Shown piece by piece: positions 1 through 64,000 of a stretch of 64,000 bases of DNA; positions within the stretch are counted from its first letter, which is position 1; each line of letters opens with the position of its first letter. Under the pieces are notes generated by a model. That model saw only the letters and a program-made list of their open reading frames with translations. It did no database searches and was not told the DNA's origin. The stretch is taken from positions 1,458,288-1,522,287 of the forward strand of contig NZ_JHZF01000011.1 of assembly GCF_000688295.1 (NCBI RefSeq), given 5' to 3'. A program made the position numbers and the translations under genes. Source of the stretch: Pseudooceanicola nanhaiensis DSM 18065. GTDB taxonomy: Bacteria > Pseudomonadota > Alphaproteobacteria > Rhodobacterales > Rhodobacteraceae.

Positions 1-410
1 GCCGCCCCGGCGGCGGCCTGCGCGGCGCGGATCGTCTGCGGGCCGATGGCGCCGTCGACGCCGACCGGAAACCCCATCCGGCCGAGCAGCCGCTGGAGGA
101 TCTTCACCGCATTGCCGCCGGCGTTGACGTACATGTCGAAGACCGAGGCCTGCAGCGCGTCGGGCAGCTCCGCGACCCTCGGGCGGTGGTAGTAATGCTC
201 GAGGAAGATCGACAGCGCCTGTTCCCGCGTCAGGCGCCGCACGTCGGCCGCATCCACGTCACCGTCGCCGTCGAGGTCGAGCCCCAGCCGCCGCATCGTG
301 TGCACCGTGACGCCGAAATTCGTGGCGCCGCCCGGATCGCCCGGGTCGTTCACGTATCCGCCTTCCCGGCGCAGGATGTCTTCGGCAATCTGCCTGACGT
401 TCTGGGACAT
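1..410 (-). CDS. GH108 N-acetylmuramidase, C-terminus cut by window edge
   Basis: Peptidoglycan-cleaving enzyme of the glycosyl hydrolase 108 type, the family often annotated as holin-associated N-acetylmuramidase. Read from the ATG at 410, the N-terminus carries the family signature REGGYVNDPGDPGG followed by TNFGVT; the Glu of REGG is the expected catalytic acid. Around residues 42-55 there is an acidic loop, DLDGDGDVDAAD, matching the calcium-loop pattern DxDxDGxVDxxD. The visible C-terminal part (NAGGNAVKILQRLL, then VDGAIGPQT) matches the PG_binding_3 domain that follows the lysozyme domain in this family. No other phage gene is visible, so it could be a prophage remnant or a domesticated cell-wall enzyme. 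The 3' end lies outside the window. Confidence 0.85.
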   Translation of the reverse strand, partial: MSQNVRQIAEDILRREGGYVNDPGDPGGATNFGVTVHTMRRLGLDLDGDGDVDAADVRRLTREQALSIFLEHYYHRPRVAELPDALQASVFDMYVNAGGNAVKILQRLLGRMGFPVGVDGAIGPQTIRAAQAAAGA

Positions 411-460
411 GGCCCGGCCCTCCTGTTCGATGGGCCAAGCGTCCTCTCCCAGGGTTAACG

Positions 461-913
461 TCAGCTGTCCTCGCCGTCCGGTGCCTGGTAGACGCCCTGT
501 TCCTTCAGCGCGTCGACCACCTCTTTCGGCATGTAGGTCTCGTCGTGCTTGGCAAGGATTTCAGAGGCTTCGAAGGTGCCGTTCACGTAGCGGCCGGTGC
601 CCACCATGCCCTGGTTCTCCTCGAAGAGATCGGGCAGGACGCCGCGATAGCTCACCGGCACGACCGCGCCGCCATCGGTCACGTTGAAGCGCACCGTCTC
701 GCCCTGTCCCCGCACGAGGGAGCCCTCCTCGACCAGCCCGCCGATGCGGAAGACCTCGGCCTCGGACGGCGGTGCGGCCAGCACCTGGGTGGGCGAGCGG
801 AAGAAGTTGATCCCGTCGCGCATCGCGTAGCCCACGAGCGCCGTCGACACGACCAGCGCCACCGCGGCGATCGCGATGATCTGGATGCGGCGCTTCTTCT
901 TCAGTCCCTTCAT
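461..913 (-). CDS. ccmE: Cytochrome c maturation heme chaperone CcmE
   Basis: Periplasmic, membrane-anchored chaperone that carries heme covalently and passes it to apocytochrome c (system I maturation). The product has a basic N-terminus (MKGLKKKRR), one membrane anchor at about residues 10-30, then the OB-fold domain. The heme-binding His lies in LAKHDETYMP, the conserved CcmE motif. Length (150 aa) fits the family. The ATG at 913 matches the usual MK-x-LKKKRR start, but its spacing to the AGGGAGA box is long (about 16 nt); a TTG at 922 is better spaced, giving three more residues. No other ccm gene is adjacent. Confidence 0.93.
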   Translation of the reverse strand: MKGLKKKRRIQIIAIAAVALVVSTALVGYAMRDGINFFRSPTQVLAAPPSEAEVFRIGGLVEEGSLVRGQGETVRFNVTDGGAVVPVSYRGVLPDLFEENQGMVGTGRYVNGTFEASEILAKHDETYMPKEVVDALKEQGVYQAPDGEDS

Positions 914-985
914 GCCGGCCAAGTCGATTCTCCCTTCGGGCGCAGATTAGCACCCTAGATAGGCAACGCCTTGATCCAGATCCAT

Positions 986-1798
986 TCAGGCTGGCGCGAA
1001 GGTGATCTTTCGCCGCAGGAACTGGGTCGCCCTCTGCGAGACGCGGGCCGGATCGCCGGTGGTCAGGAACATCGACCCGGTCTCGGCCCCCAACATCGCG
1101 GGGTGACGCTTGAGGTAATCGTCGAGCGAGGCGGCGACGAGGTTCGCCTGCGAATAGACGGTGACGTCCGGACCGAGCGCATCCTGGAAGATGTCCTGCA
1201 ACAGCGGATAATGGGTGCAGCCCAGCACCGCCGCCTGGGGCTTGGGCATCTTGCGCTTCAGCGCGTCGACATGGGAGCGGACGAGTGCCTCGGCGAGGAT
1301 CATGTCCCCCTCCTCGATCGCGTCGACCACGCCGCCGCAGGCCTGCGCCTCCACGTCCACGCCGATGGCGCGGAACGCCAGTTCGCGCTGGAAGGCGCGG
1401 GAGGCGACGGTGGCCGGAGTGGCGAAGAGCGCGACATGTTCGACGGCCACCTCGCGCGGCGGGGAATTGTCGCCCCACTGGCGTTCGGTCATCGCCTCGA
1501 TCAGCGGGACGAAGACGCCGAGCACGCGCTTGCCCTGCGGCACCCAGCCCTCCTGCATCCGGCGGAGCGCGGCGGCCGAGGCGGTGTTGCAGGCGATGAT
1601 GACCAGGTCGCAGCCGTGGTCGAACATCTTCGCGACGGCGGCCGTGGTCAGCTCGTAGATGTCGTCGGCATCGCGCACGCCGTAGGGCGCATGCGCGTTG
1701 TCGCCGAAATAGACCAGCGGCAGGTCGGGCATCCGTTTTGCCACCGCGTCCAGAACGGTCAGCCCGCCGATGCCGCTGTCGAAGATACCAACTGCCAT
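986..1798 (-). CDS. murI: Glutamate racemase MurI
   Basis: Cytosolic enzyme converting L-glutamate to D-glutamate for peptidoglycan. The N-terminus [14 protein letters not shown] is the family signature. The two catalytic cysteines are visible in IIACNTASA and LGCTHYPLL. Length (270 aa) is typical. The ATG at 1798 is preceded by GGAGG at good spacing; a GTG one codon upstream would be too close to it. It lies 21 nt downstream of the acyltransferase gene on the same strand, so the two are probably cotranscribed. Confidence 0.96.
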
Positions 1799-1819
1799 CA
1801 CTGCCTCCGGCTCTCCCGC

Positions 1820-2719
1820 TCAGGTGCGGGTTATCCGGTGCTTTTCCTCGAATTCGAAGCCGTGATCCAGCGATTTCAGCGGTTCCGGCGACAGCGCGTA
1901 GGTGGAGCGGCGGAGAAACTCCATCAATGCCCGCGGGTCGCGCTGCCGCGCCTCGATCTCCGCCCGCGGGACGGGATCGCCGATCACGACCCCGACGGGG
2001 GAGCCGATGCGGGCGCGGAACTCCTTCAGGAGGAGCCCGAGGCGGAGCGTGTAATGGGCGTGGGAGGCGAGCTGGAAGAGCCGCGAATTGGTGCCCTCGA
2101 AGAAGACAGGCACGACGGTCGCCCCGCTTTTGGCGATCATCCTGGCAGTGAAGCCGCGCCAGCCCGGGTCCATGGGCTGGCCGAAGGGGCGGATCGCGGT
2201 CGAGACGGTGCCGCCCGGGAAGACGCCGATGGCGCCACCTTTCGAGAGGTAGTCGAGCGCGGTGCGGCGGGTGGCGATATTCTCGGCCTGCGCCGCCTTC
2301 GTCCCGGAAAAATCGATCGGCAGGATGATCCGGTTCAGGTCCTCGGACCTGCGGAAGACGTGGTTGGCGAGGATGCGGAAATCGCCCCGGGTCTCCTGCA
2401 GGATGTGACCCATCATCAGCCCGTCGAGGATGCCGTAGGGGTGGTTCGCGATCATCACCAGCGGGCCCTCGTGCGGGATGTTGGCAAGCGCACCGCCCCG
2501 GATGTCGAGGCTGAGGCCGTAGCGATCCGTCATCACCGACCAGAAGTCGCGGCCCGAGGCCACCTCGGCCTCGTAGCCCGCGGCGCGCCGGATCAGGCCG
2601 GGGCGGCCGGTGACGTTCTCGAGAACGCGGATAACGCCGCGCGCGAGACGCGTGGCGCCGGAGTGGGAATAGGAGATGTCCCGGGCGATATGCCGGGGCG
2701 TGAGGGTGGGTGCTGTCAT
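1820..2719 (-). CDS. Lysophospholipid acyltransferase family protein (PlsC-like)
   Basis: Probable glycerophospholipid or lyso-ornithine-lipid acyltransferase of the PlsC/hemolysin-like group. The acyltransferase signature is read as ANHPYGILDG at about residues 80-90 (the HPxGxxDG form seen in putative-hemolysin acyltransferases), followed by the glycine-rich VFPGGTVS block and PVFFEGTNSRLFQ. Length is 299 aa from the ATG at 2719; a longer start upstream lacks support. The substrate cannot be read from the sequence; OlsA-type function is possible but unproven. Followed closely by murI on the same strand. Confidence 0.82.
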   Translation of the reverse strand: MTAPTLTPRHIARDISYSHSGATRLARGVIRVLENVTGRPGLIRRAAGYEAEVASGRDFWSVMTDRYGLSLDIRGGALANIPHEGPLVMIANHPYGILDGLMMGHILQETRGDFRILANHVFRRSEDLNRIILPIDFSGTKAAQAENIATRRTALDYLSKGGAIGVFPGGTVSTAIRPFGQPMDPGWRGFTARMIAKSGATVVPVFFEGTNSRLFQLASHAHYTLRLGLLLKEFRARIGSPVGVVIGDPVPRAEIEARQRDPRALMEFLRRSTYALSPEPLKSLDHGFEFEEKHRITRT

Positions 2720-2811
2720 GTCCGTGAGCGCGGCGACCCGGGGAGACCCCCGAGCCGCCATTCAAGCCTGCAAGGGCTTGCTAGACCGTGACCGTGACAG
2801 GGGCGTGACGC

Positions 2812-5800
2812 CTATTCCGCCGCCTGCTGCACCCCGGGCCCGCCGGCGCGGTAGGTGGCCAGCAGCGCCTCGCGGGACTTTTCGGCCCGTTCCGCGTTCT
2901 TCATCTTCACCGGGCCGAAGCCGCGGATCGTGAGCGGCAGTTCGGCCAGCGAGACGGCGGTCTCCAGCGTCTCGTCGGTGACATGCGGCAGCACCTCGGC
3001 CATGTCCCTCTCGTATTGGGCGATCAGCGCGCGCTCCATCTTCCGCTCCTCGGTCCGGCCGAAGGGGTCGAACGCGGTGCCGCGCAGGCCCTTGAAGTTG
3101 GCTAGGATGTTCAGCGCCGTCCCCATCCAGGGCCCGAACTCGCGCTTGGCGGGGCGCCCGTCGGGGCCGGGTTTCTCGAAGACCGGGGGCGCCATGTGGT
3201 ACTTCATGGTGAAATCGCCGCCGAACTGCTCCTCGGCCTTCGCGCGTGTCTCGCGGTGGAGCCGCGCGACCTCGTATTCGTCCTTGTAGCTCAGCAGCTT
3301 GTGATAGCCCTTGGCCACCGCCTCCTTCAGGCGCGGGTCCTGCACGCTGTCCACCAGTCTGCGGTAGCGCGTGGAGAGCGCCTTGTTCTGGTAGTCGACC
3401 AGATGCGCCTCGCGGAAGGCGATCTTCTCGTCGAGGCTCTTCGGCTTCGCGACCACCACCTTCGGGGCGAGCAGCGCGCGCGCCTCCTCGGGGTGGACCA
3501 TGGCCCAGCGACCCAGTTCGAAGGCGCGCTGGTTCTTCTCGACCGCCGCGCCGTTCAGGCGGATGGCCTCGAAGATCGCCTCCTTCGTGAGCGGCAGGAA
3601 GCCCATCTGCCAGGCAGCGCCGAAGATCATCATGTTGGAGAAGATCGAGTCGCCCATCGTCACCCGCGCCAGATCGCTCGCATCGAGCAGGGCGAGCCGG
3701 TCCTGGAGCCGCGCGCGAAGCTGCATCTCCAGCCGGTCGGCGGGCAGCGCGAATTCGGTGTTGCGGGTGAAATCGCCGGTGATGATCTCGTGGCTGTTCA
3801 CCACGGCCCCGGTCCGCCCGGTCTTCGTCAGGCCCAGCGTCTTGGCCCCGGCGCTCACCACCAGGTCGCCGCCGATCAGCGTATCGGCCTCGCCGGTGGC
3901 GACGCGGATCGCGTTGATGTCCTCGGGCCGCTCGGCAAGGCGGACGTGGATATGCACCGCGCCGCCCTTCTGGGCGAGGCCCGCCATCTCCATCATGCCC
4001 GCGCCCTTGCCGTCGCATTGCGCGGCCTGCGCCAGCACCGCGCCGATGGTCACGACGCCCGTGCCGCCGACGCCGGTGATGACCACGTTGAAGGTGCCGT
4101 CGATCACGGGCAGCTCGGGCTCCGGCAGGTCGGGCAGGTCGATCTTCGCGGCTTCCTCGGTGTCCTTCTTCACCTCGGCGCCCTCGATGGTCACGAAGGA
4201 GGGGCAGAAGCCCTTGAGGCAGGAATAATCCTTGTTGCACGAGCTCTGGTCGATCGCCCGCTTGCGCCCCAGCTCGGTTTCCACGGGCACGATGGAGACG
4301 CAGTTCGACTGCACCCCGCAATCGCCGCAGCCCTCGCAGACGTCGGTGTTGATGAAGACGCGGCGGTCCGGATCGGGGAACTTGCCGCGCTTGCGGCGGC
4401 GGCGCTTCTCGGCCGCGCAGGTCTGGACGTAGAGGATGACCGAGACGCCTTCGACCTCGCGCATCTCCTTCTGCACCTCCGGCATCTCGGCGCGCGGGCG
4501 CCAGCCGACGGAGCCGGGGAAATCCTCGCGCCGCGGCTCCTCCTTCTCGTCGTAGACGACGGAGATCGTCTTCACCCCCATGGCGTCGAGCTCGCGCGCG
4601 ATGCGGTCGGGGGTCAGGCCCCCCTCGTTCTTCTGCCCGCCGGTCATGGCGACGGCGTCGTTGAACAGGATCTTGTAGGTGATGTTCACGTCGCTCGCGA
4701 GCGCGGCGCGGATCGCCTGCACGCCCGAATGGTTGTAGGTCCCGTCGCCGAGGTTCTGGAACACGTGGCCGGTCCTGGAGAACGGCGCCTCGCCGATCCA
4801 GTTCGCGCCCTCGGCGCCCATGTGGGTGAAGCCCTCGGTGTTCCGGTCCATCCACTGGACCATGTAGTGGCAGCCGATCCCCGCGTAGGCGCGCGATCCC
4901 TCGGGCACCTTGGTCGAGGTGTTGTGCGGGCAGCCCGAGCAGTAATAGGGCAGCCGGGCGGCGATCTCTTCGACATTGTCGTTGCGCCGGGCCTCGGCCA
5001 GCGCCGTGAGCCCCGCCTTGATCCGGTCGGTGTCGCGCCCCTCCTCGATCAGGATGCCGCCGAGCTTCTCGGCGATCCAGACCGGGTCGAGCGCGCCGCG
5101 GGTCGGGAACAGCTCGTCGCGGTGCATCCCGCCTGCCCCGCCCTTGTACCAGCCATAGACGCGGCGGCCCTGGCGGTCGTCGAAGATCGATTCCTTGATC
5201 TGGATCTCGATCAGCTTGCGCTTCTCCTCGACCACGACGATCAGGTCGAGCCCCTCGGCCCAGTCGTGGAAGCCCTGCATGTCGAGCGGGAAGACCTGCC
5301 CGACCTTGTAGGTGGTGATCCCCAGCCGTTCCGCCTCGGCCTCGTCGATGCCGAGCAGCGACAGCGCATGCATCAGGTCGAGCCAGTTCTTGCCCGCCGA
5401 GACGAAGCCGATCCGTGCGCCCGGCTTGCCCCAGACCCGCTTGTCGATGCCGTTCGCGCGGCTGAACGCCTCGGCCGCGAAGCGCTTGTAGTCGATCATC
5501 CGCGCTTCCTGCGCATGCGGCGTGTCGCCGAGCCGGATGTTCAGCCCGCCCTCGGGCATCGGGAAGTCGGGGGTGACGAATTGCATCCGATGCGGATCAC
5601 CATCGACGACCGATGTCGCCTCGACCGTGTCCTTCATCGTCTTGAGCCCCACCCACAGGCCCGAGAACCGCGACAGCGCGTAGCCGTAGACGCCGTAGTC
5701 GAGGATCTCCTGCACGCCGGCAGGCGAGACGACGGGCATGTAGGCATCAACCAGCGCCCATTCCGACTGGTGCAGCACCGTGGAGCTTTCGCCGGTGTGA

Positions 5801-6240
5801 TCGTCCCCCATGGCCATCAGCACGCCGCCGTGCTTCGAGGTGCCCGCCATGTTCGCATGCCGCATCACGTCGCCCGAGCGGTCCACGCCGGGGCCCTTGC
5901 CGTACCAGAGGCCGAAGACGCCGTCGAACTTGCCCTCCCCGCGCAATTCCGCCTGCTGCGAGCCCCAGAGTGCGGTCGCGGCGAGATCCTCGTTCAGCCC
6001 TTCGTGGAATTTCACGTCCGCCGCAGCGAGCCATTTCGCCGCGCGGTTCATCTGCATGTCCACCGCGCCGAGGGGCGAGCCGCGATAGCCCGTGACGTAG
6101 CCGGCGGTGTTCAGCCCGGCCTGCCGGTCCCTCTCCTTCTGGGTGAGCATGAGCCTGACCAGCGCCTGGGTGCCGTTCAGAAGGACCGGCGACCTGGTAA
6201 GGTCGAAGCGGTCGTCCAGCGAGATCCGGGGGGCAGTCAT
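2812..6240 (-). CDS. Fused indolepyruvate ferredoxin oxidoreductase family protein
   Basis: Large single-chain 2-oxoacid (indolepyruvate-type) ferredoxin oxidoreductase, expected to oxidatively decarboxylate aryl- or branched-chain 2-oxoacids to acyl-CoA in the cytosol using thiamine diphosphate and iron-sulfur clusters. The 1142-residue product starts MTAPRISLDDRFDL at 6240, with AGGAGG a few bases upstream. Order of parts: N-terminal pyrimidine-binding half, a diphosphate-binding half with YCSGCPHNTST and LGDGTYNHSG, a cysteine-rich stretch (CEGCGDCGVQSNC, then SCLKGFCPSF), a gamma-type domain beginning VVITGVGGTGVVTIGAVLAQ, and an alphaproteobacterial C-terminal extension. It faces away from a LysR gene; the shared region holds a perfect palindrome over the expected -35 site. 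The exact 2-oxoacid is not readable. Confidence 0.93.
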   Translation of the reverse strand: MTAPRISLDDRFDLTRSPVLLNGTQALVRLMLTQKERDRQAGLNTAGYVTGYRGSPLGAVDMQMNRAAKWLAAADVKFHEGLNEDLAATALWGSQQAELRGEGKFDGVFGLWYGKGPGVDRSGDVMRHANMAGTSKHGGVLMAMGDDHTGESSTVLHQSEWALVDAYMPVVSPAGVQEILDYGVYGYALSRFSGLWVGLKTMKDTVEATSVVDGDPHRMQFVTPDFPMPEGGLNIRLGDTPHAQEARMIDYKRFAAEAFSRANGIDKRVWGKPGARIGFVSAGKNWLDLMHALSLLGIDEAEAERLGITTYKVGQVFPLDMQGFHDWAEGLDLIVVVEEKRKLIEIQIKESIFDDRQGRRVYGWYKGGAGGMHRDELFPTRGALDPVWIAEKLGGILIEEGRDTDRIKAGLTALAEARRNDNVEEIAARLPYYCSGCPHNTSTKVPEGSRAYAGIGCHYMVQWMDRNTEGFTHMGAEGANWIGEAPFSRTGHVFQNLGDGTYNHSGVQAIRAALASDVNITYKILFNDAVAMTGGQKNEGGLTPDRIARELDAMGVKTISVVYDEKEEPRREDFPGSVGWRPRAEMPEVQKEMREVEGVSVILYVQTCAAEKRRRRKRGKFPDPDRRVFINTDVCEGCGDCGVQSNCVSIVPVETELGRKRAIDQSSCNKDYSCLKGFCPSFVTIEGAEVKKDTEEAAKIDLPDLPEPELPVIDGTFNVVITGVGGTGVVTIGAVLAQAAQCDGKGAGMMEMAGLAQKGGAVHIHVRLAERPEDINAIRVATGEADTLIGGDLVVSAGAKTLGLTKTGRTGAVVNSHEIITGDFTRNTEFALPADRLEMQLRARLQDRLALLDASDLARVTMGDSIFSNMMIFGAAWQMGFLPLTKEAIFEAIRLNGAAVEKNQRAFELGRWAMVHPEEARALLAPKVVVAKPKSLDEKIAFREAHLVDYQNKALSTRYRRLVDSVQDPRLKEAVAKGYHKLLSYKDEYEVARLHRETRAKAEEQFGGDFTMKYHMAPPVFEKPGPDGRPAKREFGPWMGTALNILANFKGLRGTAFDPFGRTEERKMERALIAQYERDMAEVLPHVTDETLETAVSLAELPLTIRGFGPVKMKNAERAEKSREALLATYRAGGPGVQQAAE

Positions 6241-6271
6241 ACGTTCCTCCTCCTGGGTAGTACCTTGCCTT

Positions 6272-6307
6272 AATATAACGCAACAATAGGTCACAAACTG
6301 TGACCTA
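6272..6307. promoter_or_regulatory. LysR-type operator and promoter between the oxidoreductase and LysR genes
   Basis: A perfect 9-bp inverted repeat, TAGGTCACA and TGTGACCTA separated by AAC, spans 6287-6307. Its core TCACAAACTGTGA fits the T-N11-A pattern of LysR-type sites. On the minus strand a TATATT -10 element sits at 6277-6272 with no good -35 hexamer; the palindrome occupies the -35 position. This is the arrangement expected for a gene needing activation by the adjacent LysR protein. Weaker GGGTAG (6255) and CTACCC (6330) half-elements flank it. Confidence 0.65.
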
Positions 6308-6407
6308 CCAACCGAAATCTCAGAAATACCTACCCGTGTCGCAATGAATTGGTTACACGGCGCATCACTAAACTTCAGAGGGCATCAAGAGCCGGAAAGT
6401 TACGCGG

Positions 6408-7331
6408 ATGGATTGGGACAAGCTCAGAATCTTTCACGCCGTCGCGGATGCGGGCAGCCTCACCCATGCCGGTGACACGCTGCACCTGTCGCAATCGGCG
6501 GTGTCGCGCCAGATCCGGGCGCTGGAGGAATCGCTGAACGCGACCCTGTTCCACCGGCACGCGCGCGGGCTGATTCTCACCGAACAGGGCGAGCTTCTCT
6601 TCGACGCGACCCGGGCCATGGCCAAGCGTCTCGACACCGCGACGGCGCGGATCAAGGACAGCGAGGAAGAGGTCTTCGGCGAGCTGCGCGTGACGACCAC
6701 GACCGGCTTCGGCTCGCTCTGGCTCGCCCCGCGCCTGTCCAAGCTCTACGAGCGCTATCCCGACCTGAAGATCGACCTGATGCTGGAAGAGCGCGTGCTC
6801 GACCTGCCGATGCGCGAGGCCGACGTGGCGATCCGGATGAAGGAGCCCAGCCAGGCCGACCTGATCCGCAAGCGGCTGATGTCCGTGCGCATGCGCTGCT
6901 ATGCAAGCCCGGAGTACCTGCGCGAGCACGGCACGCCCGAGAGGATCGAGGACATCTCGAGCCACCGGCTGATCTGCCAGAATCCGAACGCGCCGCAGGT
7001 GGCGGCGGGGGCCGGTCTGGTGGCGCGCCTCCTGGGCAACGACGTGCGCTCGCTCCTGACGGTGAACAACTATTTCGGCGTGCTGCAGGGCGTGATCTCG
7101 AACCTCGGCATCGGCGTGCTGCCCGATTACCTGATCGAGGATTTCGCCCAGCTGGAACGCGTGCTGCCGGACGTGGAATCCGTCGAGGTGCCGGTCTTCC
7201 TCGCCTTCCCCGAAGAACTCCGCCATTCCAAGCGGATAACGGCGTTCCGGGATTTCGTGCAGGAAGAGGTGATCGCACACCGCCGCCGGATTCGCGAAAG
7301 AGGCGAGCAGGATCCGATGGGTGCAACCTGA
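6408..7331 (+). CDS. LysR-family transcriptional regulator
   Basis: DNA-binding regulator of 307 aa. The helix-turn-helix is at about residues 5-65 (LRIFHAVADAGSLTHAGDTL, then LSQSAVSRQIRALEESL), followed by an effector-binding domain with a typical late motif GIGVLPDYLIED. It is transcribed away from the fused ferredoxin oxidoreductase, with a perfect LysR-type palindrome in the 167-bp gap, so that gene is the likely target and the effector may be a 2-oxoacid or aromatic amino acid product. That last point is inference. Confidence 0.93.
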   Translation: MDWDKLRIFHAVADAGSLTHAGDTLHLSQSAVSRQIRALEESLNATLFHRHARGLILTEQGELLFDATRAMAKRLDTATARIKDSEEEVFGELRVTTTTGFGSLWLAPRLSKLYERYPDLKIDLMLEERVLDLPMREADVAIRMKEPSQADLIRKRLMSVRMRCYASPEYLREHGTPERIEDISSHRLICQNPNAPQVAAGAGLVARLLGNDVRSLLTVNNYFGVLQGVISNLGIGVLPDYLIEDFAQLERVLPDVESVEVPVFLAFPEELRHSKRITAFRDFVQEEVIAHRRRIRERGEQDPMGAT

Positions 7332-7415
7332 TGAGGCATGTCGGCAACGCATGGCCGCCATGATGCCCTCGCGGCGAGTTCTTTCTTGAACGATTCAATT
7401 CCGGCACTTAATTGA

Positions 7416-7501
7416 GCGCATGACGGTGATGACGCTTAACGGCTCATCATCTTCATACCTCCCTGTTGGACTTGGCCGGGCTAGCCCCGGCCATTTTTTT
7501 T
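7416..7501 (+). ncRNA. Candidate small RNA with exposed CCUCCC motif and intrinsic terminator
   Basis: In the 349-nt gap after the LysR gene. A promoter-like TTGAAC (7386-7391) and a weak TAATTG (7409-7414), 17 nt apart, precede a hairpin (GGTGATGA 7425-7432 with TCATCATC 7444-7451, one G-U pair). A single-stranded linker holding CCTCCC (7458-7463) follows, then a terminator stem (TGGCCGGG 7473-7480, CCCGGCCA 7486-7493) and eight T residues. The layout is hairpin, unpaired pyrimidine-rich loop, terminator, about 80-85 nt in all. CCTCCC is complementary to Shine-Dalgarno sequences, as in anti-SD small RNAs of alphaproteobacteria. It could instead be only the LysR terminator. A short ORF at 7420 reading into the next gene looks fortuitous. 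Confidence 0.4.
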
Positions 7502-7629
7502 GTGGCTTTGCCCGCCGGGCCGCGAATTCCGCGCCCTCTGCAGCCCGATCTCACCTTGGTGTCCAAGCGCAAGCTCCTCAGCCTCCGGACCCCGGTGTCG
7601 GGCCGTCGAAGCTGTTCAGGGCGCCAGCC

Positions 7630-7658
7630 TTGCCCTCGCCTCTTACCCTGTATACGAT
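7630..7658 (+). promoter_or_regulatory. Sigma-70-like promoter of the VOC gene
   Basis: TTGCCC at 7630-7635 and TACGAT at 7653-7658 are 17 nt apart. Transcription would start around 7665, giving a short leader that contains the AGGAGG ribosome-binding site just before the ATG at 7681. The rest of the gap between the small-RNA candidate and this promoter shows nothing recognisable. Confidence 0.45.
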
Positions 7659-7680
7659 GGCATGCAGACAGGAGGATCAG

Positions 7681-8040
7681 ATGATTGCGTCCATTCATCA
7701 CGTCCAACTCGCCATGCCCGAAGCCGGCGAAGAGAGGGCGCGTGCATTCTACGTCGGCACCCTCGGGTTGGAGGAGATCGCGAAGCCAGAAATCCTGAAT
7801 GGCCGGGGCGGCGCCTGGTTCGCGCGTGACGGGGTCGAGGTGCATCTCGGCGTGGAGACACCATTCGCTCCCGCCCGGAAGGCGCACCCGGCGTTCCGGG
7901 TGGTCTCGCTCAAGGACGCGATCGATCACCTCTCCAGCCGCGGCGTCGCCCATCGCAAGGACGTGGACCTGCCGGGGATCAGCCGGATCTACGTCGATGA
8001 CCCGTTCGGCAATCGCATCGAGCTGCTGGAGCTCTCTTAG
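7681..8040 (+). CDS. VOC-superfamily (glyoxalase/bleomycin-resistance fold) protein
   Basis: Small cytosolic metal-dependent protein of 119 aa. It begins MIASIHHVQLAMPEAGEE and ends DDPFGNRIELLEL, the paired beta-alpha-beta-beta-beta ends of the vicinal oxygen chelate fold. The His of IHHVQ, His in VEVHLGV and Glu in RIELLE are the expected metal ligands. AGGAGG lies 5 nt before the ATG. A much longer in-frame start at 7420 would pass through a terminator-like hairpin and is rejected. Substrate unknown. Confidence 0.85.
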   Translation: MIASIHHVQLAMPEAGEERARAFYVGTLGLEEIAKPEILNGRGGAWFARDGVEVHLGVETPFAPARKAHPAFRVVSLKDAIDHLSSRGVAHRKDVDLPGISRIYVDDPFGNRIELLELS

Positions 8041-8245
8041 CGCGCGGTATCCGGACAAGGACGTCCCGCCCACCCGCGTGAGGAACCACACGCACGAGAT
8101 CCTCTTCCGGATCACTTTTTCCCGCGATCAACCCTTAAGTCATTCCGCGCGCCTGCCGGGCAGATATCCGCGGAACCAAATCCCGCACTCTGCATTGTCC
8201 ATTCAATGTCGCTGACGCGACGCGATTGACGAAAGGACACCGAAA

Positions 8246-8821
8246 ATGACCCATAAGACAATTCTCGCATCCGTTTCCGCCCTTGCACTTCTCGCCTCGC
8301 CGCTGGCCGCCCAGGAAAGCGAAATCGACCGCTCCGGCACGCCTGCCGAAGAGGTTGTGCAGGGTGACGAAAGCACCTCGATCAACGCCGAGACCCAGAA
8401 AGTCGACGAAAGCGGCGCCGGCAACGTGCGCGCTGGCGCACCGGCCGAAGACACCGTGGCATCGGCAGCCGGGCCGGACAGCTTCGCCGTCGAAACCGTC
8501 GATTCCATCGCCATGACCCTCGACGACACCATGATGGACCCGTCGAGCCCCTGGGTCGGCAAGCCGGTCACGACCATCGACGGCACGCCGCTCGGCACCA
8601 TCGAAGGTGTCTACAACGACGGCAACGGCATGAGCTATGCCAACGTGATGCTGGACGAGAAGCTCGGCCTCGACACCGACTCCTTCCTCGTCGCCATGTC
8701 CTCGGACGTGGGCGAGATGGAAGGCATCCAGCTGCCCTACACCAAGGTCGAGTTCGAAACCGAGATGGCATCGAAGGTCGGCACCGAGCCGGGTTCGGAC
8801 GCAAGCGGTTCGGACGGCTGA
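8246..8821 (+). CDS. Secreted PRC-barrel domain protein
   Basis: Exported 191-aa protein of unknown role. The first 22 residues (MTHKTILASVSALALLASPL, then AAQ) form a signal peptide. An acidic, low-complexity linker rich in Glu, Ser and Thr follows to about residue 95. A PRC-barrel-like domain runs from SPWVGKPVTTIDGTPLGTI to about residue 175, and the tail is Gly/Ser/Asp-rich. The high acidity fits a periplasmic protein in a halotolerant organism. It appears monocistronic, with a strong terminator 24 nt after the stop. Confidence 0.8.
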   Translation: MTHKTILASVSALALLASPLAAQESEIDRSGTPAEEVVQGDESTSINAETQKVDESGAGNVRAGAPAEDTVASAAGPDSFAVETVDSIAMTLDDTMMDPSSPWVGKPVTTIDGTPLGTIEGVYNDGNGMSYANVMLDEKLGLDTDSFLVAMSSDVGEMEGIQLPYTKVEFETEMASKVGTEPGSDASGSDG

Positions 8822-8845
8822 ACCAGCCTGACATGACGCACAGAG

Positions 8846-8873
8846 GGGCCGGAGCATCACGCTCCGGCCCTTT
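8846..8873 (+). terminator. Rho-independent terminator after the PRC-barrel gene
   Basis: A perfect 10-bp stem, GGGCCGGAGC (8846-8855) and GCTCCGGCCC (8861-8870), with loop ATCAC, is followed by TTTC. Confidence 0.85.
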
Positions 8874-8957
8874 CTGCATGTGCGTCTCCCTCCGCCCCCC
8901 TTCCCCCTCAATCCACCATGTCGTAAGGAGGCGCCGACAGCTGCCAGGGGAAGACAC

Positions 8958-11117
<2,160 letters not shown>

Positions 11118-11203
11118 GCGGTCCCGCGCCCCGCGGCGGCTGCTTGCATCGCGCCCGCCGCGAACCTAGGTTCAGACAGAAGACACAGATACCGGACACG
11201 CCC

Positions 11204-11437
11204 ATGCCCATCCAGGCCAACGAAATCGAAGACCTCCTCCGGGAAAGCTTTCCGAACGCGCAGATCACCGTCGAGGGCGCGGACGGCCGGCACTTCTCGG
11301 CCGAGGTCGTCGACGAAAGCTTCCGGGGCATGAACCGCGTCCAGCAGCAACGTGCCGTCTATGCCGCGCTCAAGGGGCACATGGACGGGGCCCACAGCGA
11401 ATTGCACGCGCTCGCGCTCACCACCCGGGCGCCGTGA
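11204..11437 (+). CDS. BolA-family protein
   Basis: Small (77 aa) BolA/IbaG-type protein. It has the fold's helix DLLRESFPNAQITVEG and the loop-helix DESFRGMNRVQQQRAVYAAL ending SELHALALTT; the conserved His of SELHAL is a likely [2Fe-2S] ligand. In the family, BolA binds monothiol glutaredoxins through a shared iron-sulfur cluster and takes part in iron sensing. The monothiol glutaredoxin gene lies only 19 nt downstream, matching that partnership. The ATG at 11204 was chosen because the family starts a few residues before the first helix. Confidence 0.93.
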   Translation: MPIQANEIEDLLRESFPNAQITVEGADGRHFSAEVVDESFRGMNRVQQQRAVYAALKGHMDGAHSELHALALTTRAP

Positions 11438-11456
11438 CGCGGGGAAAGGAAACGAC

Positions 11457-11819
11457 ATGACCGACGTGAAGACCTCGATCGACGAGACCGTGAAAGCCAA
11501 TGACGTGGTGCTCTACATGAAGGGCACCAAGGAGATGCCGCAATGCGGGTTCTCCAGCCGCGTCGCGGGCGTGCTCAACTACATGGGCGTCACCTTCGCC
11601 GACGTGAACGTGCTGGCGGACGAAGAGCTCCGGCAGGGCATCAAGGAATACTCGGACTGGCCGACGATCCCGCAGCTCTACGTGAAGGGCGAATTCGTCG
11701 GCGGCTGCGACATCATCACCGAGATGACGCTGTCGGGCGAGCTCGACCAGCTGTTCGAGGCGAACGGCATCGCCTACGACAAGGACGCGGCCGAGAAGAT
11801 CCGGGCGGCGAACGCCTGA
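11457..11819 (+). CDS. grxD: Monothiol glutaredoxin, Grx4 family
   Basis: Cytosolic [2Fe-2S] carrier of 120 aa. The active-site motif is CGFS in KEMPQCGFSSRV, the mark of monothiol glutaredoxins. The glutathione-binding stretch WPTIPQLYVKGEFVGGCDI follows. It assembles clusters with BolA, encoded directly upstream, and the pair is probably one transcript ending at the hairpin 25 nt after the stop. AAAGGA lies just upstream of the ATG. Confidence 0.96.
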   Translation: MTDVKTSIDETVKANDVVLYMKGTKEMPQCGFSSRVAGVLNYMGVTFADVNVLADEELRQGIKEYSDWPTIPQLYVKGEFVGGCDIITEMTLSGELDQLFEANGIAYDKDAAEKIRAANA

Positions 11820-11843
11820 GGCCCTCCTGGGGCGAGAAGAAAG

Positions 11844-11873
11844 GAGCCGGGTCCCGCGGAGCCCGGCTCTTTC
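11844..11873 (+). terminator. Rho-independent terminator after grxD
   Basis: Stem GAGCCGGG (11844-11851) pairs with CCCGGCTC (11862-11869), followed by TTTC. It separates the bolA-grxD transcript from the convergent zapA transcript. Confidence 0.75.
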
Positions 11874-11948
11874 ATTTGCGGAAGGCCGGTGCGGCTGCTC
11901 CTGTGGAGATGCCGCGCCAGAGCCGGGCGTCCGGCCGGCCGCGCCGCC

Positions 11949-12341
11949 CTACCCCGCCTTCTTCTCGACCTCGTCGGCGATGCTTTCCGCCCGCGCGGCG
12001 AGTTCCGCCAGCGTGTCGGTGACGCGCGCCGGCACCACGGGCACCTCGACGCGCTTCGGCTCGGGCGCGGGGGCGGCCTTCAGCGTCTCCAGCTCGCCCT
12101 TGACCTTGGCCATCTCGCCGTCCGCCTCGCGCAGCCGGTCTTCCAGCCCCGCGGTGCGGTCGGCCAGCATCAGGCCCGCCATCAGGAGCATCCGCGCCTC
12201 GGGCAGCCGGCCGATCTGCTCGGTCAGGACCGAGGCCTCGGTGTCCAGCATCTTGGCGGCGGCGACGAGGTAATGTTCCTCGCCCTCGGCGCAGGCGACC
12301 TCGAACTGGCGGCCGCCGATGGTGATCTCGACCTCGGGCAT
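11949..12341 (-). CDS. zapA: Cell division protein ZapA
   Basis: Cytosolic Z-ring-associated protein of 130 aa. The N-terminal domain begins MPEVEITIGGRQFEVACAEG and contains the ZapA pattern of a short beta domain followed by ARMLLMAGLMLADRTAGLEDRL. The C-terminal half is an Ala/Glu-rich coiled coil. The start overlaps the stop of the upstream coiled-coil gene by one base (TGATG), so the two are translationally coupled. Confidence 0.92.
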   Translation of the reverse strand: MPEVEITIGGRQFEVACAEGEEHYLVAAAKMLDTEASVLTEQIGRLPEARMLLMAGLMLADRTAGLEDRLREADGEMAKVKGELETLKAAPAPEPKRVEVPVVPARVTDTLAELAARAESIADEVEKKAG

Positions 12342-12862
12342 CAGATGTCTCCTTCCGCGGGCGCGCCCGCCTGGTTGCGCACCATGGGCGCCAGCGCCGC
12401 GACGATCGCCTCGGCCTCGCTGCGGTCCGCGGCGTGGGCCGCGCGCAGCGCCTCGAGCTCGGCCGCCAGCCCGTCGTTGACCAGCGTCGCGTCGCCGATG
12501 CCCTCTGCATTGGCCTGCCGCAGCGCACGGTTGCTTTCGCGCAGCTGTTCGTTCGCCATGCGCATCCGCTGCAGGTCCCGGTCGAGCTGCGCCATGGCGG
12601 CCTTCTGGCCGGCGGCCGCCTCGTCCGCGCCGGCCGCGGCCTCGTCCTGGCGGGCCTTCAGCGTCGCGATGCGCTCCTGCAACTGGGCATTGGCCAGCCG
12701 CTCTTCGTCCAGCGCCTGTTCCAGCGCCGCGATCCGGTCCGGATCGGCGCCGGACGCCTCGGGCCCCGCCGCTGCCAGGCCGTCGATCCCCAGTCCGATG
12801 CGGTCGAGCGCCGCGGTCAGCCGGCGCTGCAACTCGTCGAGACGGGCCTCGCTGTCGTTCAT
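12341..12862 (-). CDS. Coiled-coil protein upstream of zapA (ZauP-like candidate)
   Basis: Soluble 173-aa protein, almost entirely coiled coil (about residues 35-150; for example LEQALDEERLANAQLQERI and LDRDLQRMRMANEQLRESNR), with no membrane segment. In Caulobacter a coiled-coil partner of ZapA (ZauP) is encoded immediately upstream of zapA and helps focus the Z-ring. The gene order and one-base overlap here suggest the same role, although this protein is longer and similarity has not been tested. It is divergent from tkt across 239 nt that hold no recognisable element beyond a possible promoter region. Confidence 0.65.
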   Translation of the reverse strand: MNDSEARLDELQRRLTAALDRIGLGIDGLAAAGPEASGADPDRIAALEQALDEERLANAQLQERIATLKARQDEAAAGADEAAAGQKAAMAQLDRDLQRMRMANEQLRESNRALRQANAEGIGDATLVNDGLAAELEALRAAHAADRSEAEAIVAALAPMVRNQAGAPAEGDI

Positions 12863-13101
12863 GCCATGCTCCCCTTGTTCCGTTTCGTCGCGCGCACCGC
12901 GGAGGCGCCCGGACCGAATCGGCCCGGCGTTGCGACAAGTGTCAGTCTAACCAATGGTTTCACCTTTCCCAATCCAATCGCCCCCGCGTTCCCCGACCCG
13001 CCGTTTCCCGCCCGCCCCCCGGCGCGCGCCCTTGATATTCCGGGCCCGGCTGGTAAGAGCGGCCCAACTGCCGCTGCCAGAAACCTCAAGGATCGCGCCC
13101 C

Positions 13102-15117
13102 ATGGACATCGCCGCCCTGCGCAACGCCCACCCCGAACACTGGGACATGGCCACCGCCATCCGCGTGCTGACGCTTGACGCCGTCGCCGCCGCCAATTCC
13201 GGGCATTCCGGGATGCCCATGGGCATGGCCGACGTCGCCACGGTGCTGTTCACCAAGCACATGAAGTTCGACGCCGCGGCGCCGAACTGGATCGACCGCG
13301 ACCGCTTCATCCTCTCCGCGGGCCACGGCTCCATGCTGGTCTATTCGCTCCTGCACCTGACGGGCTACGAGCAGTTCCCGATCGAGGAGCTGAAAAACTT
13401 CCGCCAGCTCGGCGCGCGCACCGCGGGCCACCCCGAGAACTTCCTCGCCCAGGGGATCGAGACGACCACCGGCCCGCTGGGTCAGGGCATCGCGAATTCC
13501 GTGGGCTTCGCCATGGCCGAGGAAATGCTGCGGGCGCGCTACGGCAAGCGGGTCTTCGACCACCACACCTATGTCATCGCGGGCGACGGCTGCCTGATGG
13601 AGGGCGTCAGCCAGGAGGCGATCGGGCTTGCCGGCCGCCACCAGCTGTCGAAGCTGATCGTCTTCTGGGACAACAACTCGATCACCATCGACGGCAAGGT
13701 CGACCTCGCCGACCGCACCGACCAGGTGATGCGCTTCAAGGCCTCCGGCTGGCACGTGCAGGAAATCGACGGCCACGACCCCGAGGCGATCGACGCGGCC
13801 ATCACCGCGGCCAAGGGCTCCAAGAAGCCGTCGATGATCGCCTGCAAGACGCATATCGCGATCGGCTCCTCGGCGCAGGACACCTCCAAGGGCCACGGCG
13901 CGCTGACCGATCCGAAGCTGATCGAGGACACGCGGCAGGTCTATGGCTGGACCGCCCCCGCCTTCGAGATCCCGGGCGAGATCAAGTCGAAATGGGAAGA
14001 GGCCGGCCGCCGCGGCGCCGAGGCGCGCTTCGCCTGGGAAGAGCGGTTCTCGTCCGTCTCCGAACGGCGGCAGGGCGAGATTCACCGGATCATGGCAGGC
14101 GAGGCGCCGAAGAAGCTCTCGTCGGTGATCCGTGCGCTGAAGAAGCAGGTCTCGGAAAGCGCGCCCAAGGTCGCCACCCGGAAGAGCTCCGAGATGGTGC
14201 TCGAGGTGGTGAACCCGATCATGCCCGAAACCGTGGGCGGCTCGGCCGACCTGACCGGCTCGAACAACACCAAGACCGGCGATCTGGGCGTCTTCGACAT
14301 CGACAACCGCGCGGGCCGCTTCGTGCACTGGGGCATCCGCGAACACGGCATGGCCGCGGCGATGAACGGCATGGCGCTGCACGGCGGGGTCCGGCCCTAT
14401 TCCGGCACCTTCATGTGCTTCACCGATTACGCCCGCCCCGCGATGCGGCTCTCGGCGCTGATGAAGCAGCCGGTGGTCTACGTGATGACCCACGACAGCA
14501 TCGGCCTGGGCGAGGACGGCCCCACGCACCAGCCGGTCGAACATGTGGCGATGCTGCGCGCGACGCCGAACATGCTGGTCTTCCGCCCCGCCGACACGGT
14601 CGAGACCGCCGAGGCATGGGAGATCGCGCTGACGCAGCAGGACACGCCCTCGGTGCTGTCGCTGACCCGTCAGAACGTCGCCACCGTGCGGAAAGAGCAC
14701 AAGACGAAGAACATGGTCGCCCAGGGCGCCTATGTCCTGGCCGACGCCGAGGGCAAGCGGCAGGCGATCCTGATGGCCACCGGTTCCGAGGTCGAGATCG
14801 CCATGGCCGCCCGTGACCTGCTGCAGGCCGAGGGCATCGGCACCCGCGTCGTCTCCATGCCCTGCTGGGAGCTCTTCGAGGCGCAGGACGACGCCGTCCG
14901 CCGCCGCGTCCTGCCCGCGGGCCCCGTCCGCGTCGCGGTCGAGGCGGGCGTCCGCATGGGCTGGGACCGCTGGCTCTGCGGCGAGCGCGGGCGCGAGGCC
15001 AAGGCGGGCTTCGTCGGCATGGACAGCTTCGGCGCCTCCGCCCCGGCCGAGGTCCTCTACGAGCACTTCGGCATCACCGCCGAAGCCGTGGCCGCGAAGG
15101 TCAAGTCGCTGCTCTGA
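13102..15117 (+). CDS. tkt: Transketolase
   Basis: Thiamine-diphosphate enzyme of the pentose-phosphate and Calvin pathways, 671 aa, the full family length. Visible blocks are the N-terminal [17 protein letters not shown], the ThDP-binding motif [13 protein letters not shown] near residue 155, [11 protein letters not shown], and the pyrimidine-domain [17 protein letters not shown] near residue 415 with FSDY-like [12 protein letters not shown]. It opens a carbon-metabolism block with two gap genes downstream but has its own terminator, so it is probably a single-gene transcript. Confidence 0.97.
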
Positions 15118-15124
15118 GCACGCG

Positions 15125-15154
15125 CCTGATGAAACCGTGCCTGATGAAACCGTG
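15125..15154. repeat. Perfect tandem duplication of 15 bp after tkt
   Basis: CCTGATGAAACCGTG occurs twice back to back (15125-15139 and 15140-15154), between the tkt stop codon and its terminator. No role is evident. Confidence 0.95.
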
Positions 15155-15159
15155 AATGA

Positions 15160-15184
15160 ACGCCCGCCCTCGCGCGGGCGTTTG
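15160..15184 (+). terminator. Terminator after tkt
   Basis: Stem ACGCCCGC (15160-15167) pairs with GCGGGCGT (15174-15181), followed by TTG. It lies 43 nt after the tkt stop. Confidence 0.7.
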
Positions 15185-15215
15185 TCTTCCTGATACCCAA
15201 CAGGAGGATGAATTC

Positions 15216-16424
15216 ATGACCAGACGCACCCTGACCCTGCTCGCGGGCGCCACCGCCCTCGTCGCGATGCCGGCGCTCGCCCAGCAGGACGCCACCTTCA
15301 CATGGGGCGAACGCAACACCGACCTCGCCCCCGCCGAAGACAGCCAGTTCCGCGCCGAGCTCGTCTCCTCCGGGATCGAGACCGAGCGCGAGACGATCGT
15401 CGGCGGCCTGGTCCATCCCTGGGGGATCGAGGTGCTGCCCGACGGCGGCGGCTACCTCGTGACCGAACGCGAAGGGCGGCTGCGCCATGTCTCGGCGGAC
15501 GGCACGCTCTCCGACCCGATCGGCGGCCTGCCCGAGGTCGACGCCCGCGAACAGGGCGGGCTGCTCGACGTGGCGCTCGGGCCCGATTTCGCCAATGACC
15601 GCATGGTCTTCTGGACCTACGCGAAGCCCGTCGAGGGCGGCGTCGTCACCGCCGCGGCCAAGGGCCGGCTGAACGAGGACATGACTGAACTGACCGACGT
15701 CACCGACATCTTCGTGCAGGAGCCCGCGGTGGACGCGCCGATGCACTTCGGCTCGCGCATCCTCTTCGACGGGAACGGCCACGCCTTCGTCACCACGGGC
15801 GAGCATTTCACGCAGGAGAACCGGCAGCTGGCGCAGGACCTCGGCACCACCTTCGGCAAGGTCGTGCGGATCACGCTCGACGGCGAGGCGCCCGAGGACA
15901 ATCCCTTCGTCGGCGACGACAGTGCCATCGACACGATCTTCAGCTACGGCCACCGCAACATCCAGGGCGCGCTGATGATGGATGACACGCTCTGGACCAT
16001 CGAACACGGCCCCAAGGGCGGCGACGAGCTGAACCTGACCGAGGCCGGGAAGAACTATGGCTGGCCGGTCATCTCCTATGGCGAGCAATATTCCGGCAAT
16101 CCCGTCGGCTCCGGCGAGGCGCAACAGGAGGGGATGGAACAGCCGGTCTATTTCTGGGACCCGGTGATCGCGCCGGCCGGGATGCTCGCCTATGACGGCG
16201 AGATGTTCGCGGACTGGAACGGCGACCTGCTGATCTCCTCGCTCTACCCGGGCGGGATCGTCCGGCTCGAGATGGAGGACGGCAAGGTGGTCGCCGAGGA
16301 GCGGCTCGCCCGCGACGTGGGCCGCGTCCGCGACATCGCGGTGGACGACGACGGCTCGCTGCTGGTGCTGACCGATTTCGAGGACGGGCAGCTCCTGCGG
16401 ATCTCGACCGGCGGCGACAGCTGA
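15216..16424 (+). CDS. Periplasmic PQQ-dependent sugar dehydrogenase (aldose sugar dehydrogenase type)
   Basis: Exported oxidoreductase of the YliI/soluble glucose dehydrogenase group, predicted to oxidise aldoses in the periplasm with PQQ. A signal peptide (MTRRTLTLLAGATALVAMPA, then LAQ) covers residues 1-23. The beta-propeller domain includes VHPWGIEVLPDGGYLV-type start, REGRLRHV, GGLLDVALGPDF, FSYGHRNIQGAL, EHGPKGGDELN and GMLAYDGEMF, all typical blades of the family. GGAGG precedes the ATG at 15216. Length 402 aa is normal. No PQQ-synthesis genes are in the window. Confidence 0.88.
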   Translation: MTRRTLTLLAGATALVAMPALAQQDATFTWGERNTDLAPAEDSQFRAELVSSGIETERETIVGGLVHPWGIEVLPDGGGYLVTEREGRLRHVSADGTLSDPIGGLPEVDAREQGGLLDVALGPDFANDRMVFWTYAKPVEGGVVTAAAKGRLNEDMTELTDVTDIFVQEPAVDAPMHFGSRILFDGNGHAFVTTGEHFTQENRQLAQDLGTTFGKVVRITLDGEAPEDNPFVGDDSAIDTIFSYGHRNIQGALMMDDTLWTIEHGPKGGDELNLTEAGKNYGWPVISYGEQYSGNPVGSGEAQQEGMEQPVYFWDPVIAPAGMLAYDGEMFADWNGDLLISSLYPGGIVRLEMEDGKVVAEERLARDVGRVRDIAVDDDGSLLVLTDFEDGQLLRISTGGDS

Positions 16425-16436
16425 GCCCAGGGAACA

Positions 16437-16463
16437 GGCCGGGCCCGCGGGTCCGGCCATTTC
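16437..16463 (+). terminator. Terminator-like hairpin after the sugar dehydrogenase gene
   Basis: GGCCGG (16437-16442) pairs with CCGGCC (16453-16458), with a further inner GC stem, followed by ATTTCG. Confidence 0.6.
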
Positions 16464-16545
16464 GTTCCTGCGGAGGGCGGGCCTGATCTGGACCCCGGCG
16501 TCCCTGCGCCTAGGATGGCGCGGATTCGCGACAACAGGATGCACC

Positions 16546-17484
16546 ATGCCCGTCAAAGCCCTTCTCATCGCCCCCAATGCCCAGAGCTTCGCCGATGCGA
16601 TCAAGGCGCTGAGGCCCGACGCGCAGATCTCTGCGGCGGACACCGCCGACGAAGCGATCCCGCTCGCGGGCGAGGCCGAGGTGCTCATCACCATGGGCAG
16701 CTCCTTCAAGCCCGAGCTCATCGCGGCGATGCCGAAACTGAAGTGGATCCAGGCGCTCTCGGCCGGGACCGACCACATCCAGCGGGTCGAGGGGCTGCCG
16801 GATGTGCCGCTGACCTCCCTCTCGGGCGCACACGGGCCGCAGATGACCGAACTGGCCATCCTCCTGATGCTGGCCCTGCCCCGCAACCTGCGGAAAACGC
16901 TCGAGAACCAGGCGAAGCACGCATGGAAACGGACGAAGGTCACCACGCTGGTCGGCAAGCGGCTCTGCATCCTCGGGCTGGGCGCCATCGCGGAAGAGCT
17001 GATCGCCCGCGCCCTGCCCTTCGGGATGGAGATCACCGGCGTCTCGGACGGGCGGAGCGAGATGGACGGCGTCGCCCGCATCTACCCCTACGACCGGCTT
17101 GCCGAGGCGGCGGCCGAGGCGGATTTCCTCTGCGTCCTCGCCCCCCTGACCGACCGCAGCCGCGGCATCGTCAACGCGGAGGTGCTCAGGGCGCTCGGGC
17201 CGGACGGGTATCTCGTCTCCATGGGCCGTGGCCCGGTGGTGGACGAGGCCGCGCTGATCGCAGCACTTTCGGACGGCACCATCGCGGGCGCCGGCCTCGA
17301 CGTCTTCGACGTGGAGCCGCTGCCGGGCGAGAGCCCGTTCTGGGACATGGAGAACGTCATCGTCACCCCGCATATCGGCGGCGCCTCGGACCGCTATCCG
17401 CAGCAGGCCGCCCCGATCGTCGCGGGCAACCTCGAGGCGTGGGAAACGCAGGGCGCCGAAGGGCTCCGCAACCGCGTCCGCTGA
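16546..17484 (+). CDS. D-2-hydroxyacid dehydrogenase family protein
   Basis: NAD(P)-dependent reductase of 2-keto acids, 312 aa. The Rossmann motif is the non-standard LGLGAIAEEL (CILGLGAIA) at about residues 138-150. Active-site blocks are SMGRGPVVDEAALIAAL (catalytic Arg expected in the preceding loop), DVFDVEPLPGESPFWD (Glu) and VIVTPHIGGAS (His), so the Arg-Glu-His set appears complete. Substrate is not readable; glyoxylate, hydroxypyruvate and phenylpyruvate reductases share this pattern. Confidence 0.88.
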   Translation: MPVKALLIAPNAQSFADAIKALRPDAQISAADTADEAIPLAGEAEVLITMGSSFKPELIAAMPKLKWIQALSAGTDHIQRVEGLPDVPLTSLSGAHGPQMTELAILLMLALPRNLRKTLENQAKHAWKRTKVTTLVGKRLCILGLGAIAEELIARALPFGMEITGVSDGRSEMDGVARIYPYDRLAEAAAEADFLCVLAPLTDRSRGIVNAEVLRALGPDGYLVSMGRGPVVDEAALIAALSDGTIAGAGLDVFDVEPLPGESPFWDMENVIVTPHIGGASDRYPQQAAPIVAGNLEAWETQGAEGLRNRVR

Positions 17485-17598
17485 GCCGCTCCGGCCCTCG
17501 ACGGGGGTGAATCACCCGCCCGACACGGGGCGGGTGCGCCGCATCTCGCGCGGGCTGCGGCGGAGGGGTTAGCGCCACCATCGGGGGCCCTCCCGGAA

Positions 17599-17610
17599 GT
17601 TATCGCTAAC
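17599..17610. promoter_or_regulatory. LacI-type operator upstream of the first gap gene
   Basis: GTTATCGCTAAC is a 12-bp near-palindrome with the central CG typical of LacI-family sites, 88 nt before the gap ATG. It differs by one base from the perfect site before the second gap gene. A TATAGA sequence near 17664 could be the -10 element, which would place the operator upstream of the promoter. Another GTTAGCG half-site lies at about 17567. Confidence 0.55.
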
Positions 17611-17697
17611 ACATTGATATTCGGGCCTTATCAGCCTTCCTTTTTGCCCTATTTCCCGGCTATAGACCTCTCGAAATCCCATTCAGGAGCTGCCCCA

Positions 17698-18702
<1,005 letters not shown>

Positions 18703-18726
18703 TCTCCTGCCGCGCGGCAGGTCGAG

Positions 18727-18756
18727 ACGCCCCGCCCCTGCCGGCGGGGCGTTTTG
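18727..18756 (+). terminator. Terminator after gap paralog 1
   Basis: A 10-bp stem, ACGCCCCGCC (18727-18736) with GGCGGGGCGT (18743-18752), loop CCTGCC, is followed by TTTG. Confidence 0.85.
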
Positions 18757-18769
18757 CTTTGCGCGCGTT

Positions 18770-18831
18770 GACGGGGGCGCTGCCCCCGTCGCCTGCGGCG
18801 ACTCCCCCGGGATATTTTTGGCAAGAGGAAG
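18770..18831. repeat. Extragenic palindromic repeat, copy A
   Basis: A 9-bp hairpin (GACGGGGGC, loop GCT, GCCCCCGTC) is followed by a smaller GCC/GGC hairpin, CCCCCGGGATATTTTT and GGCAAGAGGAAG. Four related copies occur at 37440, 46452, 49711 and 60749. This copy lies between the convergent ends of gap and the serine hydrolase gene. Confidence 0.75.
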
Positions 18832-18841
18832 CTGGCCGGGA

Positions 18842-19855
18842 TCAGGCGGCGGCGAGGACGGGGCCTCGGATGAGGTCCATCAGGTCGCCGAAATAGCCTT
18901 CGGAGCGGGCGGGGCGTGTCGGATCGGAGGTGATGGCCACCGTGATCGCGCGGCCCGGCACGACGCAGAGGATCTGGCCGCCGTAGCCGCGGGCCAGCGC
19001 GAAACGGTCGGCGCCCTGGCCGCCGAGGAACCAGCCGTAGCCGTAGCCGAGACCCGACCAGGGCGAGCGCGCGCGCGGCTCGAAGCTGCGGGAGAGCCAG
19101 TCGGCACCGACCACCCGGGTGCCGTTCCACACGCCGTCCTGCCGCACCATCTCTCCGATCCGGAGGAGCGCGCGGGGTGAGAGCGCCATCTCGTTCCCGC
19201 CCATGTAGCGCCCCTGGGGATCGCGGGTCCAGGGCGGGATGGCGATGTCGAGCGGATCGGCCAGCCAGTCCCGGGCCAGGTCGAGCAGGGAGCGGCCGGT
19301 CGCCGCCGAGAGAGCGGCGCCGAGCACGTGGAACGAGCCGGTGGAATAGAGCATCCGCCCGCCCGGCTCGGCCACGAAGTCGCGCGAGAGCGCATCGGCG
19401 ACCCAGTTCCCGCTCGCGACCCAGGCGCCGTAGTTCGGGCCCGAGGTCCGCTCCAGCCCCGCGCGCATGGTCACGAGGTCCTCGACCGTGAGCGCGGCCA
19501 CGCGCGGGTCGGCCCCTTGCGGGATCAGCCGCGGCGCGATCTCGCCGAGCCGCGCCCTGACGCCCGGGATCGCGCCGCGGTCGATGGCGATGCCGGTGAG
19601 CAACGCGACGATGGTCTTGGAGACCGATTTCACATTGGCCGCGCGGTCGAGCCCGGGGCCGCGCGGCGCCTCGGCCAGGACGGTCTCTCCGCCCTGTGCG
19701 ACGAGGATGGCGTGCAGCTGGTCGAGACGGCGGGCGGCCTCCGCCACCTGCCCCCAGCCCGAGGATCGGGCGCGGATCGGCGTGGTGGCGAGGCCGGCTG
19801 CGGCGAGGCCGCCGCCAAGCGCGGCGCGGCGGGTCCATGGGCGGAGATCTGTCAT
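18842..19855 (-). CDS. Serine hydrolase, class C beta-lactamase family
   Basis: Exported 337-aa penicillin-binding-protein-like hydrolase. The N-terminus MTDLRPWTRRAALGGG carries a twin-arginine-like motif before a hydrophobic stretch, so Tat export is plausible. The catalytic SxxK is SVSK in NVKSVSKTIVALL near residue 78, the second motif is YST in MLYSTGSFHVLG near residue 173, and GYGGQILCVVP sits where the KTG-like motif is expected. In this fold the activity may be esterase, D-aminopeptidase or transpeptidase-like; sequence does not decide. Confidence 0.83.
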   Translation of the reverse strand: MTDLRPWTRRAALGGGLAAAGLATTPIRARSSGWGQVAEAARRLDQLHAILVAQGGETVLAEAPRGPGLDRAANVKSVSKTIVALLTGIAIDRGAIPGVRARLGEIAPRLIPQGADPRVAALTVEDLVTMRAGLERTSGPNYGAWVASGNWVADALSRDFVAEPGGRMLYSTGSFHVLGAALSAATGRSLLDLARDWLADPLDIAIPPWTRDPQGRYMGGNEMALSPRALLRIGEMVRQDGVWNGTRVVGADWLSRSFEPRARSPWSGLGYGYGWFLGGQGADRFALARGYGGQILCVVPGRAITVAITSDPTRPARSEGYFGDLMDLIRGPVLAAA

Positions 19856-19937
19856 CCACAGGAGGATGCACCGCCCCGCCCCCCTATCAAGCGCCGCGGC
19901 GCCTGCGACGCCTCACTTCCGCGTGTGCGCGTCGTGG

Positions 19938-19989
19938 TTGACCTTTGGACGGCGCGGCGTATGCTCCCGCGGAGATTGTTAGCGCTAAC
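19938..19989 (+). promoter_or_regulatory. Promoter and perfect LacI-type operator of the second gap gene
   Basis: TTGACC (19938-19943) and TATGCT (19960-19965), 16 nt apart, form a good sigma-70-type promoter. The perfect palindrome GTTAGCGCTAAC at 19978-19989 begins just after the expected transcription start, the classic place for a repressor. GGGAGGA precedes the ATG at 20013. Confidence 0.7.
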
Positions 19990-20012
19990 CTGACCGTCGG
20001 GAGGACCGCGCC

Positions 20013-21017
<1,005 letters not shown>

Positions 21018-21082
21018 GGCCCGGGCTTGATCGGCCCCCGCCGCTCGGGCATAGCCGGGAGGCACCTCGGACCGGGCAGAGC

Positions 21083-21226
21083 ATGACCAACCAGATCGCC
21101 ATCGCCATCGGGCTTGCCGTCGCCCTGTTCCTCGGCGCCGACGCCTTGCTCTTCGACTGGAGCAACACCCTGTTTCTCGCCCGGAAATTCGCCGACATGA
21201 TTGAATGGATGGCCTTCTGGCGATAA
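21083..21226 (+). CDS. Small membrane protein downstream of gap
   Basis: 47-aa product starting MTNQIAIAIGLAVALFLGAD and ending DMIEWMAFWR. Residues 4-30 form one transmembrane segment; the C-terminus is short and amphipathic (FDWSNTLFLARKFADMIEW). It sits 65 nt after gap paralog 2 and 51 nt before a hydrolase gene. I do not recognise a function. Homologs next to gap in databases may carry a gap annotation only by neighbourhood. Length, hydrophobic pattern and position support a real gene. Confidence 0.6.
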   Translation: MTNQIAIAIGLAVALFLGADALLFDWSNTLFLARKFADMIEWMAFWR

Positions 21227-21277
21227 CCATGTCGGGGCCGCGCGCCCTGCCGGCCCGAGTGGAAGGAAGTGCCCGGC

Positions 21278-22234
21278 ATGGACACCGTCACGATTGCCCT
21301 GCTTGTCGCCATCGGCCTTGCCGTCCTCCTGCTGGGCGGCCTCGCGATCTACAGCCTCGCGAAGAAGATCGAGGTGGAAAAGGTCGTGCCGCCGCGCGGG
21401 GCCTTCCTGCAGCTCTCCTGCGGCAAGCTGCATTACCTGACCTGCGGCTCCGGCCCGGACATTCTGATGATTCACGGGCTCGGCGGCCAGATGGGCAATT
21501 TCGACACCGGGCTTCTGGACGACCTCGCGCGGGATCACCGGGTGACGGTGATCGACCGGCCCGGGATGGGGTATTCGACACGCAAATGGCCCTGCTCCAC
21601 CACCGTCGGGGCACAGGCCGCGATGGTCGAGGAGGCGATCACCAAGCTCAGGCTCGACCGCCCGCTCGTCGTGGGCCATTCGCTGGGCGGCGCGATCGCG
21701 CTCGGCCTGGCGCTGCGCGGGCGGGTGCCGATCCGGGGGCTGGCGCTGCTCGCGCCCCTGACGCTGCCGGTCGAGGAGTATTCCGAGGCCTTCGCGGGGC
21801 TCGCCATCTCCTCCGACCTGCTGCGGCGCTTCGTGGGCTGGACCTTCGCCGTGCCCACGATGATCCGCCGGCCCGAGCCGGTGGTCGAGCTGATCTTCGG
21901 GCCGGAGCCGGTGCCGGACGATTACCTCGTGAAGGGCGGCGGGCTGCTGTCGCTCCGCCCCTCGCATTTCATCGAGACCAGCCGGGATTTCGCGGGATCG
22001 GGCACCGACCTGCCCGCCATGGCGCGCCAATATGCCAACCTGCGGGTGCCGGTGCGCATCCTCTACGGGACCGAGGACCGCATCCTCGATCACGGCTACC
22101 ACGGCGGCCGCCTGGTGGCGCGGCATCCCCAGATCGGTCTGGAACTGGTGGAGGGCGCGGGCCACATGCTGCCGGTCACCCGGCCCAAGGAAAGCGCGGC
22201 GTTCATCCGCCGCGCGAGCCGGGCGCTGAGCTGA
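21278..22234 (+). CDS. Membrane-anchored alpha/beta hydrolase
   Basis: 318-aa hydrolase with an N-terminal transmembrane anchor (TIALLVAIGLAVLLLGGLAI, residues 4-23) and an outside catalytic domain. The oxyanion block is MIHGLGGQMGNF, the nucleophile Ser lies in GHSLGGAIAL, the acid Asp in YGTEDRILDHG and the His in EGAGHMLPVTRP, so the triad is complete. The ATG at 21278 is spaced correctly from GGAAGGAA; a GTG at 21269 abuts that box. Substrate unknown. It converges on coaD, 3 nt away. Confidence 0.85.
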   Translation: MDTVTIALLVAIGLAVLLLGGLAIYSLAKKIEVEKVVPPRGAFLQLSCGKLHYLTCGSGPDILMIHGLGGQMGNFDTGLLDDLARDHRVTVIDRPGMGYSTRKWPCSTTVGAQAAMVEEAITKLRLDRPLVVGHSLGGAIALGLALRGRVPIRGLALLAPLTLPVEEYSEAFAGLAISSDLLRRFVGWTFAVPTMIRRPEPVVELIFGPEPVPDDYLVKGGGLLSLRPSHFIETSRDFAGSGTDLPAMARQYANLRVPVRILYGTEDRILDHGYHGGRLVARHPQIGLELVEGAGHMLPVTRPKESAAFIRRASRALS

Positions 22235-22237
22235 TCC

Positions 22238-22735
22238 TCAGGCTTTGCCGAGCTTTGCGAGCAGACGCTCGCGCACCTCGGGCGTGACGAAGCTCGAGAC
22301 GTCGCCGTCGAGACGCGCGATTTCCTTGACCAGTTTCGAGGCGATCGCCTGGTGCTTCGCCTCGGCCATCAGGAAGACCGTCTCGACGTTGCGGTCGAGC
22401 ACGCGGTTCATCCCGACCATCTGGTATTCGTATTCGAAATCGGCCACCGCGCGCAGGCCGCGCACGATGATCTGGGCGCCGACGTCATGGGCGCAGTGGA
22501 TCAGGAGGTTCTCGAAGGGATGGGCGACGATCTCGGTCCCGGTCTCCTCCGACAGCTTGGCGCAGACGGATTCGATCATCTCCACCCGTTCCTCGAGGTC
22601 GAAGAGCGGACCCTTGTCGCGGTTGATCGCCACCCCGATGACCAGCCGGTCGACCAGTGCGGCCCCGCGGCGGATGATGTCGATATGCCCGAGGGTGATC
22701 GGATCGAAGGTGCCGGGATAGAGGCCGATGCGCAT
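22238..22735 (-). CDS. coaD: Phosphopantetheine adenylyltransferase
   Basis: Fourth step of coenzyme A synthesis, joining ATP and 4'-phosphopantetheine in the cytosol. 165 aa, family length. The nucleotidyltransferase HxGH-type motif is GTFDPITLGHIDII near the N-terminus; IIVRGLRAVADFEYEYQM and the late VSSFVTPEVRERL motif are also present. The start was set at MRIGLYPG, the conserved beginning. Upstream 99 nt separate it from the CBS gene on the same strand. Confidence 0.97.
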   Translation of the reverse strand: MRIGLYPGTFDPITLGHIDIIRRGAALVDRLVIGVAINRDKGPLFDLEERVEMIESVCAKLSEETGTEIVAHPFENLLIHCAHDVGAQIIVRGLRAVADFEYEYQMVGMNRVLDRNVETVFLMAEAKHQAIASKLVKEIARLDGDVSSFVTPEVRERLLAKLGKA

Positions 22736-22834
22736 GGCTGTCTCCGCAAGATGTGACTTCGCGGCACGCAACAATATTGCATGACGGAATGCAAGGCCCC
22801 CCGGGGGCGGTTCACATGCGCGAAATCGGCTGGC

Positions 22835-23269
22835 CTAGTGGCCCATGATCATGCCTTCGAGCGCCGTCTTCTCGAAGGACAGCTCGCTCAGCCGGGCCTT
22901 CACGACGTCGCCGATGGTCACGATCCCGGCCAGCTTGCCGTCCTGCACCACCGGCATGTGGCGGAACCGCCCCTCGGTCATGCGCTCCAGCACGCTGTCG
23001 GCGGTGTCGTCCCGCGCGCAGCAGACCGGGTCCGGCGTCATCAGTGCCGAGGCCTGCTGCTCGAGGCAGGACGGCCCGCGGGCGGCCAGCGCCCGGACGA
23101 TGTCGCGCTCGGACAGGATGCCGTCGATGCGGGTTCCGTCGGAAGACACCACCACGCCGCCGATCCTGTGCTCTGACAAGAGCCCCAGCACCTCGGTTAT
23201 CGACGTCCCGGGGGACGCGGTCACGACGGTGTCGCTGCTTTTGGAACTCAGGATCTGTTGGACCAGCAT
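22835..23269 (-). CDS. Tandem CBS-domain protein
   Basis: 144-aa cytosolic protein made only of two CBS motifs: residues about 8-65 (ending GILSERDIVRALAARG) and 75-135 (MPVVQDGKLAGIVTIGDVVKARL). Such stand-alone pairs bind adenosine nucleotides and regulate partners, or act in redox and stress responses. The partner is not identifiable here. A Cys pair (PVCCARDD) lies at the start of the second motif. Confidence 0.88.
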   Translation of the reverse strand: MLVQQILSSKSSDTVVTASPGTSITEVLGLLSEHRIGGVVVSSDGTRIDGILSERDIVRALAARGPSCLEQQASALMTPDPVCCARDDTADSVLERMTEGRFRHMPVVQDGKLAGIVTIGDVVKARLSELSFEKTALEGMIMGH

Positions 23270-23339
23270 GGCAGTGTCTCCCTAGGGATTCCGGCTCCTC
23301 CCACCGGAGATCTCAGGCTCACCCACCTGCGACAATCTG

Positions 23340-24230
23340 TCAAGCAACTCCCTCCAACCTCGCGATTTCGCGCCGGAGTCCATCCGTCAGCGCCGTCGCG
23401 AAACGGTTCATCCGCTCGAGCCGCGTGTCGTCGACATGGCGCACCAGATAGAACGTCCGGGTGAGCGAGATCGCCCCCTCCAGCACCTTGCGCACCCCCT
23501 TGGCCGAGGGCAGCGCGAAATCGTGGACGATGCCCAGCCCCCCGCCCTGCCGGATCCAGTTGAACTGCACCGCGACCGAGTTGGAGGCGAGCGAGACCCG
23601 GTCGATGCCCAGCTCTCCGAGGTAGTCGAGCTCCTTGTCGAAGATCATGTCGGGGATGTAGCCGATCATCCGGTGGCCGCGCAGGTCGGCCGTTCTCTCG
23701 ATCGGCGGCGCGCGGTCGAGATAGCGCTGCGAGGCGGCGAGGTGCAGCCGGTAGTCGCTGACCTTCTGCACCGTCAGCCGACCCGCGGTCGGCGGCGAGA
23801 CGGTGATCGCCATGTCCGCCTCGCGCCGTGACAGGTTGAAGAGCCGCGGCAGCGCGACGATCTGCACGTCGAGGTCGGGGTTCCGCTCCACGATGGCGCT
23901 GCAGACCTGCGGCAGCAGGAAGTTCGCCACCCCGTCCGGCGCGCCCAGCCGGATCTGGCCGGAGAGCTGGCCCGACTGGCCGCGGATGTCCTCCTCGGCC
24001 GAGAAAATCGCCTGTTCGGCCAGTTCCGCGTGGGGCAGCAGGCGCTGGCCGGCCTCGGTCGGAGCATAGCCCTGCGGCGACTTGGCGAAGAGCGTCGCGC
24101 CCAGCTCCTCCTCCAGCCGCGCGATGCGGCGGCCCGCGGTGGCGGGGTCGAGCTTGAGGCGCTTGCCGGCCCCGGACAGGCTCTCCTCCCGCGCGACGGC
24201 GAGGAAAATCTTCAGATCATCCCAGTGCAA
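23340..24230 (-). CDS. LysR-family regulator divergent from the valine-degradation operon (TTG start)
   Basis: 296-aa LysR protein. The helix-turn-helix is in DDLKIFLAVAREESLSGAGK and LDPATAGRRIARLEEEL. The conserved family beginning HWDDLKIF is preceded by TTG with GGAAGGGG a few bases upstream, so TTG at 24230 is taken as start. The only upstream ATG (near 24335) would overlap the start of mmsA and swallow the shared promoter. The 103-bp divergent gap suggests control of mmsA and the following valine genes; the effector is unknown. Confidence 0.85.
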   Translation of the reverse strand: MHWDDLKIFLAVAREESLSGAGKRLKLDPATAGRRIARLEEELGATLFAKSPQGYAPTEAGQRLLPHAELAEQAIFSAEEDIRGQSGQLSGQIRLGAPDGVANFLLPQVCSAIVERNPDLDVQIVALPRLFNLSRREADMAITVSPPTAGRLTVQKVSDYRLHLAASQRYLDRAPPIERTADLRGHRMIGYIPDMIFDKELDYLGELGIDRVSLASNSVAVQFNWIRQGGGLGIVHDFALPSAKGVRKVLEGAISLTRTFYLVRHVDDTRLERMNRFATALTDGLRREIARLEGVA

Positions 24231-24333
24231 CGGCCCCTTCCCTTTGCGTTTTTGCAAAGCGCTTTTGCCAGCTTTCCCCTTCCGGCCCGGAATATGCAAG
24301 CCTAGGATGGCGCCAACCTGAACGGAGGATGCC

Positions 24334-25833
24334 ATGCAGGAACTCAGCCATTACATCGACGGCGCCCATGTGAAGGGGGCGTCCGGCCGCTTCGCCGACG
24401 TCATGAACCCCGCCACGGGCGAAGTGCAGGCGAAGGTGCCGCTGGCCTCTGCCGACGAGATCGGAACCGCCGTCGAGATCGCGGCGCAGGCCCAGCCCGA
24501 ATGGGCGGCGATGAACCCGCAGCGCCGGGCGCGGGTGCTGATGAAGTTCGTGGACCTGCTGAACCGCGACATGGACAAGCTGGCCGAGGCGCTGTCGCGC
24601 GAGCACGGAAAGACCCTGCCGGATGCGGCAGGCGATGTGCAGCGGGGCCTCGAGGTGGTCGAGTTCTGCATCGGCGCGCCGCACCTGCTGAAGGGCGAAT
24701 ACACCGACGGTGCGGGTCCGGGCATCGACATGTACTCCATGCGCCAGCCGCTCGGCGTCTGTGCGGGCATCACGCCGTTCAACTTCCCCGCCATGATCCC
24801 GATGTGGATGTTCGCCCCGGCGCTCGCCTGTGGCAACGCCTTCATCCTGAAGCCCTCAGAACGTGATCCCTCGGTGCCGCTGATGCTGGTCGAACTGCTC
24901 GAGGAAGCGGGCCTGCCGAAGGGCGTGCTGCAGGTCGTCAACGGCGACAAGGAGGCGGTCGATGCCCTGCTCGACCACCCGGTGATCCAGTCGATCGGCT
25001 TCGTGGGCTCCACCCCGATCGCGGAATACATCTATTCCCGCGGCTGCGCGGCCGGAAAGCGCGTCCAGTGCTTTGGTGGCGCGAAGAACCACATGATCAT
25101 CATGCCGGACGCCGACATGGACCAGGCCGCCGACGCGCTGGTCGGCGCGGGCTATGGCGCCGCGGGCGAACGCTGCATGGCGATCTCGGTCGCCGTGCCC
25201 GTGGGCGAGGAAACCGCGGACCGGCTGATCGAGAAGCTGGTGCCGCGGATCGAGAAGCTGAAGGTCGGCCCCTATACCGCCGGCAACGACGTGGACTACG
25301 GCCCCGTCGTCACCGCCGCCGCGAAGGAGAACATCCTCAAGCTCGTGCAATCCGGTGTCGACCAGGGCGCCGAGCTGGTGGTCGACGGGCGCGACTTCAA
25401 GCTCCAGGGCTACGAGGACGGCTTCTTCGTCGGCCCGCACCTCTTCGACAAGGTGACGCCCGACATGGACATCTACCGCAAGGAGATCTTCGGCCCGGTC
25501 CTCACGACCGTGCGCGCGGGCTCCTACGAAGAGGCGCTCGGCCTCGCGATGGATCATGAATACGGCAACGGCACCGCGATCTTCACCCGCGACGGCGACA
25601 CCGCCCGCGACTTCGCGAGCCGGATCAACATCGGCATGGTCGGCGTGAACGTCCCGATCCCGGTGCCGCTGGCCTATCACACCTTCGGCGGCTGGAAGAA
25701 ATCGGTCTTCGGCGACCTGAACCAGCACGGCACGGACAGTTTCCGGTTCTACACCCGGACCAAGACCGTCACCGCCCGCTGGCCCTCGGGCCTCAAGGAA
25801 GGCGGGGAGTTCCACTTCAAGCCGATGGACTGA
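24334..25833 (+). CDS. mmsA: Methylmalonate-semialdehyde dehydrogenase (CoA-acylating)
   Basis: Converts methylmalonate or malonate semialdehyde to propionyl- or acetyl-CoA at the end of valine breakdown. 499 aa. The catalytic Cys lies in GAAGERCMAISVAV near residue 285, the CoA-acylating type (no usual catalytic Glu-containing LELGGK; instead FGGAKNHMIIMPDAD). The coenzyme fold shows GITPFNFPAMIPMWMF and SIGFVGSTPIAEYIY. It is the first gene of the operon and is preceded by GGAGG. Confidence 0.96.
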   Translation: MQELSHYIDGAHVKGASGRFADVMNPATGEVQAKVPLASADEIGTAVEIAAQAQPEWAAMNPQRRARVLMKFVDLLNRDMDKLAEALSREHGKTLPDAAGDVQRGLEVVEFCIGAPHLLKGEYTDGAGPGIDMYSMRQPLGVCAGITPFNFPAMIPMWMFAPALACGNAFILKPSERDPSVPLMLVELLEEAGLPKGVLQVVNGDKEAVDALLDHPVIQSIGFVGSTPIAEYIYSRGCAAGKRVQCFGGAKNHMIIMPDADMDQAADALVGAGYGAAGERCMAISVAVPVGEETADRLIEKLVPRIEKLKVGPYTAGNDVDYGPVVTAAAKENILKLVQSGVDQGAELVVDGRDFKLQGYEDGFFVGPHLFDKVTPDMDIYRKEIFGPVLTTVRAGSYEEALGLAMDHEYGNGTAIFTRDGDTARDFASRINIGMVGVNVPIPVPLAYHTFGGWKKSVFGDLNQHGTDSFRFYTRTKTVTARWPSGLKEGGEFHFKPMD

Positions 25834-25896
25834 CGCACGGGGGCGGGCCGGGTCCGAACCCGGCCCACCCTTTCCCGGAGGAGGAGGAGGATCGCG

Positions 25897-27039
25897 ATGG
25901 ATTTCGCGTTGAACGAGGAACAGGAGGCCATCTTCGACATGGCCTACTCCTTTGGGCAGGAGAAGATCGCCCCCAATGCCCGCACCTGGGAGCGCGAGGG
26001 CAACATTCCGAAGGAGCTTTGGCCGCAGGTCGGCGAACTGGGCTTCGGCGGGCTCTACGTCTCGGAGGAGCACGGCGGCGCGGGGCTGACGCGGCTCGAC
26101 GCGACACTGGTCTTCGAGGCCTTGTCGATGGCCTGCCCCTCGGTCGCGGCGTTCCTGTCGATCCACAACATGTGCGCGCGGATGCTCGACAGCTTCGCGA
26201 GCGACGAGCTGCGGGGCCGGGTGATGCCCAGGGTGCTCACCATGGAGACGGTGCTCTCCTATTGCCTGACGGAACCCGGCTCGGGCTCGGACGCCGCCGC
26301 GCTGAAGACGCGCGCCGAGCGGACGAACGAGGGCTACCGGCTGAACGGCACCAAGGCCTTCATCTCGGGCGGCGGATATTCCGACGCCTACGTGGTGATG
26401 GCGCGGACCGGCGACGCGGGGCCCAAGGGCGTCTCGACGCTCTACGTCGAGGACGGCACCGGGGGGCTGTCGTTCGGCGGGCTCGAGGACAAGATGGGCT
26501 GGCGGAGCCAGCCGACGCGCCAGGTCCAGTTTGACAATTGCGACATTTCTGCGGGCAACCTGATCGGTGAAGAGGGCAAGGGTTTCACTTATGCGATGAT
26601 GGGGCTCGACGGCGGGCGGCTCAACATCTCGGCCTGCTCGCTCGGGGCCGCGCAGGCGGCGCTCGACGCAACGCTGGATTACATGGGCGAGCGCAAGGCC
26701 TTCGGGCAGAGCATCGACCAGTTCCAGGCGCTGCAGTTCCGCCTCGCCGACATGGAGATCGAGCTGCAGGCCGCCCGCACCTTCCTGCGGCAGGCGGCAT
26801 GGAAGCTCGACAGCGGCGCGCCGGATGCCACCAAGTTCTGCGCCATGGCCAAGAAATTCGTCACCGAGGCCGGGAGCCGGATCGTCAACCAGTGCCTCCA
26901 GCTCCACGGCGGCTACGGCTACCTTGCGGACTACGGGATCGAGAAACTGGTGCGTGACCTCCGGGTCCACGAGATCCTCGAAGGCACCAACGAGATCATG
27001 CGCCTGATCACCGCCCGCCATATGCTGGCGGCCCGATGA
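25897..27039 (+). CDS. Acyl-CoA dehydrogenase, probably isobutyryl-CoA dehydrogenase
   Basis: FAD enzyme of 380 aa. Typical blocks are YCLTEPGSGSDAAALKT, the substrate/FAD region FISGGGYSDAYVVMAR, the C-terminal QLHGGYGYLADYGIEK and the catalytic Glu in LEGTNEIMRLI. Its place between mmsA and 3-hydroxyisobutyryl-CoA hydrolase points to isobutyryl-CoA oxidation in valine degradation. The stop overlaps the next start by four bases (ATGA). Confidence 0.92.
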   Translation: MDFALNEEQEAIFDMAYSFGQEKIAPNARTWEREGNIPKELWPQVGELGFGGLYVSEEHGGAGLTRLDATLVFEALSMACPSVAAFLSIHNMCARMLDSFASDELRGRVMPRVLTMETVLSYCLTEPGSGSDAAALKTRAERTNEGYRLNGTKAFISGGGYSDAYVVMARTGDAGPKGVSTLYVEDGTGGLSFGGLEDKMGWRSQPTRQVQFDNCDISAGNLIGEEGKGFTYAMMGLDGGRLNISACSLGAAQAALDATLDYMGERKAFGQSIDQFQALQFRLADMEIELQAARTFLRQAAWKLDSGAPDATKFCAMAKKFVTEAGSRIVNQCLQLHGGYGYLADYGIEKLVRDLRVHEILEGTNEIMRLITARHMLAAR

Positions 27040-28067
27040 GCGACCACATCCATATCCGCCGTGAGGGCCCCGCCGGGCGGATCACCCTCACCCGGCCCAA
27101 GGCGCTGAACGCGCTGTCCTACGAGATGGCGATGGCCGTGGACGCCGCCCTGAACGACTGGGCGGGAGATCCGGGCGTGGCCTTCGTGATGATGGACGCG
27201 GAGGGCGAAAAGGCCTTCTGCGCCGGCGGCGACATCCAGACGCTCTACGACAAGGGCCGTGCGGGGGATTACGACTACGGACGCACCTTCTGGCGCGATG
27301 AATACCGGATGAACGCGCGGCTCGCGGAGTATCGCAAGCCCATCGTCGCCTTCCTGCAGGGCTTCGTCATGGGCGGCGGGGTCGGCCTCGGCTGCCATGC
27401 CTCGCACCGGATCGTCGGCGACAGCACCCGCATTGCCATGCCGGAATGCGGCATCGGGCTGGTGCCGGACGTGGGCGGTTCCCTGCTGCTGGCCCGCGCG
27501 CCCGGGCGGCTGGGCGAATACCTCGGGCTCACCACGGACCGCATGGGCGGGGCCGATGCGATCCGGGCCGGTTTCGCGGATACCTACATTCCCGAGGAGG
27601 GCTGGGAGGCGCTGAAGACCGCGCTGGTCGAGACAGGCGATCTTTCCGCCATCCAGACGGCCGCGATCATCGCGCCCGAGGCGGCCCTGGCCGAGCGGCA
27701 GGACCGCATCGACGCGATCTTCGGCCAGCCCGACCTGCCCGCCATCGTCGCGGCGCTCGAGGCGGACGGCTCCGATTTCGCACTGAGCGCGTTGAAGGCG
27801 CTCCGCCGCAACTCGCCGATCTCGATGGCCGCGACGCTCGAGCTTCTGGCCGAGCTTCGCCGCTCGGCCGCGGGGATCCGCGAGGCGCTGAGGCTGGAAT
27901 ACCGTTTCACCGCGCGGGCGATGGAGCACGGCGATTTCCTCGAGGGGATCCGCGCGCAGATCATCGACCGGGACCGCAACCCGCAGTGGAAACACCGGCT
28001 TGAGAGCCTGCACTCCGAGGCGGAGGCGATGCTCGCACCGCTCGGCCACGACGAGCTCGCCTTCTGA
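27036..28067 (+). CDS. 3-hydroxyisobutyryl-CoA hydrolase (enoyl-CoA hydratase/isomerase family)
   Basis: 343-aa crotonase-fold enzyme of the HIBCH subgroup, expected to release 3-hydroxyisobutyrate from its CoA ester. Blocks include RPKALNALSYEM, KAFCAGGDIQTLYDKG, the oxyanion segment GFVMGGGVGLGCHASHRIVG and the acidic MPECGIGLVPDVGGSLLLAR, all characteristic of hydrolase-type members. Its length exceeds simple hydratases and fits HIBCH. Translation is coupled to the acyl-CoA dehydrogenase by an ATGA overlap. Confidence 0.9.
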   Translation: MSDHIHIRREGPAGRITLTRPKALNALSYEMAMAVDAALNDWAGDPGVAFVMMDAEGEKAFCAGGDIQTLYDKGRAGDYDYGRTFWRDEYRMNARLAEYRKPIVAFLQGFVMGGGVGLGCHASHRIVGDSTRIAMPECGIGLVPDVGGSLLLARAPGRLGEYLGLTTDRMGGADAIRAGFADTYIPEEGWEALKTALVETGDLSAIQTAAIIAPEAALAERQDRIDAIFGQPDLPAIVAALEADGSDFALSALKALRRNSPISMAATLELLAELRRSAAGIREALRLEYRFTARAMEHGDFLEGIRAQIIDRDRNPQWKHRLESLHSEAEAMLAPLGHDELAF

Positions 28068-28092
28068 GACAGGCATTTAGGGAGGACACTTC

Positions 28093-28965
28093 ATGCAGAT
28101 CGGATTCATCGGCCTCGGCAACATGGGCGGCCCGATGTCCGCCAACCTTGCAAAGGCGGGCCACGCGGTCACCGGTTTCGACACCGCGGATGTCGAGATC
28201 GAGGGCGTCACCCGCGCCGCCTCGGCCGCCGAGGCGGCCGCCGGGCGGGACGTGGTGATCACGATGCTGCCGAACGGCGCGATCCTGCGGGCGGTGGCAG
28301 AGGACGTCATCCCCGCCATGCACACCGGCAGCGTCTTCCTCGACTGCTCCACCGTCGACGTGGAGAGCGCGAGGTCCGTCGCGGATGCCGCTGAAAAGGC
28401 TGGGCTCCTGCCGCTTGACGCCCCTGTCTCGGGCGGCATCGGCGGCGCGCAGGGCGGCACGCTCACCTTCATGGTGGGCGGCTCGGACGCGGCCTTCGCC
28501 AAGGCGAAGCCGCTCTTCGACATCATGGGCCAGAAGGCCGTGCATTGCGGCCCCTCGGGCAACGGGCAGGCGGCGAAGATCTGCAACAACATGATCCTCG
28601 GCGCGACGATGATCGTGACCTGCGAGGCCTTCGCGCTGGCCGACAAGCTGGGGCTCGACCGGCAGGCGATGTTCGACGTGGTCTCGACCTCCTCGGGCTA
28701 TTCGTGGTCGATGAACGCCTACTGCCCCGCCCCCGGCATCGGTCCGCAATCGCCGGCTGACAACGGCTACAAGCCGGGCTTCGCCGCCGACCTGATGCTC
28801 AAGGACCTGCGCCTGTCGCAGCAGGCGGCCGAGACGGCGGATGCGGACACCCCCATGGGCCAGGCGGCAATGGAGCTCTACGCGCGCTTCGTCGAACAGG
28901 AGGACGGCGCGGGGCGCGATTTCAGCGCCATGCTGCCGCGGTTCGAAAAACGGGGACGTGGCTGA
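28093..28965 (+). CDS. mmsB: 3-hydroxyisobutyrate dehydrogenase
   Basis: NAD-dependent oxidation of 3-hydroxyisobutyrate to methylmalonate semialdehyde, the substrate of MmsA encoded at the operon head. 290 aa. The Rossmann signature is IGFIGLGNMGGPMSANLAKA, the substrate motif is DAPVSGGIGGAQGGTLTFMVGG, and the catalytic Lys lies in GNGQAAKICNNMILG. GGGAGGA lies before the ATG. Last gene of the valine operon. Confidence 0.95.
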   Translation: MQIGFIGLGNMGGPMSANLAKAGHAVTGFDTADVEIEGVTRAASAAEAAAGRDVVITMLPNGAILRAVAEDVIPAMHTGSVFLDCSTVDVESARSVADAAEKAGLLPLDAPVSGGIGGAQGGTLTFMVGGSDAAFAKAKPLFDIMGQKAVHCGPSGNGQAAKICNNMILGATMIVTCEAFALADKLGLDRQAMFDVVSTSSGYSWSMNAYCPAPGIGPQSPADNGYKPGFAADLMLKDLRLSQQAAETADADTPMGQAAMELYARFVEQEDGAGRDFSAMLPRFEKRGRG

Positions 28966-29055
28966 ATCCCGCCGAAGGCCGAGGGAACCTGCTATGGATG
29001 CCTGTCGTTGAATGCGTGAAAAGTCACACCGAGTGGACATGAGCAGGAGATCGAC

Positions 29056-29448
29056 ATGAAGATGCGTCCAGCACTCGCGATCGCGGCCCTTGCCGTCATC
29101 GCTACCCCGGCCCTCGCCGACCCCGGCGGAAAGGGCAAGGGGCACAAGTTCAAGGGCCACGGCCAGTCCGAGGCCTCGTTCTGCCCGCCGGGCCTTGCGA
29201 AGAAGGGCAACGGCTGCCGTCCGCCCGGGCTCGCCAAGAAGGACACCCGCGCCGACGACTACCGGTATCGGGTCGGCGACCGGATCGTCGATTACGACAA
29301 CGTGGTGCTCATCCGGGATCCGGGCCGCTACGGGCTCGACCCCTACGGGACCTATTACCGCGCCGACGATTACGTGATCCGCGTGGACCGCGAAACCAAC
29401 CAGGTGCTCGCGCTGGTCGGGCTGGTGTCGGCGATCCTCGGCGGATGA
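29056..29448 (+). CDS. Small secreted basic protein of unknown function
   Basis: 130-aa exported protein. The signal peptide MKMRPALAIAALAVIATPAL is followed by a Gly/Lys-rich, His-containing stretch (DPGGKGKGHKFKGHG), two copies of a CPPGLAKKG/RPPGLAKK motif, and a C-terminal domain with YRVGDRIVDYDN and YGTYYRADDYVIRVD resembling RcnB-type periplasmic proteins. Database entries of this sort next to uvrA are sometimes labelled excinuclease subunit A by neighbourhood; nothing in it supports that. The stop overlaps the next start (ATGA). Confidence 0.72.
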   Translation: MKMRPALAIAALAVIATPALADPGGKGKGHKFKGHGQSEASFCPPGLAKKGNGCRPPGLAKKDTRADDYRYRVGDRIVDYDNVVLIRDPGRYGLDPYGTYYRADDYVIRVDRETNQVLALVGLVSAILGG

Positions 29449-29855
29449 GTCGTCACAGGCGATGGATCATCCTCGGGGTCGCGCTGACGGCCTTCGCTGT
29501 CGGCGCGACCGCGTCCCGGGCCGCCTGCAGGATGCAGGTCGGCGAGGCGCGCTGCGTGACGGCGGGAAGCGGCTTCGGCGCCGCGGATGACCGCGACATG
29601 GCCGGAGGGGGCTCCCTCTCCGGCCATTTCCGCAAGGCACAGGGCGTGAAGACCATTCCCGACGCGCCGGTTCTGTCGCCCGGCGACAGGTTGCCCGACG
29701 GGGTCACGGTTCTGTTCAACCGCTCCCGCTACCGCCTGCCGGCGCCGCGCGACGGCTGGACCTATTTCCGTGTCGGTTACGAGATCTACCGGGCCGACAT
29801 GTTCACCCGGACAGTCATCGACCGGGTGAACGACCATATGCCGGTGCGCTACTGA
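29445..29855 (+). CDS. Hypothetical exported protein coupled to the preceding gene
   Basis: 136 aa with a signal-like N-terminus (MSRHRRWIILGVALTAFAVG, then ATASRAA). The C-terminal half has PGDRLPDGVTVLFNRSRYRLP and GWTYFRVGYEIYRADMFTRTV, resembling the YxRVGxxIYRxD pattern in the preceding small protein, so the two may be related or act together. Coupled to it by a four-base overlap. Function not recognised. Confidence 0.62.
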   Translation: MSRHRRWIILGVALTAFAVGATASRAACRMQVGEARCVTAGSGFGAADDRDMAGGGSLSGHFRKAQGVKTIPDAPVLSPGDRLPDGVTVLFNRSRYRLPAPRDGWTYFRVGYEIYRADMFTRTVIDRVNDHMPVRY

Positions 29856-29860
29856 CCCTG

Positions 29861-30106
29861 TCAGTAGTTCGCCGGCGGATCGCTGGCGGGGAAGCTCTCG
29901 TCGTTTTCCTCGTCCACGCGATCCCATCTGCGGGGCGGATCCCGCATCTCGTCGCGGCCCGCATCGCGGATCCGCAGGTTATCGCCTTTCGCCGAATTGG
30001 CCGGCAATCTGCCGGGCCGGTTGCCGCTGAGCGCCCCGGCCACCTGTCGCGCGATGACGGTGACGAGCACGCCAAGCGCGATTCGTTTCACCATACGTCC
30101 CACCAT
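29861..30106 (-). CDS. Small protein with C-terminal DESFPASDPP motif
   Basis: 81-aa product starting MVGRMVKRIALG at 30106 with GGAGGAACG upstream. It has a short hydrophobic N-terminal segment (ALGVLVTVIARQVAGAL) and ends WDRVDEENDESFPASDPPAN-Y. The DESFPASDPP tail is a recurrent motif of small uncharacterised proteobacterial proteins. Function unknown. It converges with the preceding gene, ending 5 nt from it. Confidence 0.65.
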   Translation of the reverse strand: MVGRMVKRIALGVLVTVIARQVAGALSGNRPGRLPANSAKGDNLRIRDAGRDEMRDPPRRWDRVDEENDESFPASDPPANY

Positions 30107-30177
30107 GATGTCGTTCCTCCGTTCAGGTTCATCCCTCAACGCGGAACCCGGCCCGGCGGTTCACCGGGCCGCAGGCA

Positions 30178-33057
<2,880 letters not shown>

Positions 33058-33124
33058 GGCCACCCCGGATCCGCAATGGGTTAAGAAATAGTGGAAGCCG
33101 CCCTGCGATCCAACCGGAAAGTGA

Positions 33125-33139
33125 GAACAAAGCGAAAAC
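33125..33139 (-). promoter_or_regulatory. Possible LexA (SOS) box upstream of uvrA
   Basis: On the minus strand GTTT-N7-GTTC (read on plus as GAAC-N7-AAAC at 33125-33139) differs by one base from the alphaproteobacterial LexA consensus GTTC-N7-GTTC. It lies 68 nt upstream of the uvrA start. A GCGAA/TTCGC inverted repeat (33132-33145) overlaps it. Confidence 0.4.
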
Positions 33140-33195
33140 ATTCGCTTCTGCTGTCAGCTTCCTGCCAAAACAACGCGGCATTGCAGCAATCGCGG

Positions 33196-33756
33196 TCAGA
33201 GGTTCCGTGCGAAGGCCCAACTACAGATAGGAAATCCCGGCTCGTTCTCAAGCCGGTCGGACGCCTCGTCATATTCGGGCGGCCATTTCGGCTCGAGGTT
33301 CCGGGCCGCCGCGTGGCGGTTGCCCCATTCGTCCGCCGCGATCCCCGCCTCGGGGAAGCCGCCCTCGATCAGCAGGTTGCGCAGGCCGCGCGCGGACCAG
33401 CGCGAGCAGTCGACGGGCGCCCCGTGGTAGGGGATGTAGAACGGCACGGCGATGAAGAAATGCCCGCCTTTCCTGAGCATCTTCAGCACGTTGCCGAGCG
33501 CGCCATAGGGCCGGTCGAGGTGTTCCCAGACCTGGTTCGCGATGATCAGGTCGAATTGCCTGGGCGCGCCCTCGGCGTCGAGGAAGGGGCCCGCGCAGAT
33601 GTCGTGTTCGGGAAAATGGAAGGCCTCGTAGCTTCGGAATCCGAACTGGCGGCCCCATTTGCCCGAGATCTCGCAGGCATCCAGCGTCTCGGGCCCGAGC
33701 GCGCGGATGCCGATCCGCGCGGCCTTGTTCATGACGATTCGGTTGACGCTGGCCAC
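33196..33756 (-). CDS. SAM-dependent methyltransferase-like protein coupled to lpdA
   Basis: 186-aa class I methyltransferase fold. The usual glycine-rich motif I is replaced by LDACEISGKWG. Later motifs are FDLIIANQVWEHL, VLKMLRKGGHFFIAVPFYIP and GLRNLLIEGGFPEA, typical of the Methyltransf_11 group. The GTG at 33756, with GAGGGG upstream, starts 11 nt after the lpdA stop; an ATG at 33732 is an alternative lacking a good ribosome site. Substrate unknown; the link to dihydrolipoyl dehydrogenase is only positional. Confidence 0.68.
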   Translation of the reverse strand: MASVNRIVMNKAARIGIRALGPETLDACEISGKWGRQFGFRSYEAFHFPEHDICAGPFLDAEGAPRQFDLIIANQVWEHLDRPYGALGNVLKMLRKGGHFFIAVPFYIPYHGAPVDCSRWSARGLRNLLIEGGFPEAGIAADEWGNRHAAARNLEPKWPPEYDEASDRLENEPGFPICSWAFARNL

Positions 33757-33767
33757 CAAGGCGCCCC

Positions 33768-35162
33768 TCAGATGTGGATGACCCGGTCGTAGGCCGCGAG
33801 CACGCTTTCGTGCATCATCTCGCTCAGCGTCGGGTGCGGGAAGACCGTGTTCATCAGGTCCTCTTCCGTGGTCTCGAGCTGGCGGCCCACCACGAAGCCC
33901 TGGATCAGCTCGGTCACCTCGGCGCCGACCATGTGGGCACCCAGAAGCTCGCCGGTCTTCGCGTCGAAGACGGTCTTCACCAGCCCCTCCGGCTCGCCCA
34001 GAGCCACCGCCTTGCCGTTGCCGATGAAGGGAAACTTGCCGACGCGGATCTCGTAGCCGGCCTCCTTCGCCTTCGCCTCGGTCAGCCCGACGCTTGCCAC
34101 CTGCGGCTGGCAATAGGTGCAGCCCGCGATGCTCTCGGGCCGGACGGGATGCGGATGGCCACCGGCGGCCAGTTCGGCCACCATGACGCCCTCGTGGCTG
34201 GCCTTGTGCGCAAGCCACGGCGCGCCGGCGATGTCGCCGATGGCATAGAGCCCCTCGACCCCGGTGCGGCAGTATTCGTCGACAACCACATGGGTCCGGT
34301 CGACCTTCACGCCCAGCTCCTCCAGCCCCAGCCCCTCAGTGTTGCCGACGATGCCGACGGCCGAGATCACGGTGTCGAACTCCAGCTTCTCGACCTTGCC
34401 GCCGGTCTCGACATGGGCCGTGACCTTGCCCTTGGCGCGATCGAGCTTCTTGACCGTCGCCTTCTCCATGATCTTCATGCCCTGCTTGACGAACTGCTTC
34501 TTCGCCAGAGCCGCGATGTCCCTGTCCTCCACGGGCAGGATCTGGTCCATCACCTCGACCACGGTCGTCTCGGCGCCGAGCGTGTTGTAGAAGCTCGCGA
34601 ATTCGATCCCGATGGCGCCCGAGCCGATGACCAGCAACTTCTTCGGCATCCGTGAAGGGACGAGCGCGTGGCGATAGGTCCAGACCAGATCGCCGTCGGC
34701 CTCGAGCCCCGGCAGCTCCCGCGCGCGGGCGCCGGTTGCGAGCACGATGTGCTTTGCGCTCAGCTCCTCGGTCCCCTTCTCGGTCTTGACCGAGACCTTG
34801 CCCCTGGCGGGCAGGGTCGCCTCGCCCATCACGACCTCGACCTTGTTCTTCTTCAGGAGGTGCTTCACGCCGCCCTCCATCTGCCTGGCCACCCCGCGGG
34901 AGCGCTTCACCACCGCGTCGAGGTCATAGCCGATCTTGTCGGCCGAAAGCCCGTAATCCTTGGCCCGCTCCATCAGGTGGAAGACCTCGGAGGACCGGAG
35001 CAGCGCCTTCGTCGGGATGCAGCCCCAGTTCAGGCAGATGCCGCCGAGGTTCTCGCGTTCGACCACGCAGACCCTGAGGCCGAGCTGCGCCGCCCGGATC
35101 GCCGCCACGTAGCCGCCGGGACCCGCCCCGATCACGATCATGTCGAAATTGCCGGTCGCCAT
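33768..35162 (-). CDS. lpdA: Dihydrolipoyl dehydrogenase
   Basis: FAD disulfide oxidoreductase (E3) of 2-oxoacid dehydrogenase complexes and the glycine cleavage system, 464 aa. FAD motif VIGAGPGGYVAAIRAAQLG, redox disulfide GGICLNWGCIPTK, NAD motif VIGSGAIGIEFASFY, and the C-terminal HPHPTLSEMMHES with the active-site His-Glu. It stands apart from E1/E2 genes, so it may serve several complexes or be one of several copies. Confidence 0.96.
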   Translation of the reverse strand: MATGNFDMIVIGAGPGGYVAAIRAAQLGLRVCVVERENLGGICLNWGCIPTKALLRSSEVFHLMERAKDYGLSADKIGYDLDAVVKRSRGVARQMEGGVKHLLKKNKVEVVMGEATLPARGKVSVKTEKGTEELSAKHIVLATGARARELPGLEADGDLVWTYRHALVPSRMPKKLLVIGSGAIGIEFASFYNTLGAETTVVEVMDQILPVEDRDIAALAKKQFVKQGMKIMEKATVKKLDRAKGKVTAHVETGGKVEKLEFDTVISAVGIVGNTEGLGLEELGVKVDRTHVVVDEYCRTGVEGLYAIGDIAGAPWLAHKASHEGVMVAELAAGGHPHPVRPESIAGCTYCQPQVASVGLTEAKAKEAGYEIRVGKFPFIGNGKAVALGEPEGLVKTVFDAKTGELLGAHMVGAEVTELIQGFVVGRQLETTEEDLMNTVFPHPTLSEMMHESVLAAYDRVIHI

Positions 35163-35247
35163 GAGAGCCCTCCGTTTCAGGATAGTTTGACGTTAAACTA
35201 TTTATTCCGGACCGGCAATCAAGCTCGCATTTCCCTGCCCGGGGACA

Positions 35248-35275
35248 TGCGAAAGGCGGCGGATGATCCGCCGCC
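35248..35275 (-). terminator. Terminator after the DUF924 gene (minus strand)
   Basis: GGCGGCGG (35255-35262) and CCGCCGCC (35268-35275) form an 8-bp stem with loop ATGAT. On the minus strand it is followed by TTTCGC, 28 nt after the stop of the 35303-35881 gene. Confidence 0.7.
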
Positions 35276-35302
35276 CCTCCTCCGCGCCACGGCGCGGGAT
35301 GC

Positions 35303-35881
35303 TCAGCCGACGGCTTCCTGCAGGCCCCGGACCGTGCTGCCGTAGCCGCCCGCGTCGAGATAGGCCTTCTCGGGCGGCGTGACCGTGCGGTTCAGCGCCT
35401 CGTTCCGATAGGGGAAGCGGCCGAAGCGGCGGATCACCTCGCGATGCGCCTTGGCGTGCAGCAGGTTGTCCCCGGCCTCGGGCATCCGCTCCTTCATCAG
35501 GCGGACGCAGCGTTCCTGGTCCGACAGGCATTCGGAATGCATCATCGGAAGGTAGAAGAACTGACGCGCGGGCGGGTCGATCTTCAGGTCCCACTTGCGC
35601 TCCACCGCGACCTTGGCCGCGGCCAGCGCCACCCGGTCCGAGGCGAAGGCCTCGCCGCTGCCGCGGAACATGTTGCGCGGGAACTGGTCCATCAGGATGA
35701 TGTAGGCCAGCGCGCCAGACGGATGGGTCAGCCAAAGGCCATAGGCGCCTTCGCTGGCCGCCTGCCACGCCGCTCCGAACCTGTCCCTGATCGTATCGTC
35801 CAGCCCCGCGGGCGGCTGATACCACCCCTCGGGCCCGACCTCGTCGAGCCAGAACGCGAGAATGTCCTCCGGCGTCACCAT
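35303..35881 (-). CDS. DUF924 family protein
   Basis: 192-aa cytosolic protein of the DUF924 (YfhH-like tetratricopeptide fold) family. Conserved blocks are ILAFWLDEVGPEGWYQP, AYIILMDQFPRNMFRGSGEAFASD, FFYLPMMHSECLSDQER and IRRFGRFPYRNEALNR. The start MVTPEDIL at 35881 has AGGAAGGAG upstream. Function is unknown in the family. Confidence 0.85.
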   Translation of the reverse strand: MVTPEDILAFWLDEVGPEGWYQPPAGLDDTIRDRFGAAWQAASEGAYGLWLTHPSGALAYIILMDQFPRNMFRGSGEAFASDRVALAAAKVAVERKWDLKIDPPARQFFYLPMMHSECLSDQERCVRLMKERMPEAGDNLLHAKAHREVIRRFGRFPYRNEALNRTVTPPEKAYLDAGGYGSTVRGLQEAVG

Positions 35882-36011
35882 GGGGTTACTCCTTCCTCCC
35901 GAGGCAAAACTTCCCGCCAATTTACATAAGTTTCACATCCGATCCATTCCGGACTTCCCTACCTTCGTCGCTAACAGCCCGCGACAGGCGGATTTTTCCG
36001 CAGATCGTTGC

Positions 36012-37268
36012 CTAAACGGCACCTTGCTGCTCATCCGCCTGCTCCTGCGCCCATTCCTGCGCGGCCTCGACCGCGACAGGAGAGGCCGACATCGACACCG
36101 GCGCGTAGCTCGTCGTCTCCTCGACCGACGGCGCGGGGCGCTGCGTCATCCGGTAGGCGGCGTAGAGCGCCATGGCGGACAGCAGCACGGCGATGAAGAT
36201 CCAGAAGCCCGACGGGCCGAAGACGCCGATGGCCCAGCCCGCGATCAGCGGACCCGAGACCGCACCCAGCCCGTTCAGGAAGATCATCCCGCCCGAGGCC
36301 GCGGCCATGTCCTCGGGCCCGATGAAGTCGTTGGCGTAGGAGATCAGCAGCGAATAGAGCGGGTTCGACATCCCGCCCACGATCACCGCGGCGACGAGGA
36401 TCATCGCGTAATATCCCCCGAAGGCCGCGCCGATGACGGCGCCGACCGCGCCGATGGCGGCCACGCACATGATCAGGACGCGGCGGTCCATCCGGTCCGA
36501 CAGCCAGCCCAGCGGATATTGCGCGACCGTGGCGCCGACGTAGAAGAGAGCGATGAAGAGCGAGATCTGCGGCAGGGTGAAGCCCGCCTCGGAGCCATAG
36601 ACGGCGGCCATGCCGAACTGCGCCGAGAAGGCCCCGCCCAGCAGGAAGACCCCGATGCAGGAGAGCGGCGAGATGCCGTAGAGCGCCTTGAGCGACAAGG
36701 GCTTGGTCGATTCGAAGGCGGGCGTCGGCATGATCGACAGAAGGATTGGGGCGAAGGCGATCGAGACGAGCACCGAGGGGATGACGAAGAGGACGAACCC
36801 GCCGGGATCGGCCACCAGCAGCAGCCCCTGCGCCGCGACGATGCCCACCATCTGCACGATCATGTAGAGCGAGAGCGCCTTGCCGCGGTTCTCGTTCGTG
36901 GCGGCGTTGTTGAGCCAGCTTTCCGCGGTGACGTAGACGCCCGAGAAGCAGAAGCCGATGATCACCCGCTCGATCGTCCAGGCCCAGGGGTTGGCGAAGG
37001 TCGGGTAGAGGATCAGCACCGCCGAGATGAAGGAGCCGAGCGCCGCGAAGACGCGGACGTGACCCACGCGGCGGATCATCTCGGGCGCCATGCGGGAGCC
37101 GCCGAGGAAGCCGACGAAATAGGCCGACATGACGATGGACATCTGGAAGGTCGAGAAGCCCTCGATCTCGCCGCGCACGCCGAGCAGCGTGCCCTGAATG
37201 CCGTTGCCGACCATCAGCAGCATGAGCCCGAGCAGCAACGCCCAGGCGGATCCGAGAACCTGCAGCAT
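36012..37268 (-). CDS. Major facilitator superfamily transporter (YcaD-like)
   Basis: 418-aa inner-membrane protein with twelve predicted hydrophobic segments. Family hallmarks are VGFLGGSRMAPEMIRRVGHVRVFAALG in the loop between segments 2 and 3 and the related QYPLGWLSDRMDRRVLIMCVA in the second half. It is close to the UMF2/YcaD group of MFS proteins often encoded by alphaproteobacteria, with a hydrophilic C-terminal tail of about 40 residues. Substrate unknown. Confidence 0.85.
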   Translation of the reverse strand: MLQVLGSAWALLLGLMLLMVGNGIQGTLLGVRGEIEGFSTFQMSIVMSAYFVGFLGGSRMAPEMIRRVGHVRVFAALGSFISAVLILYPTFANPWAWTIERVIIGFCFSGVYVTAESWLNNAATNENRGKALSLYMIVQMVGIVAAQGLLLVADPGGFVLFVIPSVLVSIAFAPILLSIMPTPAFESTKPLSLKALYGISPLSCIGVFLLGGAFSAQFGMAAVYGSEAGFTLPQISLFIALFYVGATVAQYPLGWLSDRMDRRVLIMCVAAIGAVGAVIGAAFGGYYAMILVAAVIVGGMSNPLYSLLISYANDFIGPEDMAAASGGMIFLNGLGAVSGPLIAGWAIGVFGPSGFWIFIAVLLSAMALYAAYRMTQRPAPSVEETTSYAPVSMSASPVAVEAAQEWAQEQADEQQGAV

Positions 37269-37412
37269 TCTCCGTTCCCTCTTCCTTGGTCAGGTTGGCC
37301 ACGATCAAGGGCCGGTGTCGGGTCAGATTGCGACTCGCGATGCCGCCTTTGACGCGGTGCTGACATCCGCCCCGGAGAAATACAACCCGCCGATCCGGCG
37401 GAGTGCCGCCCG

Positions 37413-37432
37413 GGGGCGGCACATTACGGTCT
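37413..37432. other. GC-rich hairpin between the MFS gene and queA
   Basis: GTGCCGCC (37413-37420) and GGCGGCAC (37425-37432) form a perfect 8-bp stem with loop CGGG. Followed on the plus strand by ATTACGG, so it is not a standard terminator. On the minus strand it lies beyond the repeat after queA. Confidence 0.5.
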
Positions 37433-37439
37433 ATTGATC

Positions 37440-37504
37440 AGGGGCTCCGCCCCTCTTGAGCCTGCGGCTCAATTCACCCCGGGATACATGACCAGAGGAA
37501 GGGG
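37440..37504. repeat. Extragenic palindromic repeat, copy B
   Basis: AGGGGC/GCCCCT hairpin (37440-37454), TTGAGC/GCTCAA hairpin (37456-37472), then CCCCGGGATACATGACC and AGAGGAAGGGG. Same layout as copy A at 18770. It lies at the 3' end of queA. Confidence 0.65.
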
Positions 37505-37513
37505 CGGGTCCGC

Positions 37514-38563
37514 TCAGCCGGGGATGAGGAGCGAGGCGTCGCCGTAGGAGAAGAAGCGGTAATCCCCGGCCACCGCATGGGCGTAGACGCGCTTCATCCT
37601 CTCCTGCCCCATCAGGGCCGAGACCAGCATGAGGAGCGTCGATCGGGGCAGGTGGAAGTTCGTCATCAGCGCATCGGTCACGTGGAAGGTGAAGCCCGGG
37701 TAGATGAAGATGTCGGTCTCGCCGCGCCAGGGCCCGATGGTGCCCGAGCGGGCCGCGCTCTCGATCAGGCGCAGCGCGGTGGTGCCGACGGGGATGATGC
37801 GGCCGCCGGCGGCCCTGGTCGCGGCGATCTCGGCGGCGGCGGCTTCGGTCACCTCGCCCCATTCGGCATGCATCCGGTGGGTGGTGACGTCCTCGACCTT
37901 CACCGGCAGGAAGGTGCCCGCGCCGACGTGGAGCGTGACGCGGGTGGTCGCGACGCCCCGGGCGGCGATCCGGGCCAGCAGGTCGTCGTCGAAATGCAGC
38001 GAGGCGGTCGGGGCGGCGACGGCGCCCGGGCGCTCGGCCCACACGGTCTGGTAATCCTCGCGGTCCTGCGCATCGGCGGCGCGTTTCGCGGCGATGTAGG
38101 GCGGCAGCGGCATCTCGCCGGCCTCGGCGAGCGCGGCGTCGAAATCCGCCCCCGTCAGGTTGAAGGCGAGGCGGGCCTGACCCTCTTCCCTGGCGGTGAG
38201 CGTGGCGGTGAGGCGGTCGGAGAAGACGATCTCCTCGCCCTCGCGGATCTTCTTCAGCGGCTTCAGGAGGCTCGCCCAGGTGCCGTCGGCGCGGGGTTCG
38301 AGCAGGGTGACCTCCATCCGGGCGGCGGTTTTGCCCTCGGCCCCCTGGCGGTGGCGCAGGCCCGAGAGCCGGGCCGGGATCACGGCCGTGTCGTTCAGCA
38401 CCAGCCGGTCGCCGGGGCGGAGCCAGTCGGCAAGGTCGCGGACGATCGCGTCGGTGAAGGTATCGCCCTCGGCCACCAGCAGTCGCGCGGAGGAGCGCGG
38501 CCGCGCGGGCCGGGTGGCGATCAGCCGCTCGGGCAGGTCGAAATCGAAATCGGAAAGTTTCAC
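37514..38563 (-). CDS. queA: S-adenosylmethionine:tRNA ribosyltransferase-isomerase
   Basis: Transfers and isomerises the ribosyl group of SAM onto preQ1 at the tRNA wobble position, making epoxyqueuosine. 349 aa. Motifs are [19 protein letters not shown] at the start, [47 protein letters not shown] and [19 protein letters not shown] near the end. Its GTG start overlaps the stop of the AsmA-like gene by four bases (GTGA), so translation is coupled. Confidence 0.95.
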
Positions 38564-41500
38564 TGCGTCGGCGCCTGGCTGATCCTCGGGGGCGGGCGGC
38601 GGAAAATCTCGCGGAACATGCCGGGTGTCAACAGCGACAGCGGGTTCACCGAGACCTGCGGCGCGGCGGAGGGCCCTCGCAGGGTGTAGTTGAAGCCGAA
38701 GAGCCCCTCTCCCTTGCGGGTCAGCAGCGAGCCGATGCCGTTCAGCATGTAGACGGGCGAGACGACCCCCTGCATGTCCATCAGCTTGCGCCGGACATCG
38801 TAGACCCCGTCCATCGAGATCCCGAGGGAGGCGCCGACCGCGCTGGACTGCGTGACGATGACCTGCTGCGGGGTCAGGCGGAACTTCGCGTCGACGTCGT
38901 TGAAGACGATCCCCCGCCCGGCGAGCTGTTCGACGAGGCCCACGACCGAGATCGCGTTGAGCAGCGCGGCCATGGCCGGCGCCTCGTGGATGCGCAGGCC
39001 CGAGACGCGGAGCGTGCCGTCGTAGATGCCTGCCGGTCCGACAGGCAGGAGCGTGAGGTCGAGCGCCCCCTCCCGCGCCTGCTTGAGCAGACCGGTCGCC
39101 GCCAGCACGCCGCCCGCGTCGGCCGAGGTGACACGCAGCGCGCTGCGGCCGTTCCTTGGCACCACCGTGCCGGAGATCGCGGCGCGGCCGTTCACGTTGG
39201 CAGTGAAGGTGCCGTTCATCCCGCCGCCGGTGTCGAAGCGGCCGCGGAAGCCCTCGAGCGCGATCGTGTCCGAGATCTGCAGCCGGTCGAGGGCGAGCGT
39301 GACCGGCCCCCCCTGCCCGCCGCCGCCGCCAAGCTTGGCGCGGCGCATGTCGACGGTGCCGCCGGTCACGGCAACCGCGGGGCTGCGACCCTTGCCGCGG
39401 CCGGTCAGGGTGACGGGGCCGTCGAACCATCCGCCGACCTGCACCCGGTCGAACCGCGCTTCCGCCATGCCGCCGCTGTCGGACAGGGTCAGGCTGCCCG
39501 CGGCGGTCAGCCCGGGCGCGTCGATCGCCAGACGGTCGATGCGCGCCGGTTTGCCGAAGGCGCCCTCCACCGTGAGCTGGCCGCGCGCGGCGCGGGGCAG
39601 CGACCAGTCGAGCGCCGCGATGCGCAGGCCGACACCCGCGAAATCCGTGCTCAGCCGGAAGCCGGGCGCCTGGCCCTTCTGCAGGTCCAACGCGATCCGC
39701 GCGCGGCCCTGCCCCTGCAGGCTGCCCGGCGGCACGCCGATCCGGAACTCGTCGATGAACCGCTCGGAGAGCTCGACCCAGCCGTCGATCCGGGCCGAGC
39801 CGTCGCCCTTCGGCCCGAGCTGCGTCTCGAACCGGCCGCCGACGGGCACCGCGCCGATCTGCGCGCCGCCCTCGAACGAGAGCAGGTTGTCGGCCAGCCG
39901 CATCTCGACCTGCTGCGCGGAGAGGCGGCGGCCGGGCACCAGCACGTCGCTGCGCAGATCGGTGATCGTGCCGTCCACCACCACGTCGTATTCGTCGGGC
40001 GTGCGGCCCTTCTTGAGCGGAAAGGCCATGCGGCCGTCGAGCCGGACACGCCCGTCGGCCAGCGTCACCGGCCGGCCCGCCTTGGCCAGGAAGCGGAACG
40101 GCTCCTGGTCGAGCAGCGAGAGCGTGGCGGTGATCGTGCCGTCGGTCCTGAGCTCGACCTCGGCCGGGGCGGGCTTGATCGTGGTGTCGGGCACGATGAA
40201 GACGGTCCCCGCCAGATCGACGCGGCCCCCCTGCGGGGCGGTGACGTGACCGCCCTCGGCCGCGGCGACGAAGCGGTTCCGGAAGAGCGAGGCGTGGCCG
40301 CGCATCTCCTTCGCCGGCGGCAGGCCCTTCACGAGCACCATCTCGGCCTCGCTGAACTCGAACCCGAGGTAGAGGTCCGGCCGGGTTCCCTCGGTCAGGC
40401 GCAGGCCCAGCTGGATGTTCTCGAGCGCGCCCTGCGCGACGTATTTCTCCATCCATTCCCGCGTCTTGACCGCCAGCGTCCGCGGCCAGAGCTGGAGCAG
40501 CTCGGCGGTGGAGAGCCGGGTCATCGCGCCTTCGGCGCTGACGTCCCACCCCTTCGGCCCTGCGGTGACCTCGCCGTTGAGCGAGAGCTCCTCCGAGCCG
40601 TTCGAGAGCGAGATCTGCCCGATCGTCAGCGCGAAGGGATCGAGCCTGAGCCGCAGGTCGGCGCGCACGTCGGAGAAGGCCACGGGGTCCGGGATCATGT
40701 CGCCGGGCTGGGCCGAGAATTCGGTCATCCTGAGCTGGCCGACCATCTCGCGCGGACGCCCGCGCGCGGTTCCGTAGAGATGCAGCGCGCCCTCGGCGCG
40801 GGCGCTCAGGTAATCGCTGTCGACCCGGAACTCGTTGAGCGTCAGCGCCTGCGCGACGGGGTCGTAGGTGAAATAGCTCTGCGCGGACCGGAACGGGATC
40901 GGGGTCGATCCGCCGTCGGGCCGCAGCACCCCCTCGCCGATCTGGAGCGTGGCATTCAGCGGGCCGAGGCGCCCGCCGCTGTCGACCGTGGCGCGGAGCG
41001 CGCCCGAGGCCGGGGCGTCGATCACCTCGAGCCAGGCCAGTGCGGCGCTCTGGGTCGAAAGGTCCTCGGCCGCCATGTCCTCGAACGACATGGCGAAGCT
41101 CGCGGCCTTGTCGCCGATCCGGCTGGCGTAGCTCACCGACAGGGTGCTCGCCCAGGCCCGCCCGCCGAGCAGTGCGAAATCGCCGCGCAGCTGCAGGTCA
41201 TTGCCACGGCGCTCCAGCACCGCGCGGCCACCGTCGACCGTCCAGGCGCGGTCGGAGCGGGCGTCCTCGTAGCGCAGGGTCAGCGCCGTCGCCTCGATCC
41301 GGGTCAATTCGCGCAGGTCGGGCAGGTCGAGCAGCGCCTCGATCTCGTCCGAGAGCGTGCCGAGGTCGTTGCCCGACACCCGTCGCGGCAGGGTGCCCGC
41401 GTTCCGGGCCGCGCCGCCCTCTCCGAGTGCGAGGTCGAACCCGCCCTCCGCATCGCGGTAGAGCCGCATCTGCGCGCCCGACAGGTAGAGCGTATCCGGC

Positions 41501-41907
41501 CGGACCTTCCCGCGCAGCAGCGGGCCGACCGCCAGCGTCCCCTCGATGGTCGAAAGCGCCAGCCGCGCGTCGGACCCCGCGCGCTGCACCTCGAGCCCGC
41601 TGAGCTGGACCCGGGGCCGCCAGGCCTCGTCGACCACGAGGCCGATGTCGTCGAAATCCACCGCAAGCCCATGCAGCGTCTCGTCCAGCCGCGCCTCGAT
41701 CTTCTGCTTGAGCCAGGCGGGGGCGTAAAGCGGACGCTCATGCGCCATCATCATCACGGTGAGGCCGAGGGTCATGAGCGTGAAGGCCAGGAGCGCCCCG
41801 ACCGTCAGAACGAGGGCGCGCAGCACATGTCTGTGCGCACGTCGCCGCGGCGGCGCGGCCTGCTCCGCCGTCTGGCGGTCAGATCCTGGCTCGTCGGTCT
41901 TCGTCAT
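38560..41907 (-). CDS. Large AsmA/YhdP-like envelope protein
   Basis: 1115-aa protein with one transmembrane segment near residues 30-55 ([20 protein letters not shown]) and a long periplasmic beta-rich region. It shows DUF3971-like content in the middle and an AsmA-like C-terminal region near residues 820-1090 (for example [18 protein letters not shown] near the end). YhdP/TamB-type proteins are thought to move phospholipids between membranes. The ATG at 41907 (MTKTDEPG) precedes the anchor; a GTG at 41952 is less likely. It is coupled to queA by GTGA. Confidence 0.8.
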
Positions 41908-42023
41908 CCACCGGCCTTTGCGGCCCTGTCCTTCTTCTGCAACCTGCCTCACGGTGCGGGGTGTATTCTCGGCTGCCGCGGGTTAAATTGGAACTCACAA
42001 AACAGGCAGAGAAAGGTCTTTCC

Positions 42024-42488
42024 ATGCCCGAAACCGGGGAAAAAGCTCCTGAATTCACCCTTCCGCGTGATGGTGGCGGCAAGATCTCGCTCACCGATTT
42101 CCGCGGACATCCCGTCGTTCTCTACTTCTATCCGCGCGACGACACCCCGGGCTGCACGACGGAGGGCAAGGATTTCACCGCCGCTGCGGCAGAATTCCAG
42201 ACCGCCGGCGTCACGGTTCTGGGCGTGTCGAAGGACAGCGTTGAGTCGCACGACAAGTTCCGCGACAAGCATGCGCTCGAGATCATCCTGCTGTCCGACG
42301 CAGACGGCGACGTCTGCGAAAGCTACGGCGTCTGGGGCGAGAAGAAGATGTACGGCAAGACCTTCATGGGCGTGGAACGCGCGACCTTCCTGATCGACGC
42401 GCGCGGCGACATCGCGCAGGTCTGGCGCAAGGTGAAGGTGGACGGCCATGTCGACGAGGTGCTGGCCGCGGCCCGCGAACTGACCTGA
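42024..42488 (+). CDS. bcp: Peroxiredoxin, Bcp/PrxQ type
   Basis: Thiol peroxidase of 154 aa. The peroxidatic Cys44 lies in PRDDTPGCTTEGKDF. The usual nearby resolving Cys five residues on is replaced (Lys49 region); another Cys at 98 (GDVCESYG) could serve instead, as in Bcp members using a distant resolving Cys. Other blocks are VLYFYPRDDTPG and ATFLIDARGDIAQVWR. It is divergent from the AsmA-like gene. A GAAAGG box lies upstream of the ATG. Confidence 0.93.
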   Translation: MPETGEKAPEFTLPRDGGGKISLTDFRGHPVVLYFYPRDDTPGCTTEGKDFTAAAAEFQTAGVTVLGVSKDSVESHDKFRDKHALEIILLSDADGDVCESYGVWGEKKMYGKTFMGVERATFLIDARGDIAQVWRKVKVDGHVDEVLAAARELT

Positions 42489-42522
42489 GAAAGGCGGTTC
42501 TGCCGCCCGTGCCGGAGACATC

Positions 42523-42557
42523 AGGCCCGGCGTTCCCGATGCGGACGCCGGGCCTTC
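42523..42557 (+). terminator. Terminator-like hairpin after bcp
   Basis: A perfect 11-bp stem, AGGCCCGGCGT (42523-42533) with ACGCCGGGCCT (42545-42555). The T-tract is poor (TCTG), so termination may be partial. The rest of the 330-nt gap to 42818 shows only short GC stems and no recognisable gene. Confidence 0.55.
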
Positions 42558-42818
42558 TGCTGCCCCGCAGCGGTTGCCCTAGGGACAGGATTGTCCCCCG
42601 CCCGCGCCGCCCCCACGCCTCCCGATGCGCCGGGAAAGGCCCTCTAAGCGTCTGGACATAAGCGGATTCTCGCCAATACCGGCAGGTTTCTGCGGCCCCG
42701 GGGGGCCTTCCGGCCAAATGCCTTGATACGTCAGGGAGGGGTCGGTAACAGGTTTCAGGGCCTCCGGTTGGGGAACCGAAGGGGCCAAGGGGATGGGAAA
42801 CAAGGGGACAGGGCGCCA

Positions 42819-44150
42819 GTGAGCAGGACACTCAAGCCGAAATTGCATGCCTTTCTCGAACGGCATCTGCCGGAACGCCGGCTCTTTCTGAAATCAGACA
42901 CGGACACGCGGTTCATCCGTCTGCGGCCCGGCGTCCAGCTCGCTGCCCTCGCGGGCGGCAGCGCACTGGTCGCCTGGTCGATCATCGCGACCGCCGTGCT
43001 GCTGATGGACAGCATCGGCGCCGGCAACTTCCGGGATCAGGCCCGCCGCGACCAGCAGGTCTATCAGGAACGCCTGAACGCGATGGCCGAGGAACGCGAT
43101 TCCCGCGCCGAAGAGGCGCTGGCCGCGCAGGAACGGTTCAACTCGGCGCTCAGCCGGATTTCCACCATGCAGTCCGAACTTCTCGCCTCCGAGACCCGGC
43201 GGCGCGAGCTCGAGACCGGCATCGGCGTGATCCAGGCCACCCTGCGCCGGACCATGAAGGAACGCGACAACGCGCGGGACGAGCTGGGCCAGGCCAGGCT
43301 GGCGCTGGACGAGACCGGCACCGCGCCCGGCGCCGCGGGCACCGGCAGCGACGGCACGCTCGACTTCCTGACCAGCGCGCTGGCCGACACCGCCGACGAG
43401 CGCGACCAGATCGAGGCCAACGCGCAGGAAGCCCTGCTGCAGGCCGACGAGATGGCGACCGAGCTCGCGCTGCTGCGCGACCAGAACGACGCCATCTTCC
43501 GCCAGCTCGAAGAGGCGATGACCGTTTCGGTCGCGCCGCTCGACAAGATGTTCAAGGCGGCCGGCATGAACACCGACAACCTGATCAACCAGGTGCGGCG
43601 CGGCTATTCCGGCCAGGGCGGCCCGCTGACCCCGATCTCGCTGTCGACCATGGGCGAGGCCACCTCTCCCGACGCCTCGCGCGCGAACCGGATCCTGAAC
43701 CAGCTCGACCGGCTGAACATGTACCGGATCGCCGCCGAGAAGGCCCCCTTCGCGGTGCCGGTCAAGGCGTCCTACCGCTTCACCTCGGGCTTCGGCTACC
43801 GCCGCGACCCGAAGACCGGCGGCCGCCGGATGCACGCGGGCGTGGATTTCGCCGGGCCCGTCGGCACCCCCCTCTACGCCACCGGCGACGGCGTCGTGAC
43901 CTATGCCGGCTGGCAGTCGGGCTACGGCCGCCTCGTCAAGATCCGGCACGAGTTCGGCATCGAAACCCGCTATGGCCACATGTCTCGCATTGGCGTGAAG
44001 GTCGGGGAAAGGGTCTCGCGCGGGGACCGGATCGGTGATATGGGGGCATCAGGACGTGTGACAGGCCCGCACGTGCACTACGAAGTGCGCGTCGGCGGTC
44101 AGGCTGTGAACCCCATGACTTACATCAAGGCCTCCAGAGATGTTTTCTAA
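42819..44150 (+). CDS. M23 family membrane-anchored peptidoglycan endopeptidase
   Basis: 443-aa LytM-type metallopeptidase. A GTG start at 42819 (MSRTLKPKLHAFLERHLPER) is chosen. A transmembrane segment lies near residues 45-70 (SALVAWSIIATAVLLMDSI), followed by a coiled coil (about 80-240) and the M23 domain at the C-terminus. The zinc ligands are visible in RMHAGVDFAG (His, Asp) and GPHVHYEV (His-x-His). The 3' end overlaps the bactofilin gene by 11 nt. M23 peptidase/bactofilin pairs shape cell-wall growth zones in alphaproteobacteria. Confidence 0.9.
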   Translation: MSRTLKPKLHAFLERHLPERRLFLKSDTDTRFIRLRPGVQLAALAGGSALVAWSIIATAVLLMDSIGAGNFRDQARRDQQVYQERLNAMAEERDSRAEEALAAQERFNSALSRISTMQSELLASETRRRELETGIGVIQATLRRTMKERDNARDELGQARLALDETGTAPGAAGTGSDGTLDFLTSALADTADERDQIEANAQEALLQADEMATELALLRDQNDAIFRQLEEAMTVSVAPLDKMFKAAGMNTDNLINQVRRGYSGQGGPLTPISLSTMGEATSPDASRANRILNQLDRLNMYRIAAEKAPFAVPVKASYRFTSGFGYRRDPKTGGRRMHAGVDFAGPVGTPLYATGDGVVTYAGWQSGYGRLVKIRHEFGIETRYGHMSRIGVKVGERVSRGDRIGDMGASGRVTGPHVHYEVRVGGQAVNPMTYIKASRDVF

Positions 44151-44649
44151 GAGCAAGATCAACGAGCCCGGTCCCAAGGACAACGAGACCGCAGCACCCA
44201 TGAAGGCAGATGCGCCCAAGCCGGCAACGCCCTCGTCCTCCGGCGACTACAAGCCCGCGGCCCCCAAGGCGAAACCGCCGGCGTCCGTCCTGTCCTCGGA
44301 CCTGCACATCACCGGCAACGTCAAGACGACCGGCGACATCCAGATCGAGGGCACCGTCGAGGGTGATATCCGCGCCCACCTCCTGACCGTCGGCGAAGGC
44401 GCCACCGTCAAGGGCGAGGTGACCGCCGATGACGTCGTGATCAACGGCCGCATCGTGGGCCGGGTCCGCGGCCTCAAGGTCCGCCTGACCTCCACCGCGC
44501 GCGTCGAGGGCGACATCATCCACAAGACCATCGCCATAGAGAGCGGCGCCCATTTCGAGGGCTCCGTCCAGCGCCAGGAAGACCCGCTGAGCGGCAACAA
44601 GCCCGGGGCGAAACCTGCCCCCGCGCCGGCCACCTCCGCACAGTCCTGA
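44140..44649 (+). CDS. Bactofilin
   Basis: 169-aa cytoskeletal protein forming nucleotide-independent filaments. A disordered Pro/Ala/Lys-rich N-terminus (to about residue 48) precedes the beta-helical bactofilin domain, with repeats such as ITGNVKTTGDIQIEGTVEGD and VKGEVTADDVVINGRIVGRV. A Pro-rich tail follows. It overlaps the upstream M23 peptidase gene by 11 nt, implying coupled translation and joint action. Confidence 0.92.
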   Translation: MFSKSKINEPGPKDNETAAPMKADAPKPATPSSSGDYKPAAPKAKPPASVLSSDLHITGNVKTTGDIQIEGTVEGDIRAHLLTVGEGATVKGEVTADDVVINGRIVGRVRGLKVRLTSTARVEGDIIHKTIAIESGAHFEGSVQRQEDPLSGNKPGAKPAPAPATSAQS

Positions 44650-44688
44650 GCCCTCCGGGGCCCCTGCCCCGCCGGCCCGTCACACCAA

Positions 44689-44716
44689 AGCCCGCGAGAT
44701 CGCTCGCGGGCTTTTC
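44689..44716 (+). terminator. Terminator after the bactofilin gene
   Basis: A 10-bp stem, AGCCCGCGAG (44689-44698) with CTCGCGGGCT (44703-44712), loop ATCG, followed by TTTCC. Confidence 0.8.
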
Positions 44717-44751
44717 CATGTCCGGGGGGTCGCCGGTCGCGAACCGCGCCG

Positions 44752-45336
44752 TCAGGCCTCGAGCTCGGCATCCCAGTAGAGGAAATCGAGCCAGCTGTCG
44801 TGCAGGTGGTTGGGCGGGAACTTCCGCCCGAGATTGCGCAGCTCCTCCGCCCCCGGCATCCGCGGCGGCTTGCGCAGGTGCATCCCGGCGCGCACGAGGC
44901 TCTTCGAGCCCTTGCGCAGGTTGCAGGGCGCGCAGGCCGCGACCACGTTCTCCCACGAGGTGATCCCGCCGCTCGCCCGCGGCACCACGTGATCGAAGGT
45001 CAGCTCCCCGCGCGATCCGCAGTACTGGCAGCAGAATTCGTCCCTCAGAAAAAGATTGAAGCGCGTGAAGGCCACGCGCTTCTGAGGTTTGACGTAATCT
45101 TTCAGCACCACCACCGAGGGTATCCTGATGCTGGTACTCGGGCTTCGGACGATGGTGTCGTATTCGGCCACGATGTCCACCCGGTTGAGCCAGGCCGCCT
45201 TCACCGCTTCCTGCCAGGGCCAGAGGCTGAGCGGGTAGTAGGAGAGCGGCCGGTAATCCGCGTTGAGGACCAGCGCGGGGTGCTTTCTGAGCGCCACCGG
45301 GTCTCGCACGAATTCGGTCCTGAAATCTCCGTCCAT
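44752..45336 (-). CDS. HNH endonuclease
   Basis: 194-aa protein with an HNH nuclease domain near residues 95-150. Two zinc Cys pairs are visible (CCQYCGSRGEL and CAPCNLRKGS) flanking the catalytic FDHVVPRASGG and an Asn (SWENVVAAC). The N-terminal LVLNADYRPLSYYPLSLWPW is the conserved extension of this chromosomal HNH family, found widely outside mobile elements. The ATG at 45336 (MDGDFRTEF) fits the AGAGG spacing; an alternative ATG lies three codons upstream. Biological target unknown. Confidence 0.87.
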   Translation of the reverse strand: MDGDFRTEFVRDPVALRKHPALVLNADYRPLSYYPLSLWPWQEAVKAAWLNRVDIVAEYDTIVRSPSTSIRIPSVVVLKDYVKPQKRVAFTRFNLFLRDEFCCQYCGSRGELTFDHVVPRASGGITSWENVVAACAPCNLRKGSKSLVRAGMHLRKPPRMPGAEELRNLGRKFPPNHLHDSWLDFLYWDAELEA

Positions 45337-45556
45337 GGAAGTCATCCTCTGCCCGTCTCGCTTCGGTCCGGCCTCGGGGCGGGCCTGCCGCCCTGACGTG
45401 ATTCACTATATATCGCGGCCTGAACCGCACAAGCCCCACGATATACAGAAGCCCACAAAAGCCATAGAGCGCCTGCGTAACGCGCGGATGACATTGTCCA
45501 CAGGCCCCGGGGGACCGGGGATTGCCCGCCCCCCGTCCGGACCTACCTCTCTTGGC

Positions 45557-45997
45557 ATGGAACACGACGACCTGCCGGCCGCGCCCGGCTTCCCCGCGGT
45601 GCTCGAGGCCGCGCTCTATGCCGAGGATCTCGACGCGGCCGAGGCCTTCTACGGCGGCGTGCTCGGGATGGAGCGGATCGCCCGCGTGGGCGACCGACAC
45701 GTCTTCTTCCGGGCGGGCAGCAGCGTGGTGCTGATCTTCAACCCCGCCCGCACCCGCGAAGGCCCGTCGAATCCCGACATCCCGGTCCCGCCGCACGGCG
45801 CCGAGGGGCCGGGCCACCTCTGCCTGTCGGCCGAGGCGCAGGGCGTCTCGGCCTGGTGCGATCGGCTTCAGGCCGCGGGCGTGCCGATCGAGGCCGATTT
45901 CCACTGGCCGAACGGCGCCCGGTCGATCTATTTCCGCGATCCGGCCGACAACTCGCTCGAGATCGCCGAGCCGCGGCTCTGGTTTCCCGAGGCCTGA
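45557..45997 (+). CDS. VOC-superfamily (glyoxalase fold) protein
   Basis: 146-aa protein. The repeat ends are visible: VLEAALYAEDLDAAEAFYGG, VFFRAGSSVVLIFNP, then GHLCLSAEAQGVSAWCDRL and SIYFRDPADNSLEIAEP. Likely metal ligands are a His in HLCLS and Glu in LEIAEP. The start at MEHDDLP is favoured by the family pattern; no strong ribosome site is visible. Substrate unknown. Confidence 0.8.
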   Translation: MEHDDLPAAPGFPAVLEAALYAEDLDAAEAFYGGVLGMERIARVGDRHVFFRAGSSVVLIFNPARTREGPSNPDIPVPPHGAEGPGHLCLSAEAQGVSAWCDRLQAAGVPIEADFHWPNGARSIYFRDPADNSLEIAEPRLWFPEA

Positions 45998-46056
45998 CGC
46001 GCCAGACAGGAAGGGCGCGGCCCGCCGCGCCCCCCCTTCACGCTCACCTCCGGCGC

Positions 46057-46359
46057 TCAGCCGAGGTCGCGGATCCGTTCCGGCTCGACCAACTGGATCT
46101 TCCGGTTGCCCAGACCCAGCGGCGCCATCCGCTCGCGATGCGCGGCCATGTTCTCATGCGCGGCATGGGCCTTCAGCGCCGCCTTGTCCTCCCATTCCTC
46201 GTAGACGCGGAACAGGGTCGGCTCCGAAACGCTCTGGAAGAACCTGTAGGTCAGGCAGCCCGGCTCCTGCGCGGTCGCCTCTTCTGCCAGCCGGAAATTC
46301 TCCCTGGCCTTCTCGATATGCTCTTCCGGCACCTCCATGGTGCCCGTGACGATGATCAT
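46057..46359 (-). CDS. Antibiotic biosynthesis monooxygenase (ABM) family protein
   Basis: 100-aa ferredoxin-like dimeric alpha-beta protein. Hallmarks are MIIVTGTMEVPEEHIEKARE, GCLTYRFFQSVSEPTLFRVYEEW and the late ENMAAHRERMAPL. Such quinol monooxygenase-like proteins act without cofactor. Role here unknown. Confidence 0.85.
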   Translation of the reverse strand: MIIVTGTMEVPEEHIEKARENFRLAEEATAQEPGCLTYRFFQSVSEPTLFRVYEEWEDKAALKAHAAHENMAAHRERMAPLGLGNRKIQLVEPERIRDLG

Positions 46360-46451
46360 GCGCCTCTCCTCCCGGATGTCGGGGTCGACCCTGCCACGCC
46401 GCGTGCCGCCCCGAAAGACCCGCCCGCGCCATTTCAGAACCGTGGCCCCTG

Positions 46452-46505
46452 CCCCCTTCCTCTGGTCCCGTATCCTCGGGGGGCCAGGGGGGCAGACAGC
46501 CCCCC
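46452..46505. repeat. Extragenic palindromic repeat, copy C (inverted)
   Basis: CCCCTTCCTCTGGTCCCGTA, then TCCTCGGGG and a GGGGGGC/GCCCCCC hairpin (46487-46505, loop AGACA). Reverse orientation of copies A and B. It lies between the ABM and hydrolase genes. Confidence 0.65.
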
Positions 46506-46575
46506 GCCGGCCGGGCCGGGCTCGATGCCCGGGCCGGACGGTCCCGTGGCGACGGGCCCCGCCCGGCGCCAGACC

Positions 46576-47241
46576 TCAGAGCGACAGCTTGTCCCGCATG
46601 AAGGCCAGCGCCACCGACAGCCCGTCCGGCGCGATCCCGTGTCCGGTCCCCTTCATCACGTGGGCGAAGACCTCCTTGAACCCCGCGCCCTGCAGCGCCT
46701 CGGCCGCCGCCGGCAAGGATTGCGGCGGCACCACCTCGTCCGCGTCGCCATGCACCAGCAGCACCGGCATCCGGCTGACCACGTCGTCGGCCAGGCTTTC
46801 GGGGTCGAGCAGCCGCCCCGAGAAGGCCACCACCCCCGCCAACGGGTCCTCGCGCCGCGGCGCCACGTGCAGCGCCATCATCGTGCCCTGCGAGAAGCCG
46901 AAGAGCACCACCTGCTCCGGCAGCACGTCCTCGTCCACCATCAGAGCGTCGAGGAAGGCGTTCAGATCCTCCACCGCCTGCCGCTGCCCCTCCTCCGCCG
47001 CCTCCTGCGAGGATCCGTCCATCCAGGGGATCGGGAACCACTGGAAGCCGAAGGGCGCACCCGGCACCTGTTCGGGCGCATCGGGCGCCACGAAGAGCGT
47101 GTCGGGCATGTGCTCGCCCAGCACGTCGGCGATGCCCAGGAGGTCCGCCCCGTTCGCGCCATAGCCATGCAGAAAGACCACGACCGAGCGGGTTTCTCCC
47201 GAAACCGGCTCCTTGCGTCCCGCGTTCAGCACCCTCGTCAT
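46576..47241 (-). CDS. Carboxylesterase/phospholipase family alpha/beta hydrolase
   Basis: 221-aa cytosolic hydrolase of the YpfH/EstB group. Nucleophile Ser in GFSQGTMMALH, Asp in LLVHGDADEVVP and His in KGTGHGIAPDG complete the triad. The oxyanion region is VVFLHGYGANGADLLG. Its ATG overlaps the stop of the DNA glycosylase gene (ATGA). Confidence 0.87.
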   Translation of the reverse strand: MTRVLNAGRKEPVSGETRSVVVFLHGYGANGADLLGIADVLGEHMPDTLFVAPDAPEQVPGAPFGFQWFPIPWMDGSSQEAAEEGQRQAVEDLNAFLDALMVDEDVLPEQVVLFGFSQGTMMALHVAPRREDPLAGVVAFSGRLLDPESLADDVVSRMPVLLVHGDADEVVPPQSLPAAAEALQGAGFKEVFAHVMKGTGHGIAPDGLSVALAFMRDKLSL

Positions 47242-47867
47242 GCGATCCCCTCCCGAGATTTCTCCGCCCGGTACCAGGCCCAGAGCAGCCGCGCCGCGAC
47301 CGCCCGCCAGGGGCTCCAGCCGAGCGCCATGTTCCGCAATTCGGCCGCGTTCGGCCGAGCCTCCAAGCCGTAGAGCATCCGCGCCGCCTCCTGCAAGGCC
47401 AGATCCCCCGGCGGAAAGACGTCGGCCCGCCCGAGCGCGGTCAGCGCATAGATCTCCGCCGTCCAGGGCCCGATCCCCGGCAGCGCGACCAGCCGTGCCA
47501 GCACCTCCGCGTCGGGCAGGTCGCGCAGCGCCTGGAAATCCAGCCCCGCCCCCGCGATGCCCCGCGCATAGCGCATCTTGGGGCGCGACAGCCCCACGGC
47601 CCGCAGCTCCTCTTCGCTGGCCGCCGCGACCGCGTCCGAAACCACCAGCCCCGCCGCCTCCATCCGCGCCCATATGGCGGCCGCCGAGGCGGTCGAGACC
47701 TGCTGGCCCACGACGGCCTGCAACAGCGTCCCGAACCCGTCCGCCCGGCGCCGCAAGGGCGGCACCCCGCAGCGCGCGAAGGCGCGGGCCATGCCCGCAT
47801 CCCGCGCGGCCAGCCATGCCGCGCCCTCCGCCACATCCTCCGGCGTTTCGATGATCCGACCGGTCAC
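47238..47867 (-). CDS. DNA-3-methyladenine glycosylase II (AlkA-like)
   Basis: 209-aa base-excision repair glycosylase of the HhH-GPD superfamily. The helix-hairpin-helix is ALPGIGPWTAEIYAL and the catalytic Asp lies in DVFPPGDLALQEA. The N-terminal block FGTLLQAVVGQQVSTASAAA is typical. It lacks the extra N-terminal domain of E. coli AlkA, as many alphaproteobacterial homologs do. It is coupled to the downstream hydrolase. Confidence 0.88.
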   Translation of the reverse strand: MTGRIIETPEDVAEGAAWLAARDAGMARAFARCGVPPLRRRADGFGTLLQAVVGQQVSTASAAAIWARMEAAGLVVSDAVAAASEEELRAVGLSRPKMRYARGIAGAGLDFQALRDLPDAEVLARLVALPGIGPWTAEIYALTALGRADVFPPGDLALQEAARMLYGLEARPNAAELRNMALGWSPWRAVAARLLWAWYRAEKSREGIA

Positions 47868-47910
47868 GGCGTCCCTCCCGGGCGCCGGACGCCATGGTCC
47901 CCCGCCCTGC

Positions 47911-48630
47911 TCATCGGCCCCGCACCCACTCCATCGCCGCCTCGACGGTCTCGACGATCGTCACGCCCTCCGGCAATGCGGGCCGCGAGATCATCGCCAC
48001 GCGCACCCCCGCCGCCCGGGCCGCCTCCAGCTTGCCCGTGCCGCCGCCGCCCGCGTTCTTCGTCACCAGCCAGCCGATGCCCGTCAGCGCGAAGAAGGCC
48101 GCCTCGTCCTCTGCCGTGAAAGGCGGCCGCGCGGTCACGCTCCGCCAGCCCTCGGGCAGGTCGTCCACCGGCTCGATGCTGCGCACCAGGACCTCCCGCC
48201 CCTTCAGGCCATGATACCGCGCGATCTCCTTGCGCCCCACGGTCAGCAGCACCCGCGCCCCGCGCGGGATCACGCGGCCGAGCGCCTCGGGGTCCGTCAC
48301 CTCGACCCACTCGTCACCCGGCCCTGCCGCCCAGGAAGCCCGCGCGATGAGGCAAAGTGGGAGTCCCAGCTCCTTGCAAACCCGCGACGTGCGCTCGGTG
48401 ATCCGCGCCGCGAAGGGATGGGTCGCATCCACCACGCCGGTGATCCCCTGAGCCGCGAGGTAGTCCCGGAACCCCGCCTCCCCGCCGAACCCGCCGATCC
48501 GCACCGGCAGCGCCAGCTCCGCCGGTGCCGCCACCGCCCCGCTGAGCGACGCGACCCCGGCGATCCCGGCCGCTGCCATCGCCTCGCAGAGCGCCCGCGC
48601 CTCCGCCGTGCCGGCAAGCACGAGGATCAT
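47911..48630 (-). CDS. cobK: Precorrin-6A reductase
   Basis: NADPH-dependent reduction of (cobalt-)precorrin-6A in cobalamin synthesis, 239 aa. Family blocks are MILVLAGTAEARALCEAMAA, VDATHPFAARITERTSRVC, VLLTVGRKEIARY and LVTKNAGGGGTGKLEAARAAG. The start overlaps the stop of cbiD by four bases, so the two are coupled. Confidence 0.93.
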   Translation of the reverse strand: MILVLAGTAEARALCEAMAAAGIAGVASLSGAVAAPAELALPVRIGGFGGEAGFRDYLAAQGITGVVDATHPFAARITERTSRVCKELGLPLCLIARASWAAGPGDEWVEVTDPEALGRVIPRGARVLLTVGRKEIARYHGLKGREVLVRSIEPVDDLPEGWRSVTARPPFTAEDEAAFFALTGIGWLVTKNAGGGGTGKLEAARAAGVRVAMISRPALPEGVTIVETVEAAMEWVRGR

Positions 48631-49667
48631 GCCCGCGCCAGGATCGTGCCGGCGCGGTCGATCACCACCACCTCCGCCGCGATACCTGCTCCCAGCCGGG
48701 CCGCCATCTGCGCCCGCGCCGCCTCGGCCACCCATTCCGGATAGGCCGCGCCGACCATCCCGAGCACCTCCGCGGTCGTGTTGGCCGCGGCGACCTCCGC
48801 CCGTCCGAAGCGCGCCGCGAGATCCGCGAAATCCACCTGGCTCCGCCCCGAATGCAGGTCCGACGCGCCCTGCGCGAACTTTGTCAGCTTGCCGAGCCCG
48901 CCGCCCAGGGTGACCCGCTCCACCGGATGCGCGGCGATGTATTTCAGCATCCCGCCCGCGAAATCGCCCATGTCGAGCATCGCGTGGTCCGGCAGGCCCA
49001 GGAGCCCCTGGACCACCCGTTCCGAGGTCGCCCCGGTGCAGCCCGCGACATGGGTCAACCCGTCCGCCCGCGCCACGTCGACGCCGCGGTGGATCGAGGC
49101 GATCCAGGCGGCGCAGGAGAACGGGCGCACGATGCCGGTCGTGCCGAGGATCGAGAGCCCGCCGACGATCCCCAGCCGGGGGTTCCACGTCCTGGCCGCC
49201 AGCGCCGCGCCCTCCGGGACCGAGATCGTCACCCGCACGTCCGGCACCTGCCCAAGCCGCGCGGCCATCTCCTCCACCGTCCCGCGCATCATCTGACGCG
49301 GCACCGGGTTTATGGCGGGCTCGCCGACCGGCACCGGCAGGCCCGGCTTCGTCACCGTGCCGACCCCCTCACCGGCCGCGAAGACCACGCCGCCCGCCGA
49401 AGGCTCGGCCCGCACCCGGATCAGCGCGCCATGGGTCACGTCCGGATCGTCGCCCGCGTCCTTGATCACGCCCGCCTCGGCCCAGCCGGGGCCCTCGCGC
49501 AGATCTGCCACCGCGAAAACCGGCCGCTCGCCGCGCGGCAGGGTGATCCGCACCCGGTCCGGCCGCCCCTCGCCCCAGAGCACCATCAGCGCCGCGCGCA
49601 GGGCGGCGGTGGCGCAGGCGCCGGTGGTCCAGCCACGGCGAAGGGTGCCTTCGGGTTTTCGGCTCAT
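48627..49667 (-). CDS. cbiD: Cobalt-precorrin-5B (C1)-methyltransferase
   Basis: SAM-dependent C1-methylation of the corrin ring, 346 aa. Blocks are RRGWTTGACATAALRAALM, NPVPRQMMRG, LSILGTTGIVRPFSCAAWI, CTGATSERVVQGLLGLPD and TLGGGLGKLTKFAQG. CbiD is the C1 enzyme classically of the cobalt-early route, while the neighbouring cobK is shared by both routes; in oxygen-dependent pathways this step normally uses CobF. The start at 49667 (MSRKPEG) is taken; ATG at 49679 is equally possible. Confidence 0.93.
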   Translation of the reverse strand: MSRKPEGTLRRGWTTGACATAALRAALMVLWGEGRPDRVRITLPRGERPVFAVADLREGPGWAEAGVIKDAGDDPDVTHGALIRVRAEPSAGGVVFAAGEGVGTVTKPGLPVPVGEPAINPVPRQMMRGTVEEMAARLGQVPDVRVTISVPEGAALAARTWNPRLGIVGGLSILGTTGIVRPFSCAAWIASIHRGVDVARADGLTHVAGCTGATSERVVQGLLGLPDHAMLDMGDFAGGMLKYIAAHPVERVTLGGGLGKLTKFAQGASDLHSGRSQVDFADLAARFGRAEVAAANTTAEVLGMVGAAYPEWVAEAARAQMAARLGAGIAAEVVVIDRAGTILARA

Positions 49668-49710
49668 CGGGCGGAGCATAGACCCGGGCGTTCCGCTGGC
49701 CAGAGGTTTC

Positions 49711-49748
49711 GCCGCCTCCGGCGGGAGTATTTTCGGAAAGATGAAGGC
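49711..49748. repeat. Extragenic palindromic repeat, copy D (partial)
   Basis: GCCGCCTCCGGCGGGAGTAT, then TTTCGGAAAGATGAAGG: the AT-containing end of the repeat without the GGGGGC hairpin. It lies between the divergent cbiD and cobA genes. Confidence 0.6.
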
Positions 49749-49890
49749 GGGGGAGCGGCCCCGAACCGCGTTCCTGCAACGGGCCCGGGGGGCGAACAGT
49801 GATCCGCCGGCCACGCCCCGGCGGGGAGGGTATCCCTTTCGCGGGGCAGCGGACTTTCCCCCGGGTCGGGCGATGCGCATATAGTGGCGC

Positions 49891-50742
49891 ATGAGCGAAT
49901 CGCTGCCCCCTCTTCCGGCCGGCTGGCCGACACTGGAGCCCGGATGGGTCTGGCTCTGCGGCGCAGGCCCGGGCGATCCGGGGCTGCTGACGCTGCACGC
50001 GGTGAACGGGCTGCGGCAGGCCGACGTGGTGATCTACGACGCGCTGGTCCAGAAGGCGATCCTCGACTGGGCGCCGCAGGCCGAGCACATCTATGCCGGC
50101 AAGCGCGGCGGTAAGCCCTCGTCGAAACAGCGCGACATCTCTCTGCGGCTCGTGGACTTGGCCCGTGCGGGCAAGCGGGTGCTGCGGCTGAAGGGCGGCG
50201 ATCCCTTCGTCTTCGGGCGCGGCGGCGAAGAGGCCCAGACGCTGATCCAGCACGGGGTGAACGTCCGGATCATCCCGGGCATCAGCGCGGGCATCGGCGG
50301 GCTGGCCTATGCCGGGATCCCCGTCACGCATCGCGACGTGAACCAGTCGGTCACCTTCGTCACCGGGCATGACCAGTCCGGCGAGACGCCGCAATCGCTC
50401 GACTGGCATGCGATCGCGAAGGGCAGCCAGGTGCTGGTGATCTACATGGGCATGAAGCACGTGGAGCAGATCGCCGCCTCGCTGCTGGACGCGGGGCGCC
50501 CGGCGGACGAGCCCTGCGCGGTGGTCTGCTCGGCCACCACGCCCGAGGAGCGGGTGCTCGAGACGACGCTCGGCCGGATGGCCGCGGACATCGCGGCGGC
50601 CGGGCTGGAGCCGCCGGCGATCCTCTGCGTCGGCCGGTCCGTTCTGATGCGGCAGGTGCTCGACTGGCAGGCGCTGGCGCAAGGCGAGGCGCCGCGCGAC
50701 CTGGACCCGCTCGGAAGGGGACGCCCGGCCGAGGTCTCATGA
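49891..50742 (+). CDS. cobA: Uroporphyrinogen-III C-methyltransferase
   Basis: SUMT, converting uroporphyrinogen III to precorrin-2, the branch point to cobalamin and siroheme. 283 aa, without a siroheme-synthase domain. Motifs are the SAM loop CGAGPGDPGLLTLHAVN, AGKRGGKPSSKQ, LRLKGGDPFVFGRGGEEA, GIPVTHRDVNQSVTFVTGHD and VIYMGMKH. Translationally coupled to cobB (ATGA overlap). A TATAGT sequence 16 nt before the ATG may be a -10 element. Confidence 0.95.
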   Translation: MSESLPPLPAGWPTLEPGWVWLCGAGPGDPGLLTLHAVNGLRQADVVIYDALVQKAILDWAPQAEHIYAGKRGGKPSSKQRDISLRLVDLARAGKRVLRLKGGDPFVFGRGGEEAQTLIQHGVNVRIIPGISAGIGGLAYAGIPVTHRDVNQSVTFVTGHDQSGETPQSLDWHAIAKGSQVLVIYMGMKHVEQIAASLLDAGRPADEPCAVVCSATTPEERVLETTLGRMAADIAAAGLEPPAILCVGRSVLMRQVLDWQALAQGEAPRDLDPLGRGRPAEVS

Positions 50743-52007
50743 CCGGGCTGATCCTCGCCGCGCCGTCCTCGGGCGCGGGCAAGACCACCGTCACGCTGGC
50801 TTTGCTGAGGCTGCTCTCGCGGCAGGGCGTCGTCGTGCGCGGAGCGAAATCGGGCCCGGATTACATCGATCCCCGGTTTCACGAGGCCGCCTGCGGGGCG
50901 CCCTGCCTGAACCTCGACGCCTGGGCGATGTCGCCCGAACGGATCGCCGCGCTCGCCGCGGGCGACGGGCTGCTGCTGATCGAGGGCGCCATGGGGCTGT
51001 TCGACGGGGCACCGCCGGACGGCCGGGGGGCGGTCGCCGACCTCGCCCGCATGCTGCGCCTGCCCGTGGTGCTGGTGGTCGATGCCGGCCGGATGGCGCA
51101 GTCGATCGCGCCGCTTTGCAGCGGATTTGCAAACCACGACCCCGCGGTTTGCATATCGGGCGTGATCCTGAACAACGTGGGGTCCCCGCGCCACGAGGCG
51201 ATGCTGCGCCGGGCGCTCGCCCCGACCGGACTGCCGGTGCTGGCGGCCCTGCGCCGGGACAAGGGTCTGGCGATGCCCTCGCGCCACCTCGGCCTGGTGC
51301 AGGCGGGGGAGCGTGCCGATCTCGACGCCTTCCTCGACCGGGCCGCGGACCGGCTGGCCGAAAGCCTCGACCTAGGTGCCCTCGCCGCGCTGGCCCGCCC
51401 GCTCCCGGCGGCCGATGCGCCGACACGTCTCGCCCCGCCCGCGCAGCGGATCGCGCTGGCGCGCGACGCGGCCTTCGCCTTTGCCTATCCGCACATGCTG
51501 GAGGACTGGCGGGCGCAGGGGGCCGAGATCCTGGCCTTCTCGCCCCTGGCCGACGATCCGGTTCCGGACGCGGACCTCGTCTTCCTGCCCGGGGGATATC
51601 CTGAACTGCACGCGGGCCGGCTCGCAGGGAACAGGCGGTTCCTCGAGACGCTGCGCCGCCATGCCGGAACGGCGCCCGTGCACGGCGAATGCGGCGGCTA
51701 CATGGTTCTGGGCGAGGCCCTGATCGACGCGGAGGGCGTGGCGCATCGCATGGCGGGTCTTCTGCCGCTCGAAACCTCCTTTGCCGCCCGCCGTCTGCAT
51801 CTGGGCTATCGCCGGCTGCACGCCCGGGGCGGCCCCTTCCCCGGCCACCTGGCCGCGCACGAGTTCCACTACGCGACGACGCTGCGCGCCGAGGGACCGC
51901 CGCTCTACGAGGCCGAAGACGCCGAGGGCACGCCGCTTGCCCCCATGGGTCTGCGCAAAACCCACGTCACCGGCTCTTTCGCGCATGTGATCGACGCCTT
52001 TCCCTGA
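50739..52007 (+). CDS. cobB: Cobyrinate a,c-diamide synthase
   Basis: Glutamine- and ATP-dependent amidation of the corrin a and c side chains, 422 aa. The N-terminal ATPase part has the P-loop APSSGAGKTTVTLALL and LIEGAMGLFDGAPPDGRG. The C-terminal glutaminase part has LPGGYPELHAGRLAGNRRFL and the nucleophile Cys in HGECGGYMVLGEAL. Overlaps cobA by four bases. Confidence 0.94.
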   Translation: MTGLILAAPSSGAGKTTVTLALLRLLSRQGVVVRGAKSGPDYIDPRFHEAACGAPCLNLDAWAMSPERIAALAAGDGLLLIEGAMGLFDGAPPDGRGAVADLARMLRLPVVLVVDAGRMAQSIAPLCSGFANHDPAVCISGVILNNVGSPRHEAMLRRALAPTGLPVLAALRRDKGLAMPSRHLGLVQAGERADLDAFLDRAADRLAESLDLGALAALARPLPAADAPTRLAPPAQRIALARDAAFAFAYPHMLEDWRAQGAEILAFSPLADDPVPDADLVFLPGGYPELHAGRLAGNRRFLETLRRHAGTAPVHGECGGYMVLGEALIDAEGVAHRMAGLLPLETSFAARRLHLGYRRLHARGGPFPGHLAAHEFHYATTLRAEGPPLYEAEDAEGTPLAPMGLRKTHVTGSFAHVIDAFP

Positions 52008-52100
52008 TCTGCGCGCACACGCACATGGCGCGGCCGAATGTGCGCTTGCGAACGAAACGCCTGTTCGATACGGCACTCCTCACGAGTGAGGGAGCCAGCC

Positions 52101-53306
52101 ATGACCGACGATTCGCGCGCGAAGAGAAACGTGTTCGTTCTCGTGCTCGCGCAGGCGGTCCTCGGCTCCCAGATGCCGATGATCTTCACCATCGGCGGGC
52201 TCGCGGGCCAATCGCTCGCCTCCAACCCCTGTTTCGCGACGCTGCCGATCTCGCTGATCGTGCTGGGCTCGATGCTGACGGCGACGCCGATGTCGGCGGT
52301 GATGCAGCGGTACGGCCGCCGTGCAGGATTCTGGCTGGGCGCCACCGGGGGCACGGTGGGCGGCATCGTGGGCGCCTACGGGCTGCTCACGCAATCCTTC
52401 CCGATCTTCCTGCTCGGCAGCTTCTGCACCGGCATCTACATGTCCGCGCACGGGTTCTACCGCTTTGCCGCGGCCGACACGGCCTCCGAGACCTTCCGGC
52501 CCAAGGCGATTTCCTACGTGCTGGCGGGCGGGCTGGCCTCGGCGCTGATCGGGCCGCAGATCGTCAAGGTGACGGCTGACGCGATGGTGGTGCCCTTCCT
52601 CGGCACCTATATCGCGGTGATCGCGGTCAACGTGCTGGGCTCGTTCCTTTTCCTGGGGCTCGACATTCCGCGCCCGCCGATCCCTGCCCATGACGCGCCC
52701 CGCGGCCGGTCCCGGCGCGAGCTGCTGGCCACCCCACGCATCGGCGTGGCGGTGATCGTCGGCATGGTCAGCTACGCGCTGATGAACCTCGTGATGACCT
52801 CGACCCCGCTGGCGGTGGTCGGCTGCGGGTTCGAGAAGTCGAACGCCGCCGACGTGGTCTCGAGCCATGTGCTCGCGATGTTCGTGCCGTCCTTCTTCAC
52901 CGGCCATCTCATCAACCGGTTCGGGGTCGAGAAGATCATGGCGCTCGGCCTGGTCATCCTCGCCGGCGCCGGCGCGGTGGCGCTGCAGGGCGTGGACCTG
53001 ATGAACTTCTTCGGCGCGCTCGTGCTGCTCGGCATCGGCTGGAACTTCGGCTTCATCGGCGCGACCACGATGCTCGCCGGCTCGCACCGGCCCGAGGAGC
53101 GCGGCCGGGTGCAGGGGCTCAACGACCTGATCGTCTTCGGCGGCGTGACCGTGGCCTCGCTCGCCTCGGGCGGGCTGATGAACTGCTCGGGCGGCTCGCC
53201 GCAGGCGGGCTGGGCGGCGGTGAACCTCGCCATGGTGCCCTTCCTCGTGCTGGCGGGCGGCGCGCTGATCTGGCTGGTGATGCGACCGCGCGACGTGACC
53301 GCCTGA
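52101..53306 (+). CDS. Major facilitator superfamily transporter
   Basis: 401-aa inner-membrane protein with about twelve hydrophobic segments, starting MTDDSRAKRNVFVLVLAQAV. Loop 2-3 motif is MQRYGRRAGFWLGATGGTVG; segment 4-5 has TGIYMSAHGFYRFAAADTA. GAGGGAG lies upstream of the ATG. Position 94 nt after cobB might hint at a cobalamin link, but nothing in the sequence shows this; substrate unknown. Confidence 0.85.
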   Translation: MTDDSRAKRNVFVLVLAQAVLGSQMPMIFTIGGLAGQSLASNPCFATLPISLIVLGSMLTATPMSAVMQRYGRRAGFWLGATGGTVGGIVGAYGLLTQSFPIFLLGSFCTGIYMSAHGFYRFAAADTASETFRPKAISYVLAGGLASALIGPQIVKVTADAMVVPFLGTYIAVIAVNVLGSFLFLGLDIPRPPIPAHDAPRGRSRRELLATPRIGVAVIVGMVSYALMNLVMTSTPLAVVGCGFEKSNAADVVSSHVLAMFVPSFFTGHLINRFGVEKIMALGLVILAGAGAVALQGVDLMNFFGALVLLGIGWNFGFIGATTMLAGSHRPEERGRVQGLNDLIVFGGVTVASLASGGLMNCSGGSPQAGWAAVNLAMVPFLVLAGGALIWLVMRPRDVTA

Positions 53307-53319
53307 GCCAGGGCCCGCG

Positions 53320-54099
53320 CTACCAGCGCCCCGTGGCCGCCCGCGCGGCCAGTTCGATGCGTTCGCGGAACGGGCTCGGATCGAGTTCGCCGCGCGCCAC
53401 GGCACCGGGATCCGAGGCGGCCCGTTTCAGCACATGCCCCGTCCCCGCCAGCGCGAGCATCGCTGCCGCGGGGATGCCGGAGCGGTCCGAACGGCCCTGA
53501 CGCAGCCGGGCCAGCCCGCCGCGGGCGAGTTCCGCCACGGTCTCGGGCCGCCCGTCCGGCAGCGGGTGCTTGCCCGCGGCCTCCAGCGCCGGGATCGCCC
53601 GGAACCAGCTGGCGAGGCCCTGCGCCACCCCGGCCGAGCGCACACGCGCCTCGGCCCCGGGCCCCGCGCCCAGGCGCCGGGCGGCCACCCAGAGCAGACC
53701 GGCCGCGGTCCGGTCGAGGTAGCCCAGCAGATCCTCGGTATCCTCGAAGGGCGTCGTCTCGATATCCGCCCGCCGTGCCTCGACCAGCGCGTCGAGCACC
53801 CGGGCATCCGCCGGCTCAAGCACCCGGGCGAGCGGCGTCACCACCTCGTGCCGCCTGACCGGCCCGCCCGCCGCGATTTCCTCCAGCGCGTCGCGCCACC
53901 ATTGCAGGCGCATCTCCGCGATCATCGGCTCGCCCGTGACCCAGGGCGCGCGCGCGACCTCGACGTTGAAGGCGTAGAGCGGGAAGAGGACATGCCGCGC
54001 CGCCACCGGGGCCGCCATCGCGGCGCGGAAGCGGAGGGGATCGGCCTTTTCGACCAGCGCCGCGCAGGCGGTGAGGTCGTCGTCGAACTCAGAGGCCAT
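53320..54099 (-). CDS. Squalene/phytoene synthase family protein, NDUFAF6-like
   Basis: 259-aa protein of the squalene/phytoene synthase fold. The block EMRLQWWRDALEEI is the hallmark of the NDUFAF6-like subgroup, thought to help assemble respiratory complex I in mitochondria. The aspartate-rich DxxxD prenyl-diphosphate motifs of true synthases are not clearly visible, so a carotenoid or hopanoid role is doubtful. Overlaps the upstream hydrolase gene by 11 nt. No carotenoid gene is nearby. Confidence 0.72.
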   Translation of the reverse strand: MASEFDDDLTACAALVEKADPLRFRAAMAAPVAARHVLFPLYAFNVEVARAPWVTGEPMIAEMRLQWWRDALEEIAAGGPVRRHEVVTPLARVLEPADARVLDALVEARRADIETTPFEDTEDLLGYLDRTAAGLLWVAARRLGAGPGAEARVRSAGVAQGLASWFRAIPALEAAGKHPLPDGRPETVAELARGGLARLRQGRSDRSGIPAAAMLALAGTGHVLKRAASDPGAVARGELDPSPFRERIELAARAATGRW

Positions 54100-55060
54100 C
54101 CAGCACCCCGGAGATCGCCTCGGACGTCTCGGGCCGGTCGACAAGGTCGAGATGGCCGGCACCGGGCACGATCATGTAGCTGCCCCGGTCGGTGACGTCG
54201 GACATCAGCGGCTCGTAGCCCTCGGCCACGAAGGCCTGGTCGTTCTCGCCCGCCACCAGCAGGAAGTCCGGCAGCGCCGCCACGTCGGCAAGGTAGTCCG
54301 AACGCGGCGCGAAGGAGGTGTTCATCCGGTAGGTATAGGCGGTGGTCGCCTTGTCGCCTTCGGGCCCGTCGAGGACCTTCTCGGGGAAGGAGAACTCGAT
54401 GACGATCTTGTCGTTCTGGGAGGTGATGCCGAGCTGGTTCAGGATCGAGATCGCGATGATACGACGGCTCAGCGGATGCGCCCAGCCGCCGGAATTGGGC
54501 CGGGTGGTCGGGGCGTCGTATTTCAGGAACGGCGCGAGCAGCACCGCGCGGTCGATCTTGTCGCCATGTGCGCCGCCGGCGAAGCGAACCGCCAGCCCGC
54601 CGCCCGAGGAATGGCCCGCCAGAACGACCTTCTGGCCGGGCTCGGCGTAGAAGTCGATCAGGTCGGCCACGTCGTCCTCGAGCTGGCCGACGTAGTCGAC
54701 ATCGCCGCGGCGTTCCGGGTTGGCCCCATGGCCGCGCAGGTCGGGCGCGACGATCTCGGCCCGGCCCTCGAGACTGCGGATCAGGGTGTCGAACTGCGCG
54801 CTGTACCAACCGGAGCCGTGCAGCAGGACGAGCAGCGGCTTGCCCTCGGCCTCAACGTGCCGCACGCGCAGCGGCGTGCCGTCGCGCATCTCGACCAGCT
54901 CTTCAGGCAGAGGCTCGGCCGCGGCCTGGCCCAGGATGCTGTCGAAATCGAGGTCGCTGGCGGCGAGCGCCCTGCCCTGCGGCGCCTGGGTCCAGATCAG
55001 GACATAGGGTATCGGGGCCAGAATTAGCGCCACGATCAGCAGGATGACGATGAACTTCAT
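54089..55060 (-). CDS. Membrane-anchored alpha/beta hydrolase
   Basis: 323-aa hydrolase with an N-terminal transmembrane segment (MKFIVILLIVALILAPIPYV). Oxyanion block LLHGSGWYSAQFD, nucleophile Ser in AGHSSGGGLAVR, Asp in LVAGENDQAF (Asp) and His in PGAGHLDLVDRP. AAGGAGG lies 7 nt before the ATG. Lipase- or esterase-like; substrate unknown. It overlaps the downstream squalene-synthase-family gene. Confidence 0.85.
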   Translation of the reverse strand: MKFIVILLIVALILAPIPYVLIWTQAPQGRALAASDLDFDSILGQAAAEPLPEELVEMRDGTPLRVRHVEAEGKPLLVLLHGSGWYSAQFDTLIRSLEGRAEIVAPDLRGHGANPERRGDVDYVGQLEDDVADLIDFYAEPGQKVVLAGHSSGGGLAVRFAGGAHGDKIDRAVLLAPFLKYDAPTTRPNSGGWAHPLSRRIIAISILNQLGITSQNDKIVIEFSFPEKVLDGPEGDKATTAYTYRMNTSFAPRSDYLADVAALPDFLLVAGENDQAFVAEGYEPLMSDVTDRGSYMIVPGAGHLDLVDRPETSEAISGVLDGL

Positions 55061-55323
55061 GGCGCGGCCTCCTTGGGGCGGATCCTGTCCCGACATAGCG
55101 AATGCGGGCGGCGGTGTCAGGCCAAACCGGCGCCAGCCGTGGCGCGCGACACCACTGGCGGGAGAATCTCGCGCGATGCGGCGGTGCAGCGCACTATTCC
55201 GCCGTCAAACCGCCGAATCGAGCTCGACCCTCCCGCCCGATCGCCAATTCGCGCCGCGCTTTGCACGCACCTTCCCCGGAACCCGTGTCACGCTTGGCGC
55301 AGCGAGCCAACCGGAGAGGACCC

Positions 55324-56451
55324 ATGCGCATCGGCTGCCCGAAAGAGATCAAGACCCACGAATACCGTGTCGGTCTCACCCCCGAAAGCACCGCGGAGCT
55401 GGTGCGACACGGCCATTCCGTGCAGATCGAAACCGGCGCGGGCGCGGGGATCGGCGCCGAGGACATGGCCTACGAGGATGCCGGGGCGACCATCGCCCCC
55501 GATGCGCAGACCGTCTTCGCCGAGGCCGAGATGATCGTGAAGGTGAAGGAGCCGCAGGCGGCAGAGCGTGCGATGCTGCGGTCGGGCCAGATCCTCTACA
55601 CCTATCTCCACCTCGCCGCCGACCCGGACCAGACCCGCGAGCTGGTCGAGAGCGGCGCGAGCTGCGTGGCCTACGAGACGGTGACCGGCCCGGGCGGCGG
55701 GCTGCCGCTGCTGAAACCGATGAGCCAGGTCGCGGGCCGCATGGCGGTGCAGGCCGGTGCGACGGCGCTCGAGAAGGTGCACGGCGGACGCGGCGTGCTG
55801 CTTGGCGGCGTGCCCGGCGTGGCGCCGGGGCGCGTCGTGATCGTCGGCGGCGGCGTCGTGGGGTTCAACGCGGCGCAGATGGCCGTGGGGCTCGGGGCCG
55901 AGGTGACGGTCCTCGACCGCTCGGCCGAGGTGCTGGAGCGTATCGACCACCATTACAACGGCCGCATCCGCACGCTCTATTCCACCGGCACGGTGCTTGC
56001 CGAGGCGGTGGCCGCAGCCGATCTCGTCATCGGTGCGGTGCTGATCCCCGGGGCTGCGGCACCGAAGCTCGTCACGCGCGAGATGCTCCGGAGCATGGCG
56101 CCGGGCTCGGTCGTGGTCGACGTGGCGATCGACCAGGGCGGCTGTTTCGCGACCTCGCGGCCCACGACCCACGACCAGCCGACCTTCACCGAGGAGGGGA
56201 TCGTGCATTACTGCGTGGCCAACATGCCCGGCGGGGTGGCCCGGACTTCGACCTACGCGCTCAACAACGCGACGCTGCCGCATGCGCTGGCGCTGGCCGA
56301 CCACGGGCTCCCGGTTGCACTGACACGGGAGCCGCACCTTCGGGCGGGGCTCAACGTGCATGCCGGACAGGTGACCTACCGCGCCGTGGCCGAGGATCTC
56401 GGCTACGCCTACGTGCCCCCGGAAGAGGCTCTGAAGTCGAAGGCGGCGTAA
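55324..56451 (+). CDS. ald: Alanine dehydrogenase
   Basis: NAD-dependent interconversion of L-alanine and pyruvate plus ammonium, 375 aa. Blocks are [26 protein letters not shown] (Lys and catalytic region), [13 protein letters not shown] (catalytic His), the Rossmann [20 protein letters not shown] and [28 protein letters not shown] precedes the ATG. A short TTGGC/GCCAA inverted repeat at 55294-55310 lies just upstream. No adjacent lrp-type regulator is seen. Confidence 0.95.
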
Positions 56452-56858
56452 GGCAACGGACGCCAGGGGTGATGCCGGGCCTCAGCCGAGCGGCCAGGAC
56501 CCCGCCCGCCTGACCGGCACTCCGTTCGAACCGAATTGGCCCGGCGGCACGCCGGGCCGCGCCCTCCCTCCCCCCCGGGAGGGCACATCGGTGCCGTGGA
56601 GCACCGAACCGGCTTATCGGATGCGTCCGCCTTCCGCAGACCCCGGAGGTCAGACCGCCCACCCGAGGGAGGGCGCGACCCTTTGCGCGTCCGCTCGACC
56701 GGGCGCATCACGCCCCGCCCGGCTTCTCCGGCGAAGGCCGGATGACCTCTGTGCCACATCAGGCCGAGGTCTTTCCGCCTCATCCGGCCAACCACGCCGC
56801 CTGGGCCCCGCCGGTTCGGACCCGAGACTCGTCCCCCCGGACGCCTCTCGCCCGGCGC
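56452..56858. other. Gene-free 407-nt region with several palindromes
   Basis: No convincing gene. Holds a 9-bp hairpin GGCCCGGCG/CGCCGGGCC with loop GCA (56538-56558), whose core recurs at 59031, and a larger nested structure: GGCCGGATGA (56736-56745) with TCATCCGGCC (56780-56789), enclosing GACCTC (56744-56749) and GAGGTC (56766-56771). The word CCTCATCCGGCC also recurs near 59091. Probably an intergenic repeat region between the convergent ald and polyhydroxyalkanoate-system genes. Confidence 0.55.
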
Positions 56859-57176
56859 TCACCCCGCCGCGGGTTTCGCCAGCATTCGCGAGATGCTCTC
56901 CGTGACCATGTCCCGGATCTGACCGGCCATCATCGACAGCATCATCGGCACCTTGGTCTCGCCCCGTACCTCGGATCCGGTCACCGCGCCGTCCACCACG
57001 ATCGTCTGGCCCATCACGCGGATCGTCAGCACCATCCGCTCCTGGTCCTGCCAGTCCGAGGTAACCTCCGCCCCGCCCGGGATCGCGGCTTCGAGCTTCG
57101 GCAGGCCGGCCTCGATCCGGCGGCGCGCCTCGGGCTGGTCGAGGTCGTGGGGAACGGTGAAATCTATCCGGGCCAT
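56859..57176 (-). CDS. Polyhydroxyalkanoic acid system family protein
   Basis: 105-aa protein of the PHA_gran_rgn family. The pattern IDFTVPHDLDQPEARRRIEAG, then MVLTIRVMGQTIVVDGAVTGSEV matches this short family, linked to polyhydroxyalkanoate granule genes in other bacteria. The start at MARIDFTVP (57176) is preferred over an ATG four codons upstream. No phaC or phasin gene is adjacent, so the link to polyhydroxyalkanoate rests on family name only. Confidence 0.72.
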   Translation of the reverse strand: MARIDFTVPHDLDQPEARRRIEAGLPKLEAAIPGGAEVTSDWQDQERMVLTIRVMGQTIVVDGAVTGSEVRGETKVPMMLSMMAGQIRDMVTESISRMLAKPAAG

Positions 57177-57294
57177 GGGAGTCTCCATCGGGGATTTTCC
57201 CCTGCTTGCCCCGGCGCCCTGCCCCGCCGCCAGCCCTATCCGCGCCGCCCGCGCCGTGACGCTGCGGCACGGGCCCGGCACGCGCCGTCCCCTG

Positions 57295-58923
57295 TCAGGC
57301 GGTCCGCCGCGCCGCGCCCGTCTCGCGCAGGAGCTTCCAGCGGATCGCATCCGTCAGCGCCTCGAAGCTCGCGTCCACGATGTTGGGCGAGACCCCGACG
57401 GTCGACCAGCGCCGCCCCGAGGCGTCCTCGCTGTCGATGATGACCCGGGTCACCGCCTCGGTCCCGCCCTGGGTGATCCGCACCTTGAAGTCGACGAGGT
57501 GCATGTCCTCGATCGCCTCCTGCAGCGGGCCGAGGTCCTTGGCCAGCGCCTTGGCCAGCGCGTTCACCGGACCGCGGTCCGACCCGTCCGCATCGACGCT
57601 TTCCGAGACCGACATCCGCCGCTCGCCGTCCACCTCGATCACCACCACCGCCTCGGAGAGCGAGATCCGCTTGCCCGCCGCGTTGCGCCGCCGCTCGATC
57701 GTCACCCGGTAGCGCTCGACCTCGAAGAAGCGCGGCATCACGCCCAGCTCCTCCCGGGCGAGCAGCTCGAAGGAGGCCTGCGCGCTGTCGTAGGTGTAGC
57801 CGCGGTCCTCGCGCTCCTTCACCTCGGCCAGCATCCGGCCGAGCGCGGGATCGCCCTTCTCGACCTCGATCCCCGCCTCCGCCAGCCGCCGCCGCAGGTT
57901 CGACTGCCCGGCCTGGTTCGACATCGGGATCACCCGCTCGTTCCCGACCAGGGCCGGGTCGACATGCTCGTAGGTCTCCGGCGCCTTCAGGATCGCGGAG
58001 GCATGCAGCCCCGCCTTGTGCGCGAAGGCCGAGGCCCCGACGAAGGGCGCCTGCTTGGTCGGCACGCGGTTCAGGATGTCGTCGAGCTGGCGCGAGATCG
58101 TGGTGAGCTCGCGCAGCGCCGCGTGGCTGACGCCGGTCTCGTAGAGGCTCGCATAGGGCTCCTTCAGCAAGAGCGTCGGGATCAGCGTGACGAGGTTGGC
58201 ATTGCCGCAGCGTTCCCCGAGGCCGTTCAGCGTTCCCTGGATCTGCCGCGCCCCCGCATCGACCGCCGCCAGGGAGCCCGCGACCGCGTTGGCCGTGTCG
58301 TTATGCGTGTGGATGCCCAGCCGGTAGCCCGGGATCCCGGCCGCGATCACCTCCGCCACGATCCGCCCGATCTCCACCGGCAGCGTGCCGCCGTTGGTGT
58401 CGCAGAGCACGACCCAGCGGGCCCCGGCCTCATGCGCCGCCCGGATGCAGTCCAGCGCGTAGTCCCGGTTCGCCTTCCAGCCGTCGAAGAAATGCTCCGC
58501 GTCGAACAGCGCCTCGCGGCCCTGCGCCACGAGGTGCGCGATGCTCTCGCGGATATTGGCGACATTCTCGTCGAGCGTGATCTCCAGCGCCTTCTCGACG
58601 TGGAAATCGTGGGTCTTGCCGACGATGCAGACGGCCGGCGTGTTCGCGTTCAGCACCGCCGCCAGCACGTCGTCATTCTCGGCCGAGCGGCCTGCCCGCT
58701 TGGTCATGCCGAAGGCCGCCAGCGTGGCCTTCAGCTCCGGCGCCTGTTCGAAGAAGGCGCTGTCGGTGGGGTTCGCGCCGGGCCAGCCGCCCTCCACGTA
58801 GTCGACGCCGAGCCGGTCGAGCGCCGCCGCGATCCGGAACTTCTCGGGCGTGGAGAAGGAGACCCCCTGGGTCTGCTGCCCGTCCCGCAGCGTGGTGTCG
58901 TAGAGATAGAGGCGTTCCGTCAT
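57295..58923 (-). CDS. cimA: (R)-citramalate synthase
   Basis: Condenses pyruvate and acetyl-CoA to citramalate, the threonine-independent entry to isoleucine synthesis. 542 aa. The HMG-lyase-like barrel starts LYDTTLRDGQQTQGVSFSTP (Arg-Asp of the active site), with HTHNDTANAVAG metal-binding histidines and GNANLVTLIPTL. A C-terminal LeuA dimer domain covers about residues 400-535. Homocitrate and isopropylmalate synthases share the fold, but this arrangement and length fit CimA. It lies downstream of cysS in the same direction. Confidence 0.92.
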   Translation of the reverse strand: MTERLYLYDTTLRDGQQTQGVSFSTPEKFRIAAALDRLGVDYVEGGWPGANPTDSAFFEQAPELKATLAAFGMTKRAGRSAENDDVLAAVLNANTPAVCIVGKTHDFHVEKALEITLDENVANIRESIAHLVAQGREALFDAEHFFDGWKANRDYALDCIRAAHEAGARWVVLCDTNGGTLPVEIGRIVAEVIAAGIPGYRLGIHTHNDTANAVAGSLAAVDAGARQIQGTLNGLGERCGNANLVTLIPTLLLKEPYASLYETGVSHAALRELTTISRQLDDILNRVPTKQAPFVGASAFAHKAGLHASAILKAPETYEHVDPALVGNERVIPMSNQAGQSNLRRRLAEAGIEVEKGDPALGRMLAEVKEREDRGYTYDSAQASFELLAREELGVMPRFFEVERYRVTIERRRNAAGKRISLSEAVVVIEVDGERRMSVSESVDADGSDRGPVNALAKALAKDLGPLQEAIEDMHLVDFKVRITQGGTEAVTRVIIDSEDASGRRWSTVGVSPNIVDASFEALTDAIRWKLLRETGAARRTA

Positions 58924-59030
58924 GCGACCTGCTCCCGATCCGATACGCGGCACGCGGGGCGCGGGTCCACGCGCCATTCACTGTCCTGCCGACCTCCCGT
59001 GAGGAAATCGCGCCCGGCTTGAGCCGCACC

Positions 59031-59049
59031 GCCCGGCGGCACGCCGGGC
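59031..59049. repeat. Second copy of the GCCCGGCG-GCA-CGCCGGGC palindrome
   Basis: GCCCGGCGGCACGCCGGGC, identical to the core of the hairpin at 56539-56557. It lies in the 208-nt gap between cysS and cimA, which also contains CCTCATCCGGCC near 59091 and a GGGCTTCAGCCC hairpin near 59105. Confidence 0.75.
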
Positions 59050-59131
59050 ACGACGGGGTTCACCTCGCCGCCTGCTCCGTCCAGAGCGATCCTCATCCGG
59101 CCGGGCTTCAGCCCGCTATCGGCCCGAACCA

Positions 59132-60502
59132 TCATTCCGACACCCCCTCCAGCTTCGCCGGATCGAAGCCCGGTCCGGGGATCAGTTCCACCCCGGCCTT
59201 GCTCATCCGGACCTCGACCCCGGCGGCAACGAGCGCCGCCTTCATCTCGTCCACGCGGGAGAAATCCTTGGACGCCATCGCCGCCTCGCGCGCCGCCGCC
59301 AACTCGGCCTCCAGCCCCGAGAGATCGACCGCCGGACCCTCGGCCCAGGCCCCGATCTCTTCCGTCAGCAACCCGAGGAACGCCCCCGCCGCCTTGAGCC
59401 CGGCCACGTCGCCTTCGGCCGCCAGCCGGTGCATCTCCGCCACCGCCCCGGCGGTGTTCAGATCGTCGGCCACGGCCGCGAGCACCGCCTCAGGCACTGC
59501 ACCTGCCTCGACACCCGAGACCATCCCGCGCCACTTCCGCAGCACCGCCTCGGCCTCTCCGGCCTTCCTCTCCGTCCAGTCCATCGGCTTGCGGTAATGC
59601 GTGCCGAGGAACACGAAGCGGATCACCTCGCCCGGCACGCCCCGGTCCAGCAGATCCCGCACGGTGAAGAAGTTGCCCAGCGACTTGGACATCTTCTTCC
59701 CCTCGACCTGCAGCATCTCGTTGTGCAGCCAGACCCGCGCGAAGCCCGCCCCCGGCGCCGCGCAGCAGCTCTGCGCGATCTCGTTCTCGTGGTGCGGGAA
59801 CATCAGGTCGTTGCCGCCGCCGTGGATGTCGAAGCTCTCGCCCAGAAGCTCCTTCGCCATGGCCGAGCACTCGATATGCCAGCCCGGGCGCCCCCGGCCC
59901 CAGGGGCTCTCCCAGCCCGGCAGGTCCTCCGTCGAAGGCTTCCACAGGACGAAATCCATCGGATTGCGCTTGTAGGGCGCGACCTCGACCCGGGCGCCTG
60001 CGATCATGTCCTCGACCGAACGGCCCGAGAGCCGGCCGTAGCCCGCATAGCTCTCCACGGCGAAGAGCACGTGCCCCTCCGCCTCGTAGGCATGGCCCGC
60101 CGCCACCAGCCCCTCGATCATCGCGATCATCTGGCCGATGTGCTCCGTCGCCCGGGGCTCGACATCCGGCCGCAGGGTGCCGAGGGCGTCCATGTCCTCG
60201 TGATACCAGCCGATGGTCTCGTCGGTGATGGCGCGGATGTCGCGTCCGTCCCGCGCCGCGCGCGCGTTGATCTTGTCGTCCACGTCGGTGAAATTCCGCA
60301 CGTAGGTCACGTGCTCGGCGCCATGGACATGCCGCAGCAGCCGGTAGAGCACGTCGAAGACCACCACGGGCCGCGCGTTGCCCAGATGCGCCCGGTCATA
60401 GACCGTCGGCCCGCAGACATACATGCGCACGTTCTTCGGATCGATGGGGGTGAACACCTCCTTCGTCCGGGTCAGCGTATTGGTCAGCCTGATCTCGGCC
60501 AT
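59132..60502 (-). CDS. cysS: Cysteinyl-tRNA synthetase
   Basis: Class I synthetase charging tRNA-Cys, 456 aa. The zinc-site Cys lies in [16 protein letters not shown], which also carries the HIGH-type motif [23 protein letters not shown] is the second zinc/active-site block, and the KMSKS loop is [16 protein letters not shown] cysteine- and isoleucine-rich leader ORF precedes it by 80 nt, and cimA follows in the same direction. Confidence 0.97.
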
Positions 60503-60514
60503 GTCGGATCCTCG

Positions 60515-60573
60515 CGCGGTTTCACCGCGGGCCGGTCGACATATCCTGGGAGATTACGAAGGAGACGGCCCGC
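60515..60573 (-). promoter_or_regulatory. Alternative hairpins between the Cys/Ile leader and cysS
   Basis: On the minus strand GCGGGCC-GTC (60573-60564) can pair with GAC-CGGCCCGC (60537-60527). The 3' arm of that stem overlaps a shorter hairpin CGCGGT-GAA-ACCGCG (60529-60515), which sits directly before GAGGA and the cysS ATG. The two are partly exclusive, a layout suited to translation or transcription attenuation. No U-tract is present. Confidence 0.4.
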
Positions 60574-60582
60574 TTGACGATG

Positions 60583-60639
60583 TCAGCAGGTAATGATGCA
60601 GCAGATGATGATGCAGGTCGTCTTCATGCAGGCTGGCAT
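60583..60639 (-). CDS. Candidate Cys/Ile leader peptide for cysS-cimA
   Basis: Minus-strand ORF MPACMKTTCIIICCIITC, or 14 codons from the second ATG at 60627. It holds four Cys and five Ile codons in the last ten codons, ahead of cysS and then cimA (isoleucine synthesis). The second ATG coincides with the transcription start predicted from the promoter at 60663-60635, so the peptide may be leaderless, as with trpL in some alphaproteobacteria. No ribosome site is present, consistent with that. Coding in another frame (His/Leu-rich) or no translation remains possible because the sequence is CAT/CTG-repetitive. Confidence 0.4.
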   Translation of the reverse strand: MPACMKTTCIIICCIITC

Positions 60640-60663
60640 AGACCGAAAGCGCCGCCCTGCCAA
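60635..60663 (-). promoter_or_regulatory. Promoter-like sequence upstream of the leader and cysS
   Basis: On the minus strand TTGGCA (60663-60658) and TATGCC (60640-60635) are 17 nt apart. Transcription would begin near 60628, at or next to the ATG of the 14-codon leader. Confidence 0.45.
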
Positions 60664-60748
60664 GACTTGATTTGACCCTCCGGCAGGCGCAGGATCCGCG
60701 ACAGGCGCGCCGACCCCTCCCGGCGGGGAAAAGGCCCCGCGCCCCTGC

Positions 60749-60801
60749 CTCTTCATCTTTCCGGAAATACTCCGGGGGGTCCGGGGGGCAGCGCCCCCCG
60801 G
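60749..60801. repeat. Extragenic palindromic repeat, copy E (inverted)
   Basis: CTCTTCATCTTTCCGGAAAT, then ACTCCGGGGGG and a 9-bp hairpin CCGGGGGGC/GCCCCCCGG with loop AGC (60781-60801). Same unit as copies A-D, inverted. The remainder of the 549-nt gap 60503-61051 holds the leader region and an unremarkable stretch 60802-61051. Confidence 0.7.
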
Positions 60802-61051
60802 CGGGTCGGGCCGCCGAAGCGATCGCTCGGGGAAACCACCGCCTCGGCACCCGGCCGCCCCGCCTCCCGCAGCATGGCGGCCGGCGCATCCGCATCGCCG
60901 TGACCGTCGGCGATCACCGCGCGCCAATCGGGCAGGGTCACGTCCATGCACATGACGCTTTCCCGCCCCGCCCCCCGGGCCGGCGTTTTTCACTTGCCCG
61001 AGCGCCGACCCGACCGCAGCCTGCAGGGCGACACCCTACGGAGGACTTCCC

Positions 61052-61867
61052 ATGCACGATCCCGGCCCCGCCTTCCGCGCGCTTCACCAGAAGGGCAAGC
61101 CCTTCGTGCTCTGCAACGCCTGGGACCTCGGCTCCGCGAAGGTGCTGGCGGCGCTCGGCGCACAGGCGCTGGCGACCTCCTCCTCGGCCTTCGCCTTCAC
61201 CCTGGGTGCGCCCGACGGCGGCACGACCCGCGATCAGGCGCTCGCCCATGCCGAGGCGCTGGTGGCGGCCACGCCCCTGCCCGTCTCGGGCGATTTCGAG
61301 AACGGGTTCGGCGACGACCCCGACACCTGCGCCGAGACCGTGCGCCTCGCGGCCGAGGCCGGGCTTGCCGGCATCTCGATCGAGGACACCGCCCTGCCCG
61401 GCTCCGGCGCCTACGCCTTCGACCTCGCCGTCGAACGGATCGCGGCCGCGGTGGCCGCCGCGAGGGCGTTGCCGCGTGATTTCGTGCTGGTCGCCCGGGC
61501 CGACGGGATCCTGCAGGGCAGCTACGACACCGACGAGGCGCTGAGACGGCTGAAGGCCTTCGAGGCCGCCGGGGCCGATTGCCTCTATGCCCCCCTGCCG
61601 CCCTCCTTCGAGGATCTCGAACGCATCTGCCGCGAGACCACGGCGCCGGTGAACGCGCTCGTCTCGGGCCCGTTCGCGAGCTACACGCGCGAGGATTTCG
61701 CCCGGATCGGCGTGGCGCGGCTGTCGCTCGGCGGTTCGCTCGCGCGGGTCACGCACCGGGCGCTGATCGAGGCGGCCGAGGAAATGCTGGAGGAAGGCAG
61801 CTTCTCGCTGCTGAAGAACTCGGTCTCGGGGGCGAAGGTCGACGCAATGCTGAAGAGCGTCACCTGA
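61052..61867 (+). CDS. Isocitrate lyase/PEP mutase family protein
   Basis: 271-aa cytosolic TIM-barrel enzyme of the PEP mutase/isocitrate lyase superfamily. Blocks are FVLCNAWDLGSAKVLAALGA, the metal-binding PVSGDFENGFGDDP, LAGISIEDTALPGSGAYAFD and FVLVARADGIL. The catalytic Cys of 2-methylisocitrate and oxaloacetate lyases (KKCGH type) is not seen, so C-C lyase activity on those substrates is unlikely. Exact substrate unknown. GGAGGA precedes the ATG. Confidence 0.83.
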   Translation: MHDPGPAFRALHQKGKPFVLCNAWDLGSAKVLAALGAQALATSSSAFAFTLGAPDGGTTRDQALAHAEALVAATPLPVSGDFENGFGDDPDTCAETVRLAAEAGLAGISIEDTALPGSGAYAFDLAVERIAAAVAAARALPRDFVLVARADGILQGSYDTDEALRRLKAFEAAGADCLYAPLPPSFEDLERICRETTAPVNALVSGPFASYTREDFARIGVARLSLGGSLARVTHRALIEAAEEMLEEGSFSLLKNSVSGAKVDAMLKSVT

Positions 61868-61886
61868 TCACGCGCCCGGATACGAC

Positions 61887-61918
61887 GCCGCCCCCGCACC
61901 GAAGGCTGCGGGGGCGGC
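61887..61918. terminator. Bidirectional hairpin between convergent genes
   Basis: A perfect 12-bp stem, GCCGCCCCCGCA (61887-61898) and TGCGGGGGCGGC (61907-61918). It separates the PEP-mutase-like gene from the convergent ectoine operon. No T-tract on either strand, so termination strength is uncertain. Confidence 0.6.
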
Positions 61919-61942
61919 ACAAAGACAGCGGCCCGAGGGCGG

Positions 61943-63379
61943 TCAGGCTGCCGCCTGTGTCTCTTTCGCCGACGGGGGCGCGGCCACGACCGCGTCGTGC
62001 AGCGCCTTGATCGCACGGTCCCGGTCGTCGCGGCCGACGACGAACTGCACGTCGACCGAACGTGTGGTCTGGTGCAGCGCCTCGACCTCGATCTCGGCGG
62101 TTTCCAGCGCCTCCAGACCGCGGGTCAGAACCCGCAGGCCACGCATGTCGCGCCCGAAGACCGACGCGATGGCCAGCGCGCGGACGGAGAGATCGGCGTT
62201 CGGATAGATCTCCTCCAGATCGCGCTCCACCCGTTTCATCGTCTTGAGCGACGCGTCGACGTAGTGGGTGATCGTGTTCGCGTTCGAGGACTTCGACACG
62301 ATCCGGACCTTGTGGCGCTTCAGCACGTCGAGCGTCGAGGCGTCATAGCCCTTCACGCCCACCATGTCCTGTTCGAACAGTTCGAGCGCATAGACATCGA
62401 GGCCGCAGACGATCTCGGCCGCCGGGCTCTCGGCCGGCTGGTCGTCGATCAGCGTGCCCGGGTCCTCCGGCTCGAAGGCGTTGGTCACGCGCAGCGGGAT
62501 CTCCGACTGGCGCAGCGTCTTCGCGGCCTTCGGGTGGATCGCCTCCATCCCCATGTTCGACAGCTGGTCGGCCACGTCGTAGTTGGTGTGGCCCAGCTTC
62601 CGCACATGGTCGCCCACGAGGTTCGGGTCCGCGGAGCTCAGGTGGAACTCCTTGTGGATGATCGCCTCGCGCGCCTTGGTGTGGGAGGCGATGCGCGAGA
62701 AGGTGACCTCGGAATAGCCGCGGTCGTATTCCTGCATCAGCCCTTCCACGCATTGCGCGTAGCCCGTGACGATGGGCATCTCGCGGCTCACGTCCACGTC
62801 CTTCAGCGCCGTCTGGATCCGCTCGCGCAGGTCGAGCTCGCGGTCGTCGCGCCAGCCGGACAGGTCGATGAACCGCGCGTCCACCCCGGCCCGCTTCAGC
62901 ATGAGCGTGGTGACGAAGGCGGAATGCGCCTCGCCCAGCCCCGAGAGAAGCTCGCGGATGATCTGCATGTGCTCGCTCAGGCGGAAGTGGCCGTAGGAGC
63001 ACAGGCGCTGCAGGTCGATCAGGCAGTTGCGCGCCCCATCAAGCCGGTCGCGCACGAAATCGTCCGCGTCGCTGACGTCGGCCGGATGCTCCAGCACCTC
63101 GCGATGCGCCTCCTTCATCGCCTCGGAGACCCGGTTCAGCCCGTTGGACCAGCCCTGATCGTTCTCGGCATTGGCAAAGAGCGCATAGACGCCCGGTTCC
63201 CCGGTCTTCTTGTGCTCGAGCAGCAGGTTGGTGATCCCGCCGAAAGCGGAGACCACGAAGATGCGGTTGTAGAGCGCCTGCCCCTTCCGGTCGCCGATGA
63301 AGAGCGTGCCGAGGAGTTCGTTCAGGCGCGACATCGATGTGCCGCCGATCTTTTCGACGGTATGATTTGACTGTGTCAA
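61943..63379 (-). CDS. ask: Ectoine-cluster aspartate kinase (Ask_Ect), TTG start
   Basis: Specialised aspartate kinase feeding the ectoine pathway, 478 aa. The kinase motif is VEKIGGTSMSRLNELL at the very start; FVVSAFGGITNLLLEHK and PIVTGYAQCVEGL follow, with ACT-like regulatory domains at the C-terminus (VRIVSKSSNANTITHYVDAS). The conserved VEKIGGTS requires a start at or before residue 8; only a TTG (63379) is available, so TTG initiation is inferred. It sits 45 nt after ectC, last in ectB-ectC-ask. Confidence 0.93.
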   Translation of the reverse strand: MTQSNHTVEKIGGTSMSRLNELLGTLFIGDRKGQALYNRIFVVSAFGGITNLLLEHKKTGEPGVYALFANAENDQGWSNGLNRVSEAMKEAHREVLEHPADVSDADDFVRDRLDGARNCLIDLQRLCSYGHFRLSEHMQIIRELLSGLGEAHSAFVTTLMLKRAGVDARFIDLSGWRDDRELDLRERIQTALKDVDVSREMPIVTGYAQCVEGLMQEYDRGYSEVTFSRIASHTKAREAIIHKEFHLSSADPNLVGDHVRKLGHTNYDVADQLSNMGMEAIHPKAAKTLRQSEIPLRVTNAFEPEDPGTLIDDQPAESPAAEIVCGLDVYALELFEQDMVGVKGYDASTLDVLKRHKVRIVSKSSNANTITHYVDASLKTMKRVERDLEEIYPNADLSVRALAIASVFGRDMRGLRVLTRGLEALETAEIEVEALHQTTRSVDVQFVVGRDDRDRAIKALHDAVVAAPPSAKETQAAA

Positions 63380-63386
63380 TTTCGTT

Positions 63387-63409
63387 GCGCCGGGGCTCTC
63401 CCCCGGCGC
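63387..63409 (-). other. Hairpin in the ectC-ask gap
   Basis: GCGCCGGGG (63387-63395) and CCCCGGCGC (63401-63409), a perfect 9-bp stem with a 5-nt loop. On the mRNA it covers the GGGAGAG stretch just before the TTG start of ask, so it may limit ask translation or stabilise the upstream mRNA. Confidence 0.55.
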
Positions 63410-63424
63410 TCCTCTTGGGAATGG

Positions 63425-63826
63425 TCAGGCGTTTTCGGCAACCGGCGCGGCGTAGGAACCGTCTTCCTGGTGCACCTCGTCACCGCTCACGGGCGGGTTG
63501 AAGCAGCAGGCCATGACCAGTTCCTCGTCGGCGACGAGCGTGTGCTTGTCATGCTCGTTCAGCGCATACATGGTGCCGGGCTTGATCTCGTGCGTCTCGC
63601 CGGTAGCAAGGTCGGTGATCCGGCCCTTGCCCTTCATGCAATAGACGCTCTCGAAGTGGTTCTTGTAGTGGAACGTGTGCTCCGAACCTTCCTCGAGGAA
63701 GGTGATGTGGAAGCTGAAACCCATGCCGTCGCCGGCCAGCAGCATCCGCACGGAGGTCCACTTGGCATCCGAGACCACGCGGTCCTTCTCATTCGCCACG
63801 ATATCGTCGAAATCTCTGACAATCAT
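63425..63826 (-). CDS. ectC: L-ectoine synthase
   Basis: Cupin enzyme cyclising N-gamma-acetyl-diaminobutyrate to ectoine, 133 aa. Cupin motifs are visible as EEGSEHTFHYKNHFESVYCMKGKG-like halves (short part SEHTFHYKNHFESVYCM) and HEIKPGTMYALNEHDKHTL. Ends AAPVAENA. It lies 4 nt after ectB and before ask in the same operon. ectA and ectD are not within the window. Confidence 0.96.
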   Translation of the reverse strand: MIVRDFDDIVANEKDRVVSDAKWTSVRMLLAGDGMGFSFHITFLEEGSEHTFHYKNHFESVYCMKGKGRITDLATGETHEIKPGTMYALNEHDKHTLVADEELVMACCFNPPVSGDEVHQEDGSYAAPVAENA

Positions 63827-63830
63827 TTTG

Positions 63831-64000
63831 TTACTCCGCTGCCATGGGTTGTTCGGCGGGCACGCAGTCGCGCACGGCCGAGAAGAGGATGTCGAAGCCC
63901 TTGTTCAGGGTCTCGGTCGGGATCGTCAGCGCGCAGAGCACCTTCACCACCTCGTCGTCGGCGCCCGACGTCTCGATGATAAGCCCGTTCTCGAAGCATT
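63831..64000 (-). CDS. ectB: Diaminobutyrate-2-oxoglutarate transaminase, C-terminal end only
   Basis: Only the last 55 codons are present, read from 64000 down to TAA at 63833-63831. They include FENGLIIETSGADDEVVKVL, LTIPTETLNKGFDILFSAV and end AEQPMAAE, the typical EctB C-terminus. The PLP-binding part and start lie outside the window. It precedes ectC by 4 nt. Confidence 0.9.
   Translation of the reverse strand, partial: CFENGLIIETSGADDEVVKVLCALTIPTETLNKGFDILFSAVRDCVPAEQPMAAE

Follow-up and report, generated by a model that had tools for sequence, protein, structure and literature searches.

A putative cysteine- and isoleucine-responsive leader upstream of cysS and cimA in Rhodobacterales and a second, Hyphomicrobiales-like order

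In the window, the 64,000-nt stretch of Pseudooceanicola nanhaiensis DSM 18065 DNA that we analysed, a short open reading frame (ORF) crowded with Cys and Ile codons precedes cysS and cimA. We consider it likely that this ORF belongs to a ribosome-mediated attenuator, carried by a leaderless message at the head of the cysS-cimA operon, that takes both cysteine and isoleucine as inputs. What we computed are its conservation, codon composition, promoter geometry, a covarying helix (1:2) and operon linkage, and from these we infer the stalling, the off mechanism and the physiological response. The initial annotation of this DNA had proposed amino-acid attenuation with Cys and Ile together; composition, cimA linkage and the covarying hairpin support that proposal, with the regulation itself predicted. 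Judged by sequence comparison, the leader is conserved in Rhodobacterales and in a second, Hyphomicrobiales-like order, a wider range than reported.

The leader, its genes and its promoter-like boxes

The features of the locus are collected in Table 1. The leader ORF has its ATG at 60627, its last residue codon ending at 60586 and its TGA at 60585-60583, and contains four Cys and five Ile codons, exactly the 14-codon sequence and coordinates that had been annotated. The stop codon lies 80 nt before the cysS start, and cimA lies 3′ of cysS on the same strand. The annotated identities of both genes hold, with matches above cut-off to NCBIfam TIGR00435 (423.3 bits, cut-off 340) for cysS and to TIGR00977 (594.6 bits, cut-off 450) for cimA. 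A search of the window's genome for threonine deaminase returned five matches, none over the cut-off, and an Rfam search at the leader gave no match up to E 5. Upstream of the promoter-like boxes, positions 60767-60824 of the window hold a GC-rich inverted repeat with a sub-threshold Rfam match to Clostridiales-2 (27 bits, gathering 58.6), which is probably a low-complexity hairpin.

Table 1. Features of the leader region and the downstream genes (positions in the window)
Feature	Position	Strand	Basis
−35-like box TTGGCA	60658..60663	−	sequence read; position kept in relatives
−10-like box TATGCC; predicts a leaderless transcript from or near the leader ATG	60635..60640	−	sequence read
Leader ORF MKTTCIIICCIITC with stop TGA	60583..60627	−	sequence read; conservation in relatives
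Region 1 (CCTGCTGAC, last codons and stop), 5′ arm of hairpin 1:2	60582..60590	−	fold energies
Region 2, 3′ arm of hairpin 1:2 (GCGGG shared with 2:3)	60569..60578	−	
5′ arm of hairpin 2:3 (GCGGGCCG)	60566..60573	−	sequence read; arm energies
Pyrimidine-rich tract following 1:2, resembling a weak terminator tail	60548..60565	−	average of 75 leaders
3′ arm of hairpin 2:3 (CGGCCCGC)	60527..60534	−	arm energies
5′ arm of hairpin 3:4 (CGCGGT), overlapping the 3′ arm of 2:3	60524..60529	−	by eye in some relatives
3′ arm of hairpin 3:4 (ACCGCG), directly 5′ of the cysS ribosome site	60515..60520	−	sequence read
cysS ribosome site GAGGA	60509..60513	−	sequence read
cysS, cysteinyl-tRNA synthetase	59132..60502	−	NCBIfam TIGR00435
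cimA, citramalate synthase (isoleucine pathway)	57295..58977	−	NCBIfam TIGR00977

The promoter-like pair that had been noted before the ATG is present exactly as described, in the order TTGGCA, 17 nt, TATGCC, 7 nt, ATG. We compared this geometry across 75 leaders, which represent 74 loci since the window's own leader is counted twice, as L001 and as L227, and of which 74 come from the window's order and one (L085) from Devosia. The best match to the −35 box begins at −35 to −37 relative to the leader ATG in 73 of the 75, and that to the −10 box ends 6-8 nt before the ATG in 71 of the 75, so the spacing is kept; the bare string CTTG occurs at −38 to −36 in 59 of the 75. A strict sigma-70 scan of 60480-60760 returned no promoter. 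The conserved distance between boxes and ATG predicts a leaderless message, with transcription starting at or next to the leader AUG.

A further two-box element, GTTTCC-N16-GCTAAG, lies between the leader stop and cysS in relatives. With boxes that were picked after inspection, it reaches a score of 10 or more out of 12 at 57 of the 73 leader loci versus 3.2% of shuffles, and the window's copy scores 10 with a 15-nt spacer. The element is also found in genomes without the leader, namely G425 (L248), G447, G541 (L275), G544 (L276) and G526. One possibility is a second promoter whose transcripts would avoid the attenuator.

Conservation, codon content and linkage to cimA

In the same genus, all 22 genomes (L001-L021 and L024, the window included) carry a Cys/Ile-rich ATG ORF 125-159 nt upstream of a cimA-linked cysS. 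Two loci were set apart in this survey: L022, a fragment whose gene start lies in L024, and L023, a second cysS copy in one genus genome that has no leader. Among the nearest named loci (L031-L054, L059 and L084), the leader is present in 20 of 26, including Roseovarius, Marivivens, Pseudorhodobacter and Sulfitobacter; L034, L039, L045, L049, L050 and L053 failed the leader rule. Two Paracoccus records carry the leader as well. A covariance model (R1), built from 40 leaders with the window's among them, matches 113 of the 150 family genomes, once per genome. Thus the ORF and its Cys/Ile content, whose conservation the annotation had proposed as a check, are kept in relatives.

Class-wide, we read the upstream stretches of 100 of the 143 listed cysS genes, comprising 69 of 69 near cimA, 20 of 20 apart from it and 11 of 54 without a listed cimA. 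An ATG mini-ORF with Cys and Ile that scores at least 3 is present in 13 of these 100 stretches (one of them only 14 bases long), versus one of 990 Markov-shuffled stretches and none of 99 reverse strands, which exceeds what chance would give. The annotation had cautioned that another frame of this repetitive DNA reads as His/Leu. That caution stands as regards the frame itself, which is open in most relatives as well, the +2 frame being interrupted by a stop in just 3 of the 75 leaders, so an open frame alone is no proof of a coding leader.

In the second order, leaders were found at Rhizobium, Ensifer, Mesorhizobium, Phyllobacterium, Bradyrhizobium, Stappia, Cohaesibacter and Devosia loci, for example MKTVICIICRKIIR and MKTSFAICGICIIG. 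Their plan is that of the Rhodobacterales leaders, with promoter-like boxes, a short ORF and a hairpin containing the stop codon. Identical leaders in named genomes suggest that this order is Hyphomicrobiales. cimA lies within 3 kb beyond cysS at 7 of the 11 second-order leader loci, the others being L079, L082, L087 and L096. A second model (R2), built from 12 second-order leaders, matches 45 of the 120 second-order genomes, once each and always 14-151 nt before the cysS match; in 44 of the 45, cimA follows cysS on the same strand at a distance of 15-3255 nt. In Sinorhizobium meliloti Ak57 the leader is MKTVICIICRNIIR, and cimA is 3′ of cysS after four listed genes. This cimA (L213, 15908-17480) is missing from the listed annotation and its match is split over two reading frames; it may be a broken gene or reflect a sequencing error.

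Short ORFs of other kinds also occur before cysS. At L142, L144, L147 and L164, a short ORF with Cys codons and a RITA, RITG or RVIA end (MINRSHRCCCPGGRITA and kin) lies about −112 to −116 before cysS; these ORFs are perhaps a separate Cys leader family. At L187, L192, L197 and L189-L191, where cimA is elsewhere, there are two recurrent short ORFs with one or two Cys, one type ending in RCIEV or RCIEA and the other being MDRSLPICYR.

The codon content of the leaders is strongly skewed. Ile makes up 32.8% and Cys 24.5% of the 75 leaders, a composition favoured by the choice of 30 of them as the ATG ORF with the top Ile+Cys score near a model match. The same rule, with the same bias, was used for 30 second-order leaders, which contain 29.4% Ile and 11.7% Cys (136 versus 54 codons; 3-7 Ile and 1-4 Cys each). 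In comparison, Cys accounts for about 1% of cysS (191 of roughly 19,800 codons). Counted back from the stop in 68 distinct tails, Ile or Cys occupies codon −4 in all 68, and codons −5 and −3 in 66 and 64, respectively. Specifically, codon −3 is Ile in 62 tails and codon −5 is Cys in 59. The annotation had also suggested that wobble bases should vary while the Cys and Ile codons are kept. A synonymous-change test on the last nine codons is neutral (synonymous fraction 0.319, versus 0.211 for random changes and 0.332 for transitions only), so that the case stands on composition and not on wobble variation.

The order and number of Cys and Ile vary between genera and the composition is kept. This, together with the skewed choice of Ile codons, argues against the peptide itself, as an arrest peptide or a thiol or metal sensor, being the active element in place of the codons. 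Such a peptide would agree with the Cys-rich content, the conserved position and the length of 13-15 residues in all 43 leaders measured; we hold it to be extremely improbable.

Leader presence tends to follow cimA linkage. In 108 of the 113 R1 matches, cimA lies 1357-1960 nt downstream, and R1 is present in 108 of 137 cimA-linked family genomes versus none of the 6 in which cimA is unlinked or lacking (p=1.5e-4). Left out of this comparison were the five matches with an unplaced cimA, namely G500, G531 and G551, whose contigs end in or within 313 nt of cysS, and G511 and G459, in which cimA is on another contig; G466 and G469, with no R1 match and no listed cysS, were left out too. Counting the five unplaced matches as unlinked gives 5 of 11 (p=0.022). 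In the second order, R2 is present in 44 of 101 linked genomes versus none of the 14 unlinked or lacking cimA (p=6.8e-4), after exclusion of G652, in which the match and cimA are on different contigs, and of four genomes for which no cysS is listed; with G652 as unlinked the count is 1 of 15 (p=0.0043). All these Fisher values, like the permutation values below, overstate independence because genomes share ancestry.

Some family leaders were judged by eye; we also give the outcome of an objective leader rule. By this rule, 121 of the 137 linked family genomes (G480 doubtful) have a leader versus 2 of 6 unlinked or lacking cimA (G490 and G493; p=0.0036), or 7 of 11 with the five left-out matches counted as unlinked (p=0.043). 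Among the 29 family genomes that are linked to cimA and R1-negative, 13 pass and 16 fail the objective rule, and by eye 12 remain without a leader; in the second order, 57 linked genomes have no R2 match. These linked genomes without a model match speak against the link. In the class-wide set, the leader rule is passed by 19 of 69 stretches near cimA versus none of the 20 apart from it (p=0.004) and none of the 10 with cimA unlisted. No leader was found in G417, G447, G526 and G445, family genomes in which cimA is missing, located apart or not within reach. G490 has the leader MGTAIRICGICITV and no cimA was found there, but it is ambiguous for linkage, since at this locus (L288) the contig stops 655 nt past cysS and a tandem repeat occupies the whole of that distance. 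The leader of G418 cannot be judged because its contig begins 89 nt upstream of cysS.

Composition and linkage together bear on the two readings with a single input. In the first, which is the published reading of uORFC-8-2, the leader attenuates cysS in response to Cys alone and the Ile codons are incidental. The position of cysS as first gene fits this reading, as do the tandem Cys codons in 58 of the 75 leaders (at positions 7-11 in 57; at 9-10 in the window) and the leader of G493, a genome without cimA, which is MDWICCLCRA with three Cys and one Ile. We nevertheless regard it as highly improbable, given the excess of Ile over Cys in the second-order leaders, the tendency of the leader to track cimA, and the leader of G420, MNAPNRIIGIIIGG, with five Ile, no Cys and a linked cimA. 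Furthermore, ATT is enriched among leader Ile codons (168 of 316, versus 135 of 814 in cysS).

In the second, the leader is an Ile-only attenuator of cimA, and a ribosome stalled on the Cys codons leaves region 1 uncovered. In both orders, most leaders have Ile codons adjoining region 1, which speaks for this reading along with the association with cimA and the Cys-free leader of G420. The abundance of Cys in the leaders of both orders relative to cysS, the predominance of Cys at codon −5 and the three Cys and single Ile retained in G493 speak against it, and we judge it distinctly unlikely.

RNA structure and the proposed switch

Downstream of the leader, the RNA is predicted to form alternative hairpins. 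The annotation had described two partly exclusive hairpins; both exist (2:3 and 3:4), but a third and best-conserved one, hairpin 1:2, which holds the leader stop codon, had been missed. RNAalifold on alignment A1 returned no structure, as helix registers shift between groups, and we therefore compared the pairing energies of own and foreign arms. Hairpin 1:2 folds in 41 of the 41 leaders tested, and its own arms pair more strongly than the non-cognate mean in 40 of the 41, and the observed mean was not reached in any of 5000 permutations. Conserved pairing 3′ of the ORF, the lack of which the annotation had named as refuting its proposal, is thus present in relatives, with covariation. For hairpin 2:3, whose partner segment lies about 40 nt downstream of region 2, own arms are stronger in 30 of the 41 and 15 of 5000 permutations are as low. 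The permutations ignore the relatedness of the leaders, and L011, L014, L112 and L085, which are near-duplicates or from another order, were left out. Hairpins 1:2 and 2:3 share region 2 and are mutually exclusive, the covariation of 2:3 being the weaker. In G493, hairpin 1:2 was not found in its usual form.

The statement that the locus has no U-tract holds in the strict sense: the longest T run is 2-5 in the 75 leaders, and in the window 60480-60760 contains no terminator-like site above threshold. Averaged over the 75 leaders, however, T makes up 47% and pyrimidines 79% of positions +16 to +31 past the stop, versus 16% T at +32 to +70.

The proposed switching follows the logic of the trp attenuator. 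Transcription would start at or beside the leader AUG, so that ribosomes would initiate on a leaderless message. When Cys-tRNA or Ile-tRNA is scarce, the ribosome would stall on Cys or Ile codons 3 to 9 codons before the stop. A ribosome stalled at the last of these codons would cover region 1 and block hairpin 1:2, leaving region 2 free to pair with region 3, and expression would go on. When both tRNAs are charged, the ribosome would complete the leader and hairpin 1:2 would form before the pyrimidine-rich tract, so that expression of both genes would drop, most likely through transcription termination. Stalling on either type of codon would free region 2, and shortage of either amino acid is therefore predicted to raise both cysS and cimA. 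In many second-order leaders the Cys codons are 5-9 codons away from the stop; a ribosome stalled there would perhaps not extend over region 1, which is a poor fit to simple occlusion. Also against the proposed switch are the lack of a terminator-like site above threshold in the window, the missing region 4 and U-rich tract of Paracoccus, and the small predicted change in SD accessibility described below.

The off state could instead act on translation, with hairpin 3:4 hiding the cysS ribosome site when the ribosome is at the stop and hairpin 2:3 freeing it. In the window, the arms of 2:3 and 3:4 overlap at 60529-60527 and 3:4 adjoins the SD, as this arrangement would have it. In Paracoccus, however, hairpin 3:4 and its region 4 are absent, as is the U-rich tract, and the leader and hairpin 1:2 are present, so translation attenuation would account for only part of the family. 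In addition, predicted SD accessibility changes little between a ribosome at the stop and one upstream (mean 0.39 versus 0.44), and the change exceeds 0.1 as expected in 11 of 45 and in the opposite sense in 2 of 45. Translation attenuation is unlikely in our assessment, and we rejected SD sequestration by 3:4 as a general off state given Paracoccus and the near-unchanged accessibility.

Returning to the attenuator with both inputs, we lean, with some reserve, towards a fuller version of it: a two-input switch that predates the split between Rhodobacterales and Hyphomicrobiales, which couples the supply of two metabolically unrelated amino acids and in which shortage of Cys or Ile raises both enzymes and codon content is tuned to the operon, Cys having been lost where cimA is kept (G420) and Ile being low where cimA is lacking (G493). 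The pairing may have its reason in physiology, with the supplies of cysteine and isoleucine being truly linked in the cell. If so, an attenuator that reads Cys and Ile jointly would be an unusual pairing and would offer a reason why the linkage of cysS and cimA is kept across two orders. It would also recast a published Cys-only candidate and extend it to rhizobia such as Sinorhizobium meliloti, for which tools are available, and the supply link would be directly testable through a few codon changes.

Comparison with known systems

Enterobacterial thr and ilv attenuators sense more than one amino acid, and the pheST attenuator controls a tRNA synthetase. To our knowledge, Cys is not sensed together with Ile in any of these, nor does any of them couple a synthetase to another amino acid's pathway. 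Mycobacterial attenuators with Cys codons are a further parallel, and their target genes reportedly differ from cysS-cimA.

The Rhodobacterales leader is very probably uORFC-8-2, as compared with the text description of that candidate (Brewer et al. 2021, PMC8632094). That description gives 145 examples, exclusively upstream of cysS in Rhodobacterales, and proposes a ribosome-mediated Cys attenuator with an AUG uORF and tandem Cys codons, UGC being dominant; our leader shares the AUG uORF, the tandem Cys codons, the downstream gene and the bacterial order. Several described details differ. The tandem Cys codons of uORFC-8-2 are usually at positions 14-15, whereas those of the window are at 9-10 in peptides of 13-15 residues, although the paper's count may start elsewhere. 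uORFC-8-2 has a 3′ U-run and Cys codons inside stem 1, whereas the leader described here has a pyrimidine-rich tract with no strict U-run and a stem 1 made of the last codons and the stop. Unlike uORFC-8-2 as described, the present version extends to a second order. The word isoleucine is absent from the main text of PMC8632094, and the literature searched, which has most subscription journals outside it, gave no further account of this leader and none of an Ile input, a cimA link or a wider range.

Two other leaderless systems are similar in part. Mycobacterial polycysteine short ORFs are described as leaderless, with contiguous Cys codons that attenuate downstream translation (Canestrari et al. 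2020, via PMC9031893); like the present leader they are short leaderless ORFs with contiguous Cys codons, and unlike it they are mycobacterial and, in that account, respond to Cys alone. The rnTrpL/peTrpL leader of Sinorhizobium meliloti, described as a transcription attenuator of trpE (PMC10117765), shares with the present leader its leaderless message, its 14 codons and its bacterial class, and differs in being a tryptophan attenuator. New relative to these reports are the wider bacterial range and the presence, in one leader, of two amino acids that match both functions of the operon.
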